From NCBI RefSeq assembly GCF_005877005.1, contig NZ_SSNH01000001.1, forward strand, positions 124,001-188,000: 64,000 bases of DNA. Direction: 5' to 3'. The translations under genes were made by a program, and so were the position numbers. This document shows positions 1 through 64,000 of this stretch, one piece after another (positions within the stretch are counted from its first letter, which is position 1; the number at the start of each line of letters is the position of its first letter). The notes under the pieces were generated by a model. It worked only from the letters and a program-made list of their open reading frames with translations, did not search any database and had not been told where the DNA came from. This DNA is from Sinomonas susongensis (GTDB lineage Bacteria; Actinomycetota; Actinomycetes; Actinomycetales; Micrococcaceae).

Positions 1-517
1 ACTCCTGCCACCCGTCCTCGGCCGGTTCGGCCCACACAGGCCGCCATTCCGGGCCGAGGACGGGTGCCTTCGTGTCGCCGTCGACTTCGAGGTCGAGGAG
101 CGTCACGACGGCGGTCTCCACGGCGCCGAGGGCGAGGGCCTGCTCGAACAGCTCGCCGCCCCCGATGAGCCAGATGCGCTCGCCGCCGGGCTCTGCGGCG
201 GCACGGGCGAGGGCGTCGGGGAGCGAATGGACGACGACGGCGCCCTCCGCCTCCCAGCCTTCCCGCCGGGTCACGACGACGTTCGTCCGGCCCTGGAACG
301 GCCGGTACCTGGGCGGGATCGAATCCCAGGTCCGGCGCCCCATGACGACGGGGTGGCCGCGCGTGAGCGAGGCGAAGTGCGCGAGGTCCTCCGGCACGTG
401 CCACGGCATCGTGCCATCCCGGCCGATGACCCCTCCCAGCGTCTGCGCCCATACGAGGCCGACGCCGCGCGTCCCGTTGGCGTCCTGCGGAGAGAAGCCG
501 TAGGTGTCAGGGCTCAT
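1..517 (-). CDS. folA: Dihydrofolate reductase, 3' end outside window
   Basis: Reduces dihydrofolate to tetrahydrofolate with NADPH in the cytosol, regenerating the cofactor that ThyA oxidises. The first 172 residues are visible, starting at the ATG complementary to 515-517. The substrate-binding segment MPWHVPEDLAHF carries the acidic active-site residue (Glu), followed by VVMGRRTWDSIP, the NADPH-binding stretch NVVVTRR and the late IGGGELFEQAL motif, all in the usual DHFR order. It begins 11 bp after the thyA stop, so the two are almost certainly one transcript and form the classical thymidylate cycle pair. The gene runs off the left edge, so total length and stop are unknown. Confidence 0.95.
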   Translation of the reverse strand, partial: MSPDTYGFSPQDANGTRGVGLVWAQTLGGVIGRDGTMPWHVPEDLAHFASLTRGHPVVMGRRTWDSIPPRYRPFQGRTNVVVTRREGWEAEGAVVVHSLPDALARAAAEPGGERIWLIGGGELFEQALALGAVETAVVTLLDLEVDGDTKAPVLGPEWRPVWAEPAEDGWQE

Positions 518-528
518 TCCGCCCTCCC

Positions 529-1362
529 TCATACCGACACGGGAGCTTTGATGGCGGGATGGTGGCGGTAGTCGACGAGCTCGAAGTCCTCGAAGCGGTA
601 GTCGAAGATGCTCTCGGGCTTCCGTGCGAGGCGAAGTCTCGGGTACGGATACGGCTCGCGGGAGAGCTGCTCGCGCACCTGCTCGAGATGGGTCTCGTAG
701 ATGTGGCAGTCCCCGCCCGTCCAGACGAAGTCCCCCACACCCAAGCCCAGCTGCTGAGCCATGAGGTGGGTCAGCAGCGCGTACGAGGCGATGTTGAACG
801 GCACGCCGAGGAACATGTCGGCGCTGCGCTGGTAGAGCTGGCACGAGAGCCGGCCCGGCTCGCCGTCGCGCCCCGGCTCGACATAGAACTGGAAGAACGC
901 GTGGCACGGCGGGAGCGCCATCTTCGAGATCTCGGCGACGTTCCACGCCGAGACGATATGCCGCCGGGAATCCGGATTGCTCCGCAGCGACTCCATGACC
1001 GCCGCGATCTGGTCGATGTGCTCGCCGTCCGGGGTCGGCCACGAGCGCCACTGGACGCCGTAGACGGGGCCGAGCTCGCCGTCGTCGTCGGCCCACTCGT
1101 CCCAGATGGTGACCCCCTGCTCCTGCAGCCAGCGCACGTTGGAGTCGCCTCGCAGGAACCACAGGAGCTCGACTGCGACGGACTTGAAGTGCACGCGCTT
1201 CGTGGTCACGAGCGGGAAGCCCTGAGCGAGGTCGAAGCGGATCTGGCGCCCGAATACGCTGCGCGTCCCCGTGCCTGTCCTGTCCGACTTGTGGGTTCCG
1301 TGCTCGAGCACATCCCGCAGGAGGTCCTCGTAGGGCGTGGCGATGCGGGTCGGGGTGGGCAT
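529..1362 (-). CDS. thyA: Thymidylate synthase
   Basis: Methylates dUMP to dTMP using 5,10-methylenetetrahydrofolate, producing the dihydrofolate that FolA recycles. At 277 aa it has the usual ThyA length. The nucleophile is Cys153 in ALPPCHAF, the folate/phosphate site [10 protein letters not shown] lies near residues 26-35, and the conserved [14 protein letters not shown] and DCHIYETH segments are present in order. A -10-like TAGGCT lies 6 nt before the ATG, so translation may start on a leaderless mRNA even though the gene lies 39 bp behind the NUDIX gene. folA follows 11 bp downstream. This is the folate-dependent ThyA, not the flavin-dependent ThyX. Confidence 0.97.
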
Positions 1363-1368
1363 GGCTCA

Positions 1369-1374
1369 AGCCTA
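1369..1374 (-). promoter_or_regulatory. -10 box of leaderless thyA promoter
   Basis: On the minus strand the hexamer TAGGCT is followed by exactly six bases (TGAGCC) and then the thyA ATG. This places the expected transcription start at or next to the A of the start codon. No Shine-Dalgarno sequence is visible. The -35 region is weak by eye. Confidence 0.5.
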
Positions 1375-1401
1375 CCTAGGGTCGGCCGCGGTTGCGGAAG
1401 G

Positions 1402-2379
1402 TCAGTCCTCGAATGGCTTGACCTGCTCGACGGCGACGACCTGCGGCGTTCCCTCGACGGTCACGTGGAACACGAGCATCTCGCCGGCCGCGAGGTAGGG
1501 GTCCTCGGCGGGAAGTTCGCTCTCGATGCCCGGCTCGCACCGCTCTGCGAATGCCTTGATGAGGGTTGGGAGCACGGGCCGGTGAGTGCAGATGAGCCCG
1601 CTGGTCCGCCGGTCGAAGAGCTTCCCCACGATCGCGGCCGACTTCTCGGGCCGCCTCCTGTGCGCGGCCTCGGTGAGCTTCTCGTTGAGACGGACCTTCA
1701 CCGAGCCCTTGGAGGCTGCGATGTACGGCTGGACAGTGTCGACACAGCGCCGCCAGGGGCTCGTGACAACCCGCTTCGGCCGCCACACCGTGAGGAGCCG
1801 GGCGACGGCGGCTGCCTGCCGGACGCCGGAGGCTGCCAGGGTCCGGTCGCCCTCGGCCTTGGTCCACGAACCGCGGGGCTTCGCCTTCGCGTGCCGCAGC
1901 AGGATGAGGGGGATCGTGTCGAGCTCTCCGCGCCGGTGGCACTCTGCGAGCCAGCGCAGGGGCAGGACGTCGGTCGGGTTCGTGAGCAGGGCCGCAGCCT
2001 CCTCGACCCCGCACCAGTGCACCGAATCGACCTCGCTGCCGTCAGGGCGGACGGCGGCGCCCGGCGGCACCTTGACCGCCCAGTAGTGCACGACCTTGAG
2101 CCCGGCGGCGACGTGGTAGCTCGTCGCGGGGAGCGGGACGCCGAACGGCTCCCCGAGGCCAATCTCCTCGCGCACTTCACGGGCCGCGCACTCGGGCATG
2201 GTCTCCCCGCGGTCCTGCTTCCCCTTCGGCCAGGACCAGTCGTCGTAGCGGGGCCGGTGGATCAGGAGCACCTCGAGTTCCCCGGAGCGGATGCGCCAGG
2301 GGAGGCCGCCCGCCGCGTAGACCGCGACTGGCTCGCCGAGGACGTCGTCCTCCTCGGCAGTGCGCGGTTGATCCGCCAT
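1402..2379 (-). CDS. mutT1: NUDIX hydrolase / histidine phosphatase fusion (MutT1-like)
   Basis: A 325-aa two-domain protein. The N-terminal NUDIX domain has a complete box at about residues 53-75 (G-x5-E-x7-REVREE-x-GL). The C-terminal domain is a histidine phosphatase with the RHA catalytic motif at 162-164. This architecture is that of mycobacterial MutT1, which hydrolyses 8-oxo-(d)GTP and diadenosine polyphosphates; that function is inferred from the family. It sits directly behind ppk: a GTG at 2385 would overlap the ppk stop, while the ATG at 2379 lies just after it, so translational coupling is likely. ppk and mutT1 are also neighbours in mycobacteria. I chose the ATG; the GTG would add two residues. 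Confidence 0.88.
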   Translation of the reverse strand: MADQPRTAEEDDVLGEPVAVYAAGGLPWRIRSGELEVLLIHRPRYDDWSWPKGKQDRGETMPECAAREVREEIGLGEPFGVPLPATSYHVAAGLKVVHYWAVKVPPGAAVRPDGSEVDSVHWCGVEEAAALLTNPTDVLPLRWLAECHRRGELDTIPLILLRHAKAKPRGSWTKAEGDRTLAASGVRQAAAVARLLTVWRPKRVVTSPWRRCVDTVQPYIAASKGSVKVRLNEKLTEAAHRRRPEKSAAIVGKLFDRRTSGLICTHRPVLPTLIKAFAERCEPGIESELPAEDPYLAAGEMLVFHVTVEGTPQVVAVEQVKPFED

Positions 2380-2381
2380 GG

Positions 2382-4676
2382 TCACCGCAGGGACGAGGAC
2401 CGCTGGCGGGCGCGGGACGCGAGCAGCCAGGACTGGATGTCCTGGAGGGAGCGGCCCTCCGCATCGACGTGGTGGCGCGTCCACGTGCCGGTCTGGTCGA
2501 GGTGCCAGCTCGACGTGCCGTCGTCGAGGTAGCGGTCCAGGAGGGAGATGAGGTCGTTGATGTCCTCTCGGTTCCGAAGCTGGACGAGCGCCTCGACGCG
2601 GCGGTCCAGGTTGCGGTGCATCATGTCGGCCGAGCCGATGTACACGACGGGGCTGCCACCGTTCGCGAACCCGAACACCCGCGAGTGCTCGAGGAAACGG
2701 CCGAGGATCGAGCGGACCTTGATGTTCTCGCTCAGGCCGGGCACGCCGGGCCTGAGCGAACAGATGCCGCGGACGATGATGTCGACCTTGACGCCCGCCT
2801 GGGAGGCACGGTAGAGCGAGTCGATGATGGCCTCGTCGACCATGGAGTTGACCTTGATGACCACTCGCGCCCGGAGCCCCGCGCGGGCGTTCTTGATCTC
2901 GGTCTCGATGCGGTCGATGAGGCCCGAGCGCACGGAGCGAGGGGCGACGAGGAGGCGCTTGAACGTGGACTTCGGCGCGTAGCCCGAGAGCTGGTTGAAG
3001 AGTTTCGAAAGGTCCTCGCCGACCTGCTCGTCGCACGTGAGGAGCCCGAGGTCCTCGTAGTAGCGCGCGGTCCGAGGGTGGTAGTTGCCGGTGCCGATGT
3101 GGCAGTAGCGGCGCAGCCCGTCGTTCTCCTGCCGTACGACGAGCGAGAGCTTGCAGTGCGTCTTGAGGCCGACGATGCCGTACACCACGTGTACGCCGGC
3201 CTGCTCGAGCTTCCGTGCCCATGAGATGTTCGCCTGCTCGTCGAAGCGGGCCTTGATCTCGACGAGGGCGAGCACCTGCTTGCCCGCTTCGGCGGCGTCG
3301 ATGAGGGCGTCGACGATCGGCGAGTCGCCGGAGGTGCGGTACAGGGTCTGCTTGATGGCCTGGACCTTGGGATCCGAAGCCGCCTGCTCGAGGAATGCCT
3401 GGACCGAGGTCGAGAACGAATCGTAGGGGTGGTGCAGGAGGATGTCCCTGCGCCGCATCGCGGCGAAGACGTTCGCGGCCTTCGCGGTCTCGGACTCGTT
3501 GAGGAAGCGGGAGGTGTGGGCGAGCTGCTTCGGGTAGTGGAGGTCAGGCCGGTCGATGGCGCTGATGACCGCGAGTCCCCGCAGGTCGAGCGGCCCCGGG
3601 AGCGAGTACACCTCGGCCTCGTCGACGCCGAGCTCCCGCACGAGCAGCGCCCGGATGTTCGGGTTGATGTCCGTGGTGACCTCGAGGCGGACGGGCGGCC
3701 CGAACCGCCGGCGCAGGAGTTCTTTCTCGAGCGCCTGGAGGAGGTTCTCGGCGTCGTCCTCCTCGACCTCGAGGTCCTCGTTGCGCGTCACACGGAACGT
3801 GTGGTGCTCGACGACCTCCATGCCCGGGAAGAGCTGGTCGAGGTGCACGGAGATGAGGTCCTCGAGCGGGATGAAGCGTGCGAGCCGCCCCGCGACGGTG
3901 CCGGCGCGCGGACCGTCGACGGAGATGAGCCGCGGAAGCTGGTCCGGCACCTTGAGGCGGGCGAAGAGGTCCTTGTCGCTCACCGGGTTCCGCACGACGA
4001 CTGCGAGGTTGAGCGAGAGCCCGGAGATGTAGGGGAACGGGTGCGCCGGATCGACGGCAAGCGGCGTCAGGATGGGGAAGACCTGCTCCGAGAAGAGCGT
4101 GCTGAGCCGCTCGTGCTCGGCATCGCCCAGCTCGTCCCACGTGACGAGCTGGATGCCGGCCTCCGAGAGGGCGGGCCGGATCTGCTCGTCGAAGACCCGG
4201 CAGTGCCGCTCCTGGAGCTCGTGGGCCGCAACTGAGATCTGGTCGAGGACCTCGTGCGGGCTGAGGCCCGACGCGGACGGTACGGCGAGGCCCGCGGCGA
4301 TGCGGCGCTTGAGGCCCGCGACTCGGACCATGAAGAACTCGTCGAGGTTCGAGGCGAAGATCGAGAGGAAGTTCACGCGTTCGAGCAGGAACAGCTCGGG
4401 GTCCTCTGCGAGCTCGAGGACGCGCGCGTTGAACGCAAGCCAGCTCAGCTCCCGGTCCAGGAAGCGGTCCGGCCCGATCTCCCCGGAGGGGGAAGGGCTC
4501 GGCAGGAACTGGGGGATATCGATCCGGTCCTCGGTGGCCCGGGAGGCGGGCACCTCCGAAGATCCGAAGACGGGCGAGGTCCCGTTGGGCCGTATGGCGG
4601 TCCGCGTGGTCCCGGCGGCGAGTTCAGGGTCCTGCGGAGCCAGTGCTGCAGGGCTCTCGTTCTGGGCTTCGGTCAC
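2382..4676 (-). CDS. ppk: Polyphosphate kinase 1
   Basis: Reversibly polymerises the gamma-phosphate of ATP into inorganic polyphosphate. The product is about 764 aa, a normal PPK1 length with a roughly 70-residue Ala/Pro/Ser-rich N-terminal extension before [17 protein letters not shown]. The N-terminal recognition site [18 protein letters not shown] and two phospholipase-D-like motifs are visible: KTHCKLSL, holding the phosphorylated His, and [14 protein letters not shown] with the second His; [19 protein letters not shown] lies between. The start is a GTG with GGAGG four bases upstream; the open frame continues further 5' but that stretch does not look coding. The stop is next to the MutT1 start, so the two are one operon. 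Confidence 0.95.
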
Positions 4677-4764
4677 TGTTCCTCCGCAGGAGCTCTCGTG
4701 TCGTCCGGGGACCAGCCTACAAGGGCCCCCGCCGGATAGAACCTGTGATGTCGGTTCCTTTGGC

Positions 4765-5748
4765 TCACTTTGCGGCCGGCCCAGCCGGCCCGTAGAGCAC
4801 GTCCTTGTCCCAGAGCGTGAAGCCGAGCTTGCGGTACAGGGCAACGGCGGCCGCGTTGTCGGCGTCCGTGTACAGCATGATCGTCTTGAGACCCTTCGCG
4901 TGAAGGTAGTCGATGCCCGTCCGCGTCAGGGCCAGCCCTAGGCCGCGGCCCTGCGCGGACGGGTCGACGCCGACGGCGTAGACCTCGCCGATCGCCTTGT
5001 GCTCGCCGTGGGCGGGATGCGCCTTCGTCCAGTGGAAGCCCAAGATGCGGTCGTCGCCGTCGACCGCGAGGAAGAACCCCGCCGGATCGAACCAGGGCTC
5101 GCCCATGCGGGCCTCGAGGTCGCTCCGCCGGAGCGCCCCCTGCTCGGGGTGATGCGCGAAGGCGGCCCGGTTCGCATCGAGCCAGGCGTCCTCGTCCTGC
5201 CCCGGCACGAAGTTCCTGATCCTGACGCCCTCGGGAAGGACCGGGGTCGGCCCCTCGGCGTGATGGACGAGGACCATCCGCCACAGTTCGCGCAGCGGGA
5301 CGTACCCGTACAGCGCGGCCAGTTCCGCAGCCGCCTCGTGATTGCCATGCGACCACGCGGTCAGCCCATCCTGGCCCGCGGATCCCCGCAGCTCACGGAT
5401 CGCCTCGACGAGCCGAACGCCGACGCCCTGATTGCGGTAGTTCGGGTGGACGGCGAGCTCCACGACGCCCGAGCCGTCAGGCTGGAACGCGATGGCGGCC
5501 ACCCCGGCGAGGTCCTGGGGTGCCACGGCTTCCGAGCTGTCGTCGAGCGCATGCACGGCGAGCGTCACGATCTCCTCCGACCTCGTCTCGGGCGACCGCA
5601 TGAGCACAGTGGTCTGCTCGGAGAGCGACGGGGTGCCGTCCGAATCCTGGGCGGCGGCAAGGAGTGCCTCGATCTCGCTCCACAGGGCTCGGGGGACGCG
5701 TCCCTCGACGACGGTGGCGGGCCAGTCCTGGGGATATGCGCTCGTCAT
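4765..5748 (-). CDS. mshD: Mycothiol synthase (tandem GNAT)
   Basis: Acetylates Cys-GlcN-Ins with acetyl-CoA, the last step of mycothiol synthesis, the major actinobacterial thiol. At 327 aa it has two GNAT domains. The N-terminal one carries [19 protein letters not shown] (about residues 94-112) and the C-terminal, catalytically important one carries [19 protein letters not shown] followed by the cofactor-adjacent [19 protein letters not shown]. The placement beside glnR is the arrangement I know from mycobacteria, which supports the call. A TAGCCT hexamer 6 nt before the ATG suggests a leaderless transcript. Transcription is independent of glnR because the latter's terminator intervenes. 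Confidence 0.93.
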
Positions 5749-5754
5749 GCAGCA

Positions 5755-5760
5755 AGGCTA
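5755..5760 (-). promoter_or_regulatory. -10 box of leaderless mshD promoter
   Basis: Minus-strand TAGCCT is followed by six bases and the mshD ATG, matching the TANNNT-N6-ATG arrangement seen at thyA, the 37-aa peptide gene and the aldo/keto reductase. An 8-bp inverted repeat (GGGAGCGA at 5771-5778 and its complement at 5793-5800) lies in the upstream region and could be an operator. Confidence 0.45.
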
Positions 5761-5786
5761 GCGAATGCGGGGGAGCGATGGGCGGT

Positions 5787-5816
5787 TTGGCGTCGCTCCC
5801 CGCGTCTGTGTAGAGT
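5787..5816 (+). promoter_or_regulatory. Promoter of candidate small RNA
   Basis: TTGGCG at 5787-5792 and TAGAGT at 5811-5816 are separated by 18 bp. The same -35 hexamer with a 17-bp spacer and TAGTCT precedes the L10 leader in this window, so the element fits the local housekeeping consensus. Its only downstream content before a strong terminator is the structured segment described next. If transcription starts about 7 nt after the -10, the RNA would begin near 5823. Confidence 0.45.
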
Positions 5817-5939
5817 GGAGGCTCGCCGCTGAAGAGCGGCGCCGGGGGGATCCACCAGTGGGGTGGCCGCGATACGTTCGACCCGTATGTCCTCCACTTC
5901 ATGCAAGAGGCCCCGCACCATCGGTGCGGGGCCTCTTGC
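5814..5939 (+). ncRNA. Candidate structured small RNA with tRNA T-arm-like hairpin
   Basis: No protein is apparent, but the plus strand holds a dense series of helices. An 8-bp closing helix (5814-5821 with 5891-5898) encloses a 7-bp hairpin at 5824-5841 with loop GAAG, a 5-bp hairpin at 5852-5866, and a 5-bp hairpin at 5872-5888 whose 7-nt loop is TTCGACC between G and C, exactly a tRNA T-arm. A 17-bp perfect terminator hairpin follows. No anticodon arm can be drawn, so it is not an ordinary tRNA; a degenerate tRNA (tRNA-Sec also has an 8-bp acceptor stem and a 4-nt D loop) or an independent regulatory RNA are the alternatives. The promoter and the closing helix overlap, so the 5' end is uncertain. 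Confidence 0.45.
5903..5939. terminator. 17-bp perfect hairpin, bidirectional terminator
   Basis: Bases 5903-5919 pair perfectly with 5923-5939 across a 3-nt loop. It lies 11 bp past the glnR stop on the minus strand and at the end of the candidate small RNA on the plus strand, so it probably ends both transcripts. The T-tract is short on both sides. Confidence 0.75.
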
Positions 5940-5950
5940 GACGAAACGTC

Positions 5951-6646
5951 CTAGGCGTCGCTCAGCTCGTCCTCGCTCAGCCGGGTGAGCGTGAGCCGGT
6001 ACCCCACGTTGCGGACCGTGCCGATCAGGCCCTCGTGGTCTGGCCCGAGCTTGGCCCGGAGGCGCCGGACGTGCACATCGACCGTTCGCGTGCCGCCGTA
6101 GTAGTCGTACCCCCACACCTCGGTGAGGAGCTGCTGGCGCGTGAAGACGCGTCCCGGATGCTGCGCTAGGTACTTGAGGAGCTCGAACTCCTTGAACGTC
6201 AGGTTGAGGGCCTCCCCGTTAACCCGGGCAGTGTAGCTCGCCTCGTCGATGACGACGCCGGCCGCCCGGATCTCGGTCTCGGGCTCCTCGGCCTTTGCGG
6301 AGCGGGTCATGGCGAGGCGGATGCGTGCTTCGATCTCGGCCGGCCCCGCCGATTCGAGGACGATGTCGTCCACGGCCCACGCAGACGAGACGGCGGCCAT
6401 GCCGCCTTCCGTGAGGATCAGGAGGAGCGGGGCGCTCAGGCCCGTGGCCTTGAGGAGCTGGGTGAGCGAACGCGCGCCGACAAGGTCCTTCCTCGCGTCG
6501 AGGAAGACGACGTCGGCGGGGTCTGCGTCGAGCAGGGCGGTAGGTTCGGCGGGGAGGATGTGCACCTGATGGTTCAGGAGTTCGAGAGCAGGGAGGACCT
6601 CGACCGAAGAGCCGCGGCTGTTGGTCAGCAGCAGGATGTGCGACAT
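5951..6646 (-). CDS. glnR: GlnR-type OmpR-family response regulator
   Basis: Orphan OmpR-family transcription factor of 231 aa. In actinomycetes GlnR controls nitrogen-assimilation genes. The N-terminal receiver-like domain reads [21 protein letters not shown] and keeps the Asp of [10 protein letters not shown] but lacks a full canonical acidic pocket, as is typical of GlnR. The winged-helix domain is well conserved ([20 protein letters not shown], then [18 protein letters not shown]). No cognate kinase is adjacent, and the mshD neighbour is the one seen in mycobacteria. The start has a GGAGGA-like ribosome site just upstream (minus-strand GGGAGGAACC before the ATG). Confidence 0.88.
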
Positions 6647-6735
6647 GGTTCCTCCCGAAAAGCAGGCTGCACAGCGTCGGGCAGGTCGTTCCTATTTGGA
6701 CGAGTATACGTGGAGGGCTATGGAAGGATGGCAGT

Positions 6736-7482
6736 GTGAAGACGTGGATCGGCGGCGCGACGGCGGCGGGCATCGGCGTGGTGGGCACGCTTGCGCTCGT
6801 CGTGTCGAGCCTCGCCGGCCCTTTCGCCCAGGCGGCGGTGGCCGTCGTGCTCTCCGCGGGCGCGGGCCTCGGGTGGCCCTTCTTCCTCGGCATCCCGGCC
6901 AAGCGGACCAACGGCACCATCCTCGCGCTCGCGGGCGCCGCCTCCGGGATTGCAGCCGCGGCAGTCAGCGGCCCCGAATACCTCTACTGGACACCCAGCA
7001 TCATCGCGGTGGGATTCATGGCCATCGTCCTCGTCCAGCTGATCCGCGGGACGGGGCAGTCCCACCGGCTCGAGTCGACGCTCGGGGCGAGCTCCGGCGT
7101 CCTCCTCTGCGCCCTCGGCGCCGGCTGGATCGCGACCGCCCGGCTCACCGGCATGGGCTCGATGCTCCTCGTCGCGGGCATCAGCACCGCCGTGGCACTC
7201 CTCGTCGGCGCGATCAACTGGCCGGACACGATCGTCGCGCCCTTCGCGATCGTCTTCGCGGGGCTCGCGGCGCCCCTCGCAGCACTCGTGCTCACGGGCG
7301 TGACCGTGATCCCGGCCACGATCGCAGGCGTCCTCATCGGCGCCGTGCTTGCGGCCGTGCGTCGCCTCAACCGCACGCGTCTGCGGCCCATGCCCAGGGC
7401 GGGCCTCGTCGCGCTCGCCCTCGGACCGGTGCTCGCCGTGGGTTCGCTGGCCTACTTCATCGACAAGCTCCTCATCTACTGA
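6736..7482 (+). CDS. Polytopic membrane protein, function unknown
   Basis: A 248-aa very hydrophobic protein with about eight predicted membrane spans, beginning MKTWIGGATAAGIGVVGTLA and ending at a short LLIY tail. Loops are short, with a basic loop RRLNRTRLRPMPRAG before the last span, which suggests the inside face. I recognise no transporter signature or catalytic motif. The GTG start at 6736 has GGAAGGA 7 nt upstream. It is divergent from glnR across an 89-bp gap, so a GlnR or shared control region is possible but not shown. A terminator hairpin includes its stop codon. Confidence 0.75.
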   Translation: MKTWIGGATAAGIGVVGTLALVVSSLAGPFAQAAVAVVLSAGAGLGWPFFLGIPAKRTNGTILALAGAASGIAAAAVSGPEYLYWTPSIIAVGFMAIVLVQLIRGTGQSHRLESTLGASSGVLLCALGAGWIATARLTGMGSMLLVAGISTAVALLVGAINWPDTIVAPFAIVFAGLAAPLAALVLTGVTVIPATIAGVLIGAVLAAVRRLNRTRLRPMPRAGLVALALGPVLAVGSLAYFIDKLLIY

Positions 7483-7512
7483 CCGCCCCCTCCTGGCCGG
7501 CGGTCACTTTTG
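7480..7512 (+). terminator. Terminator overlapping the stop of the membrane protein
   Basis: TGACCGCC (7480-7487, containing the stop codon) pairs with GGCGGTCA (7499-7506) and is followed by CTTTTG. Confidence 0.65.
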
Positions 7513-7586
7513 ACCCTCCCGCCCGGCTGTCATGGCCTCACCGTGATGCTGGACCGTCATGCGAAAGGGTGGTCGGGAGGACGGGT

Positions 7587-7592
7587 TACGAT
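7587..7592 (+). promoter_or_regulatory. -10 box of leaderless small-peptide promoter
   Basis: TACGAT is followed by GGCGCT and then the ATG of the 37-aa peptide at 7599, the same TANNNT-N6-ATG spacing as at thyA, mshD and the aldo/keto reductase. Confidence 0.5.
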
Positions 7593-7598
7593 GGCGCT

Positions 7599-7712
7599 AT
7601 GTCTGTTCTTGCCTGGGAAATCCTCTTCCTCGTCCTCCTCGTGATCGCCGGCATCTCGATGGCCTGGTTCGCCGTGTACGCGATCCTCGGCCTGTTCCGC
7701 GGCCAGCGCTGA
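7599..7712 (+). CDS. 37-aa single-span membrane peptide
   Basis: A short gene beginning MSVLAWEILFLVLLVIAG and ending in FRGQR. It is one long hydrophobic helix with an acidic residue near the N-terminus and a basic C-terminal tail, so an N-out or N-in single-pass topology with the basic tail cytoplasmic is likely. There is no Shine-Dalgarno; instead a -10-like TACGAT lies 6 nt before the ATG, supporting leaderless expression. The next gene starts 17 bp downstream, so they may be cotranscribed. I do not recognise a family. The alternative that this is non-coding is less likely given the clean helix and the promoter spacing. Confidence 0.6.
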   Translation: MSVLAWEILFLVLLVIAGISMAWFAVYAILGLFRGQR

Positions 7713-7729
7713 CCTTCGCGGAGCCCACT

Positions 7730-8359
7730 GTGCCCATGGAGATCCCCACCGGACTCACCCCCGAGCTCGTCCCGCTGTCGTGGCTCATCGGGGAGTGGGA
7801 GGGCCGCGGGCGTCTCGGGGCGGGGGAGGCGGGCGACGAGCACTTCGGGCAGCACGTCACTTTCGCGCAGCACGGCTTCCCCTACCTCGAGTACACCGCC
7901 GAGAGCTGGCTCTGCGACGAGAGCGGCGCAAAGCTGCGCCCGCTCTCTGTCGAGACCGGCTACTGGCAGCTGGACCGCCCGCTGCAGGACGCGGACGGCG
8001 GCCCGGGCCTGACGCCTGCCGACATCGTGCCGGCCTACAAGTCCGCCGAGGAGGTCGAACGCCTCCGCAACTCCGACGGGGGCTTCGACATCGCCGTCAC
8101 GATCCTCCACCCAGGAGGCATCGCGGAGCTGTACTACGGCCAGATCAAGGGCCCCCAGATCCACCTCAGCACAGACGCCGTCATGCGGGGGGCGCACAGC
8201 CACGACTACTCCGCCGCAACGCGGATCTTCGGGCTCGTGAACGGGGACCTGTTCTGGCGTTGGGACGTCGCCTCCGGCGGCTCGCCCCTCGCCCCGCACG
8301 CCTCCGCCATCCTGAGCCGCGTCGCGCCGCCCGAAACGCCGCGCCAGCGGGCGGAATGA
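7730..8359 (+). CDS. FABP-like / nitrobindin heme-binding protein
   Basis: A 209-aa beta-barrel protein of the nitrobindin / THAP4-like family, related to the fatty-acid-binding-protein-like proteins of mycobacteria. The family signature is near the N-terminus (WLIGEWEGRGRLG, the GxWxGxG motif), and a C-terminal His in LAPHASAILSR matches the proximal heme ligand of nitrobindins. Members bind ferric heme b and isomerise peroxynitrite or bind NO; that activity is inferred. I chose GTG at 7730 because GGAG lies 6 nt upstream; ATG at 7736 is an alternative two codons later. It is followed by a YgfZ-like gene; in mycobacteria I recall similar proteins near glnR and mshD. Confidence 0.8.
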   Translation: MPMEIPTGLTPELVPLSWLIGEWEGRGRLGAGEAGDEHFGQHVTFAQHGFPYLEYTAESWLCDESGAKLRPLSVETGYWQLDRPLQDADGGPGLTPADIVPAYKSAEEVERLRNSDGGFDIAVTILHPGGIAELYYGQIKGPQIHLSTDAVMRGAHSHDYSAATRIFGLVNGDLFWRWDVASGGSPLAPHASAILSRVAPPETPRQRAE

Positions 8360-8434
8360 CCGGCCCACTGGGCCCGGTGCGAGATTTTCCCGCCGCGGCG
8401 GACTGAATCGGGACGTCTGGACGTTGTCACTGTC

Positions 8435-9565
8435 ATGAGCTTCGCATCCCCCCTCCTCCGACGGCCGGGCGCCGTCGCTGCGTCCCGAGCCGATGCCGGC
8501 GTCGCCGCCCACTACGGCGACCCGTCCCGTGAGCAGCGTGCGCTCGCCGAGGGGAGCGCCGCCGTCGACCTCTCATTCCGGGGCGTCGTGACCGTCGCGG
8601 GGCCGGACAGGCTCACCTGGCTGACCACGCTCTCGTCACAGCAGGTCTCGGGGCTCGTCCCCGGGCAGTCGGCGGAGCTGCTCCTCCTGAGCATCCAGGG
8701 CCGCATCGAGTACGACGCGCGGATCGTCGACGACGGCGAGCGGGCGTGGCTCCTCGTCGAGGCAGCTGAGGCTGAAGGCCTCGCAGCGTGGCTCAACTCG
8801 ATGCGGTTCATGCTGCGCGTCGAGGTCGCCGATGTGAGCGACGACTGGGGCGTGCTGGGCGCGACGCGCAGGCTCGAGGCGCTTTCCGCGGTCCCAGGAG
8901 CCGGCCCCGTGTGGGAGGACCCGTGGCCTAGGATCGCTCCCGGCGGCTACAGCTACGCGCCGGTGCCGGAGGAGGTCCACCCGGGCCTCGACCGTCCGTG
9001 GTTCGAGCACCTCGTCCCGGCTGACCGGCTCGAGGAGGCTGCCGCCGCGCTCGACGCCGACGGGCTGGGCCTCGCGGGCTCGATGGCGGCAGAGGCGCTG
9101 CGCATCGCCGCGTGGCGTCCGCGGATGGGGTTCGAGACGGACGACAAGGCCATCCCGCATGAGCTCGACCTCCTGCGCACCGCCGTCCATCTTTCCAAGG
9201 GCTGCTACAAAGGCCAGGAGACGGTCGCGCGCGTCCACAACCTCGGGCACCCTCCGCGGCGGCTCGTCATGCTCCAGCTGGACGGCTCCGCGCACACGCT
9301 TCCCGCGGTCGGCAGCCCGGTCTTCCAGGCCGCGGACGACGGCGGCGAGAAGCAGGTCGGGCGGGTCACCTCGGCGGCGCTCCACTACGAGATGGGTCCG
9401 ATCGCCCTCGCTGTCGTCAAGCGCAGCACCGACCCGCGGGTGACCCTCGTGGTCCGCGGGGAGGCGGAGGGCGAGGAATACGCCGCGTCCCAGGAGATCA
9501 TCGTGGCCCCCGACGCCGGGCAGGTCGTCCACCGTCCCGCCGGCCTCCTGCGCGGCCACCCGTGA
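8435..9565 (+). CDS. ygfZ: YgfZ/GcvT-like folate-binding protein
   Basis: A 376-aa member of the tetrahydrofolate-binding YgfZ (COG0354) family, which assists assembly or repair of some iron-sulfur proteins. The diagnostic KGCYKGQE motif with its conserved Cys is at residues 255-262. The N-terminal half resembles the GcvT folate-binding fold (VDLSFRGVVTVAGPDRLTWLTTL near residues 44-66, kept short here). Its TGA overlaps the GTG of the downstream ankyrin gene, so the pair is translationally coupled. No glycine-cleavage genes are nearby, which favours YgfZ over a true aminomethyltransferase. Confidence 0.87.
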   Translation: MSFASPLLRRPGAVAASRADAGVAAHYGDPSREQRALAEGSAAVDLSFRGVVTVAGPDRLTWLTTLSSQQVSGLVPGQSAELLLLSIQGRIEYDARIVDDGERAWLLVEAAEAEGLAAWLNSMRFMLRVEVADVSDDWGVLGATRRLEALSAVPGAGPVWEDPWPRIAPGGYSYAPVPEEVHPGLDRPWFEHLVPADRLEEAAAALDADGLGLAGSMAAEALRIAAWRPRMGFETDDKAIPHELDLLRTAVHLSKGCYKGQETVARVHNLGHPPRRLVMLQLDGSAHTLPAVGSPVFQAADDGGEKQVGRVTSAALHYEMGPIALAVVKRSTDPRVTLVVRGEAEGEEYAASQEIIVAPDAGQVVHRPAGLLRGHP

Positions 9566-9999
9566 GGCCAGGAGCAGGCGACGAGCCGCAGCAGGCCGAC
9601 GGAGTGACCCGTGCTGCCCAGCCGGACGCCGACGTCATCGAGCTCGCAACGCGCCTGTTCGAGGCCGCGCGGGCCGGGGACGAGGCGACGCTGCGCGCCT
9701 ACCTCGGGGCCGGCGCGCCGTCGTCGCTCGCCAACCAGTCCGGGGATTCCCTCATCATGCTGGCCGCGTACCACGGCCACGCGGGCATCGTGCGCCTCCT
9801 CGGGGAGCACGGCGCAGACGTCCGGGCGCCCAACGACCGCGGCCAGACGCCGCTCGCTGGTGCCGTCTTCAAGGGGTACGTCGACGTCGTCGACGCCCTG
9901 CTCGAGTTCGGAGCCGATCCCGATTCCGGAACTCCCTCCGCTCGTCAGGCCGCGCAGATGTTCGGCCGTGAGGAGCTCCTCCAACGCTTCGGCCTGTGA
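9562..9999 (+). CDS. Ankyrin-repeat protein
   Basis: A 145-aa protein with two to three ankyrin repeats, visible as SGDSLIMLAAYHGHAGIVRLL and DRGQTPLAGAVFKGYVDVVDALL, each with a following beta-turn GAD. It lacks a signal peptide or membrane span and is probably a soluble adaptor binding another protein. The GTG start overlaps the ygfZ stop by 4 nt (GTGA), so its level is tied to ygfZ. The partner is unknown; its coupling to an Fe-S maintenance factor makes a role in oxidative stress possible, which is inference only. Confidence 0.82.
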   Translation: MRPGAGDEPQQADGVTRAAQPDADVIELATRLFEAARAGDEATLRAYLGAGAPSSLANQSGDSLIMLAAYHGHAGIVRLLGEHGADVRAPNDRGQTPLAGAVFKGYVDVVDALLEFGADPDSGTPSARQAAQMFGREELLQRFGL

Positions 10000-10072
10000 G
10001 TTTCGTCTCCTGTTCACTTGAGACGGACTCCTGCGGACCGAAGCTGTCCCCAGGAAGTGAGACGCTAGTCCG

Positions 10073-11623
10073 GTGGAAAAAGTCGAACGGCCTTGGGCCG
10101 CCCTGTGGTCCCTCGTCATAGGGTTCTTCATGATCCTCATCGACACGACCATCGTTTCGGTCGCGAACCCCGCGATCATGCGGGGTCTCGGTGCGGACAT
10201 CAATGAGGTCATCTGGGTCACGAGTGCGTACCTGCTCTCGTACGTCGTGCCCCTGCTGATCACGGGGCGGCTCGGCGATCGCCTCGGCCCCAAGAATGTG
10301 TACCTCGCAGGCCTCGTCGTCTTCACGCTCGCGTCACTGTGGTGCGGCCTGTCCGGCAGCATCGCGTCGCTCATCACGGCCCGCGTCGTGCAGGGCATCG
10401 GCGCCGCCCTCATGACGCCGCAGACCATGGCGGTCATCACCCGCATCTTCCCGCCCGAACGGCGCGGCGCGGCCATGAGCGTGTGGGGCTCGACGGCGGG
10501 CGTCGCGATGCTCGTCGGCCCGATCCTCGGCGGCCTCCTCGTGGACGGCCTGGGCTGGGAATGGGTCTTCTTCATCAACATCCCGGTCGGCATCGTTGGC
10601 TTCATCCTCGCGTGGCGACTCGTGCCCAAGCTCCGGACGCACGCACACCGCTTCGACTGGCTCGGCGTGGCCCTGAGCGGCCTCGCGATGTTCCTCATCG
10701 TGTTCGGCATCCAGGAGGGCCAGACCTACTCGTGGGGGACGATCACCGGTCCCATCACGGTCTGGGGGCTCATCATTGCCGGCATCGTCATCATGGCCCT
10801 CTTCGTCGTCTGGCAGGCAGTCAACAAGGCGGAGCCCCTCGTGCCGCTGGGCCTCTTCCGCGACCGCAACTTCTCGATCGCGAACCTCGGCATCACGACG
10901 GTCGGCTTCACCGTGACCTCGTTCGGCCTTCCCACGATCTTCTACTACCAGCTCGTCCGCGGGATGACGCCCACACAGTCGGCTCTCATGATGATCCCGA
11001 TGGCGGTCCTCTCGGGCGGTCTCGCGCCCTTCGCCGGGAAGCTCGTGGACAAGGGCCACGCCAAGATCATGAACATCGCGGGCATGTTCCTGTTCGTCGT
11101 GGCATTGGTCCTGTACTCGGTCCTCCTCACCCCGGACCAGCCGATCTGGATGCTCCTCATCCCCGGCGCCGTCCTCGGCCTCGCGAACGCGGGCATCTGG
11201 GGTCCGCTCGCAACCCTCGCGACGCGCAACCTCCCCCCGCAGCTGGCGGGAGCGGGCTCGGGCATCTACAACACCACCCGGCAGATCGGCGGGGTACTGG
11301 GGAGCGCGGCCATCGCGACGCTCATGGAGTCGCGGCTTGCGGCCGACCTTCCTGCCCGGCCGGGCGGCTCGGCGGCGAGCACGAGCAGCCTCGCGGCGGG
11401 TCCCCTCCCTTCGTTCATCCAGAGCGGTTTCACGACGGCGATGGCCCAGTCCATCCTCCTGCCGGCGGGCGTGATCGCGCTCGGCTTCGTCGTGGCGCTC
11501 TTCTTCGCAAAGGTTCGCCCGGCCGCGTGGGCCAGCGCTGGCGGTCGCGCCGAGGCCGCCGCAGTGCCCAGCACCGAGGCTGGCGCCGAGACCCCCTCGC
11601 CTGTGGAGGCCGACCGCCCCTAG
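10073..11623 (+). CDS. MFS multidrug exporter, DHA2 (14-span) family
   Basis: A 516-aa proton-coupled exporter of the EmrB/QacA type in the cytoplasmic membrane. The first span carries ILIDTTIVSVANPAI, typical of DHA2 proteins. Motif A follows as GRLGDRLGPKNVYLAG between spans 2 and 3, and motif C-like GSTAGVAMLVGPILGGLL is in span 5. Fourteen hydrophobic spans can be traced, and the last 30 residues are an Ala/Glu/Pro-rich tail. The substrate cannot be told from sequence. The start is a GTG with AGGAAG somewhat distant (about 15 nt). Its stop codon is embedded in the -10 box of the next gene. Confidence 0.87.
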   Translation: MEKVERPWAALWSLVIGFFMILIDTTIVSVANPAIMRGLGADINEVIWVTSAYLLSYVVPLLITGRLGDRLGPKNVYLAGLVVFTLASLWCGLSGSIASLITARVVQGIGAALMTPQTMAVITRIFPPERRGAAMSVWGSTAGVAMLVGPILGGLLVDGLGWEWVFFINIPVGIVGFILAWRLVPKLRTHAHRFDWLGVALSGLAMFLIVFGIQEGQTYSWGTITGPITVWGLIIAGIVIMALFVVWQAVNKAEPLVPLGLFRDRNFSIANLGITTVGFTVTSFGLPTIFYYQLVRGMTPTQSALMMIPMAVLSGGLAPFAGKLVDKGHAKIMNIAGMFLFVVALVLYSVLLTPDQPIWMLLIPGAVLGLANAGIWGPLATLATRNLPPQLAGAGSGIYNTTRQIGGVLGSAAIATLMESRLAADLPARPGGSAASTSSLAAGPLPSFIQSGFTTAMAQSILLPAGVIALGFVVALFFAKVRPAAWASAGGRAEAAAVPSTEAGAETPSPVEADRP

Positions 11624-11626
11624 GCT
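11621..11626 (+). promoter_or_regulatory. -10 box of leaderless aldo/keto reductase promoter
   Basis: TAGGCT starts with the TAG stop of the exporter gene, and is followed by six bases and the reductase ATG at 11633. This lets the reductase be transcribed separately from the exporter. Confidence 0.5.
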
Positions 11627-11632
11627 GGGCCT

Positions 11633-12466
11633 ATGACTTCTTCGGTACCGATGATCCAGCTCGCTTCCGGACACTCAATCCCGCAGCTCGGCCTCGGGAC
11701 GTGGCCCCTCGACAACGCGGAGGCGGCGGACGTTGTCGCCCTGGCGTTCGAGCTCGGCTACAGGCACGTCGACACTGCGGAGAACTACGGCAACGAGGAG
11801 GGCGTGGGGGAGGGCATCCGCCGGTCGGGCCTTCCCCGCGAGGACGTCTTCGTCACGACGAAGTTCAACCGCGCGTGGCACAGCGTCGAGGGAGTGCGCG
11901 AGGCGTGGGAGAACGCGGTCCGGCGCCTGGGAGTCGAGTACCTCGACCTCTTCCTCGTCCACTGGCCGAATCCGGACCAAGGCACGTACGTCGAGGCCTG
12001 GGAGGGGCTCCTCGCGCTGCGCGAGCAGGGCAAGGTGCGCTCGATCGGAGTCTCGAACTTCACGCCCGAGCACCTCGAGAAGATCATCGGCGCGACGGGC
12101 ATCGGCCCCGACGTCGACCAGATCCAGCTCAGCCCGTACTGGGTCCAGGACCGTGCCCGCGCCTACCACCAGGCGCACGCGATCGTGACGGAGTCGTACA
12201 GCCCGATCGGCCGGGGCCAGGATCTGCTCTCCGAGCCAGCGGTCGTGGCCGTCGCCGAGGCGCACGGGGTGTCGCCGGCCCAGGCGGTCCTGCGCTGGCA
12301 CACGCAGCAGGGGCTCGTCGCGATCCCGAAGTCGGCGTCCCGAGAGCGGCTCGAGGCGAACCTTGCCGTCTTCGGCTTCGATCTCACTCCGGAGGAGATC
12401 CGGAGCCTCGACGCCCTCGACGGGACCGGACCGAGCGCGGCGGACCCGAACGAATTCGGGCACTGA
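11633..12466 (+). CDS. Aldo/keto reductase
   Basis: A 277-aa NADPH-dependent oxidoreductase of the aldo/keto reductase superfamily, closest in pattern to 2,5-diketo-D-gluconate reductases (AKR5). The catalytic tetrad is complete: Asp47, Tyr52, Lys77 and His110 (HVDTAENYG, TTKFN, LFLVHWPNP). The cofactor-binding end IPKSASRERLEANLAVFGF is conserved. It acts on a carbonyl substrate in the cytosol, but the natural substrate is not predictable. It is convergent with the acetyltransferase gene that ends at 12529. Confidence 0.92.
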   Translation: MTSSVPMIQLASGHSIPQLGLGTWPLDNAEAADVVALAFELGYRHVDTAENYGNEEGVGEGIRRSGLPREDVFVTTKFNRAWHSVEGVREAWENAVRRLGVEYLDLFLVHWPNPDQGTYVEAWEGLLALREQGKVRSIGVSNFTPEHLEKIIGATGIGPDVDQIQLSPYWVQDRARAYHQAHAIVTESYSPIGRGQDLLSEPAVVAVAEAHGVSPAQAVLRWHTQQGLVAIPKSASRERLEANLAVFGFDLTPEEIRSLDALDGTGPSAADPNEFGH

Positions 12467-12528
12467 CGCGCTGACAGGTGCCTCGCGCCGTTGTCACCGT
12501 TCGCCCCGTAGTCGCCCGCCCAGGAGCG

Positions 12529-13233
12529 TCAGCGATCCCGGAGCCTGACCGACGCGACGCGACCCGAGGGCGCGATGCCGGCGGAATCCGCGAGCCGGAG
12601 CGCACCCACGTTCTGCTCCTGGGCCTCGACCTGCACGATGAACCCTTCCGCAAGCGCCTCGTGGGCCACGAGGCGCGCCATGAAGGTGCCGAGGCCCCGT
12701 TGCCGGAAACCGGGAGCCACGAGGATCCCGAGGTCCGCGAGGAGGCCCTCGCGGACCGTGTAGGCGGCGCAGGCCACCGGGGCCCCATCGTGCATGAGGG
12801 TGAACCGGTGCTCGCGTCGCGCGATTCCGGCTGAACTCACGTCGTCGGGCGGGCACCGGGTCTCGAGCTCGATGGCCTCGGGGTTCCCCCGGGATACCTC
12901 GGGCTCGGTGTCGGGCTGGAAGAGGGGAAGGTCGTCGGCGAAACCGAGCACCGCGGTGCTGAGCGCATGGGCGCCGGGGCCGGCGGCCCGAAGGAGCGCG
13001 CTGCCACCCAGCAGGTCCTCATCGGGGAGGTCGGCCGCCGCCTTCACGAGCTCGGTCGGCCCCGCGAGGGCGAGCTGCCCGAAGAGTTCGACGGCGACGA
13101 GCTCCCGGGCGCTGTCGCGGCACCCGAGGAGGCGGCCGCCGTCGTCCGAGAAGGAAAGGTCCGGCAGTCCCAGGCGGCGGGCCCACGCAAGCCTGACGAT
13201 GCCTCGGCTGCCGTCGTGGAAGGTGTCCCTCAT
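12529..13233 (-). CDS. GNAT-family N-acetyltransferase
   Basis: A 234-aa protein. The C-terminal half is a GNAT domain with motif A, LGILVAPGFRQRGLGTFMARL (acetyl-CoA pyrophosphate loop RQRGLG near residue 187), followed by VEAQEQNVGALRLADSAGI. The N-terminal 120 residues are unlike the domain and have no recognised match. The ATG lies 38 bp after the pfkA stop on the same strand, so the two are probably cotranscribed. The open frame continues upstream in a different frame over pfkA, which I reject as coding. The substrate is unknown. Confidence 0.8.
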   Translation of the reverse strand: MRDTFHDGSRGIVRLAWARRLGLPDLSFSDDGGRLLGCRDSARELVAVELFGQLALAGPTELVKAAADLPDEDLLGGSALLRAAGPGAHALSTAVLGFADDLPLFQPDTEPEVSRGNPEAIELETRCPPDDVSSAGIARREHRFTLMHDGAPVACAAYTVREGLLADLGILVAPGFRQRGLGTFMARLVAHEALAEGFIVQVEAQEQNVGALRLADSAGIAPSGRVASVRLRDR

Positions 13234-13271
13234 CTCGCCTGCCCCGCCGCCTGGCTGGCCCAATCTGCCTC

Positions 13272-14297
13272 CTAGCCGAACAGGACCCTGGCTTCGTCGT
13301 ACCGGTCCTGGGGGACGGTCTTGAGCCGGCCGAGGGCGGCTTCGAAGCCGACGTGCACGATATCGGTGCCATTGAGCGACACCATCGTGCCCCAGCGGCC
13401 CTCCACCACGGAGTCGATCGCCGCCATGCCGAGGCGCGTCGCGAGCACGCGGTCGAACGCCGTGGGAACGCCGCCGCGCTGGATGTGGCCGAGGACCGTG
13501 GCCCGGGTCTCGATCCCCGTGCGGGCCTCGATCTCGGGGGCGAGACGTTCTCCGATGCCACCCAGGCGGGGGCGTCCGAACGTGTCCAGGCCCCTCTCCG
13601 AGTGGGCCTCGTCCATCGTGTCGGTCGTGAATCCCTCGGCGACCACGACGAGGGGCGCACGGCCACGGTCGTGGGCCAGCTTGACCCATTCGACGATCTG
13701 GTCGATGCTCACGCGCTGCTCGGGGATGAGGATCGCGTGGGCGCCCGAGGCCATGCCCGAATGGAGGGCGATCCAGCCCACGTGGCGTCCCATGACCTCG
13801 GCGACCATGCAGCGGTGGTGGGACTCCCCGGTGGTGCGGAGGCGATCGATCGCCTCGGTGGCGATTTCGACCGCCGTATCGAAGCCGAACGTGTAGTCGG
13901 TCGCGTCGAGGTCGTTGTCGATCGTCTTCGGCACACCCACGATCTTGATCCCTGCGTCCGTGAGGCGCTTCGCCGCGGCGAGGGTCCCCTCGCCGCCGAT
14001 CGCGATGAGCGCGTCGACCCCGTGCCGGTCCATGTGGCCCTTGATGACCTCCGGGCCGCCCCCGTTCTCGAACGGGTTCGTGCGGGAGGTCCCGAGGATC
14101 GTTCCGCCTTGCTTCGAGATGCCACGGACCATGGTTCGGGGGATGTCGATGATGTCGCCCTCGACGACCCCCCGCCAGCCGTCCCTGTAGCCGACGAACT
14201 CCTGGCCGTGCACTGCGATTCCTTTGAGGACGGCGCCGCGGATGACGGCGTTGAGGCCTGGGCAGTCGCCGCCGGAGGTGAGGATGCCGATCTTCAT
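13272..14297 (-). CDS. pfkA: 6-phosphofructokinase
   Basis: Phosphorylates fructose 6-phosphate in glycolysis. At 341 aa it is a standard PfkA. Landmarks are TSGGDCPGLNAVIRG (8-22), GGEGT (101-105), PKTIDND (123-129) with the catalytic Asp, the substrate loop MVAEVMGRHVGWIA, and LGHIQRGGVPTAFDR. Residue 104 is Gly, the ATP-type state (Asp in pyrophosphate-dependent enzymes), while Lys124 is the residue seen in PPi-dependent and mixed clade enzymes. ATP use is therefore the better prediction. AAAGG lies upstream of the ATG as a ribosome site. Confidence 0.94.
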   Translation of the reverse strand: MKIGILTSGGDCPGLNAVIRGAVLKGIAVHGQEFVGYRDGWRGVVEGDIIDIPRTMVRGISKQGGTILGTSRTNPFENGGGPEVIKGHMDRHGVDALIAIGGEGTLAAAKRLTDAGIKIVGVPKTIDNDLDATDYTFGFDTAVEIATEAIDRLRTTGESHHRCMVAEVMGRHVGWIALHSGMASGAHAILIPEQRVSIDQIVEWVKLAHDRGRAPLVVVAEGFTTDTMDEAHSERGLDTFGRPRLGGIGERLAPEIEARTGIETRATVLGHIQRGGVPTAFDRVLATRLGMAAIDSVVEGRWGTMVSLNGTDIVHVGFEAALGRLKTVPQDRYDEARVLFG

Positions 14298-14414
14298 GCA
14301 GGGCCTTTCCGCGTGGGTGCGCCCGGCCGGGGGGTGGCGGGCCGTGTTGGGTGAGCTTCGGCGCCCCGTTGAGCCAAGCCGATTCTAGCCGCGCGGCTTC
14401 CGTGATGCACACCA

Positions 14415-14453
14415 CAGGGGACGACGGCGGCTGCCTGCCGCCGTCGTCCCCTG
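14415..14453 (-). terminator. 17-bp terminator hairpin after pspC gene
   Basis: Bases 14415-14431 pair with 14437-14453 across a 5-nt loop. It lies 39 bp past the stop of the short PspC gene on the minus strand and separates it from pfkA. Confidence 0.75.
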
Positions 14454-14491
14454 CGCCTGCAGATCGTGCTGGCCGGGCCGATCCTGCTGGC

Positions 14492-14785
14492 TCAGGACAT
14501 CGGCCCGCCCGGCCGGTCGCCGGGTCCCCGCACCGCTCCGCGGCCTCCGCCGCCGACAAGCCGCTCGAGGATGATCGACCCGTTCGGATCCGGGAGGAGC
14601 GCCCATGCGATGAAGTAGGCGAGGACGGCCGGTCCCGGAAGGAAGCACACGACGATGAAGATGATCCGCACGAACATGACGTCGACGTTGAGCCTGTCGG
14701 CGAGGCCGCCCAGGACGCCGCCGAGGAGGCGGCGGGGGCTCCGGCTCAGGCCGGTGGATCGGATGGCGTTGAAGAACGAGTCCAT
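14492..14785 (-). CDS. Short PspC-domain membrane protein
   Basis: A 97-aa protein made almost entirely of one PspC domain: the RSPRRLLGGVLGGLADRLNVD cytoplasmic segment, followed by a hydrophobic hairpin VRIIFIVVCFLPGPAVLAYFIAWALLPDP. The tail is Gly/Arg-rich and probably cytoplasmic. PspC domains sense or transmit envelope stress. It is the last gene of the minus-strand cluster whose other members also carry a PspC domain (LiaF-like protein) and lies near a histidine kinase with the same domain, so these probably work in one envelope-stress pathway. Confidence 0.85.
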   Translation of the reverse strand: MDSFFNAIRSTGLSRSPRRLLGGVLGGLADRLNVDVMFVRIIFIVVCFLPGPAVLAYFIAWALLPDPNGSIILERLVGGGGRGAVRGPGDRPGGPMS

Positions 14786-14851
14786 GGTGGCTCCTAGGGT
14801 GCGAAGTGGTGTGATGAGGGCGCTTGGTGGCTCAAGAGTTCAGTGTTGTAT

Positions 14852-15208
14852 TCAGTCTTGCGCGGGCCGGTCGGCGTCGTAAGAGCCGTCCGTCCCGTAA
14901 TTGCCGGGCTCCTCGCCGGGGTGGGTCGCGTAGGGGCTCGGGCGCTGTGCTTCGGGTCCGTCCGCGGGGGCCTGCCCGCCGTCGACCGCCCGACGGCTCC
15001 GGGCTGCAGCGAGCCCACCGCCGACCACCAGGCCGAGGCCCGCGAGGATGAGCAGCGCCACCGCTGCCAGGCCGGGGTCGACGGTGAACCAGCCGAGGCG
15101 GCTTGAGACAAGCAGCCCCGCGATGACGACCACCACTGCTCCCCACACGATCGTGCCCACTCTCGGGCCCTGCCTGTTCCCCCGCTGTCCGATCTCGTTG
15201 GTGCTCAT
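14852..15208 (-). CDS. Small membrane protein of PspC/LiaF cluster
   Basis: A 118-aa protein with two membrane spans (about residues 18-36 and 47-68) and a hydrophilic, disordered C-terminal tail rich in Pro, Gly, Asp and Tyr. Its ATG is one base beyond the stop of the LiaF-like gene, so the two are translated together. I do not recognise a named family. The position suggests an accessory subunit of the envelope-stress sensing system. Confidence 0.75.
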   Translation of the reverse strand: MSTNEIGQRGNRQGPRVGTIVWGAVVVVIAGLLVSSRLGWFTVDPGLAAVALLILAGLGLVVGGGLAAARSRRAVDGGQAPADGPEAQRPSPYATHPGEEPGNYGTDGSYDADRPAQD

Positions 15209-15209
15209 C

Positions 15210-16532
15210 TCACTGCTCCTGCTCGATGTCGACGTTGCTCATGGTCGCGTGCACCGTCACCACGAGGGTCCCGCCAGGGCGCCCCGCGTTGTAGGTCTCG
15301 GAGCCGGTGGTCCCGAAACCGGCGATCGACCTGTCGCCGAACTGGACGTTGCTCATGGTCGCGTCAGCCTCGACCCGCACGGGCACGTTCTTCGGGATGC
15401 GGATCTGCAGCTGGCTCATCGTCGCGTCGACGGGGACTGTCGCATTCGATGCGAGGGGCCCGGACGTGTCGAGGGCGCTCAGGTCGAGCTGCCCGGAGGC
15501 CGCCCTCACTCGGTACCCGGACTCGGCCTGCTGGACGCTGGCGGGGGTGAGGTTCGAGGCGTTGCGCGATCGGCTCAGCTCATACGCCGGCTGGGTCATG
15601 GCCGCCACGGCGAGGGCGACGACCGCGAGGAATGAGAGGATGCCGCCAGAGCGGCCGCGAAGGCCCGCGACGACGATGCCCAGGCCGAGGATCGCGGCGC
15701 CGATCGCCCACAACGCGCCGGTGCTCGCGTCGACGACAGCGACCCCGGCGAGCTGCAGTGCGAGCAGTCCGCCCGAGACGAGCACAGCCACGCCCAGGAC
15801 GACGGCCGTGAACGGGCCGCCCGGTCCTCTCCGGGGGACGCGAGCCGGCGTCGGGGTCGTGGGGGCAGTCTGGGGGCGCTCGTACGTGCGGCCGTAGGGG
15901 TCTCCGACGTGGGGAGTGCCCGTGTAAGGGGCGCTCGCGTAGGGCCCCTTCGCGTACGGTCCGCTGTAGGCAGGTTCTCCCTGTGCATCGGCTCCGCTGG
16001 ACTGGGGGCGCCCACCCGGGCCGTAGCCGTACCATCCGCTGCGTCGGCGGCGCCGGGAACGCGAGATGCTGAAGATTGCGAGGGCCGCAACCCCCACCCA
16101 GAAGACTCCCCAGAAGGGTTCGGCACCGTGCATGTCGCCGAACGAGAAGCCGGCCCGGGCGCCCCCGAGTCCAAGGACAGTTGCGATGAGGCCGCCGGTC
16201 ATCCCCGCCGTCCACCGTCCGCGCATCGCCTCCTGGCAGTGGATGCGGCCGTCCGGCTCGGGCAGCAGCAGCCATAGGACGCCGTAGGCGAGCACGCCGA
16301 TGCCGAGGAAGATCGCGGCCACGATGAAGAGGCCACGGACCACGACGGGGTCAATGCCCCACCGGTGCGCTAGGCCGCTTGCGACTCCGCCCGCCCACCG
16401 GTCCGGCCCGCGGGTGATGCGGAGCCGGCGGATCCAACCGAAGAAGTCTGACCCGGCTCGGCCGGGATGCTGCCCCCTGGACTGCTCGGGGCGGGGAGCG
16501 TTGGGCCCCCCAGGAGTCTGTTCCGTGCTCAT
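15210..16532 (-). CDS. PspC-domain / LiaF-like membrane protein
   Basis: A 440-aa membrane protein. After a Pro/Gln-rich N-terminus it has a PspC domain (TRGPDRWAGGVASGLAHRWGID), then further membrane spans, a long Tyr/Gly/Pro-rich low-complexity loop (about residues 165-240, with repeats of YSGPYAKGPYASAPYTG type), more spans, and a LiaF-like beta-rich C-terminal domain (VDATMSQLQIRIPKNVPVRV and VHATMSNVDIEQEQ). LiaF proteins inhibit the LiaS kinase in firmicutes, so this may restrain the divergent kinase. I start at the ATG at 16532 because GGAAGGA precedes it; the open frame extends further but looks non-coding. Confidence 0.82.
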   Translation of the reverse strand: MSTEQTPGGPNAPRPEQSRGQHPGRAGSDFFGWIRRLRITRGPDRWAGGVASGLAHRWGIDPVVVRGLFIVAAIFLGIGVLAYGVLWLLLPEPDGRIHCQEAMRGRWTAGMTGGLIATVLGLGGARAGFSFGDMHGAEPFWGVFWVGVAALAIFSISRSRRRRRSGWYGYGPGGRPQSSGADAQGEPAYSGPYAKGPYASAPYTGTPHVGDPYGRTYERPQTAPTTPTPARVPRRGPGGPFTAVVLGVAVLVSGGLLALQLAGVAVVDASTGALWAIGAAILGLGIVVAGLRGRSGGILSFLAVVALAVAAMTQPAYELSRSRNASNLTPASVQQAESGYRVRAASGQLDLSALDTSGPLASNATVPVDATMSQLQIRIPKNVPVRVEADATMSNVQFGDRSIAGFGTTGSETYNAGRPGGTLVVTVHATMSNVDIEQEQ

Positions 16533-16657
16533 GCGTCCATCCTTCCTGCGGGCCGGGTCGCTCCCCATGGGGTGAACCCCTGAAAGCACCCTGATTCGCC
16601 CCCGGGATCCCCGATTCACTAGCCCTGAGCGGTCACGATCGTGCTTGGATTGGTGAC

Positions 16658-17953
16658 ATGGACACCGCTCAGATCCGTCCGCCGCTCGTGCGCGGCGAGG
16701 ACAGGTTCGTCGCGGGCGTCTGCTCCGGCCTCGCGCGGCATCTCGGGGTGCGGGTCGACGTCGTCCGGTGGGTCATGGTCCTCGCATCGCTCCTCGGAGG
16801 GGCCGGAATCGTGTTCTACGCGTGGCTGTGGATCATGGTGCCCACGACCGCCGAAGCGGCCAGGCGTGGGGCGCGCCGACCGGCGTCGCCCATAGCTCCT
16901 GCAGTGAGCCGACCTGTGATGCCGCCGACAGCGGCGGAGCCCGCTTCGCCAGCGCAGGTGCGCCGGGCGCGGCGGCTCGCAGGGCATGCGCGCGAGATGC
17001 TGCTCGGCGCCGTCCTGCTCCTCGCGGCCCTCGGGCTCGGCAGCCGCATGCTCGGCTTCGACATCCCGCTCGGGTTCATCGTCCCGCTCGCGGCGATCCT
17101 CGGCGGAGCCGCCCTCGCATGGATGCAGCTCGACGATTCGCGGCGTGAGCAGCTCGTCCGCGGGGCCGGGGCTGGCCGTTGGAACGGCGGGCTCCGCCTC
17201 GGCGCGGGGCTTGCGCTCGTGGTGGCGGGCGTCGCGCTCGCGGTCTCGGGCAGCCAGTGGAACGTCCTGGGCCTCGCCCTCGTCGCCTCGCTCGCGGTGC
17301 TCGCCGGGGTTGCGCTCGTGCTCCTCCCGTGGGGCCTCAAGTTCTGGCGCGACCTCGCAGCCGAGCGCGCGGCGCGCGTCCGCGAGGAGGAGCGGGCCGA
17401 GATCGCGGCCCATCTGCACGATTCCGTCCTCCAGACGCTCGCACTCATCCAGCGTCGGGCCGGGAGCGAAGCCGACGTGACCCGCCTCGCCCGGGCGCAG
17501 GAGCGCGAACTGCGCGAATGGCTCTACCGGGATGCGAGGAAGGGCGGGGGCACCTTCACGGATCGGCTCAGGGCCCTCGCCGCCGAGGTCGAGGACGCGC
17601 AGGGGCACCCCGTCGACGTCGTCTGCGTCGGGGACGCACCGCTCGACGGCGACCACCGCGAGCCGCGTGAGGCGCTCCTGCAGGCGGCGCGCGAAGCGAT
17701 GCTCAACGCCGCTCGGCACGGCGGCGGGCCTGTGTCGGTCTATGCCGAGGCGGGCGCGGAAGCCATCGACGTGTTCGTCAAGGACCGTGGCCCGGGCTTC
17801 GACCTGGACGAGGTGCCGAGCGATCGCCTGGGTGTGCGCGAATCGATCGTGGGGCGCATGCGACGGCATGGGGGTGAGGCGACGATCGTGTCCGGGACTG
17901 GGGGGACGGAGGTGCGCCTGCATCTGGCGGGCGTGGGAACGGAGGAACCATGA
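16658..17953 (+). CDS. PspC-domain sensor histidine kinase
   Basis: A 431-aa membrane histidine kinase of the NarL/LiaS class. Its N-terminus is a PspC domain (RGEDRFVAGVCSGLARHLGV) as sensor, followed by about four further spans. The dimerisation/phosphoacceptor helix is EERAEIAAHLHDSVLQT with the His in HLHDS (HisKA_3). The ATPase domain has the N-box EAMLNAARHG and the G1 box VKDRGPGFDLDE. Its ATG overlaps nothing upstream, but its stop overlaps the regulator start by 4 nt (ATGA). It is divergent from the LiaF-like gene over a 125-bp control region. Confidence 0.9.
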   Translation: MDTAQIRPPLVRGEDRFVAGVCSGLARHLGVRVDVVRWVMVLASLLGGAGIVFYAWLWIMVPTTAEAARRGARRPASPIAPAVSRPVMPPTAAEPASPAQVRRARRLAGHAREMLLGAVLLLAALGLGSRMLGFDIPLGFIVPLAAILGGAALAWMQLDDSRREQLVRGAGAGRWNGGLRLGAGLALVVAGVALAVSGSQWNVLGLALVASLAVLAGVALVLLPWGLKFWRDLAAERAARVREEERAEIAAHLHDSVLQTLALIQRRAGSEADVTRLARAQERELREWLYRDARKGGGTFTDRLRALAAEVEDAQGHPVDVVCVGDAPLDGDHREPREALLQAAREAMLNAARHGGGPVSVYAEAGAEAIDVFVKDRGPGFDLDEVPSDRLGVRESIVGRMRRHGGEATIVSGTGGTEVRLHLAGVGTEEP

Positions 17954-18594
17954 GCGAGCCGGTCACGGTCGTCATCGTCGACGACCACACCATTTTCCGT
18001 TCGGGGCTCAAGGCAGACCTCGACGGCCGTGTCCGCGTCGTGGGGGAGGCCGGGACGGTGGAGGACGCCGTAGCGGTCATCGACCAGCTCCGCCCGCAGG
18101 TGGTGCTTCTCGACGTCCACCTGCCCGGCGGTCTCGGCGGGGGAGGCCGCGAGGTGCTCACTCGGTCCAGCGCGCTCATCCCGCAGGTCCGCTTCCTGGC
18201 CTTGAGCGTCTCGGATGCGGCAGAGGACGTCGTGTCCGTGATCCGGGCGGGCGCCCGAGGCTACGTCACGAAGACCGCCTCGGGGCCCGAGATCACCGAC
18301 GCTGTGCTCAGGGTCGCGGAGGGCGACGCGGTCTTCTCCCCGCGCCTCGCCGGCTTCGTCCTCGACGCGTTCGGCACCTCGGCCGTGGCCGACGACGAGC
18401 TCGACAGGCTCTCGGCCCGCGAGCTCGAGGTCATGCGGCTCATCGCCCGCGGCTATTCGTACAAGGAAGTCGCGAAGGAGCTGTTCATCTCAGTCAAGAC
18501 GGTCGAGACGCATGTCTCGGCCGTGCTGCGCAAGCTCCAGCTCACGAACCGGCACGAGCTGAGCCGCTGGGCCGCGGACCGCCGCATCTGGTAG
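17950..18594 (+). CDS. LuxR/NarL-family response regulator
   Basis: A 214-aa response regulator and the obvious partner of the preceding kinase, with which it overlaps by 4 nt. The receiver has the acidic pair Asp11-Asp12 and phosphoacceptor Asp55 (VVLLDVHLPG), and the switch Lys is in GYVTKTASG. The C-terminal LuxR-type helix-turn-helix is LSARELEVMRLIARGYSYKE and ELFISVKTVETHVSAVLRKL. By analogy to LiaR/VraR it probably activates the PspC/LiaF genes across the divergent promoter; no operator could be assigned. Confidence 0.92.
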   Translation: MSEPVTVVIVDDHTIFRSGLKADLDGRVRVVGEAGTVEDAVAVIDQLRPQVVLLDVHLPGGLGGGGREVLTRSSALIPQVRFLALSVSDAAEDVVSVIRAGARGYVTKTASGPEITDAVLRVAEGDAVFSPRLAGFVLDAFGTSAVADDELDRLSARELEVMRLIARGYSYKEVAKELFISVKTVETHVSAVLRKLQLTNRHELSRWAADRRIW

Positions 18595-18651
18595 CCGATC
18601 GGAAGTCCGCGGCACGGCCCCGGTCTCTGCCCGTTCGCGATGCTCTCCGAG

Positions 18652-19857
18652 TCAGTGCGCGGTGCCGAGGAACTCCTGGATCCGGCCGACGCCCTCGGCG
18701 AGGTCGTCGTCCCCGAGCGCGTACGAGAGGCGCACGAAGCCGCTCGGGCCGAAAGCCTCGCCGGGAACGATCGCTACCTCGACCTTGTCGAGGATGAGCG
18801 CGGCCAGCTGGCCGGACGTCGTCGGGCGGACCCCCGCGATCTCCTTGCCGAGCAGCCCACGCACGTCGGGGTAGGCGTAGAAGGCGCCGTGGGGAGTGGG
18901 GCAGTTGACGCCCGGGATGGACGAGAGCCTTTCGACCATGGCCCGACGGCGGCGGTCGAACGCGACCTTCATCTCCTCGACTGCGTCGAGCGGCCCCGAG
19001 ACCGCCGCAAGGGCTGCCATCTGGGACACGTTGGAGACGTTCGACGTCGCGTGCGACTGCAGATTCGTGGCGGCCTTGATGACGTCGGCCGGCCCGATCA
19101 TCCAGCCGACGCGCCATCCCGTCATGGCGTAGGTCTTGGCCACACCGTTGAGGATGACGACCTTGTCGCCGAGGGCGGGCGCCGCCGTCGCGATCGACGT
19201 GAAGGGGACGCCGTCGTAGGTGAGGTGCTCGTAGATCTCGTCGGTGATGACCCAGAGGCCCTTGGACGCAGCCCACTCGCCGATCTCCTTGACCTGCGCG
19301 GGCTCGTAGACGGCACCCGTGGGGTTGGACGGCGAGACGAACAGGAGGACCTTGGTGCGTTCGGTGAGCGCGGCCTCGAGCTGGTCGACCGTCACGAGGT
19401 ACCCCTGCTCAGGTCCCGCGAAGACCTCGACGGGCACGCCGCCGGCAAGCCGGATGGCCTCGGGATACGTGGTCCAGTAAGGGGTGGGGAGCAGGACCTC
19501 GTCGCCGGGATCGAGGAGCGTCGCGAACGTGTTGTAGACGGCCTGCTTGCCGCCGTTCGTCACGAGGACCTGGGACGGGGAGGCCTCGTAGCCCGAATCG
19601 CGCAGCGTCTTCTCGGCGATCGCCTGCTTGAGCTCCGGGAGACCGCCAGCGGGCGAGTAGCGATGGAAGCGGGGCTGGCGCGCTGCCTCAATCGCCGCCT
19701 CGACGATGTAATCCGGAGTCGGGAAGTCAGGCTCGCCGGCACCGAATCCGATCACAGGCCTCCCGGCCGCCTTGAGCGCCTTCGCCTTCGCATCGACGGC
19801 CAAGGTCGCGGATTCGGCGATCGATCCGATGCGCTGGGACACACGGGCGGAGGTCAT
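18652..19857 (-). CDS. aspC: Class I PLP aminotransferase (aspartate type)
   Basis: A 401-aa pyridoxal-phosphate enzyme of the AspB/AspC group that interconverts aspartate and oxaloacetate or acts on related keto acids. The Schiff-base lysine is Lys241 ([15 protein letters not shown]), with SNPTGAVY (177-184), DEIYEHLTY and the carboxylate-binding Arg in GFVRLSYAL. The start with AGGAAG 5 nt upstream is at 19857; the open frame extends 20 codons further without support. It is convergent with the LuxR regulator and divergent from tRNA-Trp. TAGAGT (complement of 19929-19934) is a candidate -10. Confidence 0.88.
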
Positions 19858-19964
19858 GGGCTCTTCCTGACTTTCGGGGGCGTGACATGGGTCTGGATCT
19901 GGCGAGGGCGAGGGCAACCCCGCCCCTCTACTCTAGGTGGTCAGGGCTGCACTGAGGGCTCCGG

Positions 19965-19994
19965 TTCGACGCGGAACCCGAATGTGCGTAGACT
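19965..19994 (+). promoter_or_regulatory. Promoter upstream of tRNA-Trp/secE/nusG
   Basis: TTCGAC (19965-19970) and TAGACT (19989-19994) are separated by 18 bp, about 120 bp before the tRNA. A second -10-like TAAGGT at 20088-20093 lies 21 bp before the tRNA and may be the tRNA promoter itself. Both are assigned by eye. Confidence 0.4.
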
Positions 19995-20114
19995 GGACCA
20001 CCGGTATCAGAAACAACCCGCTGGTCGGCCGTGCCCCGGTACGGACGCTCCTGGGGCGGCGCGGCCAGTCGGCGTCGGATCCTTGGTAAGGTGGAGATTC
20101 GGTTTTCTGACCGA

Positions 20115-20187
20115 AGGGTAGTGGCGCAATTGGTAGCGCAGCGGTCTCCAAAACCGCAGGTTGCAGGTTCGAGTCCTGTCTGCCCTG
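20115..20187 (+). tRNA. tRNA-Trp (CCA anticodon)
   Basis: A 73-nt cloverleaf. The acceptor helix AGGGTAG (20115-20121) pairs with CTGCCCT (20180-20186) with one G-U pair and discriminator G20187. The anticodon stem GCGGT/ACCGC encloses CTCCAAA with anticodon CCA at 20148-20150, and the T loop is TTCGAGT. The 3' CCA is not encoded. Its place directly before secE-nusG is the standard actinobacterial arrangement. Confidence 0.97.
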
Positions 20188-20263
20188 CGCATGGCGTGTC
20201 CCGGTAGCCCCGGGGCGTTCCAGCACCAACGAACCGTCGGCGGGGATCCCGCGGGCATCCAGG

Positions 20264-20545
20264 ATGAGCGAGGAACAGGTGACCGAAACAGCTGCGAGCA
20301 GCTCTCAGGGCCGCCCAGCCAAGCAGACGAAGAAGCTCGGCTTCTTCGGCCGCATCGCGCTCTTCTTCCGTCAGGTTGTGGGCGAGCTCCGCAAGGTGGT
20401 CACGCCGACCCGGCAGGAGCTCCTGAACATGACGTTCGTGGTGCTGGCGTTCGTGGTGGTCATGATGGTCATCGTCTTCATTCTCGACTTCCTCCTCGGA
20501 CTCGGTGTCGGCTGGGTCTTCACAGGGTCGTCGCAGAGCCAGTAG
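20264..20545 (+). CDS. secE: Preprotein translocase subunit SecE
   Basis: A 93-aa single-span subunit of the SecYEG channel. The amphipathic cytoplasmic helix with the conserved FFRQVVGELRKVVTPTRQEL (about residues 34-53) is followed by one membrane span. The N-terminal 25 residues are a polar extension. The ATG is at 20264. It lies 76 bp after tRNA-Trp and before nusG in one transcript. Confidence 0.95.
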   Translation: MSEEQVTETAASSSQGRPAKQTKKLGFFGRIALFFRQVVGELRKVVTPTRQELLNMTFVVLAFVVVMMVIVFILDFLLGLGVGWVFTGSSQSQ

Positions 20546-20642
20546 GCGAGCGGTCTCCGCAGACCATGTCCGGATCGGAAGGGGTCCGATGGCGTGGTGT
20601 GCGGATTTGCATTTAAGTCGCAAGAGGAGAGCAGGAGACTAA

Positions 20643-21590
20643 GTGTCTGAGCACGAGAGCGAGACCGAGCGCGAGGCCCAGGCCCCCGAGGCCGCGGTCT
20701 TCAGCGACGCTGCCCCGGTGCCCGTGGCGGCGCCTTCGGCGTCCGACGTCGATCTCGCGTTCGACGACGACTCCTCGGCAGAGGAAGACGCTGCCGACTC
20801 CACGGACGACGGCGCCACCGCAGCTGAGCCCGTTGCCGAGGCTGAGCCCGTCGCCGAGGCTGAGCCGGGCGAGGGCGACGCCGGTGAGGGCGAGGCCGGT
20901 GAGGGCGAGGCTGCGCCGAGCGAGGCCGACACTGAGGCAGGTGCCGAGGAGCCGGTGGATCCGGCCGAGGCCGCGGCCAAGGCCGCCGAGGACTTCAAGG
21001 CCAAGCTCCGCCGTCAGCCCGGCGACTGGTACGTGATCCACTCCTACGCTGGCTACGAGAACCGCGTGAAGGCGAATCTCGAGACGCGTGTCCAGACTCT
21101 GGACATGGAGGATTTCATCTACGAGATCCAGGTCCCGATGGAGGAAGTCGTCGAGATCAAGAACGCGCAGCGCAAGGTCGTCAAGCGCGTCCGAATCCCC
21201 GGCTACGTCCTGGTCCGCATGGACCTCACCGACGCCTCGTGGGGCGCCGTCCGGCACACCCCGGGTGTGACCGGCTTCGTGGGCAACGCCCACAACCCGG
21301 TCCCGCTGCGGCTCGACGAGGTCTTCACGATGCTGGCTCCGGTGTTCGAGCAGGAACAGCAGGCCGAGGCGAAGGCTTCTGGCAGGGGCGGCGGGCGCCA
21401 GCCGAGCGCTCCGGTCACCGTCGACTTCGAGGTCGGCGAATCCGTCATCGTCAAGGAAGGCCCGTTCGAGACCCTTCCTGCCACGATCTCCGAGATCAAG
21501 CCCGAGTCGCAGACGCTCGTCGTGCTGGTCTCGATCTTCGAGCGCGAGACTCCCGTCACCCTCGCGTTCAACCAGGTCTCCAAGATCTGA
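20643..21590 (+). CDS. nusG: Transcription termination/antitermination protein NusG
   Basis: A 315-aa NusG, about 130 residues longer than E. coli NusG. The core NGN domain starts near residue 127 ([17 protein letters not shown]) and includes [10 protein letters not shown]; the KOW domain is [19 protein letters not shown]. The first 115 residues are an acidic, disordered extension with repeated Glu-Pro-Val-Ala-Glu-Ala and Gly-Glu-Gly units. Actinobacterial NusG proteins often have such an extension. It binds RNA polymerase and Rho. The start is a GTG; the ribosome site is within AGGAGAGCAGGAGACTAA. Confidence 0.95.
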
Positions 21591-21722
21591 CCTAGAACTG
21601 AAGACTTCGCCCCGGGTCCGGTCGGCTTTGCCGGCCCCGGGGCGGCCGACTGTCTGGCCAGGGCAGTCACCACCTGAGCGGCGCTCCTGCTGTCCAGGAA
21701 GCAATGAAAGAGAAGGATCCTC

Positions 21723-22154
21723 ATGGCTCCCAAGAAGAAGGTCACCGGCCTCATCAAGCTGCAGATCCAGGCAGGCGCCGCCAACCCGGCCCCGCCGATC
21801 GGTCCTGCGCTCGGTCAGCACGGTGTCAACATCATGGAATTCTGCAAGGCGTACAACGCCGCGACGGAGTCCCAGCGTGGCAACGTCATCCCCGTGGAGA
21901 TCACGGTCTACGAAGACCGCTCCTTCACGTTCATCACCAAGACGCCGCCGGCCGCCGAGCTCATCAAGAAGGCTGCGGGCGTTCCCAAGGGCTCCGCGAC
22001 GCCGCACACGGTGAAGGTCGCGAAGCTCACCGACGCCCAGGTCGAGGAGATCGCCAAGACCAAGCTCGAGGACCTCAACGCGAACGACGTCGAGGCCGCG
22101 AAGAAGATCATCGCGGGTACGGCCCGTTCGATGGGTATCACCGTCGAGGGCTGA
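21723..22154 (+). CDS. rplK: Ribosomal protein L11
   Basis: A 143-aa 50S protein that binds the GTPase-associated region of 23S rRNA. It begins [18 protein letters not shown], contains the proline-rich [20 protein letters not shown], and ends MGITVEG. It is followed by a repeat-containing region in which the last few codons of this gene recur twice. Confidence 0.97.
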
Positions 22155-22350
22155 GGAACGCACGGAGGGTAGGGTCCGAGGTACGAGGAGCCTGCCTGAA
22201 GTAAGTCCCGGAAGCCCTCGAAAATGGAGCACCGTCGAGGGCTGAGGAACGCACGGAGGGTAGGGGCGGAGGCCAACACGCCTTTCGGAGCCTGCCTGAA
22301 GTAAGTCCCGGAAGCCCTCGAAAATGGAGCACCGTCGAGGGCTGAGGAAC
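22139..22350 (+). repeat. Tandem repeat between rplK and rplA carrying copies of the rplK 3' end
   Basis: A 21-bp core (CACCGTCGAGGGCTGAGGAAC) that includes the rplK stop occurs at 22139-22159, 22230-22250 and 22330-22350. The units are about 91 and 100 bp long and share further blocks: GCACGGAGGGTAGGG at the start and a segment from GGAGCCTGCCTGAAG to AAATGGAGC at the end. They differ by an unrelated 12- and 22-bp middle piece. Each unit contains a 9-bp hairpin (22213-22221 with 22235-22243; 22313-22321 with 22335-22343). The rplK-side copy is probably the original because the encoded ITVEG end is normal for L11. Confidence 0.85.
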
Positions 22351-22486
22351 CGCAACCAGGGCTGACGGCTGAGGCCAGCAACCCGAGAACCAAATACAAA
22401 GACGCACGGCGAGTCCCGCCGTCGTCCGTGGCAGGGCCGAGCGCGGCCCACTGAGACCACAACTGCACAAGGAGACAGAGAGCAGC
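22155..22486. other. 332-bp intergenic region rplK-rplA
   Basis: Holds the tandem repeat described separately up to 22350, then a GC-rich leader that ends with AAGGAGA before the rplA start. No open frame looks coding. The two repeat hairpins lie where an L1-binding leader might be sought, but no similarity to the L1 target can be shown by eye. Confidence 0.6.
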
Positions 22487-23194
22487 ATGGCAAAGCGCAG
22501 CAAAGCATACGAAGCAGCGGCGGCAAAGATCGAGGCCGGCAAGGTCTACGCGCCGGCCGAGGGAATCGCCCTCGCGAAGGAGATCAACCCTTCGAAGACG
22601 GACGCGACCGTCGAGGTGGCTTTCCGCCTCGGCGTCGACCCCCGCAAGGCGGACCAGATGGTCCGCGGCACTGTCAACCTGCCGCACGGCACCGGCAAGA
22701 CGGCCCGCGTCGTGGTCTTCGCGACGGGCGACAAGGCCGCGGCCGCTGAGGCTGCTGGCGCCGACGTCGTCGGTTCCGACGACCTCATCGAGCGCATCCA
22801 GGGCGGTTGGACTGACTTCGACGCCGCAGTGGCGACGCCGGAGCTCATGGGCAAGGTCGGCCGCCTGGGCAAGATCCTCGGCCCCCGCAACCTGATGCCG
22901 AACCCGAAGACCGGCACGGTGACCCCGGATGTCGCGAAGGCCGTCACGGACATCAAGGGCGGCAAGATCGACTTCCGTGTCGACAAGCACTCGAACCTGC
23001 ACTTCATCATCGGCAAGACCTCGTTCGATGCCCGTCAGCTGGCCGAGAACTACGCGGCCGCCCTGGAGGAAGTGCTTCGCCTCAAGCCGTCGGCTTCGAA
23101 GGGCCGCTACATCGAGAAGGCGACCGTGGCCACCACGTTCGGCCCCGGTGTGCCGGTCGACCCGAACGCGACCCGCGTCGTCCTCGAAGGCTGA
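22487..23194 (+). CDS. rplA: Ribosomal protein L1
   Basis: A 235-aa protein of the 50S L1 stalk and translational repressor of the L11-L1 unit in bacteria. The signature [19 protein letters not shown] is at about residues 126-144. The 5' region contains two copies of a hairpin repeat, unusual for the normally short rplK-rplA gap. Confidence 0.97.
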
Positions 23195-23216
23195 GCCTCG
23201 AATCAAGCCTGTACAG

Positions 23217-23256
23217 CGCCCCTCTCCGCGACCCGCGGCGAGGGGCGTTGTGCTTT
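23217..23256 (+). terminator. Terminator after rplA
   Basis: CGCCCCTC (23217-23224) pairs with GAGGGGCG (23240-23247), an inner CCGCG/CGCGG helix extends it, and TTGTGCTTTT follows. Confidence 0.85.
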
Positions 23257-23283
23257 TGTGGCAGGGTTTGTGAAACTTGCCCC

Positions 23284-24369
23284 ATGAGCTCCCAATATCG
23301 GGTGCAGCGTCTGCGTCTGCCCGCCTCGATCCTTGACGCGGATGCTGCGGAGTTCCGGGAGTTCTCGGATCTGACGGATGCGATCGAGCGGCAGATCTGG
23401 GGCAACGGCGACCGCTGTTCGCCCCCGGCCTTCCGGCTCGGAGTCTGGCGGGACACGCGGTACGAGCTGACGTCCCTCTTCTTCGTGCGCGACGGCGAGC
23501 GGATGGTGGGCCGTGGGTGGTGCCAGATGTCGCTCAAGGAGGACCGCGACCGCGCGATGGTCCGCGCCGAGGTCCTCGACGATTTCACCGGCCGGGGGAT
23601 TGGTCGGCTGCTCCTCGACGCCGCGACCGAGGAGGCGGCCCGCTACAGCCGCACGATCCTCAATTCGTTCACCGAGCACCCCGTGGGCTACGACGAGGAG
23701 GCGCCGGACGCCGTCGTCCCTTCCACGGGCTACGGTGCCCTGCCTGCCGATTCGCGCGCCGTGGCGTTCGCGAGCGCAGCGGGCTATGAGCTGAGCCAGG
23801 TGGAGCGCTACAGCGAGCTCGTCCTCGGCGGGTACGACGGCGGCTGGCCGGCGCTCGAAGCGGTGGCCTCTGCGGCGGCGGCCGAGTACGAGGTGCTCGT
23901 GTGGGAGGGCGTGCCGGTCGAGTACCGGGCAGAGATGGCCGTGCTCCTGGGCCGGATGTCGACGGATGTGCCCTACGGCGTGGATCGCTACGAGGCGGCG
24001 GAGTGGGACGCGGACCGCGTCGCTTCGCTCGAGGCCCAGCTCTTGGACGCCAACACGCTCCCGCTGTACGCCGTTGCAAGGCATCGCGCGAGCGGCGAGC
24101 TCGTCGCGTACACGTCACTGTGGATCAGGTCCGGCAAGGAGGACGTGGCCGACCAGGACGACACGCTCGTGGTGCCCGAGCACCGGGGGCATCGGCTCGG
24201 GATGCTCATCAAGCTGGCGAATCTGAAGGCCTACCGGGAGCGCTTCCCGACGGCTCGGAAGGTCATCACGTTCAACGCGGAGGAGAATCGGCCCATGCTC
24301 GCCATCAACGAGGCGTTGGGCTTCCGCCCCGCGGGGTACGACGGCGAGTGGTACAGGAGGCTCGCATGA
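23284..24369 (+). CDS. Tandem-GNAT acetyltransferase
   Basis: A 361-aa protein with two GNAT domains. The N-terminal one has VRAEVLDDFTGRGIGRLLLDAA near residues 97-118, and the C-terminal one has LVVPEHRGHRLGMLIKLANL (about 300-319) followed by TFNAEENRPMLAINEALGF. Similar tandem proteins acetylate small molecules or antibiotics, but the substrate here is unknown. I chose ATG at 23284, just after the rplA terminator; an upstream extension overlaps the terminator. Its stop overlaps the start of the next gene, so the two form an operon inserted between rplA and rplJ. Confidence 0.82.
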   Translation: MSSQYRVQRLRLPASILDADAAEFREFSDLTDAIERQIWGNGDRCSPPAFRLGVWRDTRYELTSLFFVRDGERMVGRGWCQMSLKEDRDRAMVRAEVLDDFTGRGIGRLLLDAATEEAARYSRTILNSFTEHPVGYDEEAPDAVVPSTGYGALPADSRAVAFASAAGYELSQVERYSELVLGGYDGGWPALEAVASAAAAEYEVLVWEGVPVEYRAEMAVLLGRMSTDVPYGVDRYEAAEWDADRVASLEAQLLDANTLPLYAVARHRASGELVAYTSLWIRSGKEDVADQDDTLVVPEHRGHRLGMLIKLANLKAYRERFPTARKVITFNAEENRPMLAINEALGFRPAGYDGEWYRRLA

Positions 24370-25613
24370 CCCCCGATCCGCGCTCGGCTGAAGCGGTCGA
24401 CCCGGCGCCTGGGCAGCAGGAGGTCCAGCAGGTGCACGGGGCCGGTGTGATCCGTGAGGTCAGGCCGAGCCTCCCCTTCCCGCCGACGTCGGCGGTGCGG
24501 ACCGAGGCCCGCGCCGTGCAGATGGCGGGCCTCGCTGTCGTCGTCAGCTTCGTCGCCGCCCTCATCGCGTTCGCAGGCCGGCGTCCCTCGCTCTCGGGGG
24601 ACCACAGCGTGGGTGATCTTGCCGGCGTCGTGGCCGGCGCTGTCGCGGTGATCGTGCTGCCGCTGGCGTACCGCCACACGTTCGACCATCCTCAGCACCA
24701 CTGGCTCACTGAGCGGCCCGCGTGGCGACGCTACCTCGGGCTGCTGGCCCTCGCCGTGGTCCACGGGGCGATCGCCTTCATGGCTGCCTGGGCGGGGTTC
24801 CGCATCTTCCAGCAGGCCTTCGGCGACCTCACGTTCGACCCCTTCGCCGGTGCCATCGAGACAGCGATCGTGGGTGGCCTGTCCGCCTACGCGACCTACC
24901 AGTCCGGCGCCCGGATGAACAGCTACCTGCTCTCCAACCTGCTTGCAACATACCTGGCCGCCGGGGTGCTCACCTCGATGGTCACGACGAAGAACCCCAA
25001 CTGGTGGGCGATCAACTTCAGTGCGCTGGGCGCGGCGAACAGCGGCGTTGCCTGGACGTTCAACGTGACGCTCGTGACGGGCGGGATCGTCATCACGATG
25101 CTCGCGGAGTACGTGACGCGTGACATCCAGGCACTCGGGGCGTACCGGGCGGACAGGCTCGCGAGCCTCCCGGAGGGTGGGAGACGACGCGGCAGGCGGG
25201 GCCACCGGGAGCCGCTCGGCGAGAGCGACGTCCGGACCGGCCCCATCTTCGTGTGCCTCGTGCTGATGGGCCTCCTGCTCGCCGGAACCGGGCTCGTGCC
25301 CGTTGACGTCTACATGCCGGCCCACAATGCGCTCGCGACGTCGATGTCGGGCGCCTTCGTGGTCCTCGTCGTCGGGCTGCCGTGGTGGCTGCCGGGCGTG
25401 AGCCGGACGTTCCAGGTGACAGGGTTCGTGATGCTCGGGGGCGCCGTGCTGGCCGTCGTCCTCTGGTACCCGCTCGGCTACTACAACATGACGGCCATGG
25501 AGATGTTCCTTGCGGGCATCGTGCTCGGCTGGCTTGTCCTGCTCATCCGGAATCTCGCCGCCGCGGTCGAGGATGCCCGACGGAGGGCCCTGACAGAGCT
25601 CCTCGGGGGTTGA
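24366..25613 (+). CDS. Polytopic membrane protein, function unknown
   Basis: A 415-aa protein with a 50-residue polar N-terminus and about ten membrane spans, including a basic central loop (RRRGRRGHREPLGESD). The ATG overlaps the stop of the tandem-GNAT gene by 4 nt, so their functions are probably linked, for example modification and transport of the same compound; this is inference. I recognise no transporter motif. It ends just before the promoter of the L10 leader. Confidence 0.75.
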   Translation: MTPDPRSAEAVDPAPGQQEVQQVHGAGVIREVRPSLPFPPTSAVRTEARAVQMAGLAVVVSFVAALIAFAGRRPSLSGDHSVGDLAGVVAGAVAVIVLPLAYRHTFDHPQHHWLTERPAWRRYLGLLALAVVHGAIAFMAAWAGFRIFQQAFGDLTFDPFAGAIETAIVGGLSAYATYQSGARMNSYLLSNLLATYLAAGVLTSMVTTKNPNWWAINFSALGAANSGVAWTFNVTLVTGGIVITMLAEYVTRDIQALGAYRADRLASLPEGGRRRGRRGHREPLGESDVRTGPIFVCLVLMGLLLAGTGLVPVDVYMPAHNALATSMSGAFVVLVVGLPWWLPGVSRTFQVTGFVMLGGAVLAVVLWYPLGYYNMTAMEMFLAGIVLGWLVLLIRNLAAAVEDARRRALTELLGG

Positions 25614-25628
25614 CGCCGGGGACGCGAT

Positions 25629-25657
25629 TTGGCGCTTTCCGCGCCGTCCCGTAGTCT
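25629..25657 (+). promoter_or_regulatory. Promoter of rplJ-rplL
   Basis: TTGGCG (25629-25634) and TAGTCT (25652-25657) with a 17-bp spacer, directly before the L10 leader. Confidence 0.7.
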
Positions 25658-25664
25658 TGAAGGA

Positions 25665-25860
25665 CCAAAGACCGCCGGTCGCTGATTGTCGTGGGCATTT
25701 GCCCTCGTCAGCCAGCCTAAGGTCCCCGAACAGGGGCGGCCTGCGCAGGTGAACGAGCGAAAGCTCCGGTATGGGTTCACGCCCGGCCGGCCCTCCACGC
25801 CCCGTGCATCTGCGCGGGGCGTTCGTCGTTTCGGGACCGAGTATCGGCCTAGTTTCCCCG
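25665..25860 (+). promoter_or_regulatory. Ribosomal protein L10 leader
   Basis: About 200 nt of untranslated leader before rplJ. It contains the conserved core AGGTGAACGAGCGAAAGCTC followed by CGGTATGGGTTCAC, which forms the kink-turn-like L10 binding site of the L10 leader family, plus a hairpin CGCCCCGTGCATCTGCGCGGGGCG-like helix near 25797-25822. Excess L10(L12)4 binds it and represses rplJL. Confidence 0.75.
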
Positions 25861-25871
25861 GAAGGAGGGTT

Positions 25872-26462
25872 ATGGCAACGCCTGCCAAGGTGTCAGCTGT
25901 CGAGGAGATCACCAAGGATTTCCAAGAGTCGACGGCAGCAGTCCTGACCGAATACCGTGGGCTCTCCGTCGCCCAGCTCAAGAAGCTGCGTCGTGCGCTC
26001 GGCCAGGACAGCAAGTTCTCGGTCGTGAAGAACTCCCTGACCGCCATCGCCGCGAAGGAGGCCGGCGTCGAAGCATTCGACGGCCAGCTTGCCGGACCGA
26101 CTGCGATCGCGTTCATCAAGGGTGACGCCGTTGCGGCCGCCAAGAGCCTGACCGACTTTGCCAAGGACAACAAGCAGCTGGTCATCAAGACCGGCTACTT
26201 CGAGGGCAAGGCGCTCGACGCGAACGAGGTGGCCGCCCTGGCCGCCCTGGAGTCCCGCGAACTGCAGCTCGCAAGGGTTGCAGGCGTGCTCAAGGCGCCC
26301 ATGTCCGCCGTCGCGCGCGTCCTCGACGCCCTGCGCATCAAGCTCGAGGAAGAGGGCGGCGCTCCGGCCGCTGCTTCCGAAGCTCCGGCCTCCGAGGCCC
26401 CCGCAGAAGCTGCCGAGGCCGCTTCTGACTCGGCCCCCGCCGAGGCTGCCGAAGAGAACTGA
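25872..26462 (+). CDS. rplJ: Ribosomal protein L10
   Basis: A 196-aa base of the L7/L12 stalk. It begins MATPAKVSAVEEITKDFQES and contains the rRNA-binding stretch LKKLRRALGQDSKFSVVKNSL. The C-terminal 30 residues are an Ala/Glu/Pro-rich tail beyond the L12-binding helix. The ATG follows GAAGGAGGGTT, an unusually strong ribosome site. The open frame extends through the leader, which I reject. Confidence 0.96.
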   Translation: MATPAKVSAVEEITKDFQESTAAVLTEYRGLSVAQLKKLRRALGQDSKFSVVKNSLTAIAAKEAGVEAFDGQLAGPTAIAFIKGDAVAAAKSLTDFAKDNKQLVIKTGYFEGKALDANEVAALAALESRELQLARVAGVLKAPMSAVARVLDALRIKLEEEGGAPAAASEAPASEAPAEAAEAASDSAPAEAAEEN

Positions 26463-26536
26463 TCTCTTCCCAACCCAGACACTCGGCGCGCTGAGGGACT
26501 GCCCCGGCCGCGCCCCAGAATGAAAGGACGCCAACC

Positions 26537-26917
26537 ATGGCGAAGCTCACCCAGGACGAGCTGATTGAGGCCTTCAAGGAGCTCACCATCATCGAGCTCT
26601 CCGAGTTCGTGAAGAAGTTCGAGGAGGTCTTCGAGGTCACCGCTGCTGCCGTGGCCGTTGCCGGCCCCGCCGGCGGCGGTGCCGAGGCTGCTGCTGAGGA
26701 GGAGAAGGACTCCTTCGACGTCATCCTCGAGGCTGCTGGCGACAAGAAGATCGCGGTCATCAAGGAGGTGCGCAGCCTGACGTCGCTCGGCCTCAAGGAG
26801 GCCAAGGACCTCGTCGACGCCGCTCCGAAGGCCGTCCTCGAGGGCGCCAACAAGGAGACTGCGGAGAAGGCCAAGGAGGTCCTCGAGGCCGCCGGCGCCA
26901 CCGTCACCCTCAAGTAG
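26537..26917 (+). CDS. rplL: Ribosomal protein L7/L12
   Basis: A 126-aa stalk protein. The N-terminal dimerisation domain is separated by an Ala/Gly hinge ([20 protein letters not shown]) from the factor-binding C-terminal domain, [21 protein letters not shown] and [19 protein letters not shown]. It ends the rplJL unit, followed by a terminator. Confidence 0.97.
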
Positions 26918-26965
26918 GCTCTCTGCCTGCCTTCGCCTCCCCGGCTCTTGCCGGGGGGCGCGACC

Positions 26966-27004
26966 AAGGCCCCCGGTTCCGTTCTGGAACCGGGGGCCTT
27001 TCCC
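26966..27004 (+). terminator. Terminator after rplL
   Basis: A perfect 15-bp helix (26966-26980 with 26986-27000) with a 5-nt loop and TTTCCC. It lies between convergent genes and may also serve the ybaK side. Confidence 0.88.
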
Positions 27005-27013
27005 GTTCAGCGC

Positions 27014-27478
27014 TCAGAGCGGTTCGCTGATGTCCGCGACCGTCGCATCCAGCGAGCGGAATAGCTCGCTGGCGTCGACGAACGCGCTGAGGCCGTGCTC
27101 GCCCGCTCCCATCGAGATCCGTCCGGCGATCGTCCCGTCGGCGAAGACCGGCCACGCCGTCGTCGACCCGACGGGCGTGATAGTCCCTCGCTCGTACCCG
27201 GTCGCCTCAAGGGCGACGTCGGCGGACGGCATCGAGAGCCGGTTCACGCCGAGGAGCTGGCGCAGCTTGGGCCACGAGATCTGGCGATCCCCGGGGATGA
27301 GCGCGAAGAGGAAGCTTCCGTCCGGGTGCCGGACGACGAGCGTCTTCACGATCTCCCGCGGCTCGATCCCCAGGTTCGCCGCGGCCTCCTCGAGGCTCTT
27401 GGCCCGTCCGCGATCGGCGTACTCGACTTTCAGGCCGCGCGCCGCGGCGTCGTCCACGAAGCGGTCGTGGCCGCTCAT
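27014..27478 (-). CDS. ybaK: YbaK/EbsC-family aminoacyl-tRNA deacylase
   Basis: A 154-aa trans-editing protein of the YbaK/ProX superfamily, which clears mischarged tRNAs such as Cys-tRNA-Pro. The family core is visible: EPREIVKTLVVRHPDGSFLF with the catalytic-site Lys, LIPGDRQISWPKLRQLLG, TGYERGTITPVGS and the strand-turn AGRISMGAGEHGLSAFVD. It starts 6 bp after the thiolase stop, so the two may be one transcript. Substrate assignment within the superfamily is inferred. Confidence 0.85.
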   Translation of the reverse strand: MSGHDRFVDDAAARGLKVEYADRGRAKSLEEAAANLGIEPREIVKTLVVRHPDGSFLFALIPGDRQISWPKLRQLLGVNRLSMPSADVALEATGYERGTITPVGSTTAWPVFADGTIAGRISMGAGEHGLSAFVDASELFRSLDATVADISEPL

Positions 27479-27484
27479 CGCGTC

Positions 27485-28678
27485 TCAGTCCCGGTAGAGC
27501 AGGAGCGCTTCGCCCTGCCCACCGCCGCCGCACAGGGAGACCGCAGCCCGGCCCTCGCCCCGGCGCGAGAGTTCGAGGGCAGCGTGCCCGGCGAGGCGCG
27601 CGCCGGAGGCACCGATGGGGTGCCCGAGCGCGATCGCGCCGCCGTGGATATTCGTCTTCTCGAGCGGGTACTTGAGTTCCTTGAGGGACTGCACGGCAAC
27701 GGAACCGAAGGCCTCGTTGATCTCGATGAAGTCGAGGTCCTCTGTGGTCCAGCCGGCCCGGGAGAGCGCGTTCGTGATCGCGTTGGCGGGCTGCGAGTGG
27801 AGCGAGTTGTCGGGCCCTGCGACCTGGCCGGGCTTGCCGACGACGGCGAGCCAGGGGAGACCGTGCTCCTCCGCGTAGGCACGGCTCGTCACGACGAGGG
27901 CCGCGGCGCCGTCCGAGAGCGGCGAGGAGTTGCCGGCGGTGATGGTGCCGTCCGACGCGAAGGCGGGCTTGAGGGGCGCGAGCGTCTCGACGGTCGTGGC
28001 CGGCCGGACTCCCTCGTCCGAGGCGAGCCGGAGCGGCGCCCCCTTGCGCTGCTTGACCTCGAGGGGTGCGATCTCGTCGTCGAACACGCCCGACTCCTGG
28101 GCGGCGGCGGCACGCTGGTGGGACGCGGCAGCGACCTCGTCCTGCGCGTGGCGGTCGATGCCGAGCGTGAGGTTGTGGCTCTCGGTCGAGAGGCCCATCG
28201 ACTGCCCGTCGAACGCATCGGTCAGGCCGTCGTGCGCCGCGACGTCGAGCGCGGCGACCGTTCCGTACGTCCAGCCCTGCCGTGAGCCCGGCAGCACGTG
28301 CGGGGCGCGGCTCATGGACTCCTGGCCGCCGGCGACGACGACCGTCGCGTCGTCCGCGCGGATCATGCGGGCGGCGTCGATCACCGCGGTGAGGCCCGAG
28401 AGGCACACCTTGTTGATGGTCACGCACGGCACGTTCCAGCCGATTCCCGCGGCGATGGCACTCTGGCGGGCGGGGTTCTGGCCGGCCCCGGCCTGGAGGA
28501 CCTGGCCCATGATGACGGCGTCGACCGCCTCGGGCCCGACCCCGCTCCTGGCGAGCGCAGCCGTGATAGCGTGCGCGCCGAGGTCGACGGCGGTGAGCCC
28601 CACGAGCTGCCCGTTGAGCCTTCCGAACGGGGTGCGTGCCGCAGAAAGGATGACCACATCGTCGGTACCGCTGCTCAT
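27485..28678 (-). CDS. Acetyl-CoA C-acetyltransferase (thiolase)
   Basis: A 397-aa thiolase that condenses or cleaves acyl-CoAs. The nucleophile Cys92 is in NKVCLSGLTAV, the general-base His is in GGAIALGHPIGASGARLAGH and the second Cys in SLCGGGGQGEA. An AGGAG lies 5 nt before the ATG at 28678, preferred over a longer frame. Degradative and biosynthetic (AtoB-type) roles cannot be separated from sequence. It points away from rpoB, with the rpoB leader in between. Confidence 0.92.
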   Translation of the reverse strand: MSSGTDDVVILSAARTPFGRLNGQLVGLTAVDLGAHAITAALARSGVGPEAVDAVIMGQVLQAGAGQNPARQSAIAAGIGWNVPCVTINKVCLSGLTAVIDAARMIRADDATVVVAGGQESMSRAPHVLPGSRQGWTYGTVAALDVAAHDGLTDAFDGQSMGLSTESHNLTLGIDRHAQDEVAAASHQRAAAAQESGVFDDEIAPLEVKQRKGAPLRLASDEGVRPATTVETLAPLKPAFASDGTITAGNSSPLSDGAAALVVTSRAYAEEHGLPWLAVVGKPGQVAGPDNSLHSQPANAITNALSRAGWTTEDLDFIEINEAFGSVAVQSLKELKYPLEKTNIHGGAIALGHPIGASGARLAGHAALELSRRGEGRAAVSLCGGGGQGEALLLYRD

Positions 28679-29072
28679 GGCATCTCCTGTCACGTCGTCG
28701 TGCCTGCTCCGGGAGCCGGAGAGGGCGTGGCCGCGGCCGCGCTGGGTTCAGCGGACCGCGCTGACTTCAGGCTACCGCCGATGGACCGACGGCGCGCCTG
28801 GCGGGAGCGGGTGACAGGAGCGGGTGTACAGTGTGTGCGGCAGGATCCTTCCGAGGCCCCGTCAGGGGGCACTTGACCGGGCCCGAGATGTGCGCTAGAC
28901 ACGCGCGCTCTCAGCGGCTATGCTAGATCTTTGCGTTCTCCCTTTCTGACCTCCAGCCTTCATATAGCGGTGGGCTCGTGGGCGGCCGTCCCATCTAACA
29001 GAAGAGTTGCTGGGCAGCTGCACGGTTGGGGGAGGGTGCGGACAATCCTGAAGGTCTGTGGAAGGATCCCTC
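28679..29072 (+). promoter_or_regulatory. rpoB upstream region and leader (394 bp)
   Basis: Contains TTGACC (28873-28878) and TAGACA (28896-28901) with a 17-bp spacer, and a second, overlapping candidate -10 TATGCT at 28919-28924, followed by an untranslated leader of about 150 nt. GGAAGGA at 29061-29067 serves the TTG start. No coding frame is apparent. The thiolase promoter must also lie here on the other strand, but none stands out. Confidence 0.55.
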
Positions 29073-32573
<3,501 letters not shown>

Positions 32574-32625
32574 TCCTTCAGGCATCGGCAGACGAACGAC
32601 TTAGAACGAGAGAACAGGGACCATA

Positions 32626-36528
<3,903 letters not shown>

Positions 36529-36901
36529 CCCGAGTCCTGAGTCCGCTGCTCCTCGAGCGACGGACGACGACGTAGCGAACCAGCGCGGCCGGCATCCCCT
36601 CGGGGGTGCCGGCCGCGCTGGCTTTCCGTGGGCAGTGGCTGCCCGGTTAGGGCCCGGCCTCCCGCGCGTGCTAAGATTTCTACGATTGTTTCTGTGTGGC
36701 AGAGGATGATGGCCGCCGTGTCTACGCGCGGAGGAAGCCTGTTTCCGGGTTGCGGGGTTGGTGCGCAACAAATGCCACGCTTTCGCACGCCTACGGTCGA
36801 ACCGCAGCGAGTGTGAATCGACCGTCAATGCTCGTTGAGGCAGGCCACTATTCGCTTGAGCCTGCCCGGGCGAAGTTCAACGAAGTACGGAGAACACGAA
36901 A
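36529..36901. other. Intergenic rpoC-rpsL region (373 bp)
   Basis: Begins with a terminator hairpin (annotated separately), then a candidate promoter with -10 TAAGAT at 36672-36677, and a leader of about 220 nt before rpsL. No coding frame is convincing in it. Confidence 0.55.
36581..36625 (+). terminator. Terminator after rpoC
   Basis: A long, nearly perfect helix pairs 36581-36599 with 36602-36620 (one G-U), with a tiny CT loop region, followed by GCTTTCC. It separates rpoBC from rpsL. Confidence 0.85.
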
Positions 36902-37276
36902 GTGCCTACTATTCAGCAGTTGGTCCGCAAGGGCCGCACGCCGAAGGTCTCCAAGACCAAGGCTCCTGCCCTCAAGGGCAGCCCGATGCGCCGTGGCGTG
37001 TGCACCCGCGTGTACACGACCACCCCGAAGAAGCCGAACTCGGCCCTCCGCAAGGTGGCGCGTGTCCGCCTCAACGGCGGCGTCGAGGTCACGGCCTACA
37101 TCCCCGGCGTCGGCCACAACCTGCAGGAGCACTCGATCGTGCTCGTTCGCGGCGGCCGCGTGAAGGACCTCCCGGGCGTGCGCTACAAGATCGTCCGCGG
37201 TGCGCTCGATACGCAGGGCGTCAAGAACCGTCAGCAGGCCCGCAGCCGCTACGGCGCGAAGAAGGAGAAGAAGTAA
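36902..37276 (+). CDS. rpsL: Ribosomal protein S12
   Basis: A 124-aa 30S protein of the decoding centre, started by GTG. Lys43 (TPKKPNS) and Lys88 (RVKDLPG) are the streptomycin-sensitive wild-type residues. Its stop TAA overlaps the rpsG ATG by one base. Confidence 0.97.
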
Positions 37277-37746
37277 TGCCTCGCAAGGGTCCCGCCCCGA
37301 AGCGCCCGCTCGTCGTCGACCCGGTCTACGGCTCGCCGCTCGTCACGCAGCTCATCAACAAGGTCCTCGTGGACGGCAAGAAGTCCACGGCCGAGCGCAT
37401 CGTCTACGGCGCCCTCGAGGGTGCCCGCCAGAAGACCGGCGGCGATCCGGTCGCGACCCTGAAGAAGGCGATGGACAATGTCCGTCCGACCCTCGAGGTC
37501 AAGTCCCGCCGCGTGGGTGGCGCGACGTACCAGGTTCCGGTCGAGGTCAAGCCGGGCCGTGCGACGGCGCTCGCCCTGCGCTGGCTCGTGGGCTACTCCA
37601 AGGCCCGTCGCGAGAAGACCATGACCGAGCGCCTCCAGAACGAGCTCCTGGACGCGTCGAACGGTCTCGGTGCCGCAGTCAAGCGCCGCGAGGACACGCA
37701 CAAGATGGCCGAGTCGAACAAGGCCTTCGCCCACTACCGCTGGTAA
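37276..37746 (+). CDS. rpsG: Ribosomal protein S7
   Basis: A 156-aa 30S head assembly protein beginning [20 protein letters not shown] and containing the conserved [20 protein letters not shown]. The ATG shares its A with the rpsL stop TAA, so translation is coupled. Confidence 0.97.
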
Positions 37747-37822
37747 ATGCCTGGTTCGCCGCCGGCCCCACGAGGGCCGGCGGCGAACGCGCAGCCTACA
37801 AGGGAAAACATAGGGAGACACC

Positions 37823-39937
37823 GTGGCACTGGACGTGCTTACCGACCTCAGCAAGGTCCGCAACATCGGCATCATGGCGCACATCGATGCCGGCAAGACC
37901 ACCACGACCGAGCGGATCCTCTTCTACACGGGCGTGAACCACAAGATCGGCGAGACGCACGACGGTGCTTCGACGACCGACTGGATGGAGCAGGAGAAGG
38001 AGCGCGGCATCACGATCACGTCCGCCGCCGTTACCTGCTTCTGGAACCAGAACCAGATCAACATCATCGACACCCCCGGTCACGTGGACTTCACGGTTGA
38101 GGTCGAGCGCTCCCTGCGTGTGCTCGACGGCGCCGTCGCCGTGTTCGACGGCAAGGAGGGCGTCGAGCCGCAGTCCGAGACGGTGTGGCGCCAGGCCGAC
38201 AAGTACGACGTGCCGCGCATCTGCTTCGTCAACAAGATGGACAAGCTGGGCGCCGACTTCTACTTCACGGTCGACACGATCGTGAAGCGCCTCGGTGCGA
38301 AGCCGCTCGTCATGCAGCTTCCGATCGGTTCCGAGAACGACTTCGTCGGTGTCGTCGACCTGCTCACCATGAAGGCCCTCGTGTGGCCTGGCGACGCCAA
38401 GGGCGACGTGACCATGGGTGCTGCCTATGAGATCCAGGAGGTCCCCGCGGACCTCAAGGAGCGCGCTGAGGAGTACCGCCACCAGCTCGTCGAGACCGTC
38501 GCCGAGGCGACCGAAGAGCTCATGGAGAAGTACCTCGAGGGCGAAGAGCTCACGGTTGAGGAGCTCAAGGCGGGCGTGCGCAAGCTCACCGTCAACTCCG
38601 AGATCTACCCGGTGTTCTGTGGTTCTGCGTTCAAGAACCGCGGCGTCCAGCCGATGCTCGACGCCGTCATCGACTACCTCCCCTCGCCCCTCGACGTGCC
38701 GGCCATGATCGGCCACGATCCCAAGGACGAGTCGGTCGAGCTGAGCCGCAAGCCGAGCGAGACGGAGCCGTTCTCGGCCCTCGCGTTCAAGATCGCGGCT
38801 CACCCGTTCTTCGGCCAGCTCAACTTCATCCGCGTGTACTCGGGCAAGGCGACGTCCGGCATGCAGGTGCTGAACTCGACGAAGGGCAAGAAGGAGCGCC
38901 TCGGCAAGCTCTTCCAGATGCACGCCAACAAGGAGAACCCGGTAGACGAGCTCCACGCTGGCCACATCTACGCCGTCATCGGCCTCAAGGACACCACGAC
39001 GGGTGACACGCTCTGCGACATGAGCAACCCGATCGTCCTCGAGTCGATGACGTTCCCGGAGCCCGTGATCTTCGTCGCGATCGAGCCGAAGACGAAGGGC
39101 GACCAGGAGAAGCTCTCGACGGCCATCCAGAAGCTCTCCGCCGAGGACCCGACGTTCACCGTCTCCCTCAACGAGGAGACCGGCCAGACCGAGATCGGCG
39201 GCATGGGCGAGCTCCACCTGGACATCCTGGTGGACCGCATGCGCCGCGAGTTCAAGGTCGAGGCCAACGTGGGCAAGCCGCAGGTCGCGTACCGCGAGAC
39301 GATCAAGAAGAAGGTCGAGAAGGTCGACTTCACGCACAAGAAGCAGACTGGCGGTTCCGGCCAGTTCGCGAAGGTGCAGGTCACGTTCGAGCCGCTCGAC
39401 ACTGCGGAGGGGACGTTCTACGAGTTCGAGAACGCCGTGACGGGCGGCCGCGTGCCGCGCGAGTACATCCCTTCGGTCGATGCAGGCATCCAGGACGCCA
39501 TGCAGTTCGGCATCCTGGCCGGCTACCCGATGGTGGGGGTCAAGGCGATCCTCACCGACGGTGCCTACCACGACGTCGACTCCTCGGAAATGGCGTTCAA
39601 GATCGCCGGTTCGCAGGTCTTCAAGGAAGGCGCCCGCCGCGCCAACCCGGTGCTCCTCGAGCCGCTCATGGCGGTCGAGGTGCGCACGCCTGAGGACTAC
39701 ATGGGCGACGTCATCGGCGACCTCAACTCCCGCCGTGGCCAGATCCAGGCCATGGAGGACGCGGTCGGCGTCAAGGTGATCCGCGCGCTCGTCCCGCTGT
39801 CCGAGATGTTCGGCTACATCGGCGACCTGCGCTCCCGGACCCAGGGACGCGCTGTCTACTCGATGCAGTTCGACAGCTACTCCGAGGTGCCGAAGGCCGT
39901 GTCCGAGGAGATCATCCAGAAGTCGCGCGGCGAGTAG
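37823..39937 (+). CDS. fusA: Elongation factor G
   Basis: A 704-aa translocase GTPase, GTG-started. G1 is [16 protein letters not shown]2 region [10 protein letters not shown]3 [10 protein letters not shown]4 NKMD, and the domain IV/V segments [15 protein letters not shown] and [20 protein letters not shown] are present. It is the third gene of the str operon. Confidence 0.97.
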
Positions 39938-39953
39938 TTCTGGAAGGTGCCCC

Positions 39954-39999
39954 CCGCCGTCGTCGTCTCGGGTTTCATCCCGGAATCAGACGACGGCGG
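39954..39999 (+). promoter_or_regulatory. Hairpin between fusA and tuf
   Basis: CCGCCGTCGTC (39954-39964) pairs with GACGACGGCGG (39989-39999), with an inner CGGG/CCCG. There is no T-tract, so it may be an attenuator or mRNA-processing structure rather than a strong terminator. Confidence 0.5.
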
Positions 40000-40037
40000 A
40001 GGGTCACCACCCCGTGGGGCTGAACGCCCCGCGAATT

Positions 40038-40066
40038 TTACGAAAGAATCAGCCCCCCAGTAGACT
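40038..40066 (+). promoter_or_regulatory. Promoter of tuf
   Basis: TTACGA (40038-40043) and TAGACT (40061-40066) with a 17-bp spacer, 70 bp before the tuf start. Separate expression of tuf from the rest of the str operon is common. Confidence 0.5.
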
Positions 40067-40136
40067 TGCAAGAGTTTCAGTTGCGACAAGCGCGGCTGGA
40101 GGCAGTCTTCTTAAGAAACCTTCATAGGAGGAACCA

Positions 40137-41327
40137 GTGGCGAAGGCAAAGTTCGAGCGGACTAAGCCGCACGTCAACATCGGCACCATCGGTCACGTCG
40201 ACCATGGCAAGACCACGTTGACCGCTGCCATTTCCAAGGTGCTTGCCGACAAGTACCCGGACCTGAACGAGAAGCGTGACTTCTCGTCGATCGACGCGGC
40301 TCCGGAGGAGCGCCAGCGCGGTATCACGATCAACATCGCCCACATCGAGTACCAGACGGAGAAGCGTCACTACGCTCACGTCGATGCTCCGGGCCACGCC
40401 GACTACATCAAGAACATGATCACCGGTGCGGCTCAGATGGACGGTGCGATCCTCGTGGTCGCCGCGACCGATGGTCCGATGGCCCAGACCCGCGAGCACG
40501 TTCTGCTCGCCCGCCAGGTCGGCGTTCCCTACCTCCTGGTCGCGCTGAACAAGGCTGACATGGTCGACGACGAGGAGCTCCTTGACCTCGTCGAGATGGA
40601 GGTCCGCGAGCTCCTGTCCTCGCAGGGCTTCGACGGCGACAACGCTCCCGTCGTCCGCGTCTCCGGCCTCAAGGCCCTCGAGGGAGACCCCAAGTGGGTC
40701 AAGTCCGTCGAGGACCTCATGGACGCCGTCGACGAGAACGTTCCGGACCCGGTTCGTGACCGCGACAAGCCCTTCCTCATGCCGATCGAGGACGTCTTCA
40801 CGATCACCGGTCGTGGCACCGTCGTGACGGGCCGCGCCGAGCGTGGCACGCTCGCCCTCAACTCCGAGGTCGAGATCGTCGGTATCCGCCCGATCCAGAA
40901 GACCACGGTCACGGGTATCGAGATGTTCCACAAGCAGCTCGACGAGGCATGGGCCGGCGAGAACTGCGGCCTTCTCCTCCGCGGCATCAAGCGCGAGGAT
41001 GTCGAGCGCGGCCAGGTCGTCGTCAAGCCGGGTTCGATCACCCCGCACACCGACTTCGAGGCGAACGTCTACATCCTCTCCAAGGACGAGGGTGGGCGTC
41101 ACAACCCGTTCTACTCGAACTACCGCCCGCAGTTCTACTTCCGTACCACGGACGTGACCGGCGTCATCACCCTCCCCGAGGGCACCGAGATGGTCATGCC
41201 TGGCGACAACACTGAGATGACCGTTCAGCTCATCCAGCCGATCGCTATGGAAGAGGGCCTCGGCTTCGCCATCCGTGAGGGTGGCCGCACCGTTGGCTCG
41301 GGCCGCGTCACGAAGATCATCAAGTAG
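40137..41327 (+). CDS. tuf: Elongation factor Tu
   Basis: A 396-aa GTPase that delivers aminoacyl-tRNA, GTG-started with AGGAGG upstream. G1 [12 protein letters not shown]3 DAPGHADY, G4 NKAD and the C-terminal [21 protein letters not shown] segment are intact. A perfect terminator follows. Confidence 0.98.
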
Positions 41328-41370
41328 TCTCTTCGAGATCTTCGAGGCCGGTAGCAGGCCTTAGCTGAGG

Positions 41371-41408
41371 AAAACCCCGTCGCAGCACTGCGGCGGGGTT
41401 TTCCTTTT
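41371..41408 (+). terminator. Terminator after tuf
   Basis: A 15-bp helix (41371-41384 with 41389-41402, including AAAACCCCG/CGGGGTTTT) is followed by TTTCCTTTT. Confidence 0.92.
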
Positions 41409-41471
41409 GCGCTGCTACGGTAGGAACGCCGGCAGCAGCACAGCCGGCGCACCCGAGGGAGGAAACGCGCC

Positions 41472-41597
41472 GTGGCCTGGATCATCGTCATCGCCCTGGT
41501 CATCGTGATCGTGGGCGGCTATTTCAGCATCCGGAAGAACTTCAAGAACGAGATCGAGCGCGCACGGCGCATCCGCCGCTCCAATCGAGGGGAATAG
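41472..41597 (+). CDS. 41-aa single-span membrane peptide
   Basis: A GTG-started gene missed by a length filter. The N-terminal hydrophobic helix MAWIIVIALVIVIVGGYF is followed by a strongly basic, amphipathic tail rich in Arg, Lys and Glu (FKNEIERARRIRRSNRGE). GGGAGGAA lies about 9 nt upstream. A short upstream promoter-like TACGGT is at 41417-41422. The stop abuts the end of the convergent glycosidase gene. Function unknown; a membrane-anchored basic helix is the visible feature. Note that the tail overlaps no other plausible gene. Confidence 0.55.
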   Translation: MAWIIVIALVIVIVGGYFSIRKNFKNEIERARRIRRSNRGE

Positions 41598-43040
41598 CTA
41601 CGTCCCAGACCCCGCCCGCGCTGCGGTGAGCTGCCGTAGCCACTCGAACGAGGCCTTCGGCGTCCGCTCGAGGGTGTCGAAGTCGACGTGGACGAGTCCG
41701 AAGCGCTGGGTGTAGCCCGCGGCCCACTCGAAATTGTCGAGGAGGGTCCACACGAACCAGCCGGCCAGCCGAACCCCCTCCGCCGGTCCGCCTGGAGCCA
41801 CGGACCGCAGTGCCGACTCGAGATGTGCGGCGAGGTAGTCGATCCGCTCGCTGTCGTCGATCGGCCCGGCCGCAGTAGCGGGCTCGGGAAAGCTCGCGCC
41901 GTTCTCGGTGATGAGGACCGGCGGAAGCGCGTCGCGGTAGCGATGGCGCAGCTGGACGAGCAGGGTCGCCAGGTGTGCGGGCGCGATGGGCCAGCCGAAT
42001 CCGGTGCGGGGGAGTTCTGGAAACTCGGCGAGGTGGAACGGGAGCCGTTGGAGGGCGGCGACAGGGCGGTGCTGCCCGTCGGGCGCCCTCGGCGTTTTCG
42101 AGGCGCCGGCGCCGATGCGGACGGGGTAGTAGTAGTTGAGGCCATAGAAGTCGAGCGGCTCGTGGATGACGTCGAGGTCGTCGGGCCGCACCGCGCGCAC
42201 GAGCGGCGCGAAGTCGCGCTTCGCGATCCACGGGACACGCGGGTATCGGCCCAGCAGGATCGGATCGGCGAAGAGGCGGTTGAAGATGACGTCGAAGAGG
42301 CCCGCGTGGAGACGGTCGAGCGGGCCCCATGATTTCGCCGACACGGGCGCATGGAGGTTGGTGATCCCGATCCTGCCGTCGCGGGTCGCTGCGCGCAGCG
42401 CCTGGACCGCGAGTCCGTGCGCGAGGAGCTGGTGGTGGACGGTGGGCAGGGCTTCGTAGAGGAGCTGCTTCCCGGGGGCGTGAACGCCGAGGGCATATCC
42501 GTTGAGGGTGACGGTCACGGGCTCGTTGAGGGTGACCCACTGGTCCACGCGGTCGCCCAGCCGGCGTCCCGCCTCCTCGGCGTATTCGGCGAACCGCCCC
42601 GCCGTCCCCCGGGAGAGCCACCCTCCGTCCTGCTCGAGGGGGAGTGGGGTGTCCCAGTGGTACAGGGTCACGATCGGGCGGATGCCGGCGTCGACGAGCC
42701 AGTCGAGGAGCCGCTCGTAGAAGGCCCAGCCCTTCTCGTTCCAGGCACCCCGGCCCTCTGGCTGGACGCGAGGCCACGCGATCGAGAGGCGGTACGCATC
42801 GACCCCGAGGCGCGCGAGGAGGGCAAGGTCCTCGTCGGCGCGATGATAGTGGTCGTCGGCGACGTCGGGGGAGGCGCCATCGGCGATCATCCCCGGGGAG
42901 CGCGCGAAGGCGTCCCATCCCGACGGGCCCCGGCCGTCGTCGTCGACCGCTCCCTCGATCTGGAAGGCGGCCGTCGCGACGCCGAGCGTGAAGCCCGGCG
43001 GCAGCAGGGCTGCCAGACGGTCGACGGCGGGGCGCGGCAT
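41598..43040 (-). CDS. Glycoside hydrolase family 1 beta-glucosidase
   Basis: A 480-aa GH1 enzyme (492 aa if started at the ATG at 43076). It hydrolyses beta-glucosides or related disaccharides with retention. The acid/base Glu is in VTLNEPVTV and the nucleophile Glu in LITENGASF, with the N-terminal GFTLGVATAAFQIEGA also typical. There is no signal peptide, so it is cytosolic. I prefer ATG 43040, as the upstream codons are Arg-rich and lack a ribosome site. No sugar transporter gene is nearby. Confidence 0.9.
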   Translation of the reverse strand: MPRPAVDRLAALLPPGFTLGVATAAFQIEGAVDDDGRGPSGWDAFARSPGMIADGASPDVADDHYHRADEDLALLARLGVDAYRLSIAWPRVQPEGRGAWNEKGWAFYERLLDWLVDAGIRPIVTLYHWDTPLPLEQDGGWLSRGTAGRFAEYAEEAGRRLGDRVDQWVTLNEPVTVTLNGYALGVHAPGKQLLYEALPTVHHQLLAHGLAVQALRAATRDGRIGITNLHAPVSAKSWGPLDRLHAGLFDVIFNRLFADPILLGRYPRVPWIAKRDFAPLVRAVRPDDLDVIHEPLDFYGLNYYYPVRIGAGASKTPRAPDGQHRPVAALQRLPFHLAEFPELPRTGFGWPIAPAHLATLLVQLRHRYRDALPPVLITENGASFPEPATAAGPIDDSERIDYLAAHLESALRSVAPGGPAEGVRLAGWFVWTLLDNFEWAAGYTQRFGLVHVDFDTLERTPKASFEWLRQLTAARAGSGT

Positions 43041-43124
43041 GGGCCTATCATCGCGCCGAGCGCGCCGCTTGGCCATCGCCGAAGCGGGGGTTCGCCCGGA
43101 ATCCCGGGCTCGGCACCGCTGGCT

Positions 43125-45143
43125 TCAGTGTGCTGCGGCGGGCGCGCCGGCCAGCAGTGCCGCGATGGCGGTTCCCGCGCGGAGCCCGTCGTCGAACGCG
43201 CGGACGGCGTTGAGCCCGCTCGCGTCCCGGGCGCCGCCGATCACGGTGTACGGGACACCCTCGAGCGCGAGCCCTTCGGCGAGCGAGGCGTGGGGCTCCT
43301 GCCCGGCGGCGAGGATCACCGTGTCGCCGGGGACGAGCTCAAGGGCACCGTCCGGATCGGTGATCTCGACGCCGTCGGCCGTGATCCTGCGGTAGCCCAC
43401 CCCGGTGAGCGTCCGAACGCCGGCGGCGCGGAGCTCGGCGAGGACGGCCCAGCGGGTCGAGGGGCCGATTCCTGCCCCGATCCGCCCGCTGCGGCGCATG
43501 ATGGCGATCTCCCGCCCCGGGTCCGCCTCCGCCAGCAGGTGGGCGAGGTCGACGGCGATTCCGCCGCCGCCGACGATCGCCACGCGGCGGCCCACCCGGG
43601 CCGGCGCCGTGAACGCCTCCCGGTAGTCGAGGACGTGTCCCAGCTCAGCGCCCGGGATCCGTACTCTGCGGGGCACGACGCCGGTCGCGACCACGACATG
43701 CGAGTAGCCCGCGAGGTCCGCCGGTGTCGCCGGGGTACCGGTGAGCACCCGGACGCCGAGCCCCGGAAGGAGGTTCTCGAAGTATCGGATGGTCTCGAGG
43801 AAGTCGGACTTCCCCGGCACCCGGCCGGCTAGCTGGAACTGGCCGCCGATCGCGTCGGCCGCCTCGTACAGGTCCACCCGGACCCCGGCGGCGGCGAGGG
43901 TCGCGGCCGCCTGCAGCCCCGCGGGCCCAGCGCCGACGACGGCGGCCTGTCCGGGCCCGCTGACCGGAGCCTGTGAGGGTGCCTCTTCTGACCGGGGCAG
44001 GGCGGGCAGCGGGATCGGCGGGTAGGCGAGCTCGCGCCCGGCCCTCGGATTGACGAGGCACGAGACGGGCTCGTCGCCGAACGAACGGTCGAGGCACGCC
44101 TCGTTGCAGCCGATGCACGTATTGACGAGCGGGAGCAGCCCCGCGCGCGAAGTCTCGATGATGCGCGGGTCCGCGAGGAAGGGCCGGGCCATGGCCACGA
44201 GGTCCGCGTCGCCGCGGGCCAGCGCCTCCTCTGCCAGGGCGACGGAGTTGACCCGGTTGGACCCGATGACCGGAGTCTCGAACCCGGCCGCCCGGATGGC
44301 CGTCCGCACGCGCCGGGCCACACTGAGCCAGTGCCCGTGCGGGACCAGGGCCTGGACCGTGGGAACCGTCGATTCGTGCCAGCCGACGCCCACGTTCAGC
44401 GCGTCGGCGCCCCCGGCAGCGAGCGCGACAGCCAGGTCGTCGAGCTCGCGGTCGGTGCTCGAGCCGTCCATGAGGTCCGTGCCCGAGGTCCTGACAATGA
44501 CGGGGAACTCCCGTCCGACGGCCTCCCGCACCGCGGCGAGGACGGCAAGCGGGAAGCGGCGCCGTCGCCCGGCGTCGCCGCCCCACGCGTCGTCCCGCAG
44601 GTTGGTGAGCGGAGAGACGAACTGGTTGATGAGATAGCCCTCGGACGCCATGATCTCGACCGCGTCGAAGCCGAGTTCCTTGGCACGGCGGGCGCCCGAG
44701 GCGAAGTCGGCAATGGTGCGCCGGATCTGCTCCTCGTCCATCGCCTCCGGCTCGCACCGGGAGAAGCGGCTGTAGACCGCCGACGGCGCGAGGGGCCTCA
44801 GGCCGAAAGTGGCCTCGAACGCGTAGCGGCCTGCGTGGAAGAGCTGCAGCGCGAGATGGCCGCCGGCCTCGTGGACGGCGGCCGCGGCACGCGTGAGTGC
44901 CGGGGCGGACTCCGGCTCGTTGAGGAGCGCGAAAGTCCGGCCCCCGGAACCCTCGCGGTTCACCGCGGCGCCGCCCGTGATGATGAGGTCGGCCCCGCCG
45001 AGCGCCCGCTCGCGGTAGAACTGGGCGAGCGCGGCTCCGCCGTCGTCGGTGCGCTCGAGGTTGAGGTGCATCGAACCCATGACGATCCGGTGCTTCAACT
45101 CGAGCGTGCCGACTCGCGTCGGCGTGAACGCGCGCTCCGACAT
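43125..45143 (-). CDS. FadH-like ene-reductase (FMN/4Fe-4S/FAD), NADH:flavin oxidoreductase
   Basis: A 672-aa enzyme with an old-yellow-enzyme TIM barrel, an iron-sulfur site and a FAD/NAD(P) domain, in the order of E. coli 2,4-dienoyl-CoA reductase. The catalytic residues equivalent to its Tyr166 and His252 are present as Tyr170 (SEGYLINQF) and His256 (VGWHESTVPT). The cluster ligands are Cys343, 346, 350 and 362 (CIGCNEAC, then x11, C). Nucleotide motifs are VVGAGPAGLQAA and AIVGGGGIAVD. Its ATG overlaps the preceding stop by one base. In the operon context it should reduce a conjugated alicyclic dienoyl-CoA. The general alternative is fatty-acid dienoyl-CoA reduction. Confidence 0.88.
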   Translation of the reverse strand: MSERAFTPTRVGTLELKHRIVMGSMHLNLERTDDGGAALAQFYRERALGGADLIITGGAAVNREGSGGRTFALLNEPESAPALTRAAAAVHEAGGHLALQLFHAGRYAFEATFGLRPLAPSAVYSRFSRCEPEAMDEEQIRRTIADFASGARRAKELGFDAVEIMASEGYLINQFVSPLTNLRDDAWGGDAGRRRRFPLAVLAAVREAVGREFPVIVRTSGTDLMDGSSTDRELDDLAVALAAGGADALNVGVGWHESTVPTVQALVPHGHWLSVARRVRTAIRAAGFETPVIGSNRVNSVALAEEALARGDADLVAMARPFLADPRIIETSRAGLLPLVNTCIGCNEACLDRSFGDEPVSCLVNPRAGRELAYPPIPLPALPRSEEAPSQAPVSGPGQAAVVGAGPAGLQAAATLAAAGVRVDLYEAADAIGGQFQLAGRVPGKSDFLETIRYFENLLPGLGVRVLTGTPATPADLAGYSHVVVATGVVPRRVRIPGAELGHVLDYREAFTAPARVGRRVAIVGGGGIAVDLAHLLAEADPGREIAIMRRSGRIGAGIGPSTRWAVLAELRAAGVRTLTGVGYRRITADGVEITDPDGALELVPGDTVILAAGQEPHASLAEGLALEGVPYTVIGGARDASGLNAVRAFDDGLRAGTAIAALLAGAPAAAH

Positions 45144-45964
45144 CAGCGCGTGGGCCGTTCGGGGATGCTGATCGGCTCGCTCGTCTCGTAGAAGTACGGC
45201 GGCGCGGCGACCGTCATGCCGCCGTCGACCACGAGGGTCTGGCCGGTGATGTAGTCCGAGGTGGGTGAGAGCAGGAACTCGATCGCGTTGGCCATGTCCG
45301 CGATGGTGCCCGGGCGCCCCTTAGGGATCTTCGAGATAACCGAGTCCATGGGGGCCTGTCCGGGGACGTTGTAGAAGTACTCGAGCGAGTCGGAGTCGAT
45401 GAGCCCGCCGTTGACGGCGTTCACGTTGATGCCGTAGGGAGCGAACTCCACAGCCATGTAGCGGACAAATGACTCTACCGCGGCCTTGTAGGAGCCGAGC
45501 GCGGCGTAGGTCGGGAATGCGCGCTGGCTTCCGTAGCTCGTCACTGCGACGATGCGGCCGCCCTGGTCCATGAGCTTCACGGCCTCCTCGCTGCCGAGGA
45601 CGAACGGTCGCACGTTCATGGCGTACGAGCGGTCGAGGTGGTGCGTGCGGAGCTCCATGACGCGCTTGAAGGCAGCCGCGGCCGCGTTGTTCACGAAGTA
45701 GTCGAGCCGCCCGTACGTCTCGGCGACCATGTCGAAGAGGCGCACGATGTCCTCGGGGTTCTCGACGTCGGCCTGGACGGCGATGCCGTCGCCGCCGAGC
45801 TCCTTGAGGCGCTCGACAACGTCCTGGGCGAGCCCGACGTTCTTCTTGTAGTTGACGACCACCTTCGCGCCGCCGGAGGCGAGCTGCTCGGCGAGCTGAC
45901 GCCCGATGCCCCGGGAGGCCCCGGTGATGAGGGCGATCTTGTCTGCGTGGACCTTGTCCGTCAC
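45143..45964 (-). CDS. FabL/ChcA-type short-chain enoyl reductase
   Basis: A 273-aa SDR. The cofactor loop TGASRGIG is at 14-21 and NNAA at 92-95. The catalytic pair is Tyr153 and Lys160, spaced Y-x6-K as in FabL enoyl-ACP reductases rather than the Y-x3-K of ketoreductases, with Ser143 in TSYGS. The family-like stretch VNAVNGGLIDSDSL also resembles FabL. In the context of the adjoining genes it most resembles ChcA, 1-cyclohexenylcarbonyl-CoA reductase. The GTG start overlaps the dehydrogenase stop by 4 nt. The enoyl reductase assignment is inferred from motif spacing and context. Confidence 0.82.
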   Translation of the reverse strand: MTDKVHADKIALITGASRGIGRQLAEQLASGGAKVVVNYKKNVGLAQDVVERLKELGGDGIAVQADVENPEDIVRLFDMVAETYGRLDYFVNNAAAAAFKRVMELRTHHLDRSYAMNVRPFVLGSEEAVKLMDQGGRIVAVTSYGSQRAFPTYAALGSYKAAVESFVRYMAVEFAPYGINVNAVNGGLIDSDSLEYFYNVPGQAPMDSVISKIPKGRPGTIADMANAIEFLLSPTSDYITGQTLVVDGGMTVAAPPYFYETSEPISIPERPTR

Positions 45965-47157
45965 TTCGTCTCCTTCGCGGCAGCGCGGCGGAACACGTCC
46001 CGCGCCACAACAGTCTTCTGGATCTCGTTCGTGCCCTCCTCGAAGCGCTGCGCCCGAGCGTCCCGGTACACGCGCTCGATGGTCTGGGTCTTCCAGTACC
46101 CGAGTCCACCATGGACCTGCAGGGCCTTGTCCGTCACGCGCGTGAGCATGTCGACCGCGGTCATCTTGGCCATGGACGAAAGGGCTCCCGCGGATTCGCG
46201 CCCCTCCTGCCATTGTTCGGCCGCGTGGAGGACGAGCGCCTTCGCCGCCTCGATGTCCGCCTCGTTCTCGGCGATCTGGAACGCAATCGACTGGCGTTCG
46301 GAGAGCTGCTTGCCGAACGTCACGCGGCGCAGGGCGTAGTCGACGGCGAGCTCCTGGGCGCGCTCCGCGAGGCCGACGCAGCTCATGGCGACCGAGATGC
46401 GGCTGGGGGTGAGGAAGCCTCCGAGGGCCACGGCGAGGCCGTCGCCCTCCTCGCCCAGCCGGTTGGCGACGGGAACCGGAGTGTCGGCGAAGACGAGCTC
46501 CGCGTGGTCCGTGCCCCGCACCCCCATGGTCTCGGACGTGTCCAGCACGGTCGCGCCCGGGGCGTGCCGGTCGACGAGGAGCGCCACGGTGCCGTGTTTG
46601 CCCGTGCTGCCCTCGAGCCGGGCGAAGAGGAGCCAGTAGTCGCAGCGGACGCCGAACGTGATGAGGTGCTTGCGTCCCGTGAGGTAGTACGTGTCGCCTT
46701 CGCGCCGCACGGTGCTCGTGATGTCCGCGCCGGTCCCATTGCCCGGCTCCGTGAGCGTGAAGGCGACCTTGATGTCGCCCGCGATCGAGGGCTTGACGAA
46801 GCGCTCCCGCTGGTCGTGGTTCGCGAACGGGTTCATGGCACGCCACGTGCCGTTCACGACGTGCACGATCATGCGGACGGAGGCGTGCGAGCGGGAGAAG
46901 ACCTCCATGAGGCCCATCCACTGGACGAAGCTCAGGCCGTGGCCGCCGAGCTCCACGGGGGCCGCTAGCGAGAGGAACCCTCGCTCCCTGAGCTCTGTCC
47001 ACAGCTCCTCGGGGACCTCGCCCGAGGCCTCGATGCGCTCGGCCCACGCCTCGCCGGGGCCGCGGACCCACGCCTCGACCTCGGCCCTGAGCCGCTCGTA
47101 CTCCGCTTCGGTGAGGGAGCTGCCGCGCCCGTCGAGAGTGATGCTGGTGATGGTCAC
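45961..47157 (-). CDS. Acyl-CoA dehydrogenase
   Basis: A 398-aa FAD enzyme of the acyl-CoA dehydrogenase superfamily. The flavin-binding segment is AFTLTEPGNGTGADITST (about residues 132-149), the C-terminal four-helix domain is RRVTFGKQLSERQSIAFQIAE, and the catalytic Glu lies in RFEEGTNEIQKTVV. The GTG start overlaps the ligase stop, and its stop overlaps the next start (GTGA at both ends), so it is tightly coupled. In this operon it is probably a ring-dehydrogenating or dehydrating/reducing step on an alicyclic acyl-CoA; the direction cannot be told from sequence. Confidence 0.87.
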   Translation of the reverse strand: MTITSITLDGRGSSLTEAEYERLRAEVEAWVRGPGEAWAERIEASGEVPEELWTELRERGFLSLAAPVELGGHGLSFVQWMGLMEVFSRSHASVRMIVHVVNGTWRAMNPFANHDQRERFVKPSIAGDIKVAFTLTEPGNGTGADITSTVRREGDTYYLTGRKHLITFGVRCDYWLLFARLEGSTGKHGTVALLVDRHAPGATVLDTSETMGVRGTDHAELVFADTPVPVANRLGEEGDGLAVALGGFLTPSRISVAMSCVGLAERAQELAVDYALRRVTFGKQLSERQSIAFQIAENEADIEAAKALVLHAAEQWQEGRESAGALSSMAKMTAVDMLTRVTDKALQVHGGLGYWKTQTIERVYRDARAQRFEEGTNEIQKTVVARDVFRRAAAKETK

Positions 47158-50100
47158 TTGCTTCCTCCGTGGTCTGCCCGCTGCGGCGTCAGGTTCCTGG
47201 CCTGTTCCCGGAGCAGGTACTTCTGGATCTTGCCCACCGCGTTGCGGGGGAGCGCGTCCACGATCTCGAGCCGTTCAGGCCAATAGTGCTTGGAGACCTG
47301 GTGCGCGTCCAGATACTCCTGCATCTCCTCGAAGGTCAGCCTGCCGTCCGGGGCCGGCACCACGAACGCGCACGCGCGCTCGCCGAGCCGCTCGTCCGGT
47401 ATGGCCGCGAGGGCAACGTCCTCCACGAGCGGGTGCTCGAACAGGAGCTGCTCGATCTCCGCGACCGGGATCTTCTCGCCGCCGCGGTTGATCACGTCGC
47501 GGACCCTGCCCGTGATGCGCAGGAACCCGGCCTCGTCGATGATGCCGAGGTCGCCCGTGCGGTACCACCCGTCCTCGGTGAAGGCGGCGGCGGTGAGGTC
47601 CGGACGGTCGAGATAGCCCTCGAACATCGTGGGGCTCTTGAGCTCGAAGGTGCCTTCGACGCCAGAAGGGAGGGGGTGCCCGTCGTCGGTCACGATCCGC
47701 AGCTTCACGCCGTCGAGCACACGGCCGTCCGTGCCCCACATCTTGACGGGCTCGTCCGCCGGGGTGGCAAGAGCCCCGAGGCACGTCTCGGTCGTGCCGA
47801 ACGCGCCGCACACGGATGCGCCGAGCACTCGGGTCGCCCGCTCGGCGAGCGCACGTGGCACGGCGGCGCCGGTCACGACGAAGATGCGCAGGCTCTCGGG
47901 CACCTGGCCAGTCTCCTCGACCTTCTTCAGGAGGTCCATGAGGAACGGCGTGGCCGCCTGCACGAACGTGACGCGCCAGCCCTGCATCGCGTCGAGGGCC
48001 CGCTGCGGGTCCCACACCTCCTGCACGACCTGGGGTGCGCCGAGCACGAACGCGAGCCACATGCCGTAGAGGAAGCCGGTCTGGTGGGCGAGCGGCGAGG
48101 GGATGTAGACCGTGTCGTCGCCGGTGAGGCCGAGGTGGCGGGCCTCCATCGCCGCCGCGCGGCTCAGCACGGAGTGCCGCTGGAGGACCGCCTTGGGCTC
48201 GCCGGAGGTGCCCGACGTGAACAGCAGCTGTGCGTGGGCGGAGGCGTCGGGTGCGAGGGCGTCGAGGGCCTCGCGGTCGACGACGACGCGGGCCAGGGCT
48301 TCGTCCCAGTCGTGCCATTCGGGGGCGCCCTCGTCACTTCCCGTGGCTGTGGCGGCGTGGCCCGCAGGGGCCGCGTCGCCGTCGTCGTCGGAGATGACGA
48401 CGACGTGCCGCAGCATGAGCGGGAGGTCCGACCCGCCGTCGTCCTCGCCCCGGATGATCGAGGCGAGTTCGTCGGCATGGCGGCGGCCCCGGAACGAAGC
48501 CGGCAGAATGACGACCTTGGCCTGGGAGCGCCGCAGCGCGAAGGAGACCTCGCGCTCGCGGAAGATGGGCATGATCGGGGCGATGACGGCGCCGATCCTC
48601 GCAGCAGCGACCGCGCATCCGACGAACTCGGCGCGGTTGGGCAGCTGCACCGCCACGCGGTCGCCGGCGCCGACGCCAAGCTGGGTGAGGAGCGTGGCGA
48701 TGCGGTCGGCGCGTTCGTCGAGCTCTGCCCAGGTGCGGTGCTCCGTGACACGCGGTCGGACGGCGACGACGGCGCTCGCGTTCGGCTTCTCGGCCGCCCA
48801 TCGGCGGACCCAGTCCCCGCCGGGCACGGCCGCCGCGGCGTCGACGTCGCGCTGGGTGGCGATCCGCCGAGCGCTGTCTCGCGCGGCCCGCGCCGCGGGC
48901 TTCTTCGGCTCAGGCCGGCGCACCGGGCCGTCCTCGACCCGCATGGACAGTCCGAGGGAGTTCATTGCCGTGAGGAACTCCGGGTAGGAGATCCGGTAGG
49001 CGTTCGGGTAGGTCAGGGTCGACCGGCCCTCGGCAGCGGAGGCCGCGACGGCGAGCGACATGAGGACGCGATGGTCGTTGAACGAGGAGAGATCGGCCGC
49101 CACGAGCCGGCGCACGCCTCGGACCCGCAAGTCGTTGCCGTCGATGCGGAGGTCTCCGCCCATTCCGTTGAGCTGGAGCATCGCGGCCACGCGGTCCGAC
49201 TCCTTCAGGCGGACGTGGGCGACGTTGCGGAAGACGCTCTCGCCGTCCGCGAAGGTGGCGAGAGTGGACAGGATCGGCAGCATGTCGGGGACGGTCCGGC
49301 AGTCCACCTCGATGGGGGAGAGGCGCAGCCCGTCGTGCCGGACGCGGACTGCGTCCACGGAGGGGTCGTAGGCCATGGGGAGGCCCATCGCCGAGACGAT
49401 GTCGAGGAAGTCCGACTCGGGGTGGTCGGACTCGCCCGCACTCGTCTTCCGCAGGCCGTGGAGCACGACGTCGGCGGGCTGCAGCGCCGCGGCGGCAAGC
49501 CCGAAGGCCGCTGAGCCTATGTCCGGCGGCATCACGAGGTCGGCCGGAACGGGCACCTGGTTCGGCTCGATCTCGTAGCGGCGCCAGTCCTCGGAGACAT
49601 TCACGTGCAGGCCGAACCGGCGCATCATGCTCACCGTGAGCTCGATGTAGGTCCGCTCGTTGAACTCGCCCTCCACGGTGATCGTGGTCGGGCCGGTGGC
49701 AAACGGCGCGAGCAGGATGAGCCCGGAGATCCACTGCGAGAGAGTCCCGGCGATGTGGACGTCGCCGCCCGTCGGGCGGTGGCCACGGACGCGGATGGGC
49801 GGGCAGTCGTCGGGGGAGGAGACGTCGGCGCCCATCTGGCGGAGAGCGGCGAGGAGGGGACCGATGGGGCGGCGCTGGAAGTACTTCTGCCCCGTGACGA
49901 TGACGTCGGACTCGCTGAGGGAGGCGAGGCCCACCATGAAGTACAGGGTCGTGCCGGAACTGCCGGCCGAGACGGACTCGCGACGCGGCCGGTAGGGGCC
50001 GCCTTCGACTACGAACGTGTCGCCTACGACGTCGATGCGCGTGCCGAGTCCGCGAAGCAGGCCGACGGTGTACTGGACGTGGCGGGCATCCGTGAGTCCT

Positions 50101-50225
50101 CGGATCCGGCTCACCCCCGGTGCAAGCGAGGCGAGGATGAGCGCTCGGTGGGCGTGGTACTTGGAGTTGGGGACGAAAACCTCGCCCTTGACTGGTGCGG
50201 ACGTTCCGAGGACGGAGAGATGCAT
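47154..50225 (-). CDS. EPSP-synthase-like domain fused to acyl-CoA ligase
   Basis: A 1023-aa fusion. Residues 1-430 are an EPSP-synthase (AroA) fold; residues about 465-1015 are an AMP-forming acyl-CoA ligase with LLFTSGTSGEPKAV, GAFGTTETCLG, DGWYRTGDLGIID and the catalytic Lys in NAVGKIQKYL. They are joined by a Pro/Ala/Arg linker (430-465). By eye the AroA domain keeps Lys22, Arg27, Gln164, Asp314, Lys341-Glu342, Arg345 and His385-Arg386. The residues corresponding to E. coli Asn94, Arg100 and Arg124, which form the PEP side, are Ser89, Tyr95 and Tyr115. It therefore likely acts on shikimate without PEP. An in-frame ATG at 50276 would add 17 residues. The ligase probably activates the alicyclic acid. 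Confidence 0.85.
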   Translation of the reverse strand: MHLSVLGTSAPVKGEVFVPNSKYHAHRALILASLAPGVSRIRGLTDARHVQYTVGLLRGLGTRIDVVGDTFVVEGGPYRPRRESVSAGSSGTTLYFMVGLASLSESDVIVTGQKYFQRRPIGPLLAALRQMGADVSSPDDCPPIRVRGHRPTGGDVHIAGTLSQWISGLILLAPFATGPTTITVEGEFNERTYIELTVSMMRRFGLHVNVSEDWRRYEIEPNQVPVPADLVMPPDIGSAAFGLAAAALQPADVVLHGLRKTSAGESDHPESDFLDIVSAMGLPMAYDPSVDAVRVRHDGLRLSPIEVDCRTVPDMLPILSTLATFADGESVFRNVAHVRLKESDRVAAMLQLNGMGGDLRIDGNDLRVRGVRRLVAADLSSFNDHRVLMSLAVAASAAEGRSTLTYPNAYRISYPEFLTAMNSLGLSMRVEDGPVRRPEPKKPAARAARDSARRIATQRDVDAAAAVPGGDWVRRWAAEKPNASAVVAVRPRVTEHRTWAELDERADRIATLLTQLGVGAGDRVAVQLPNRAEFVGCAVAAARIGAVIAPIMPIFREREVSFALRRSQAKVVILPASFRGRRHADELASIIRGEDDGGSDLPLMLRHVVVISDDDGDAAPAGHAATATGSDEGAPEWHDWDEALARVVVDREALDALAPDASAHAQLLFTSGTSGEPKAVLQRHSVLSRAAAMEARHLGLTGDDTVYIPSPLAHQTGFLYGMWLAFVLGAPQVVQEVWDPQRALDAMQGWRVTFVQAATPFLMDLLKKVEETGQVPESLRIFVVTGAAVPRALAERATRVLGASVCGAFGTTETCLGALATPADEPVKMWGTDGRVLDGVKLRIVTDDGHPLPSGVEGTFELKSPTMFEGYLDRPDLTAAAFTEDGWYRTGDLGIIDEAGFLRITGRVRDVINRGGEKIPVAEIEQLLFEHPLVEDVALAAIPDERLGERACAFVVPAPDGRLTFEEMQEYLDAHQVSKHYWPERLEIVDALPRNAVGKIQKYLLREQARNLTPQRADHGGSK

Positions 50226-50279
50226 GGGTTTGCCCTTTGCGCGAGGGCCGCAGGAGGCGGGGAACCCCAGCGGCATTCA

Positions 50280-50294
50280 ATTAGGATCCCTAAT
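50280..50294. promoter_or_regulatory. Palindromic operator candidate at head of alicyclic-CoA operon
   Basis: ATTAGG-ATC-CCTAAT, a perfect 6-bp inverted repeat with 3-nt centre, AT-rich against a GC-rich background, 55 bp before the ATG at 50225 and just ahead of the alternative ATG. A second palindrome TTCCGGAA is at 50299-50306. On the minus strand a possible -35 TTCCGG and -10 TAATTG at 17-bp spacing flank it, so the site would overlap the promoter. Confidence 0.5.
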
Positions 50295-50623
50295 CATTTT
50301 CCGGAACCGAAACTAGTAAGGGAAGCGCTGGATAGGCAAGGGCCCATCCGCATCGTGGTCAGATTGCTGTCGCAGGGAGGTCGCCTGAGGCTGTCTTCCC
50401 TGGTGTCTTCCAGCCGCACTCCCGGTCGTGGCCGCCCCTCGGGCTCGCGATTGGCCTTCCCGGCTGATCTCTGGCAGACTAGATGAGTTGTTCAAGCGCT
50501 CCTTCGCGTCCCGATCCGGATAATGCCGGGTGCAGGGTCCAAGCTGGAGACCAAATATGACCCACCTCCGCAGAGAAGCTACGGGTACGTGCGCGTGAAA
50601 ATCGCGACACGCCCGACCGCGGG

Positions 50624-50697
50624 GGTCGGAGGGCCGGCTGACTGAGGAACCCGGGATTGCCCGGATTCAGCCAGTGCGGCCTGTGGTGGCCTCGACC
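50624..50697 (+). promoter_or_regulatory. Nested hairpins in the S10 operon leader
   Basis: Three stacked helices (GGTCG/CGACC, GGCTGA/TCAGCC, CCGGG/CCCGG) lie 75-150 bp before the rpsJ start. In other bacteria ribosomal protein L4 represses the S10 operon through its leader; that role here is inferred. Confidence 0.4.
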
Positions 50698-50772
50698 TTG
50701 AATGCCTCGGCAGCCACGGATAGCTGAAACCGAACAGTGCAGCACTGACGACATGAAAGAGAGTCAGACGAT

Positions 50773-51081
50773 ATGGCGGGACAGAAGATCCGCATCCGGC
50801 TGAAGTCGTATGACCACGAGGTCATCGATACTTCCGCCCGGAAGATCGTTGAGACGGTCACGCGCGCAGGCGCAACGGTGGTCGGCCCCGTGCCACTGCC
50901 CACTGAGAAGAACGTGTACTGCGTTATCCGTTCTCCGCACAAGTACAAGGACAGCCGCGAGCATTTCGAAATGCGCACGCACAAGCGGCTCATCGACATC
51001 ATCGATCCGACCCCAAAGGCCGTCGACTCGCTCATGCGCCTCGACCTGCCGGCGGACGTCAACATCGAGATCAAGCTCTAG
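50773..51081 (+). CDS. rpsJ: Ribosomal protein S10
   Basis: A 102-aa 30S protein beginning [20 protein letters not shown] and ending [10 protein letters not shown]. It is the first gene of the S10 operon. Confidence 0.97.
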
Positions 51082-51102
51082 TAGGGAGGTGCTGAGAGAA
51101 CT

Positions 51103-51753
51103 ATGACCGCAACCCGCAACGTCAAGGGCCTGCTGGGCACGAAGCTCGGCATGACCCAGGTCTGGGACGAGAACAACAACGTCATCCCCGTCACTGTCGT
51201 CAAGGCCGACACGAACGTCGTGACTCAGCTCCGCAACGCTGAGACCGACGGCTACGTGGCCGTTCAGATCGGCTACGGCCAGATTGACCCCCGCAAGGTC
51301 ACCAAGCCGCTCGCCGGCCACTTCGAGAAGGCCGGGGTCACCCCGCGCCGCCACCTCGTCGAGGTCCGCACCGCGGATGCCGAGGACTACGCGCTCGGCC
51401 AGGAGCTCTCCGTCGAGCAGTTCGCCGCCGGTCAGAAGATCGACGTCGTCGGCACGACCAAGGGCAAGGGCTTCGCCGGTGTCATGAAGCGCCATGGCTT
51501 CGCCGGTGTCTCCGCGTCGCATGGTGCCCACAAGAACCACCGCAAGCCCGGTTCCATCGGTGCTTGCGCCACCCCGGGCCGCGTCTTCAAGGGCCTGCGC
51601 ATGGCGGGCCGCATGGGCAACGAGCGTCAGACGACGCTCAACCTCACGGTCCACGCTGTCGACGCCGAGAAGTCGCTGCTCCTCATCAAGGGTGCCCTTC
51701 CGGGGCCCCGCGGCTCGGTCGTCCTCGTCCGCACCGCTGTGAAGGGAGCCTGA
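51103..51753 (+). CDS. rplC: Ribosomal protein L3
   Basis: A 216-aa 50S protein. Starts [20 protein letters not shown]; the peptidyl-transferase-centre loop [21 protein letters not shown] near residues 128-148 is intact. Confidence 0.97.
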
Positions 51754-51757
51754 ACTC

Positions 51758-52381
51758 ATGGCTAACGCAACTGTGAATGTCGATCTCCCCGCAGAGATCT
51801 TCGACGTCCAGACCAACGTGCCGCTGCTGCACCAGGTTGTCGTCGCCCAGCTGGCCGCTGCACGCCAGGGCACGCACAAGGTGAAGAACCGTGGCGAGGT
51901 CTCGGGTGCCGGCCGCAAGCCGTTCAAGCAGAAGGGCACGGGCCGTGCCCGCCAGGGTTCTGTGCGCGCTCCGCACATGACCGGCGGCGGCGTCGTCCAT
52001 GGCCCGACCCCGCGCGACTACTCGCAGCGCACCCCCAAGAAGATGAAGGCCGCCGCGCTCCGCGGTGCCCTCTCGGACCGCGCCCGCAACGGCCGCATCC
52101 ACGTCGTGGAGACCCTCGGCGGGGCTGAGAAGCCGAGCACGAAGGGCGCGATCGCGACCCTCAAGTCCATCACCGACCGCAAGAACATCCTTGTCGTTCT
52201 CGAGCGCGCCGAGGAGAACGCAGCCCTCTCGGTCCGCAACCTCCCCGAGGTCCACGCGCTCTACGCCGACCAGCTCAACACGTACGACGTGCTGGTCTCC
52301 GATGACGTGGTGTTCACCAAGGCGGCCTTCGACGCGTTCGTCGCCGATCGGGCGCCCAAGAACGAGGAGACCTCCAAGTGA
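51758..52381 (+). CDS. rplD: Ribosomal protein L4
   Basis: A 207-aa 50S protein lining the exit tunnel and the repressor of S10 operons. Contains [20 protein letters not shown] (about residues 50-69). Its TGA overlaps the rplW GTG. Confidence 0.97.
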
Positions 52382-52686
52382 CTGCATCGAGCTACAAGGA
52401 TCCGCGCGACGTCATCATCGCTCCGGTCGTCTCCGAGAAGAGCTACGGCCTGATCGACGAGGGGCAGTACACCTTCCTGGTGGACCCCCGCTCCAACAAG
52501 TCCGAGATCAAGAACGCGGTGGAGCAGATCTTCTCCGTCAAGGTTGCGTCGGTCAACACGGCCAACCGTGAGGGCAAGCGCAAGCGCACCAAGTTCGGCT
52601 GGGGCCAGCGCAAGGCAACCAAGCGTGCCATCGTCACTCTCAAGGACGGCAGCACGATCGACATCTTCGGCGGTCCGCTCGCCTGA
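52378..52686 (+). CDS. rplW: Ribosomal protein L23
   Basis: A 102-aa tunnel-exit protein, docking site for SRP and trigger factor. GTG start overlaps the rplD stop by 4 nt. The rRNA-binding stretch [20 protein letters not shown] is at about 62-81. Confidence 0.97.
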
Positions 52687-52716
52687 GCGGAGACCACTTT
52701 AACGAGGAACAGGTAA

Positions 52717-53556
<840 letters not shown>

Positions 53557-53568
53557 GAGCCTGGACAC

Positions 53569-53850
53569 ATGCCACGCAGCCTGAAGAAGGGTCCTTTCGT
53601 TGACCAGCACCTCTTTGTGAAGGTCGCCCGGGAAAACGATAAGGGCACCAAGAACGTCATCAAGACCTGGTCCCGCCGCTCGATGATCATCCCCGACATG
53701 CTCGGGCACACGATCGCCGTGCACGACGGCCGGAAGCACGTCCCGGTCTTCATCACTGAGTCGATGGTCGGGCACAAGCTCGGCGAATTCGCCCCGACGC
53801 GGACTTTCCGCGGCCACGTGAAGGACGACAAGAAGGGCAAGCGCCGCTGA
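53569..53850 (+). CDS. rpsS: Ribosomal protein S19
   Basis: A 93-aa 30S head protein beginning [19 protein letters not shown]; the segment [19 protein letters not shown] is typical. Confidence 0.97.
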
Positions 53851-53907
53851 CCCTGCCGTACGGCAGAGGGAAGCAGTGCTTGAACTTCGAGAAAGAGAAG
53901 GAAAGCA

Positions 53908-54273
53908 ATGGAAGCCAAGGCAATTGCGCGCCACATTCGCGTAACGCCGATGAAGGCCCGGCGCGTCGTCAACCTTGTTCGTGGCAAGCAGGCGAATGAG
54001 GCTCTGGCAATCCTGAAGTTCGCCCAGCAGGCGGCTTCGGAGCCGGTCTACAAGGTGGTCGCCTCCGCGATGGCCAACGCGCGCGTCCTGGCCGACCGCG
54101 ACGGTCTGCCCTTCGACGAGAGCGACCTCTACATCAGCGAGGCGTTCGTCGACGAGGGTCCGACGATGAAGCGGTTCCAGCCGCGTGCCCAGGGCCGCGC
54201 GTACCGCATCAACAAGCGCACCAGCCACATCACTGTGGTCGTGGCGACCCCCGAGAACGAGGAGGCCCGCTAA
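53908..54273 (+). CDS. rplV: Ribosomal protein L22
   Basis: A 121-aa 50S tunnel protein. Core [20 protein letters not shown] is followed by the tunnel-loop region [18 protein letters not shown]. Its TAA is immediately before the rpsC ATG. Confidence 0.97.
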
Positions 54274-55116
54274 ATGGGACAGAAGGTCAACCCGCACGGG
54301 TTCCGACTCGGCATCACCACTGACCACGTCTCGCACTGGTTTGCGGACAGCAGCAAGCCCGGTCAGCGCTACAAGGACTTCGTCCGCGAGGACGTCAAGA
54401 TCCGCAAGCTCATGACCACGGGCATGGAGCGCGCCGGCATCGCCCGCGTCGAGATCGAGCGCACCCGCGACCGCGTCCGCGTGGACATCCACACGGCGCG
54501 TCCGGGCATCGTCATCGGCCGCCGCGGCGCCGAGGCCGACCGCATCCGCGGCGAGCTCGAGAAGCTCACCGGCAAGCAGGTCCAGCTGAACATCCTCGAG
54601 GTCAAGAACCCCGAGATCGAGGCTCAGCTCGTCGCCCAGGGCATCGCGGAGCAGCTCTCGAGCCGCGTCGCGTTCCGCCGCGCCATGAAGAAGGCCATGC
54701 AGTCGGCGCAGCGCGCCGGTGCCAAGGGCATCCGCGTGGCCTGCTCCGGCCGTCTCGGCGGCGCCGAGATGTCCCGTTCCGAGTTCTACCGCGAGGGCCG
54801 CGTGCCGCTGCACACCCTTCGCGCGAACATCGACTACGGCTTCTACGAGGCCAAGACGACCTTCGGCCGCATCGGCGTGAAGGTCTGGATCTACAAGGGC
54901 GATGTGACGTCCAAGGAGCTGGCTGCCCAGGCCGCCGCTGCTCCTTCGTCGCGCGGCCCCCGCGGCGACCGCCCCGGCCGCCCCGGTGGTGGCGAGCGCC
55001 GTCGTCGTCCGTCTGGCGACCGCCAGCCGCAGGCTGCCGCTGCTGAGGCAACCGAGGCCCCGGCCGCCGACGCTACCGCAGGTTCAGCGCAGCCTGCAGA
55101 AGGAGGAGAGGCTTAA
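54274..55116 (+). CDS. rpsC: Ribosomal protein S3
   Basis: A 280-aa 30S protein at the mRNA entry with a KH domain ([20 protein letters not shown]). A C-terminal extension of about 65 residues (Arg/Gly-rich, then Ala/Glu-rich) is longer than in E. coli. Confidence 0.97.
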
Positions 55117-55533
<417 letters not shown>

Positions 55534-55535
55534 GA

Positions 55536-55877
55536 ATGGCAGTCGGTTCGAAGGACCTGACCGCTGAGAAGCTCGACCAGCTGGACAGCGAGCGCCTCCT
55601 CGAGGAACTCAAGAAGGCGAAGGAAGAGCTGTTCAACCTTCGCTTCCAGTCGGCAACGGGCCAGCTTGAGAGCCACGGCCGCCTCGGCACCGTGAAGAAG
55701 GACATCGCCCGCATCTACACGGTCCTCCGTGAGCGCGAGCTCGGCATCCGTGTCGAGCCCACGTCCGCCGATGAGGGCCCGAAGGACGCAAAGAAGTCCA
55801 AGAAGGCTGCCAAGGCCGCGGCGAACGCCGAGGCCCAGACAGAGGCCACCACGGATGAAGCCGAGGAGGCCAAGTGA
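55536..55877 (+). CDS. rpmC: Ribosomal protein L29, C-terminally extended
   Basis: A 113-aa 50S protein. L29 proper is residues 1-70 ([20 protein letters not shown] and [14 protein letters not shown]) and the remaining 40 residues are an Ala/Lys/Glu-rich tail. I chose ATG 55536; ATG 55530 overlaps the rplP stop by 4 nt and would add two residues. Confidence 0.92.
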
Positions 55878-56176
55878 GCGAGGAGAGCAACGTGACGCAG
55901 AACGCCCCTGAGGCGGCGGCCGACGAGCGCGGCCACCGCAAGACGGCCCGCGGCTACGTCGTGTCCGACAAGATGGAGAAGACCATCGTCGTCGAGGTCG
56001 AGGATCGCGTTAAGCACTCGCTCTACGGCAAGGTCATCCGCCGCACCAGCAAGCGCAAGGCCCACGACGAGAACAACACCGCCGGCATCGGCGACCTCGT
56101 TCTCATCGCGGAGACCCGCCCGCTGTCCGCCACCAAGCGGTGGCGTCTCGTGGAGATCCTCGAGAAGGCCAAGTAG
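55874..56176 (+). CDS. rpsQ: Ribosomal protein S17
   Basis: A 100-aa 30S protein with a 20-residue polar N-terminal extension; core [20 protein letters not shown] and [23 protein letters not shown] start overlaps the rpmC stop. A terminator ends the transcript 27 bp later. Confidence 0.96.
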
Positions 56177-56202
56177 GCCTTCCCGGTTCGACACAGGGTT
56201 CC

Positions 56203-56248
56203 GAGCGGCCCGTCCCTCCAAGCGGAGGGGCGGGCCGCTCGCCTTTTT
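56203..56248 (+). terminator. Terminator after rpsQ
   Basis: A 17-bp helix (56203-56219 with 56224-56240) with a 4-nt loop, followed by GCCTTTTTCC. Confidence 0.92.
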
Positions 56249-56438
56249 CCGTCTCGGGTACAGCTACTCCCTCCCTCTACCGTTTCGGGTACGGCTACTT
56301 CCCTCCCTGGAGGCTTTCGGGTACGGCTACTTCGGTGCCCGCCCGCGTTGGCGCACGACGGCGCGGCTTGGCCAGCGCAGTTGGCGTACCCGAGATGGGG
56401 GACGGGTGGAGTTTCTGTACCCGAGACGGGGGAGGGGG
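56249..56438. repeat. Array of direct and inverted CGGGTAC repeats
   Basis: Three direct copies of (C/T)CGGGTAC(A/G)GCTACT start at 56253, 56284 and 56317, the first two followed by CCCTCCCT. Two inverted copies, GTACCCGAGA(T/C)GGGGGA, are at 56386-56402 and 56417-56433. The first and last form a perfect 15-bp inverted pair, 56249-56263 with 56415-56429. The region may fold into a large cruciform-like RNA or DNA structure or hold multiple protein sites. Confidence 0.75.
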
Positions 56439-56468
56439 CCTGTGTAAAGGGGCTTCGTCGTTTCGTGC

Positions 56469-56474
56469 TACGAT
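56469..56474 (+). promoter_or_regulatory. -10 candidate for spc operon
   Basis: TACGAT in GTGCTACGATATTG, about 290 bp before rplN. The -35 region is weak by eye. Confidence 0.35.
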
Positions 56475-56764
56475 ATTGAGCTTGTACGACTGCATTCGGC
56501 GTGCCTTCTGCAGGTCCCTCGGGGCTGGAAGGACGTACCGCTGCCAGGCGTGCAGTACCTCGTGAACCATCGTGCCACCGCATAATGCCCTCCCGCGTGC
56601 CCACGCTCGGGCCAGTCGGAAGGGGTCCATTGCCTCTGGCACGGTGATTCAGGCCCGTACTGGCAACATCCAGACGGGTCGAGAGACACCCCGACAATCC
56701 GTTCCGCAAGGCTCGGCGCAAGCTGCACCGCGACCTGAGAACCAGCGTGACGTAAGGAGTAACA

Positions 56765-57133
56765 GTGATTCAGCAGGAGTCGCGGCTCAAGGTCGCCGAC
56801 AACACGGGTGCGAAGGAAATCCTCACCATCCGCGTTCTCGGTGGTTCGGGCCGCCGCTACGCAGGTATCGGCGACGTCATCGTCGCCACCGTCAAGGACG
56901 CGATCCCTGGCGGCAACGTCAAGAAGGGCGACGTGGTCAAGGCCGTCGTCGTCCGTACGAAGAAGGAGCGCCGCCGCGCGGACGGCTCCTACATCAAGTT
57001 CGATGAGAACGCGGCAGTCATCCTCAAGAACGACGGCGACCCCCGTGGAACGCGCATCTTCGGCCCGGTCGGCCGCGAGCTGCGCGACAAGAAGTTCATG
57101 AAGATCGTCTCGCTGGCTCCGGAGGTGCTCTGA
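56765..57133 (+). CDS. rplN: Ribosomal protein L14
   Basis: A 122-aa 50S protein, GTG-started with TAAGGAG upstream. Begins [20 protein letters not shown]; ends [16 protein letters not shown]-like. First gene of the spc operon. Confidence 0.97.
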
Positions 57134-57136
57134 CTC

Positions 57137-57499
57137 ATGGGCGCAAAGATCAAGAAGGGCGACCTGGTCCAGGTCATCACCGGCACCAAGCAGGACAAGG
57201 GTGGTGACAAGGGCAAGCAGGGCAAGGTCCTGAAGGTGTTCCCCGCAACGGGCCGCGTGCTCGTCGAGGGCATCAACCGCGTCACCAAGCACACCAAGGT
57301 CGGCCAGTCGCAGCGCGGCACCAAGACCGGCGGCATCGAGCAGGTCGAGGCCCCGATCCACGCTTCGAACGTGGCTCTCGTGGACCCCGAGACCAAGAAG
57401 CCCACCAAGGTCGGCTTCCGCGTCGAGACCGTGGAGAAGGACGGCCGTCAGAAGACGGTGCGTGTCCGCTACTCCAAGGCCACTGGGAAGGACATCTGA
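57137..57499 (+). CDS. rplX: Ribosomal protein L24
   Basis: A 120-aa 50S assembly initiator with the KOW stretch [20 protein letters not shown]. Its TGA overlaps the rplE ATG. Confidence 0.97.
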
Positions 57500-58077
57500 T
57501 GACTGAGACTGTCGATACTCCGGTCAAGATCGTGCCCCGTCTCAAGGCGAAGTACGCGGAGAGCGTGAAGGCCTCGCTGCAGGACGAGTTCAACTACGTC
57601 AACGTCAACCAGGTCCCGCGCCTGGTCAAGGTTGTCGTGAACATGGGCGTCGGCGACGCTGCCAAGGACTCGAAGCTCATCGAGGGCGCTGTGCGCGACC
57701 TGACCCTCATCACGGGCCAGAAGCCGCAGGTCACGAAGGCCCGCAAGTCGATCGCCCAGTTCAAGCTCCGTGAGGGCATGCCGATCGGCGCCTTCGCGAC
57801 GCTTCGCGGCGACCGCATGTGGGAGTTCGTCGATCGCCTGGTGACCCTCGCGCTGCCCCGCATCCGCGACTTCCGCGGCCTCAGCGGCAAGCAGTTCGAC
57901 GGCAACGGCAACTACACGTTCGGCCTCACCGAGCAGGTGATGTTCCACGAGATCGATCAGGACAAGATCGATCGCCCCCGCGGCATGGACATCACGGTCG
58001 TCACGACCGCCAAGACCGACGACGAAGGCCGCGCGCTGCTCAAGGCGCTGGGTTTCCCGTTCAAGACCGAAGACTGA
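57499..58077 (+). CDS. rplE: Ribosomal protein L5
   Basis: A 192-aa 50S protein that binds 5S rRNA; core [20 protein letters not shown] and [20 protein letters not shown]. Confidence 0.97.
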
Positions 58078-58154
58078 ATCACTACGTGACAGGTCCGCGC
58101 GAGCCTCACATGGTCTCGCTGCGGAAACCGTCATGAGGAAGGGCACGAGCCCAC

Positions 58155-58553
58155 ATGACTATGACTGATCCCGTCGCAGACATGCTTACCCGTCTGCGCA
58201 ACGCCAACTCGGCCTACCACGACGAGGTTGCAATGCCTTCGTCGAAGCTCAAGGTGCGAGTTGCCGACATCCTCAAGGCCGAGGGCTTCATCGCCGGCTG
58301 GAAGGAAGAGGACGCAGAGGTCGGCAAGAAGCTGACCCTTACGCTCAAGTTCGGTCCGAACCGCGAGCGCTCGATCGCCGGCGTCCGCCGCATCTCCAAG
58401 CCGGGTCTCCGCGTGTACGCGAAGTCCACGAACCTCCCGCACGTGCTGGGCGGCCTCGGCATCGCCATCCTGTCCACCTCTTCGGGGCTTCTGACTGACC
58501 GTCAGGCTTCTAAGAAGGGCGTGGGCGGCGAAGTCCTCGCGTACGTCTGGTAA
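58155..58553 (+). CDS. rpsH: Ribosomal protein S8
   Basis: A 132-aa 30S protein and known spc-operon repressor. [14 protein letters not shown] and the C-terminal [20 protein letters not shown] are diagnostic. ATG 58161 is a possible alternative start. Confidence 0.97.
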
Positions 58554-58572
58554 GGGAAGGAAAGAAGAAGAT

Positions 58573-59109
58573 ATGTCCCGCATTGGACGTCTCCCCATCA
58601 CCGTCCCGACCGACGTCGAGGTGAAGATCGACGGCGCCGTTGTCACCGTCAAGGGCGGCAAGGGCGAGCTCACGCACACCGTGGCGACCCCGATCGAGGT
58701 CAACCTCGACGACAGCACGCTCTCGGTGACGCGCCCGAACGACGAGCGCCTCTCGCGCTCGCTGCACGGCCTCACTCGCACGCTCCTCGCCAACATGATC
58801 GAGGGCGTGACCAAGGGCTACGAGAAGAAGCTCGAGATCGTCGGCACCGGTTACCGTGTGCAGGCCAAGGGCTCGGACCTCGAGTTCGCGCTCGGCTTCT
58901 CCCACCCGGTCACCGTCGCTGCCCCTGAGGGCATCGCGTTCACCGTCGAGGGCCCCACTAAGTTCACCGTGTCCGGCATCGACAAGCAGCGTGTCGGCGA
59001 GGTGGCTGCCAACATCCGCAAGCTGCGCAAGCCTGATCCCTACAAGGGCAAGGGCATCCGTTACGCCGGCGAGGTTGTCCGCCGCAAGGTCGGAAAGGCT
59101 GGTAAGTAA
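58573..59109 (+). CDS. rplF: Ribosomal protein L6
   Basis: A 178-aa 50S protein near the factor-binding site; begins [20 protein letters not shown] and ends with [21 protein letters not shown]. Confidence 0.97.
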
Positions 59110-59111
59110 CC

Positions 59112-59495
59112 ATGGGTCTGAGCATCAACAAGAAGCGGCCGGCGAAGTCGCGTACGGCTTCTCGTTCGCGTCGCCACATCCGCCTGCGCAAGCGCGTCGT
59201 CGGCTCCGCCGAGCGTCCGCGTCTCGTCGTATCGCGGTCGTCCCGCCACGTGTTCGTCCAGGTTGTCGACGACAGCAAGGGCATCACCGTCGCGTCGGCG
59301 TCCACGCTCGAGGCTGACCTCCGTGCGTTCGAGGGCGACAAGACCGCCAAGGCCAAGCGCGTCGGCGAGCTCGTCGCCGAGCGTGCCAAGGCTGCCGGTA
59401 TCGAAGCCGTCGTGTTCGACCGTGGTGGCAACAAGTACCACGGCCGGATCGCTGCGATCGCAGACGGCGCACGGGAAGGCGGGCTGGCACTGTGA
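59112..59495 (+). CDS. rplR: Ribosomal protein L18
   Basis: A 127-aa 5S-rRNA-binding 50S protein; [20 protein letters not shown] and [18 protein letters not shown]. Its TGA overlaps the rpsE GTG. Confidence 0.97.
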
Positions 59496-60184
59496 CCGTC
59501 GAGAACAACGAGAAGGACAACGTGTCTGAGAATGTGACCGAGGGCGCCGCTGAGGCTGCCGCCCCCGCCAACGAGGACCGCCGCGGCGGCCGTCGTGGCG
59601 AGGGTCGGGGTCGCGGCGACCGTGGTGGCCGTGGTGGCCGCGACGGCGGCCGTGACGCCGAGAAGAGCCAGTTCGTCGAGCGTGTCGTGACCATCAACCG
59701 CGTGGCCAAGGTCGTCAAGGGCGGCCGTCGCTTCAGCTTCACCGCCCTCGTGGTGGTTGGCGATGGCAACGGCACCGTGGGCGTCGGCTACGGCAAGGCC
59801 AAGGAAGTTCCCGCGGCCATCGCCAAGGGCGTCGAGGAGGCCAAGAAGTCCTTCTTCCGCGTCCCGCGCATCGGCACGACCGTTCCGCACCGTGTGCAGG
59901 GTGAGGCCGCCGCAGGCGTCGTCATGCTGCGTCCGGCTGCTCCGGGTACCGGCGTTATCGCCGGCGGCCCGGTGCGTGCCGTCCTCGAGTGCGCCGGCAT
60001 CCACGACGTTCTGTCGAAGTCCCTGGGTTCCTCCAACGCCATCAACATCGTCCACGCGACGATCGAGGCGCTGAAGGGTCTCGAGGAGCCGCAGGCTGTC
60101 GCCGCCCGTCGTGGGCTGCCCCTGGAGGAGATCGCGCCGGCCGCTATGGTCCGCAACATCGAGAACCAGAAGGCAGGTGCATGA
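59492..60184 (+). CDS. rpsE: Ribosomal protein S5, N-terminally extended
   Basis: A 230-aa 30S accuracy protein. The conserved part ([37 protein letters not shown]) starts near residue 58. Before it lies a Gly/Arg-rich tail (about residues 28-52) preceded by an acidic stretch. Confidence 0.96.
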
Positions 60185-60187
60185 GTC

Positions 60188-60394
60188 ATGGCGAAGAACC
60201 TGGCTCCCTCCGACGCCACGTTGGAGATCACCCAGATCAAGGGCGTCATCGGCGCCAAGCAGAACCAGCGCGAGACGCTGCGCTCCCTGGGCCTCAGGCG
60301 CATCGGTCACACTGTCGTCCGCAAGGCCGACGCCGTGACCGTGGGCATGATCAACACGGTTCCGCACCTCGTGAAGGTTGAGGAGGCGAAGTAA
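60188..60394 (+). CDS. rpmD: Ribosomal protein L30
   Basis: A 68-aa 50S protein; [20 protein letters not shown] and [19 protein letters not shown]. The stop TAA overlaps the rplO ATG. Confidence 0.95.
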
Positions 60395-60894
60395 TGACTG
60401 AGAACCAGACGGAGCGGAGCTCCGAAACGAGCGAGAAGAGCACGGGCAAGAGCACGGCGCTCAAGGTTCACCACCTGCGTCCTGCCGCTGGCGCCAAGAC
60501 CGCGAAGACCCGTGTGGGTCGCGGTGAGGGTTCCAAGGGCAAGACCGCCGGTCGTGGCACCAAGGGCACGAAGGCCCGCTACCAGGTCCGTGCGGGCTTC
60601 GCGGGTGGGCAGCTTCCGCTGCACATGCGCCTGCCGAAGCTTCGCGGCTTCAAGAACCCCTTCCGGGTCGAGTACTCGGTCGTCAACCTCGAGCGGCTCG
60701 TCGAGCTGTTCCCCGAGGGTGGCACCGTGGGTGTCGAGGAGCTCATCGCCAAGGGTGCCGTACGCAAGAACCAGCCCGTCAAGGTGCTGGGCAACGGCGA
60801 CGTCACCGTGAAGCTCGACATCACCGCGCACGCGTTCTCGACGTCCGCCGCCGAGAAGATCGCCGCCGCCGGCGGCTCCACGACCGTCCTCTGA
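60394..60894 (+). CDS. rplO: Ribosomal protein L15
   Basis: A 166-aa 50S protein with a 25-residue polar start; the rRNA-binding Gly/Lys/Arg region [20 protein letters not shown] is at about 47-66. A terminator follows. Confidence 0.96.
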
Positions 60895-61200
60895 CGATCC
60901 CCGGAGCCCAGCCGACGCTGTGAGCATGAGGGCCCCTGCGGCCGTCGTTGGTTTGAAACCACGACGGCGGCGGGGGCCCTTCCCTTTGAGGCGGCCCGTA
61001 GCCCGCGAGGCGGGCGCAGCGGACGACGGCGGCGGGACCCCTTCATTTGCCTCGCGCCGAGGCACCTGCACACCCTTGCGCAGCCAACGGAATTATCTGC
61101 TCCGGGCGCGGGCAAGTTAGACTCGGTAGCTGTACCTTGCTCGCTGCATCCCCCTGCACGAGCCCACACCCTACGTTCCTCGTGATCGGGGAGGAGAAGC
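60895..61200. other. Intergenic rplO-secY region (306 bp)
   Basis: Holds a terminator (60929-60985), a candidate secY promoter with TAGACT at 61118-61123 (its -35 is weak), and about 80 nt of leader to the GTG. No other gene is apparent. Confidence 0.55.
60929..60986 (+). terminator. Terminator after rplO
   Basis: AGGGCCCC (60929-60936) pairs with GGGGCCCT (60973-60980), extended by CCGTCGT/ACGACGG (60942-60948 with 60961-60967) and an inner GGTTT/AAACC, then TCCCTTT. Confidence 0.82.
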
Positions 61201-62523
61201 GTGCTTTCTGCCATCGTCCGGGCTTTCCGTACGCCGGACCTGCGGCGCAAGCTGCTGTTCACGGTGGGCATCATCGCCATCTTCCGTCTCGGCGCGTTCA
61301 TCCCCTCGCCGGGGGTCAACTACAGCAACGTCAAGACGTGCCTCTCGCCGCTAGTGAGCGGCCAGAGCCAGCAGCAGGGCATCTACCAGCTCATGAACCT
61401 GTTCAGCGGCGGTGCGCTGCTCCAGGTTTCGGTGTTCGCGCTCGGCATCATGCCGTACATCACCGCGAGCATCATCGTGCAGCTGCTGCGTGTCGTGATC
61501 CCGCGTTTCCAGGAGCTCTACGACGAGGGCCAGGCCGGGCAGACGAAGCTCACTCAGTACACCCGCTACCTCACGATCGCCCTCGGCCTGCTGAACGCGA
61601 CGACGCTTGTCTCGCTGGTCCGCTCGGGGCAGCTGTTCCCCAACTGCCAGCTGCAGATCATTCCGGACCAGAGCATCGTCACGACGATCCTCATCATCAT
61701 CACGCTCACGGCGGGCACAGGACTCATCATGTGGATGGGCGAGCTCGTGACGGAGAAGGGCATCGGCAACGGCATGTCGCTGCTGATCTTCACGTCGATC
61801 GCCGCGAACTTCCCGGCATCGCTCGGCGCGATCTGGACCTCGAAGGGCCCCGGAACGTTCTTCATCGTGCTCGTGATCGGCCTCGTGACGATGGCACTGG
61901 TCGTCTTCGTCGAGCAGTCCCAGCGCCGCATCCCGGTCCAGTACGCGAAGCGGATGATCGGCCGGCGGACGGTTGGCGGCACGACCACGTACATTCCGGT
62001 CAAGGTCAACATGGCCGGCGTCATCCCCGTCATCTTCGCCTCGTCGATGCTGTATCTGCCTGCCCTCGTGGCGCAGTTCAACACTCCGAAGGACGGCTCG
62101 AACATCCAGCCGTGGGTCGAGTGGATCAACAACAACCTGACCAAGGGCGACCACCCGGTCTACATGATCATCTACTTCCTGCTGATCATCTTCTTCACAT
62201 ACTTCTACGTCGCGATCACCTTCAACCCTGAAGAGGTCGCCGACAACATGAAGAAGTACGGCGGCTTCATCCCCGGCATCCGGGCTGGCAAGCCGACTGC
62301 GGACTACCTGCAGTACGTACTTTCACGCATCACGCTGCCGGGCTCGCTGTACCTCGGCATCGTGGCGCTGATCCCGCTGATCGCCCTCGTACTGGTCCAG
62401 GCCAACACGAATTTCCCCTTCGGTGGAACGTCGATCCTCATCATGGTTGGCGTGGGCCTCGAGACGGTCAAGCAGATCGATGCACAGCTCCAACAGCGAC
62501 ACTATGAAGGACTCCTGCGATGA
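61201..62523 (+). CDS. secY: Preprotein translocase subunit SecY
   Basis: A 440-aa, ten-span core of the SecYEG channel, GTG-started. Landmarks are FRLGAFIPSPGVNY, GIMPYITASIIVQLL, the loop region QSQRRIPVQYAKRM and FNPEEVADNMKKYGGFIPGI. Its end overlaps adk by 4 nt. Confidence 0.97.
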   Translation: MLSAIVRAFRTPDLRRKLLFTVGIIAIFRLGAFIPSPGVNYSNVKTCLSPLVSGQSQQQGIYQLMNLFSGGALLQVSVFALGIMPYITASIIVQLLRVVIPRFQELYDEGQAGQTKLTQYTRYLTIALGLLNATTLVSLVRSGQLFPNCQLQIIPDQSIVTTILIIITLTAGTGLIMWMGELVTEKGIGNGMSLLIFTSIAANFPASLGAIWTSKGPGTFFIVLVIGLVTMALVVFVEQSQRRIPVQYAKRMIGRRTVGGTTTYIPVKVNMAGVIPVIFASSMLYLPALVAQFNTPKDGSNIQPWVEWINNNLTKGDHPVYMIIYFLLIIFFTYFYVAITFNPEEVADNMKKYGGFIPGIRAGKPTADYLQYVLSRITLPGSLYLGIVALIPLIALVLVQANTNFPFGGTSILIMVGVGLETVKQIDAQLQQRHYEGLLR

Positions 62524-63104
62524 CGAGAATGCTGCTCATTGGCCCCCCTGGTTCCGGCAAGGGAACGCAGGCCGAACGGATCTCGGAACGGCTCGGCATC
62601 GTCGCCATCTCGACCGGGGACATCTTCCGTTTCAACGTCAAGGAGCAGACCCCGCTCGGCATCGAGGCGAAGAAGTACATCGACGCGGGCGACTTCGTCC
62701 CTGACAGCGTGACGAACAGCATGGTCCGCGACCGCCTCTCGCAGGATGACGCGCGCGAGGGCTTCCTCCTCGACGGATACCCGCGGACCGTGGCGCAGGT
62801 CGAGTACCTCGACGAGATCCTCGCCGAGGAGGGCACCCAGCTCGACGTCGTCCTCCAGCTCACGGCCGACGACGAGGAGCTCGTGCGCCGTCTCCTCGGC
62901 CGGGCCAAGGAGACGGGTCGGAGCGACGACAACGAGGGCGTCATCCGCCATCGCCTCGAGCTCTACCACACGCAGACTGAGGCGGTCGTGTCGCGCTACG
63001 ACGAGCGAGGCATCCTCACGAAGGTCGACGGAATCGGCCCCATCGACGAGGTCACCGAGCGCGTGCTTGCCGCCATCAAGAACAACGCCGCGGACCCGGC
63101 CTGA
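62520..63104 (+). CDS. adk: Adenylate kinase, short form
   Basis: A 194-aa enzyme converting AMP and ATP to 2 ADP. P-loop GPPGSGKGTQ, GDFVPDSVTNSMVRDRLSQ and FLLDGYPRTVAQVEYL. The LID region is short (GRAKETGRSDDNEGVIRHRL) and lacks a Cys4 zinc site, typical of actinobacteria. The ATG overlaps the secY stop. Confidence 0.97.
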   Translation: MTRMLLIGPPGSGKGTQAERISERLGIVAISTGDIFRFNVKEQTPLGIEAKKYIDAGDFVPDSVTNSMVRDRLSQDDAREGFLLDGYPRTVAQVEYLDEILAEEGTQLDVVLQLTADDEELVRRLLGRAKETGRSDDNEGVIRHRLELYHTQTEAVVSRYDERGILTKVDGIGPIDEVTERVLAAIKNNAADPA

Positions 63105-63134
63105 GCCGGATCCTGGGCACCGCCTGACAAATGA

Positions 63135-63209
63135 CGACGGCGCCGCCCGTCCCCCTGCTTGGCCCCGCACTCAGCCGGGGCCTGGCATGCGGGTGGGCAG
63201 GCGCCGTCG
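63135..63209 (+). promoter_or_regulatory. Long hairpin between adk and map
   Basis: CGACGGCGCC (63135-63144) pairs with GGCGCCGTCG (63200-63209), extended by GCCC/GGGC, and GGCCCCG (63161-63167) pairs with CGGGGCC (63176-63182) inside. It may be an attenuator or terminator before map; CCGCTTTCTG follows but there is no long T run. Confidence 0.6.
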
Positions 63210-63233
63210 ACCGCTTTCTGTGAGAGGAACCCT

Positions 63234-64000
63234 GTGATCGGGCAGCGGAAGATCGAGTACAAGAACAACGGTCAGCTTCGCATCATGGCGGAGGCCGGGG
63301 TGCTGCTGAGCCGTGCCCTCGACGCCGCCGTCGCTGCCGTGGCGCCGGGTGTCACGACGGACGAGCTGGACGCGGTGTTCGCCGAGGTGGTCGACGCTGC
63401 GGGGGCGCAGTACAACTTCCTGGGCTACTTCGGCTACCCGAAGCACATCTGCGTGTCCGTGAACGAAGAGGTGGTGCACGGCATCCCGGGCCCGAGGACC
63501 CTCAAGGAGGGCGACATCCTCTCTATCGACGGCGGCTGCGTCGTGCGGGGCTGGAACGCGGACTCGGCGCGCACGGTCATCGTCGGCAACGGCGACCCGG
63601 AGGACGAGCGGCTCTCCGAGATGACGCGGCAGGCGATGTGGCACGGCATCGCGGCGTTCGCGAAGGGGACCCACGTGGGCGACATCGGGGACGCGATCGA
63701 CGACTTCGTGACCGCCCAGCCTGGGGCGCCCCTCGGAATCCTCGAGGACTACGTGGGCCATGGCATCGGCTCCGAGATGCACATGGCACCGGATGTCCTG
63801 AACTACCGCACCGGTCACCGCGGGCCCAAGATCAAGCCCGGCCTCGCCCTCGCGATCGAGCCGATGCTCGTGCGCGGATCCATCGAGACCCGCGTGCTCG
63901 ACGACGAGTGGACGGTCGTCACGACCGACGGCACCCGTTCGAGCCAGTGGGAGCACTCCGTGGCCCGGCACGAGCGCGGAATCTGGGTGCTGACAGCCGA
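63234..64000 (+). CDS. map: Methionine aminopeptidase type I, 3' end outside window
   Basis: Removes the initiator Met from nascent proteins. The first 255 residues are visible, GTG-started, with AGAGG about 7 nt upstream. Metal ligands are present in order: Asp in LSIDGG, Asp in NADSAR, His in GHGIGSEMH, Glu in IEPML and Glu in SQWEHSV. The substrate-recognising KHICVSVNEEVVHGIPG segment is also intact. The frame remains open at the window edge, so the C-terminus is missing. Confidence 0.95.
   Translation, partial: MIGQRKIEYKNNGQLRIMAEAGVLLSRALDAAVAAVAPGVTTDELDAVFAEVVDAAGAQYNFLGYFGYPKHICVSVNEEVVHGIPGPRTLKEGDILSIDGGCVVRGWNADSARTVIVGNGDPEDERLSEMTRQAMWHGIAAFAKGTHVGDIGDAIDDFVTAQPGAPLGILEDYVGHGIGSEMHMAPDVLNYRTGHRGPKIKPGLALAIEPMLVRGSIETRVLDDEWTVVTTDGTRSSQWEHSVARHERGIWVLTA

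Follow-up and report, generated by a model that had tools for sequence, protein, structure and literature searches.

In this study we describe a four-gene operon of Sinomonas susongensis that, judged from its sequence, very probably makes cyclohexanecarboxyl-CoA (CHC-CoA) from shikimate. This reading is based on the protein families, the catalytic positions, the gene order and the co-occurrence of the genes. It is best understood as an established pathway in a setting that lacks a PKS; for the synthesis of CHC-CoA itself, an adjoining PKS or NRPS consumer is not needed. In the whole analysed stretch of 64 kb (the window), FabF-like KS and PKS probes gave no match to a KS or PKS stretch at E<=1e-3, as had been stated for polyketide synthases in the original prediction, and the sole match of an NRPS probe was the operon's own ligase. 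No link of the operon to Sinomonas or Arthrobacter was found in the open-licence literature.

The four overlapping genes lie on the minus strand. The first one (50225-47154, 1023 aa) encodes a fusion of an EPSP-synthase-like domain (48933..50225, residues 1-431; Pfam EPSP_synthase, 3.6e-81) with an acyl-CoA ligase domain (47154..48830, approximately residues 466-1023 with the stop; Pfam AMP-binding, 3.4e-69). It is followed by a PlmL-like acyl-CoA dehydrogenase family protein (45961..47157, minus strand, 398 aa, GTG start; Acyl-CoA_dh_1, 4.4e-41), a ChcA-like SDR enoyl reductase of the FabL type (45143..45964, minus strand, 273 aa, GTG start; adh_short_C2, 1e-61) and a PlmM-like flavoprotein ene-reductase of the FadH/old-yellow-enzyme type (43125..45143, minus strand, 672 aa; Oxidored_FMN, 8.2e-67). 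The stop/start overlaps at the three junctions read GTGA, GTGA and TGATG, and the architecture described earlier from the letters alone matches to the base. All reading frames of the operon are intact; the long ORFs that run across it on the plus strand (for example 47169-49514) are probably shadow frames of the high G+C content.

The Pfam, NCBIfam and PDB matches agree with the enzyme types assigned in the original prediction. For the ligase domain, the best NCBIfam model is cyclohexanecarboxylate-CoA ligase (TIGR03208) with 465 bits, under the cut-off of 792. The SDR has FabL as best NCBIfam model (2.8e-77, under cut-off) and enoyl-ACP reductase 3oic as best PDB match, and for the ene-reductase the best PDB match is 2,4-dienoyl-CoA reductase 1ps9. 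Among the NCBIfam matches listed for the operon proteins, the sole model above its curated cut-off is aroA (TIGR01356), which the EPSP-like domain passes with 310.6 against 287.25 bits. This match would fit a second AroA beside unrelated neighbours, an explanation which is extremely improbable. The fusion with the ligase is one unbroken chain in 61 of 63 loci (the exceptions are one locus at a contig end and another whose frames are broken), and the gene set is conserved. Furthermore, a separate AroA-like gene is present in the same genome, and together with the substitutions in all 61 fusions described below it led us to reject a second AroA.

In the alignment to E. coli EPSP synthase, whose numbering is used here and whose positions we take to have the substrate-side roles assigned to them, most of the PEP-handling residues are kept in all 61 fusions, whereas several residues on the shikimate-phosphate side are replaced. 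S23 is changed to Y, R100 to Y, S197 to E and N336 to H without exception, and D49 to H in 60 of the 61. At 23, 100 and 197 the genome's own AroA is identical to the E. coli enzyme, but it also has H at position 336. On its shikimate-3-phosphate side, the EPSP-like domain thus departs from the canonical residues of a housekeeping AroA. On the PEP side, K411 corresponds to I in all but one of the 61 fusions, and the window protein has R one position earlier. S169, a gap in the fusions, was dropped as an argument because the own AroA shows a gap there, too. Catalytic positions of the other enzymes are likewise conserved: the Y-x6-K spacing of enoyl reductases occurs in all 59 distinct SDR homologues, the position that we take to be the catalytic Glu of the acyl-CoA dehydrogenase is E in 58 of 59 (one was unaligned), and the four Fe-S-type cysteine positions of the ene-reductase are C in 51, 50, 50 and 50 of 51 homologues.

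In the predicted pathway, the EPSP-like domain would act on unphosphorylated shikimate, or on a close derivative of it, to prepare the loss of a ring hydroxyl, and the fused ligase would form the CoA thioester. The functions still left would then be stripped and the ring saturated by the dehydrogenase-family protein together with the flavoprotein of the FadH type and the ChcA-like SDR, the last of which would perform the final reduction to CHC-CoA. The opposite direction, degradation of an alicyclic acid (cyclohexanecarboxylate or shikimate) via CoA esters, is very unlikely. The ligase and the dehydrogenase are distantly related to the models for cyclohexanecarboxylate-CoA ligase and cyclohexane-1-carbonyl-CoA dehydrogenase, and in five Arthrobacter/Specibacter loci an adjoining gene belongs to a cluster for which the member scanned (L036) showed 3HCDH and ECH domains; however, an EPSP-like enzyme is not known to have a role in the routes of CHC degradation. 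Neither a hydratase nor a thiolase family was detected by Pfam in the four operon proteins, and orthologous sets occur in PKS and NRPS clusters. CHC degradation was reported in Arthrobacter and Sinomonas, but the aerobic route begins with a P450 (both PMC9795900). In general, the bad/ali and P450-type degradation systems have a CoA ligase and an acyl-CoA dehydrogenase of distantly related families, whereas their hydratase, thiolase, ring-opening or P450 genes are absent from the Sinomonas operon, and a catabolic operon was rejected for the lack of hydratase, thiolase or P450 genes. Best matches that are catabolic for all four genes, with unrelated partners in other genomes, were not what we observed, and the biosynthetic reading proposed at the outset stands.

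Two strict peptide patterns recovered 59 related loci, 34 of which contain all five functions in the Sinomonas order. Among the other 25, the SDR alone is missing in 14 and the ene-reductase alone in eight, and three have only the fusion (one at a contig end). For all 14 loci without it at the site, this SDR was found elsewhere in the genome. The eight genomes lacking the ene-reductase have ene-reductases at 43-47% identity elsewhere, which may be ordinary FadH; no comparable match was obtained in the 12 non-carrier Sinomonas at E<=1e-60. At the same threshold, the SDR is present in six of 98 relatives, namely the five fusion carriers and G018. A PKS lies beside the cassette in L077, L078, L082 and L088, which share one cluster, and in L075. 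In L078, directly behind the PKS, the orthologues show 58-70% identity for ligase, EPSP part, SDR and acyl-CoA dehydrogenase and 53% for the ene-reductase; the corresponding values are 61-72% and 56% in L083, a DAHP-synthase/DegT/NRPS locus, and the window SDR shares 64-66% with the SDRs of both. L083 and its four sister loci, belonging to Streptomyces rishiriensis, Streptomyces cinerochromogenes and three more Streptomyces, have a DegT enzyme near the cassette together with an A-T-TE NRPS, and DAHP synthase II was called in four of the five. Spread by plasmids was considered and dropped, with no match among 72,556 plasmid records at E<=1e-100.

Within Sinomonas, three of 15 genomes carry the cassette: the window genome, S. 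humi and S. terrae. The Micrococcaceae-like host recognised earlier fits the genus, which is that of Sinomonas humi. The operon is located between a GH1 glycosidase gene (41598..43076, minus strand, 48 bp downstream of the operon; Glyco_hydro_1, 6.2e-132), which we judge to mark the insertion site and to stand outside the pathway, and rpsJ (S10; 50773..51081, plus strand). Further away are tuf (EF-Tu; 40137..41327, plus strand) and, before it, fusA (37823-39937), both named from gene order and matches in relatives. The G+C content is 68.15% in the window and 67.86% in 180 kb sampled from the genome, compared with 68.64% published for S. susongensis. In a comparison with one 20-kb stretch of S. 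terrae, the window genome ranks second in closeness behind S. humi, with 84% over the best 3.9 kb, similar to the ANI of 84.3 published for S. susongensis and S. terrae; a different 20-kb stretch gave 78% to S. terrae. The site next to ribosomal genes had been put forward for comparison at the position upstream of rpsJ, and there the junction is empty in 11 of the 12 non-carrier Sinomonas, with the GH1 gene abutting rpsJ.

Such a distribution would suit acquisition of a cassette that S. susongensis expresses hardly or not at all, a reading which we consider unlikely. In its favour, a simple scan of the divergent intergenic region between operon and rpsJ (50226..50772) gave no match to the sigma-70 consensus, and the 'C18:1' peak discussed below is missing in this species. 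However, actinobacterial promoters often escape such scans, and the intact frames, the kept catalytic positions, the tight stop/start overlaps and the 86-97% identity of the window proteins to their counterparts in S. humi and S. terrae argue against silence.

For a working CHC-CoA pathway, fatty acids are plausibly the likeliest sink in Sinomonas, with published fatty-acid tables that are ambiguous. In six Arthrobacter and Cellulomonas genomes, a second operon of SDR, acyl-CoA ligase and FabF-like KS accompanies the cassette (KS called in five of six). None of the 15 Sinomonas has this specialised KS (67-80% to the probe), and their matches at E<=1e-50 reach 46% at most; therefore, ordinary type II fatty-acid synthesis is proposed, into which CHC-CoA might enter beside branched starters and yield some omega-cyclohexyl fatty acid, with chances that we see as nearly even. 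In the asukamycin producer, CHC-CoA is a substrate of the fatty-acid synthase and omega-cyclohexyl acids make up 3.1% of the total (PMC4147253). Published MIDI tables list a 'C18:1' peak, with which 11-cyclohexylundecanoate is reported to co-elute, at 7.3% in the carrier S. terrae and at 8.3 or 16.2% in S. humi, which also carries the cassette; in the other species of the two tables, S. susongensis, S. atrocyanea, S. soli, S. gamaensis and S. albida, it was undetected. Counting the window species, only two of three Sinomonas carriers show the peak. The Streptomyces carriers S. diacarni and S. reniochalinae (L064, L087) have '-' for summed feature 8 and 18:1 omega-9c in a published table, and these two together with S. 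susongensis count against a lipid sink. Since every one of the 15 Sinomonas has a desaturase family (PF00487), for which S. terrae shows three matches, true C18:1 is also possible, and the desaturase does not separate carriers from non-carriers. FabA-type PF07977 occurs in four of the 15, none of them a carrier.

Somewhat doubtful, but worth weighing, is a dedicated small molecule built elsewhere in the genome as the destination of CHC-CoA in place of membrane lipids. A PKS or NRPS-type cluster adjoins the cassette in some Streptomyces and Actinoplanes, the second operon with its FabF-like KS points in the same direction, and the two Sinomonas tables name no cyclohexyl acid. Against this stand the window without KS or PKS and the lack of the specialised KS in all 15 genomes.

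An antibiotic-precursor pathway in bacteria without a visible antibiotic cluster at the site suggests that the ability to supply CHC-CoA is portable as a metabolic trait. As a speculative and rather unlikely extension, PKS-free CHC-CoA operons could represent a lipid trait that is widespread among soil Actinobacteria and in some Eremiobacterota and has been overlooked, with an Arthrobacter/Cellulomonas version split in two operons, one having its own FabF-like condensing enzyme and a second acyl-CoA ligase. Part of the 'C18:1 omega-7c' tabulated in taxonomic work, for instance for S. humi and S. terrae, would then be 11-cyclohexylundecanoic acid, and the EPSP-like domain would perform new chemistry with unphosphorylated shikimate on the EPSP-synthase fold. 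A re-reading of the 'C18:1' peak of both species by mass could correct published chemotaxonomic tables, and the 61 fused enzymes with their common active-site change open the poorly understood first pathway step to experiment.

Among known systems, ansJKLM-chcA of Streptomyces collinus (ansatrienin) and the CHC-CoA genes for asukamycin presumably provide the same functions as the Sinomonas operon. The L083 locus looks ansatrienin-like; no record named S. collinus or S. nodosus is among the 59 loci, and for the Sinomonas operon the NRPS probe found no such neighbours in the window. The omega-cyclohexyl synthesis of Alicyclobacillus, Sulfobacillus and Curtobacterium would use the same kind of shikimate-derived starter, and none of these genera appears among the 59 loci obtained with the two patterns. 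For the Sulfobacillus fatty acids, a starter from shikimate is described in PMC4378227. In the phoslactomycin/lactomycin clusters, the order plmJK-plmL-chcA-plmM (table in PMC5852498) agrees with the Sinomonas operon in all four gene types and in their arrangement; plmJK is labelled there only as 'AMP-dependent synthetase and ligase', and its EPSP part is deduced from homologous loci. The plm order is seen directly in L078, L082 and L088, where a PKS precedes the cassette and a gene of a LuxR-regulator cluster (scanned in its L074 member) lies downstream, whereas the Sinomonas operon has no adjoining PKS and is flanked by GH1 and rpsJ instead. The functions and order shared with plmJK, plmL, chcA and plmM, and the orthologues in PKS and NRPS loci, argue at the level of sequence for the shikimate-to-CHC-CoA route that had been predicted.

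Four genes on the minus strand constitute the operon: an EPSP synthase-like domain and an acyl-CoA ligase on one protein (50225-47154), an acyl-CoA dehydrogenase (47157-45961), an SDR (45964-45143) and an ene-reductase (45143-43125). The stop/start junctions are, in gene order, GTGA, GTGA and TGATG, so that coordinates and junction sequences reproduce exactly the four genes and overlaps of the original prediction. All five functions were assigned by Pfam, with best E-values from 4e-41 to 4e-81. The top NCBIfam models were cyclohexanecarboxylate-CoA ligase for the ligase (465 bits, under the cut-off of 792) and FabL for the SDR (259 bits, under 328); among the matches listed, aroA was the sole model over its cut-off. 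EPSP synthases, FabL (3oic), dienoyl-CoA reductase (1ps9) and acyl-CoA dehydrogenases were the top PDB sequence matches.

The comparison of 61 EPSP domains revealed that K22, R27, G96, R124, Q171, D313, E341, R344, H385 and R386 (E. coli numbering) are retained in all of them. Equally constant are the substitutions S23 to Y, R100 to Y, S197 to E and N336 to H, the last of which is shared by the genome's own AroA outside the operon. In 60 of the 61 domains D49 is replaced by H and K411, a PEP-side residue, by I. Positions were sorted into PEP and shikimate-phosphate contacts according to what we take to be the contacts in the E. coli structures. Judged from these residues, the EPSP-like pocket would be unsuited to a 3-phosphate, and its ligand is likely unphosphorylated shikimate or a related acid. 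Aligned with FabL, the SDR retains Y-x6-K in 59/59 distinct sequences and has G at the position of the ketoreductase lysine. The catalytic glutamate position of the dehydrogenase is retained in 58/59 (one unaligned) and the four cysteines of the flavoprotein in 50-51/51; before duplicate removal the counts were 64, 63 and 51 for SDR, dehydrogenase and flavoprotein. The detailed order of the ring reductions was reportedly worked out by the Floss, Moore and Reynolds groups.

Searching the genome_contigs collection by means of the EPSP-domain alignment and two strict peptide patterns yielded 59 homologous loci with 61-98% identity. Their hosts include Streptomyces, Arthrobacter and close kin, Cellulomonas, Microbacterium, Homoserinimonas, Microlunatus, Actinoplanes, Eremiobacterota MAGs and others. 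The full order of fusion, dehydrogenase, SDR and ene-reductase was found in 34/59 loci, counting L079 with broken frames and L063 with an ene-reductase in two pieces. At the site, the SDR alone is missing in 14/59 and the ene-reductase alone in 8/59, and three loci show only the fusion, one of them at a contig end. A single unbroken fused chain is encoded in 61 of 63 loci examined; the exceptions are L069, at a contig end, and L079 (Microbacterium elymi), whose cassette frames are split at several points by sequencing error or decay. The full fusion occurs in 5/98 close relatives and in 5/396 genomes of the order (4/109 genera), two of the five carrier genomes being shared by both searches, and is an accessory trait. 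A tree of the 61 uninterrupted chains, calculated by a quick method, joins the three Sinomonas rows as sister group to a clade of Cellulomonas and 12 Arthrobacter (support 96) and puts Streptomyces, Actinoplanes, Microlunatus and Eremiobacterota together on another side (support 98). The longest branch is L145 (G415:C1:1563779-1566853), from the same family as Sinomonas, 54% identical to the window's fusion and adjoined by SDR and ene-reductase. Five-function cassettes are also present in MAGs of Candidatus Eremiobacterota, a phylum outside Actinomycetota (L072, L073, L076). Streptomyces sulphureus carries two fusion copies, L067 and L074, the latter without adjoining dehydrogenase, SDR or ene-reductase and with a LuxR-type regulator beside it instead.

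The fusion is absent from the 12 other Sinomonas genomes examined. In 11 of these a GH1 gene and rpsJ are divergent neighbours, 322-480 bp apart; no GH1 was found there in the twelfth, G002. In the three carriers this distance is 7650-7722 bp, with the operon in between. Among relatives the length of the tuf-rpsJ interval (41328-50772 in the window) ranges between 535 bp and 13.7 kb (28/30 loci where measurable), suggesting a hotspot for insertions next to the ribosomal operon. Twelve Arthrobacter loci, seven of them measured, have their cassettes within the same interval. A conserved open frame of 1704 to 1999 aa lies between rpsJ and cassette in L028 (2520-7721) and nine other Arthrobacter loci; L028, the sole member scanned, had no Pfam match.

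Several relatives place the cassette beside biosynthetic genes. In L077, L078, L082 and L088 a PKS of about 2956 aa terminates directly ahead of it, and in L075 one of 2450 aa; the scans covered L078 and L075, and the other three were assigned by clustering with L078. The S. rishiriensis locus L083 and its sister loci L059, L060, L062 and L068 contain a DegT aminotransferase and an NRPS-cluster gene (A-T-TE in L083), and DAHP synthase II was called in 4/5 of them, with scanned members from L083 and L059 only. We take S. rishiriensis to be a producer of mycotrienins and this type of locus to resemble the ansatrienin cluster. With KS, PKS and NRPS probes no such partner was found in the 64 kb Sinomonas window apart from a hit on the operon's own ligase, in line with the lack of a polyketide synthase noted originally.

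An SDR of 59-76% identity was detected in 25/25 genome handles searched, including those of the 14 carriers without the SDR at the cassette; two handles, G327 and G443, are apparently one genome. At E<=1e-60 it occurs in 6/98 relatives, namely the five fusion carriers and G018. In 6/6 Arthrobacter and Cellulomonas genomes fetched, the SDR stands in a separate operon with a second acyl-CoA ligase, and in 5/6 a FabF-like ketosynthase was called there. This second operon (L138-L143, L146; ketosynthase uncalled in L138) lies away from the cassette, and in G018 it is present without the EPSP fusion. Ketosynthases of one cluster, two members of which were scanned, share the fetched stretch with the cassette in 14/61 loci, upstream or downstream. 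At an identity of at least 67% the ketosynthase was found in 4/98 relatives and in 0/15 Sinomonas.

As a sink for cyclohexanecarboxyl-CoA (CHC-CoA), omega-cyclohexyl fatty acids were proposed. In the asukamycin producer CHC-CoA is a fatty-acid-synthase substrate and such acids make up 3.1% of the total, according to a review (PMC4147253). The other two Sinomonas carriers match S. humi MUSC 117 and S. terrae 5-5. For these species Table 3 of PMC10394333 gives summed feature 8 (C18:1) as 8.3% and 7.3%, respectively; S. susongensis, S. atrocyanea and S. soli had none detected. According to PMC6617354, C18:1 omega-7c makes up 16.2% in S. humi, and none was detected in S. gamaensis, S. susongensis and S. 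albida. Since the methyl ester of 11-cyclohexylundecanoate (M+ 282) and that of C18:1 co-elute on an SLB-5ms column (PMC7760578), the 'C18:1' peak of S. humi and S. terrae may be misnamed. However, a desaturase family is present in 15/15 Sinomonas, summed feature 8 is missing from the profiles of the carriers Streptomyces diacarni and Streptomyces reniochalinae in the table of PMC10100901, and the S. susongensis profile lacks a C18:1 peak although the window genome carries the cassette. On one 20-kb stretch the window genome ranks second in similarity to S. terrae, and on another it shows 78%; over the ribosomal region it shows 90.1% to S. terrae, and S. humi 91.5%.

In the open-access literature we found no earlier report of such an operon in this host group and genomic place. 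Its identity as a CHC-CoA operon of the plm type, real and intact, has strong support; its product is unproven. The phoslactomycin/lactomycin genes tabulated in PMC5852498 are, in order, PKS, plmJK (AMP-dependent synthetase and ligase), plmL (short-chain-CoA dehydrogenase), ChcA (cyclohexenylcarbonyl-CoA reductase), plmM (NADH:FMN oxidoreductase) and regulators. The order plmJK-plmL-ChcA-plmM in this table is that of the window, which supports the shikimate-to-CHC-CoA type of operon originally predicted. The CHC-CoA cassette (Cropp et al. 2000) introduced into an S. avermitilis bkd mutant gave doramectin without feeding of cyclohexanecarboxylic acid, as stated in PMC4581413.
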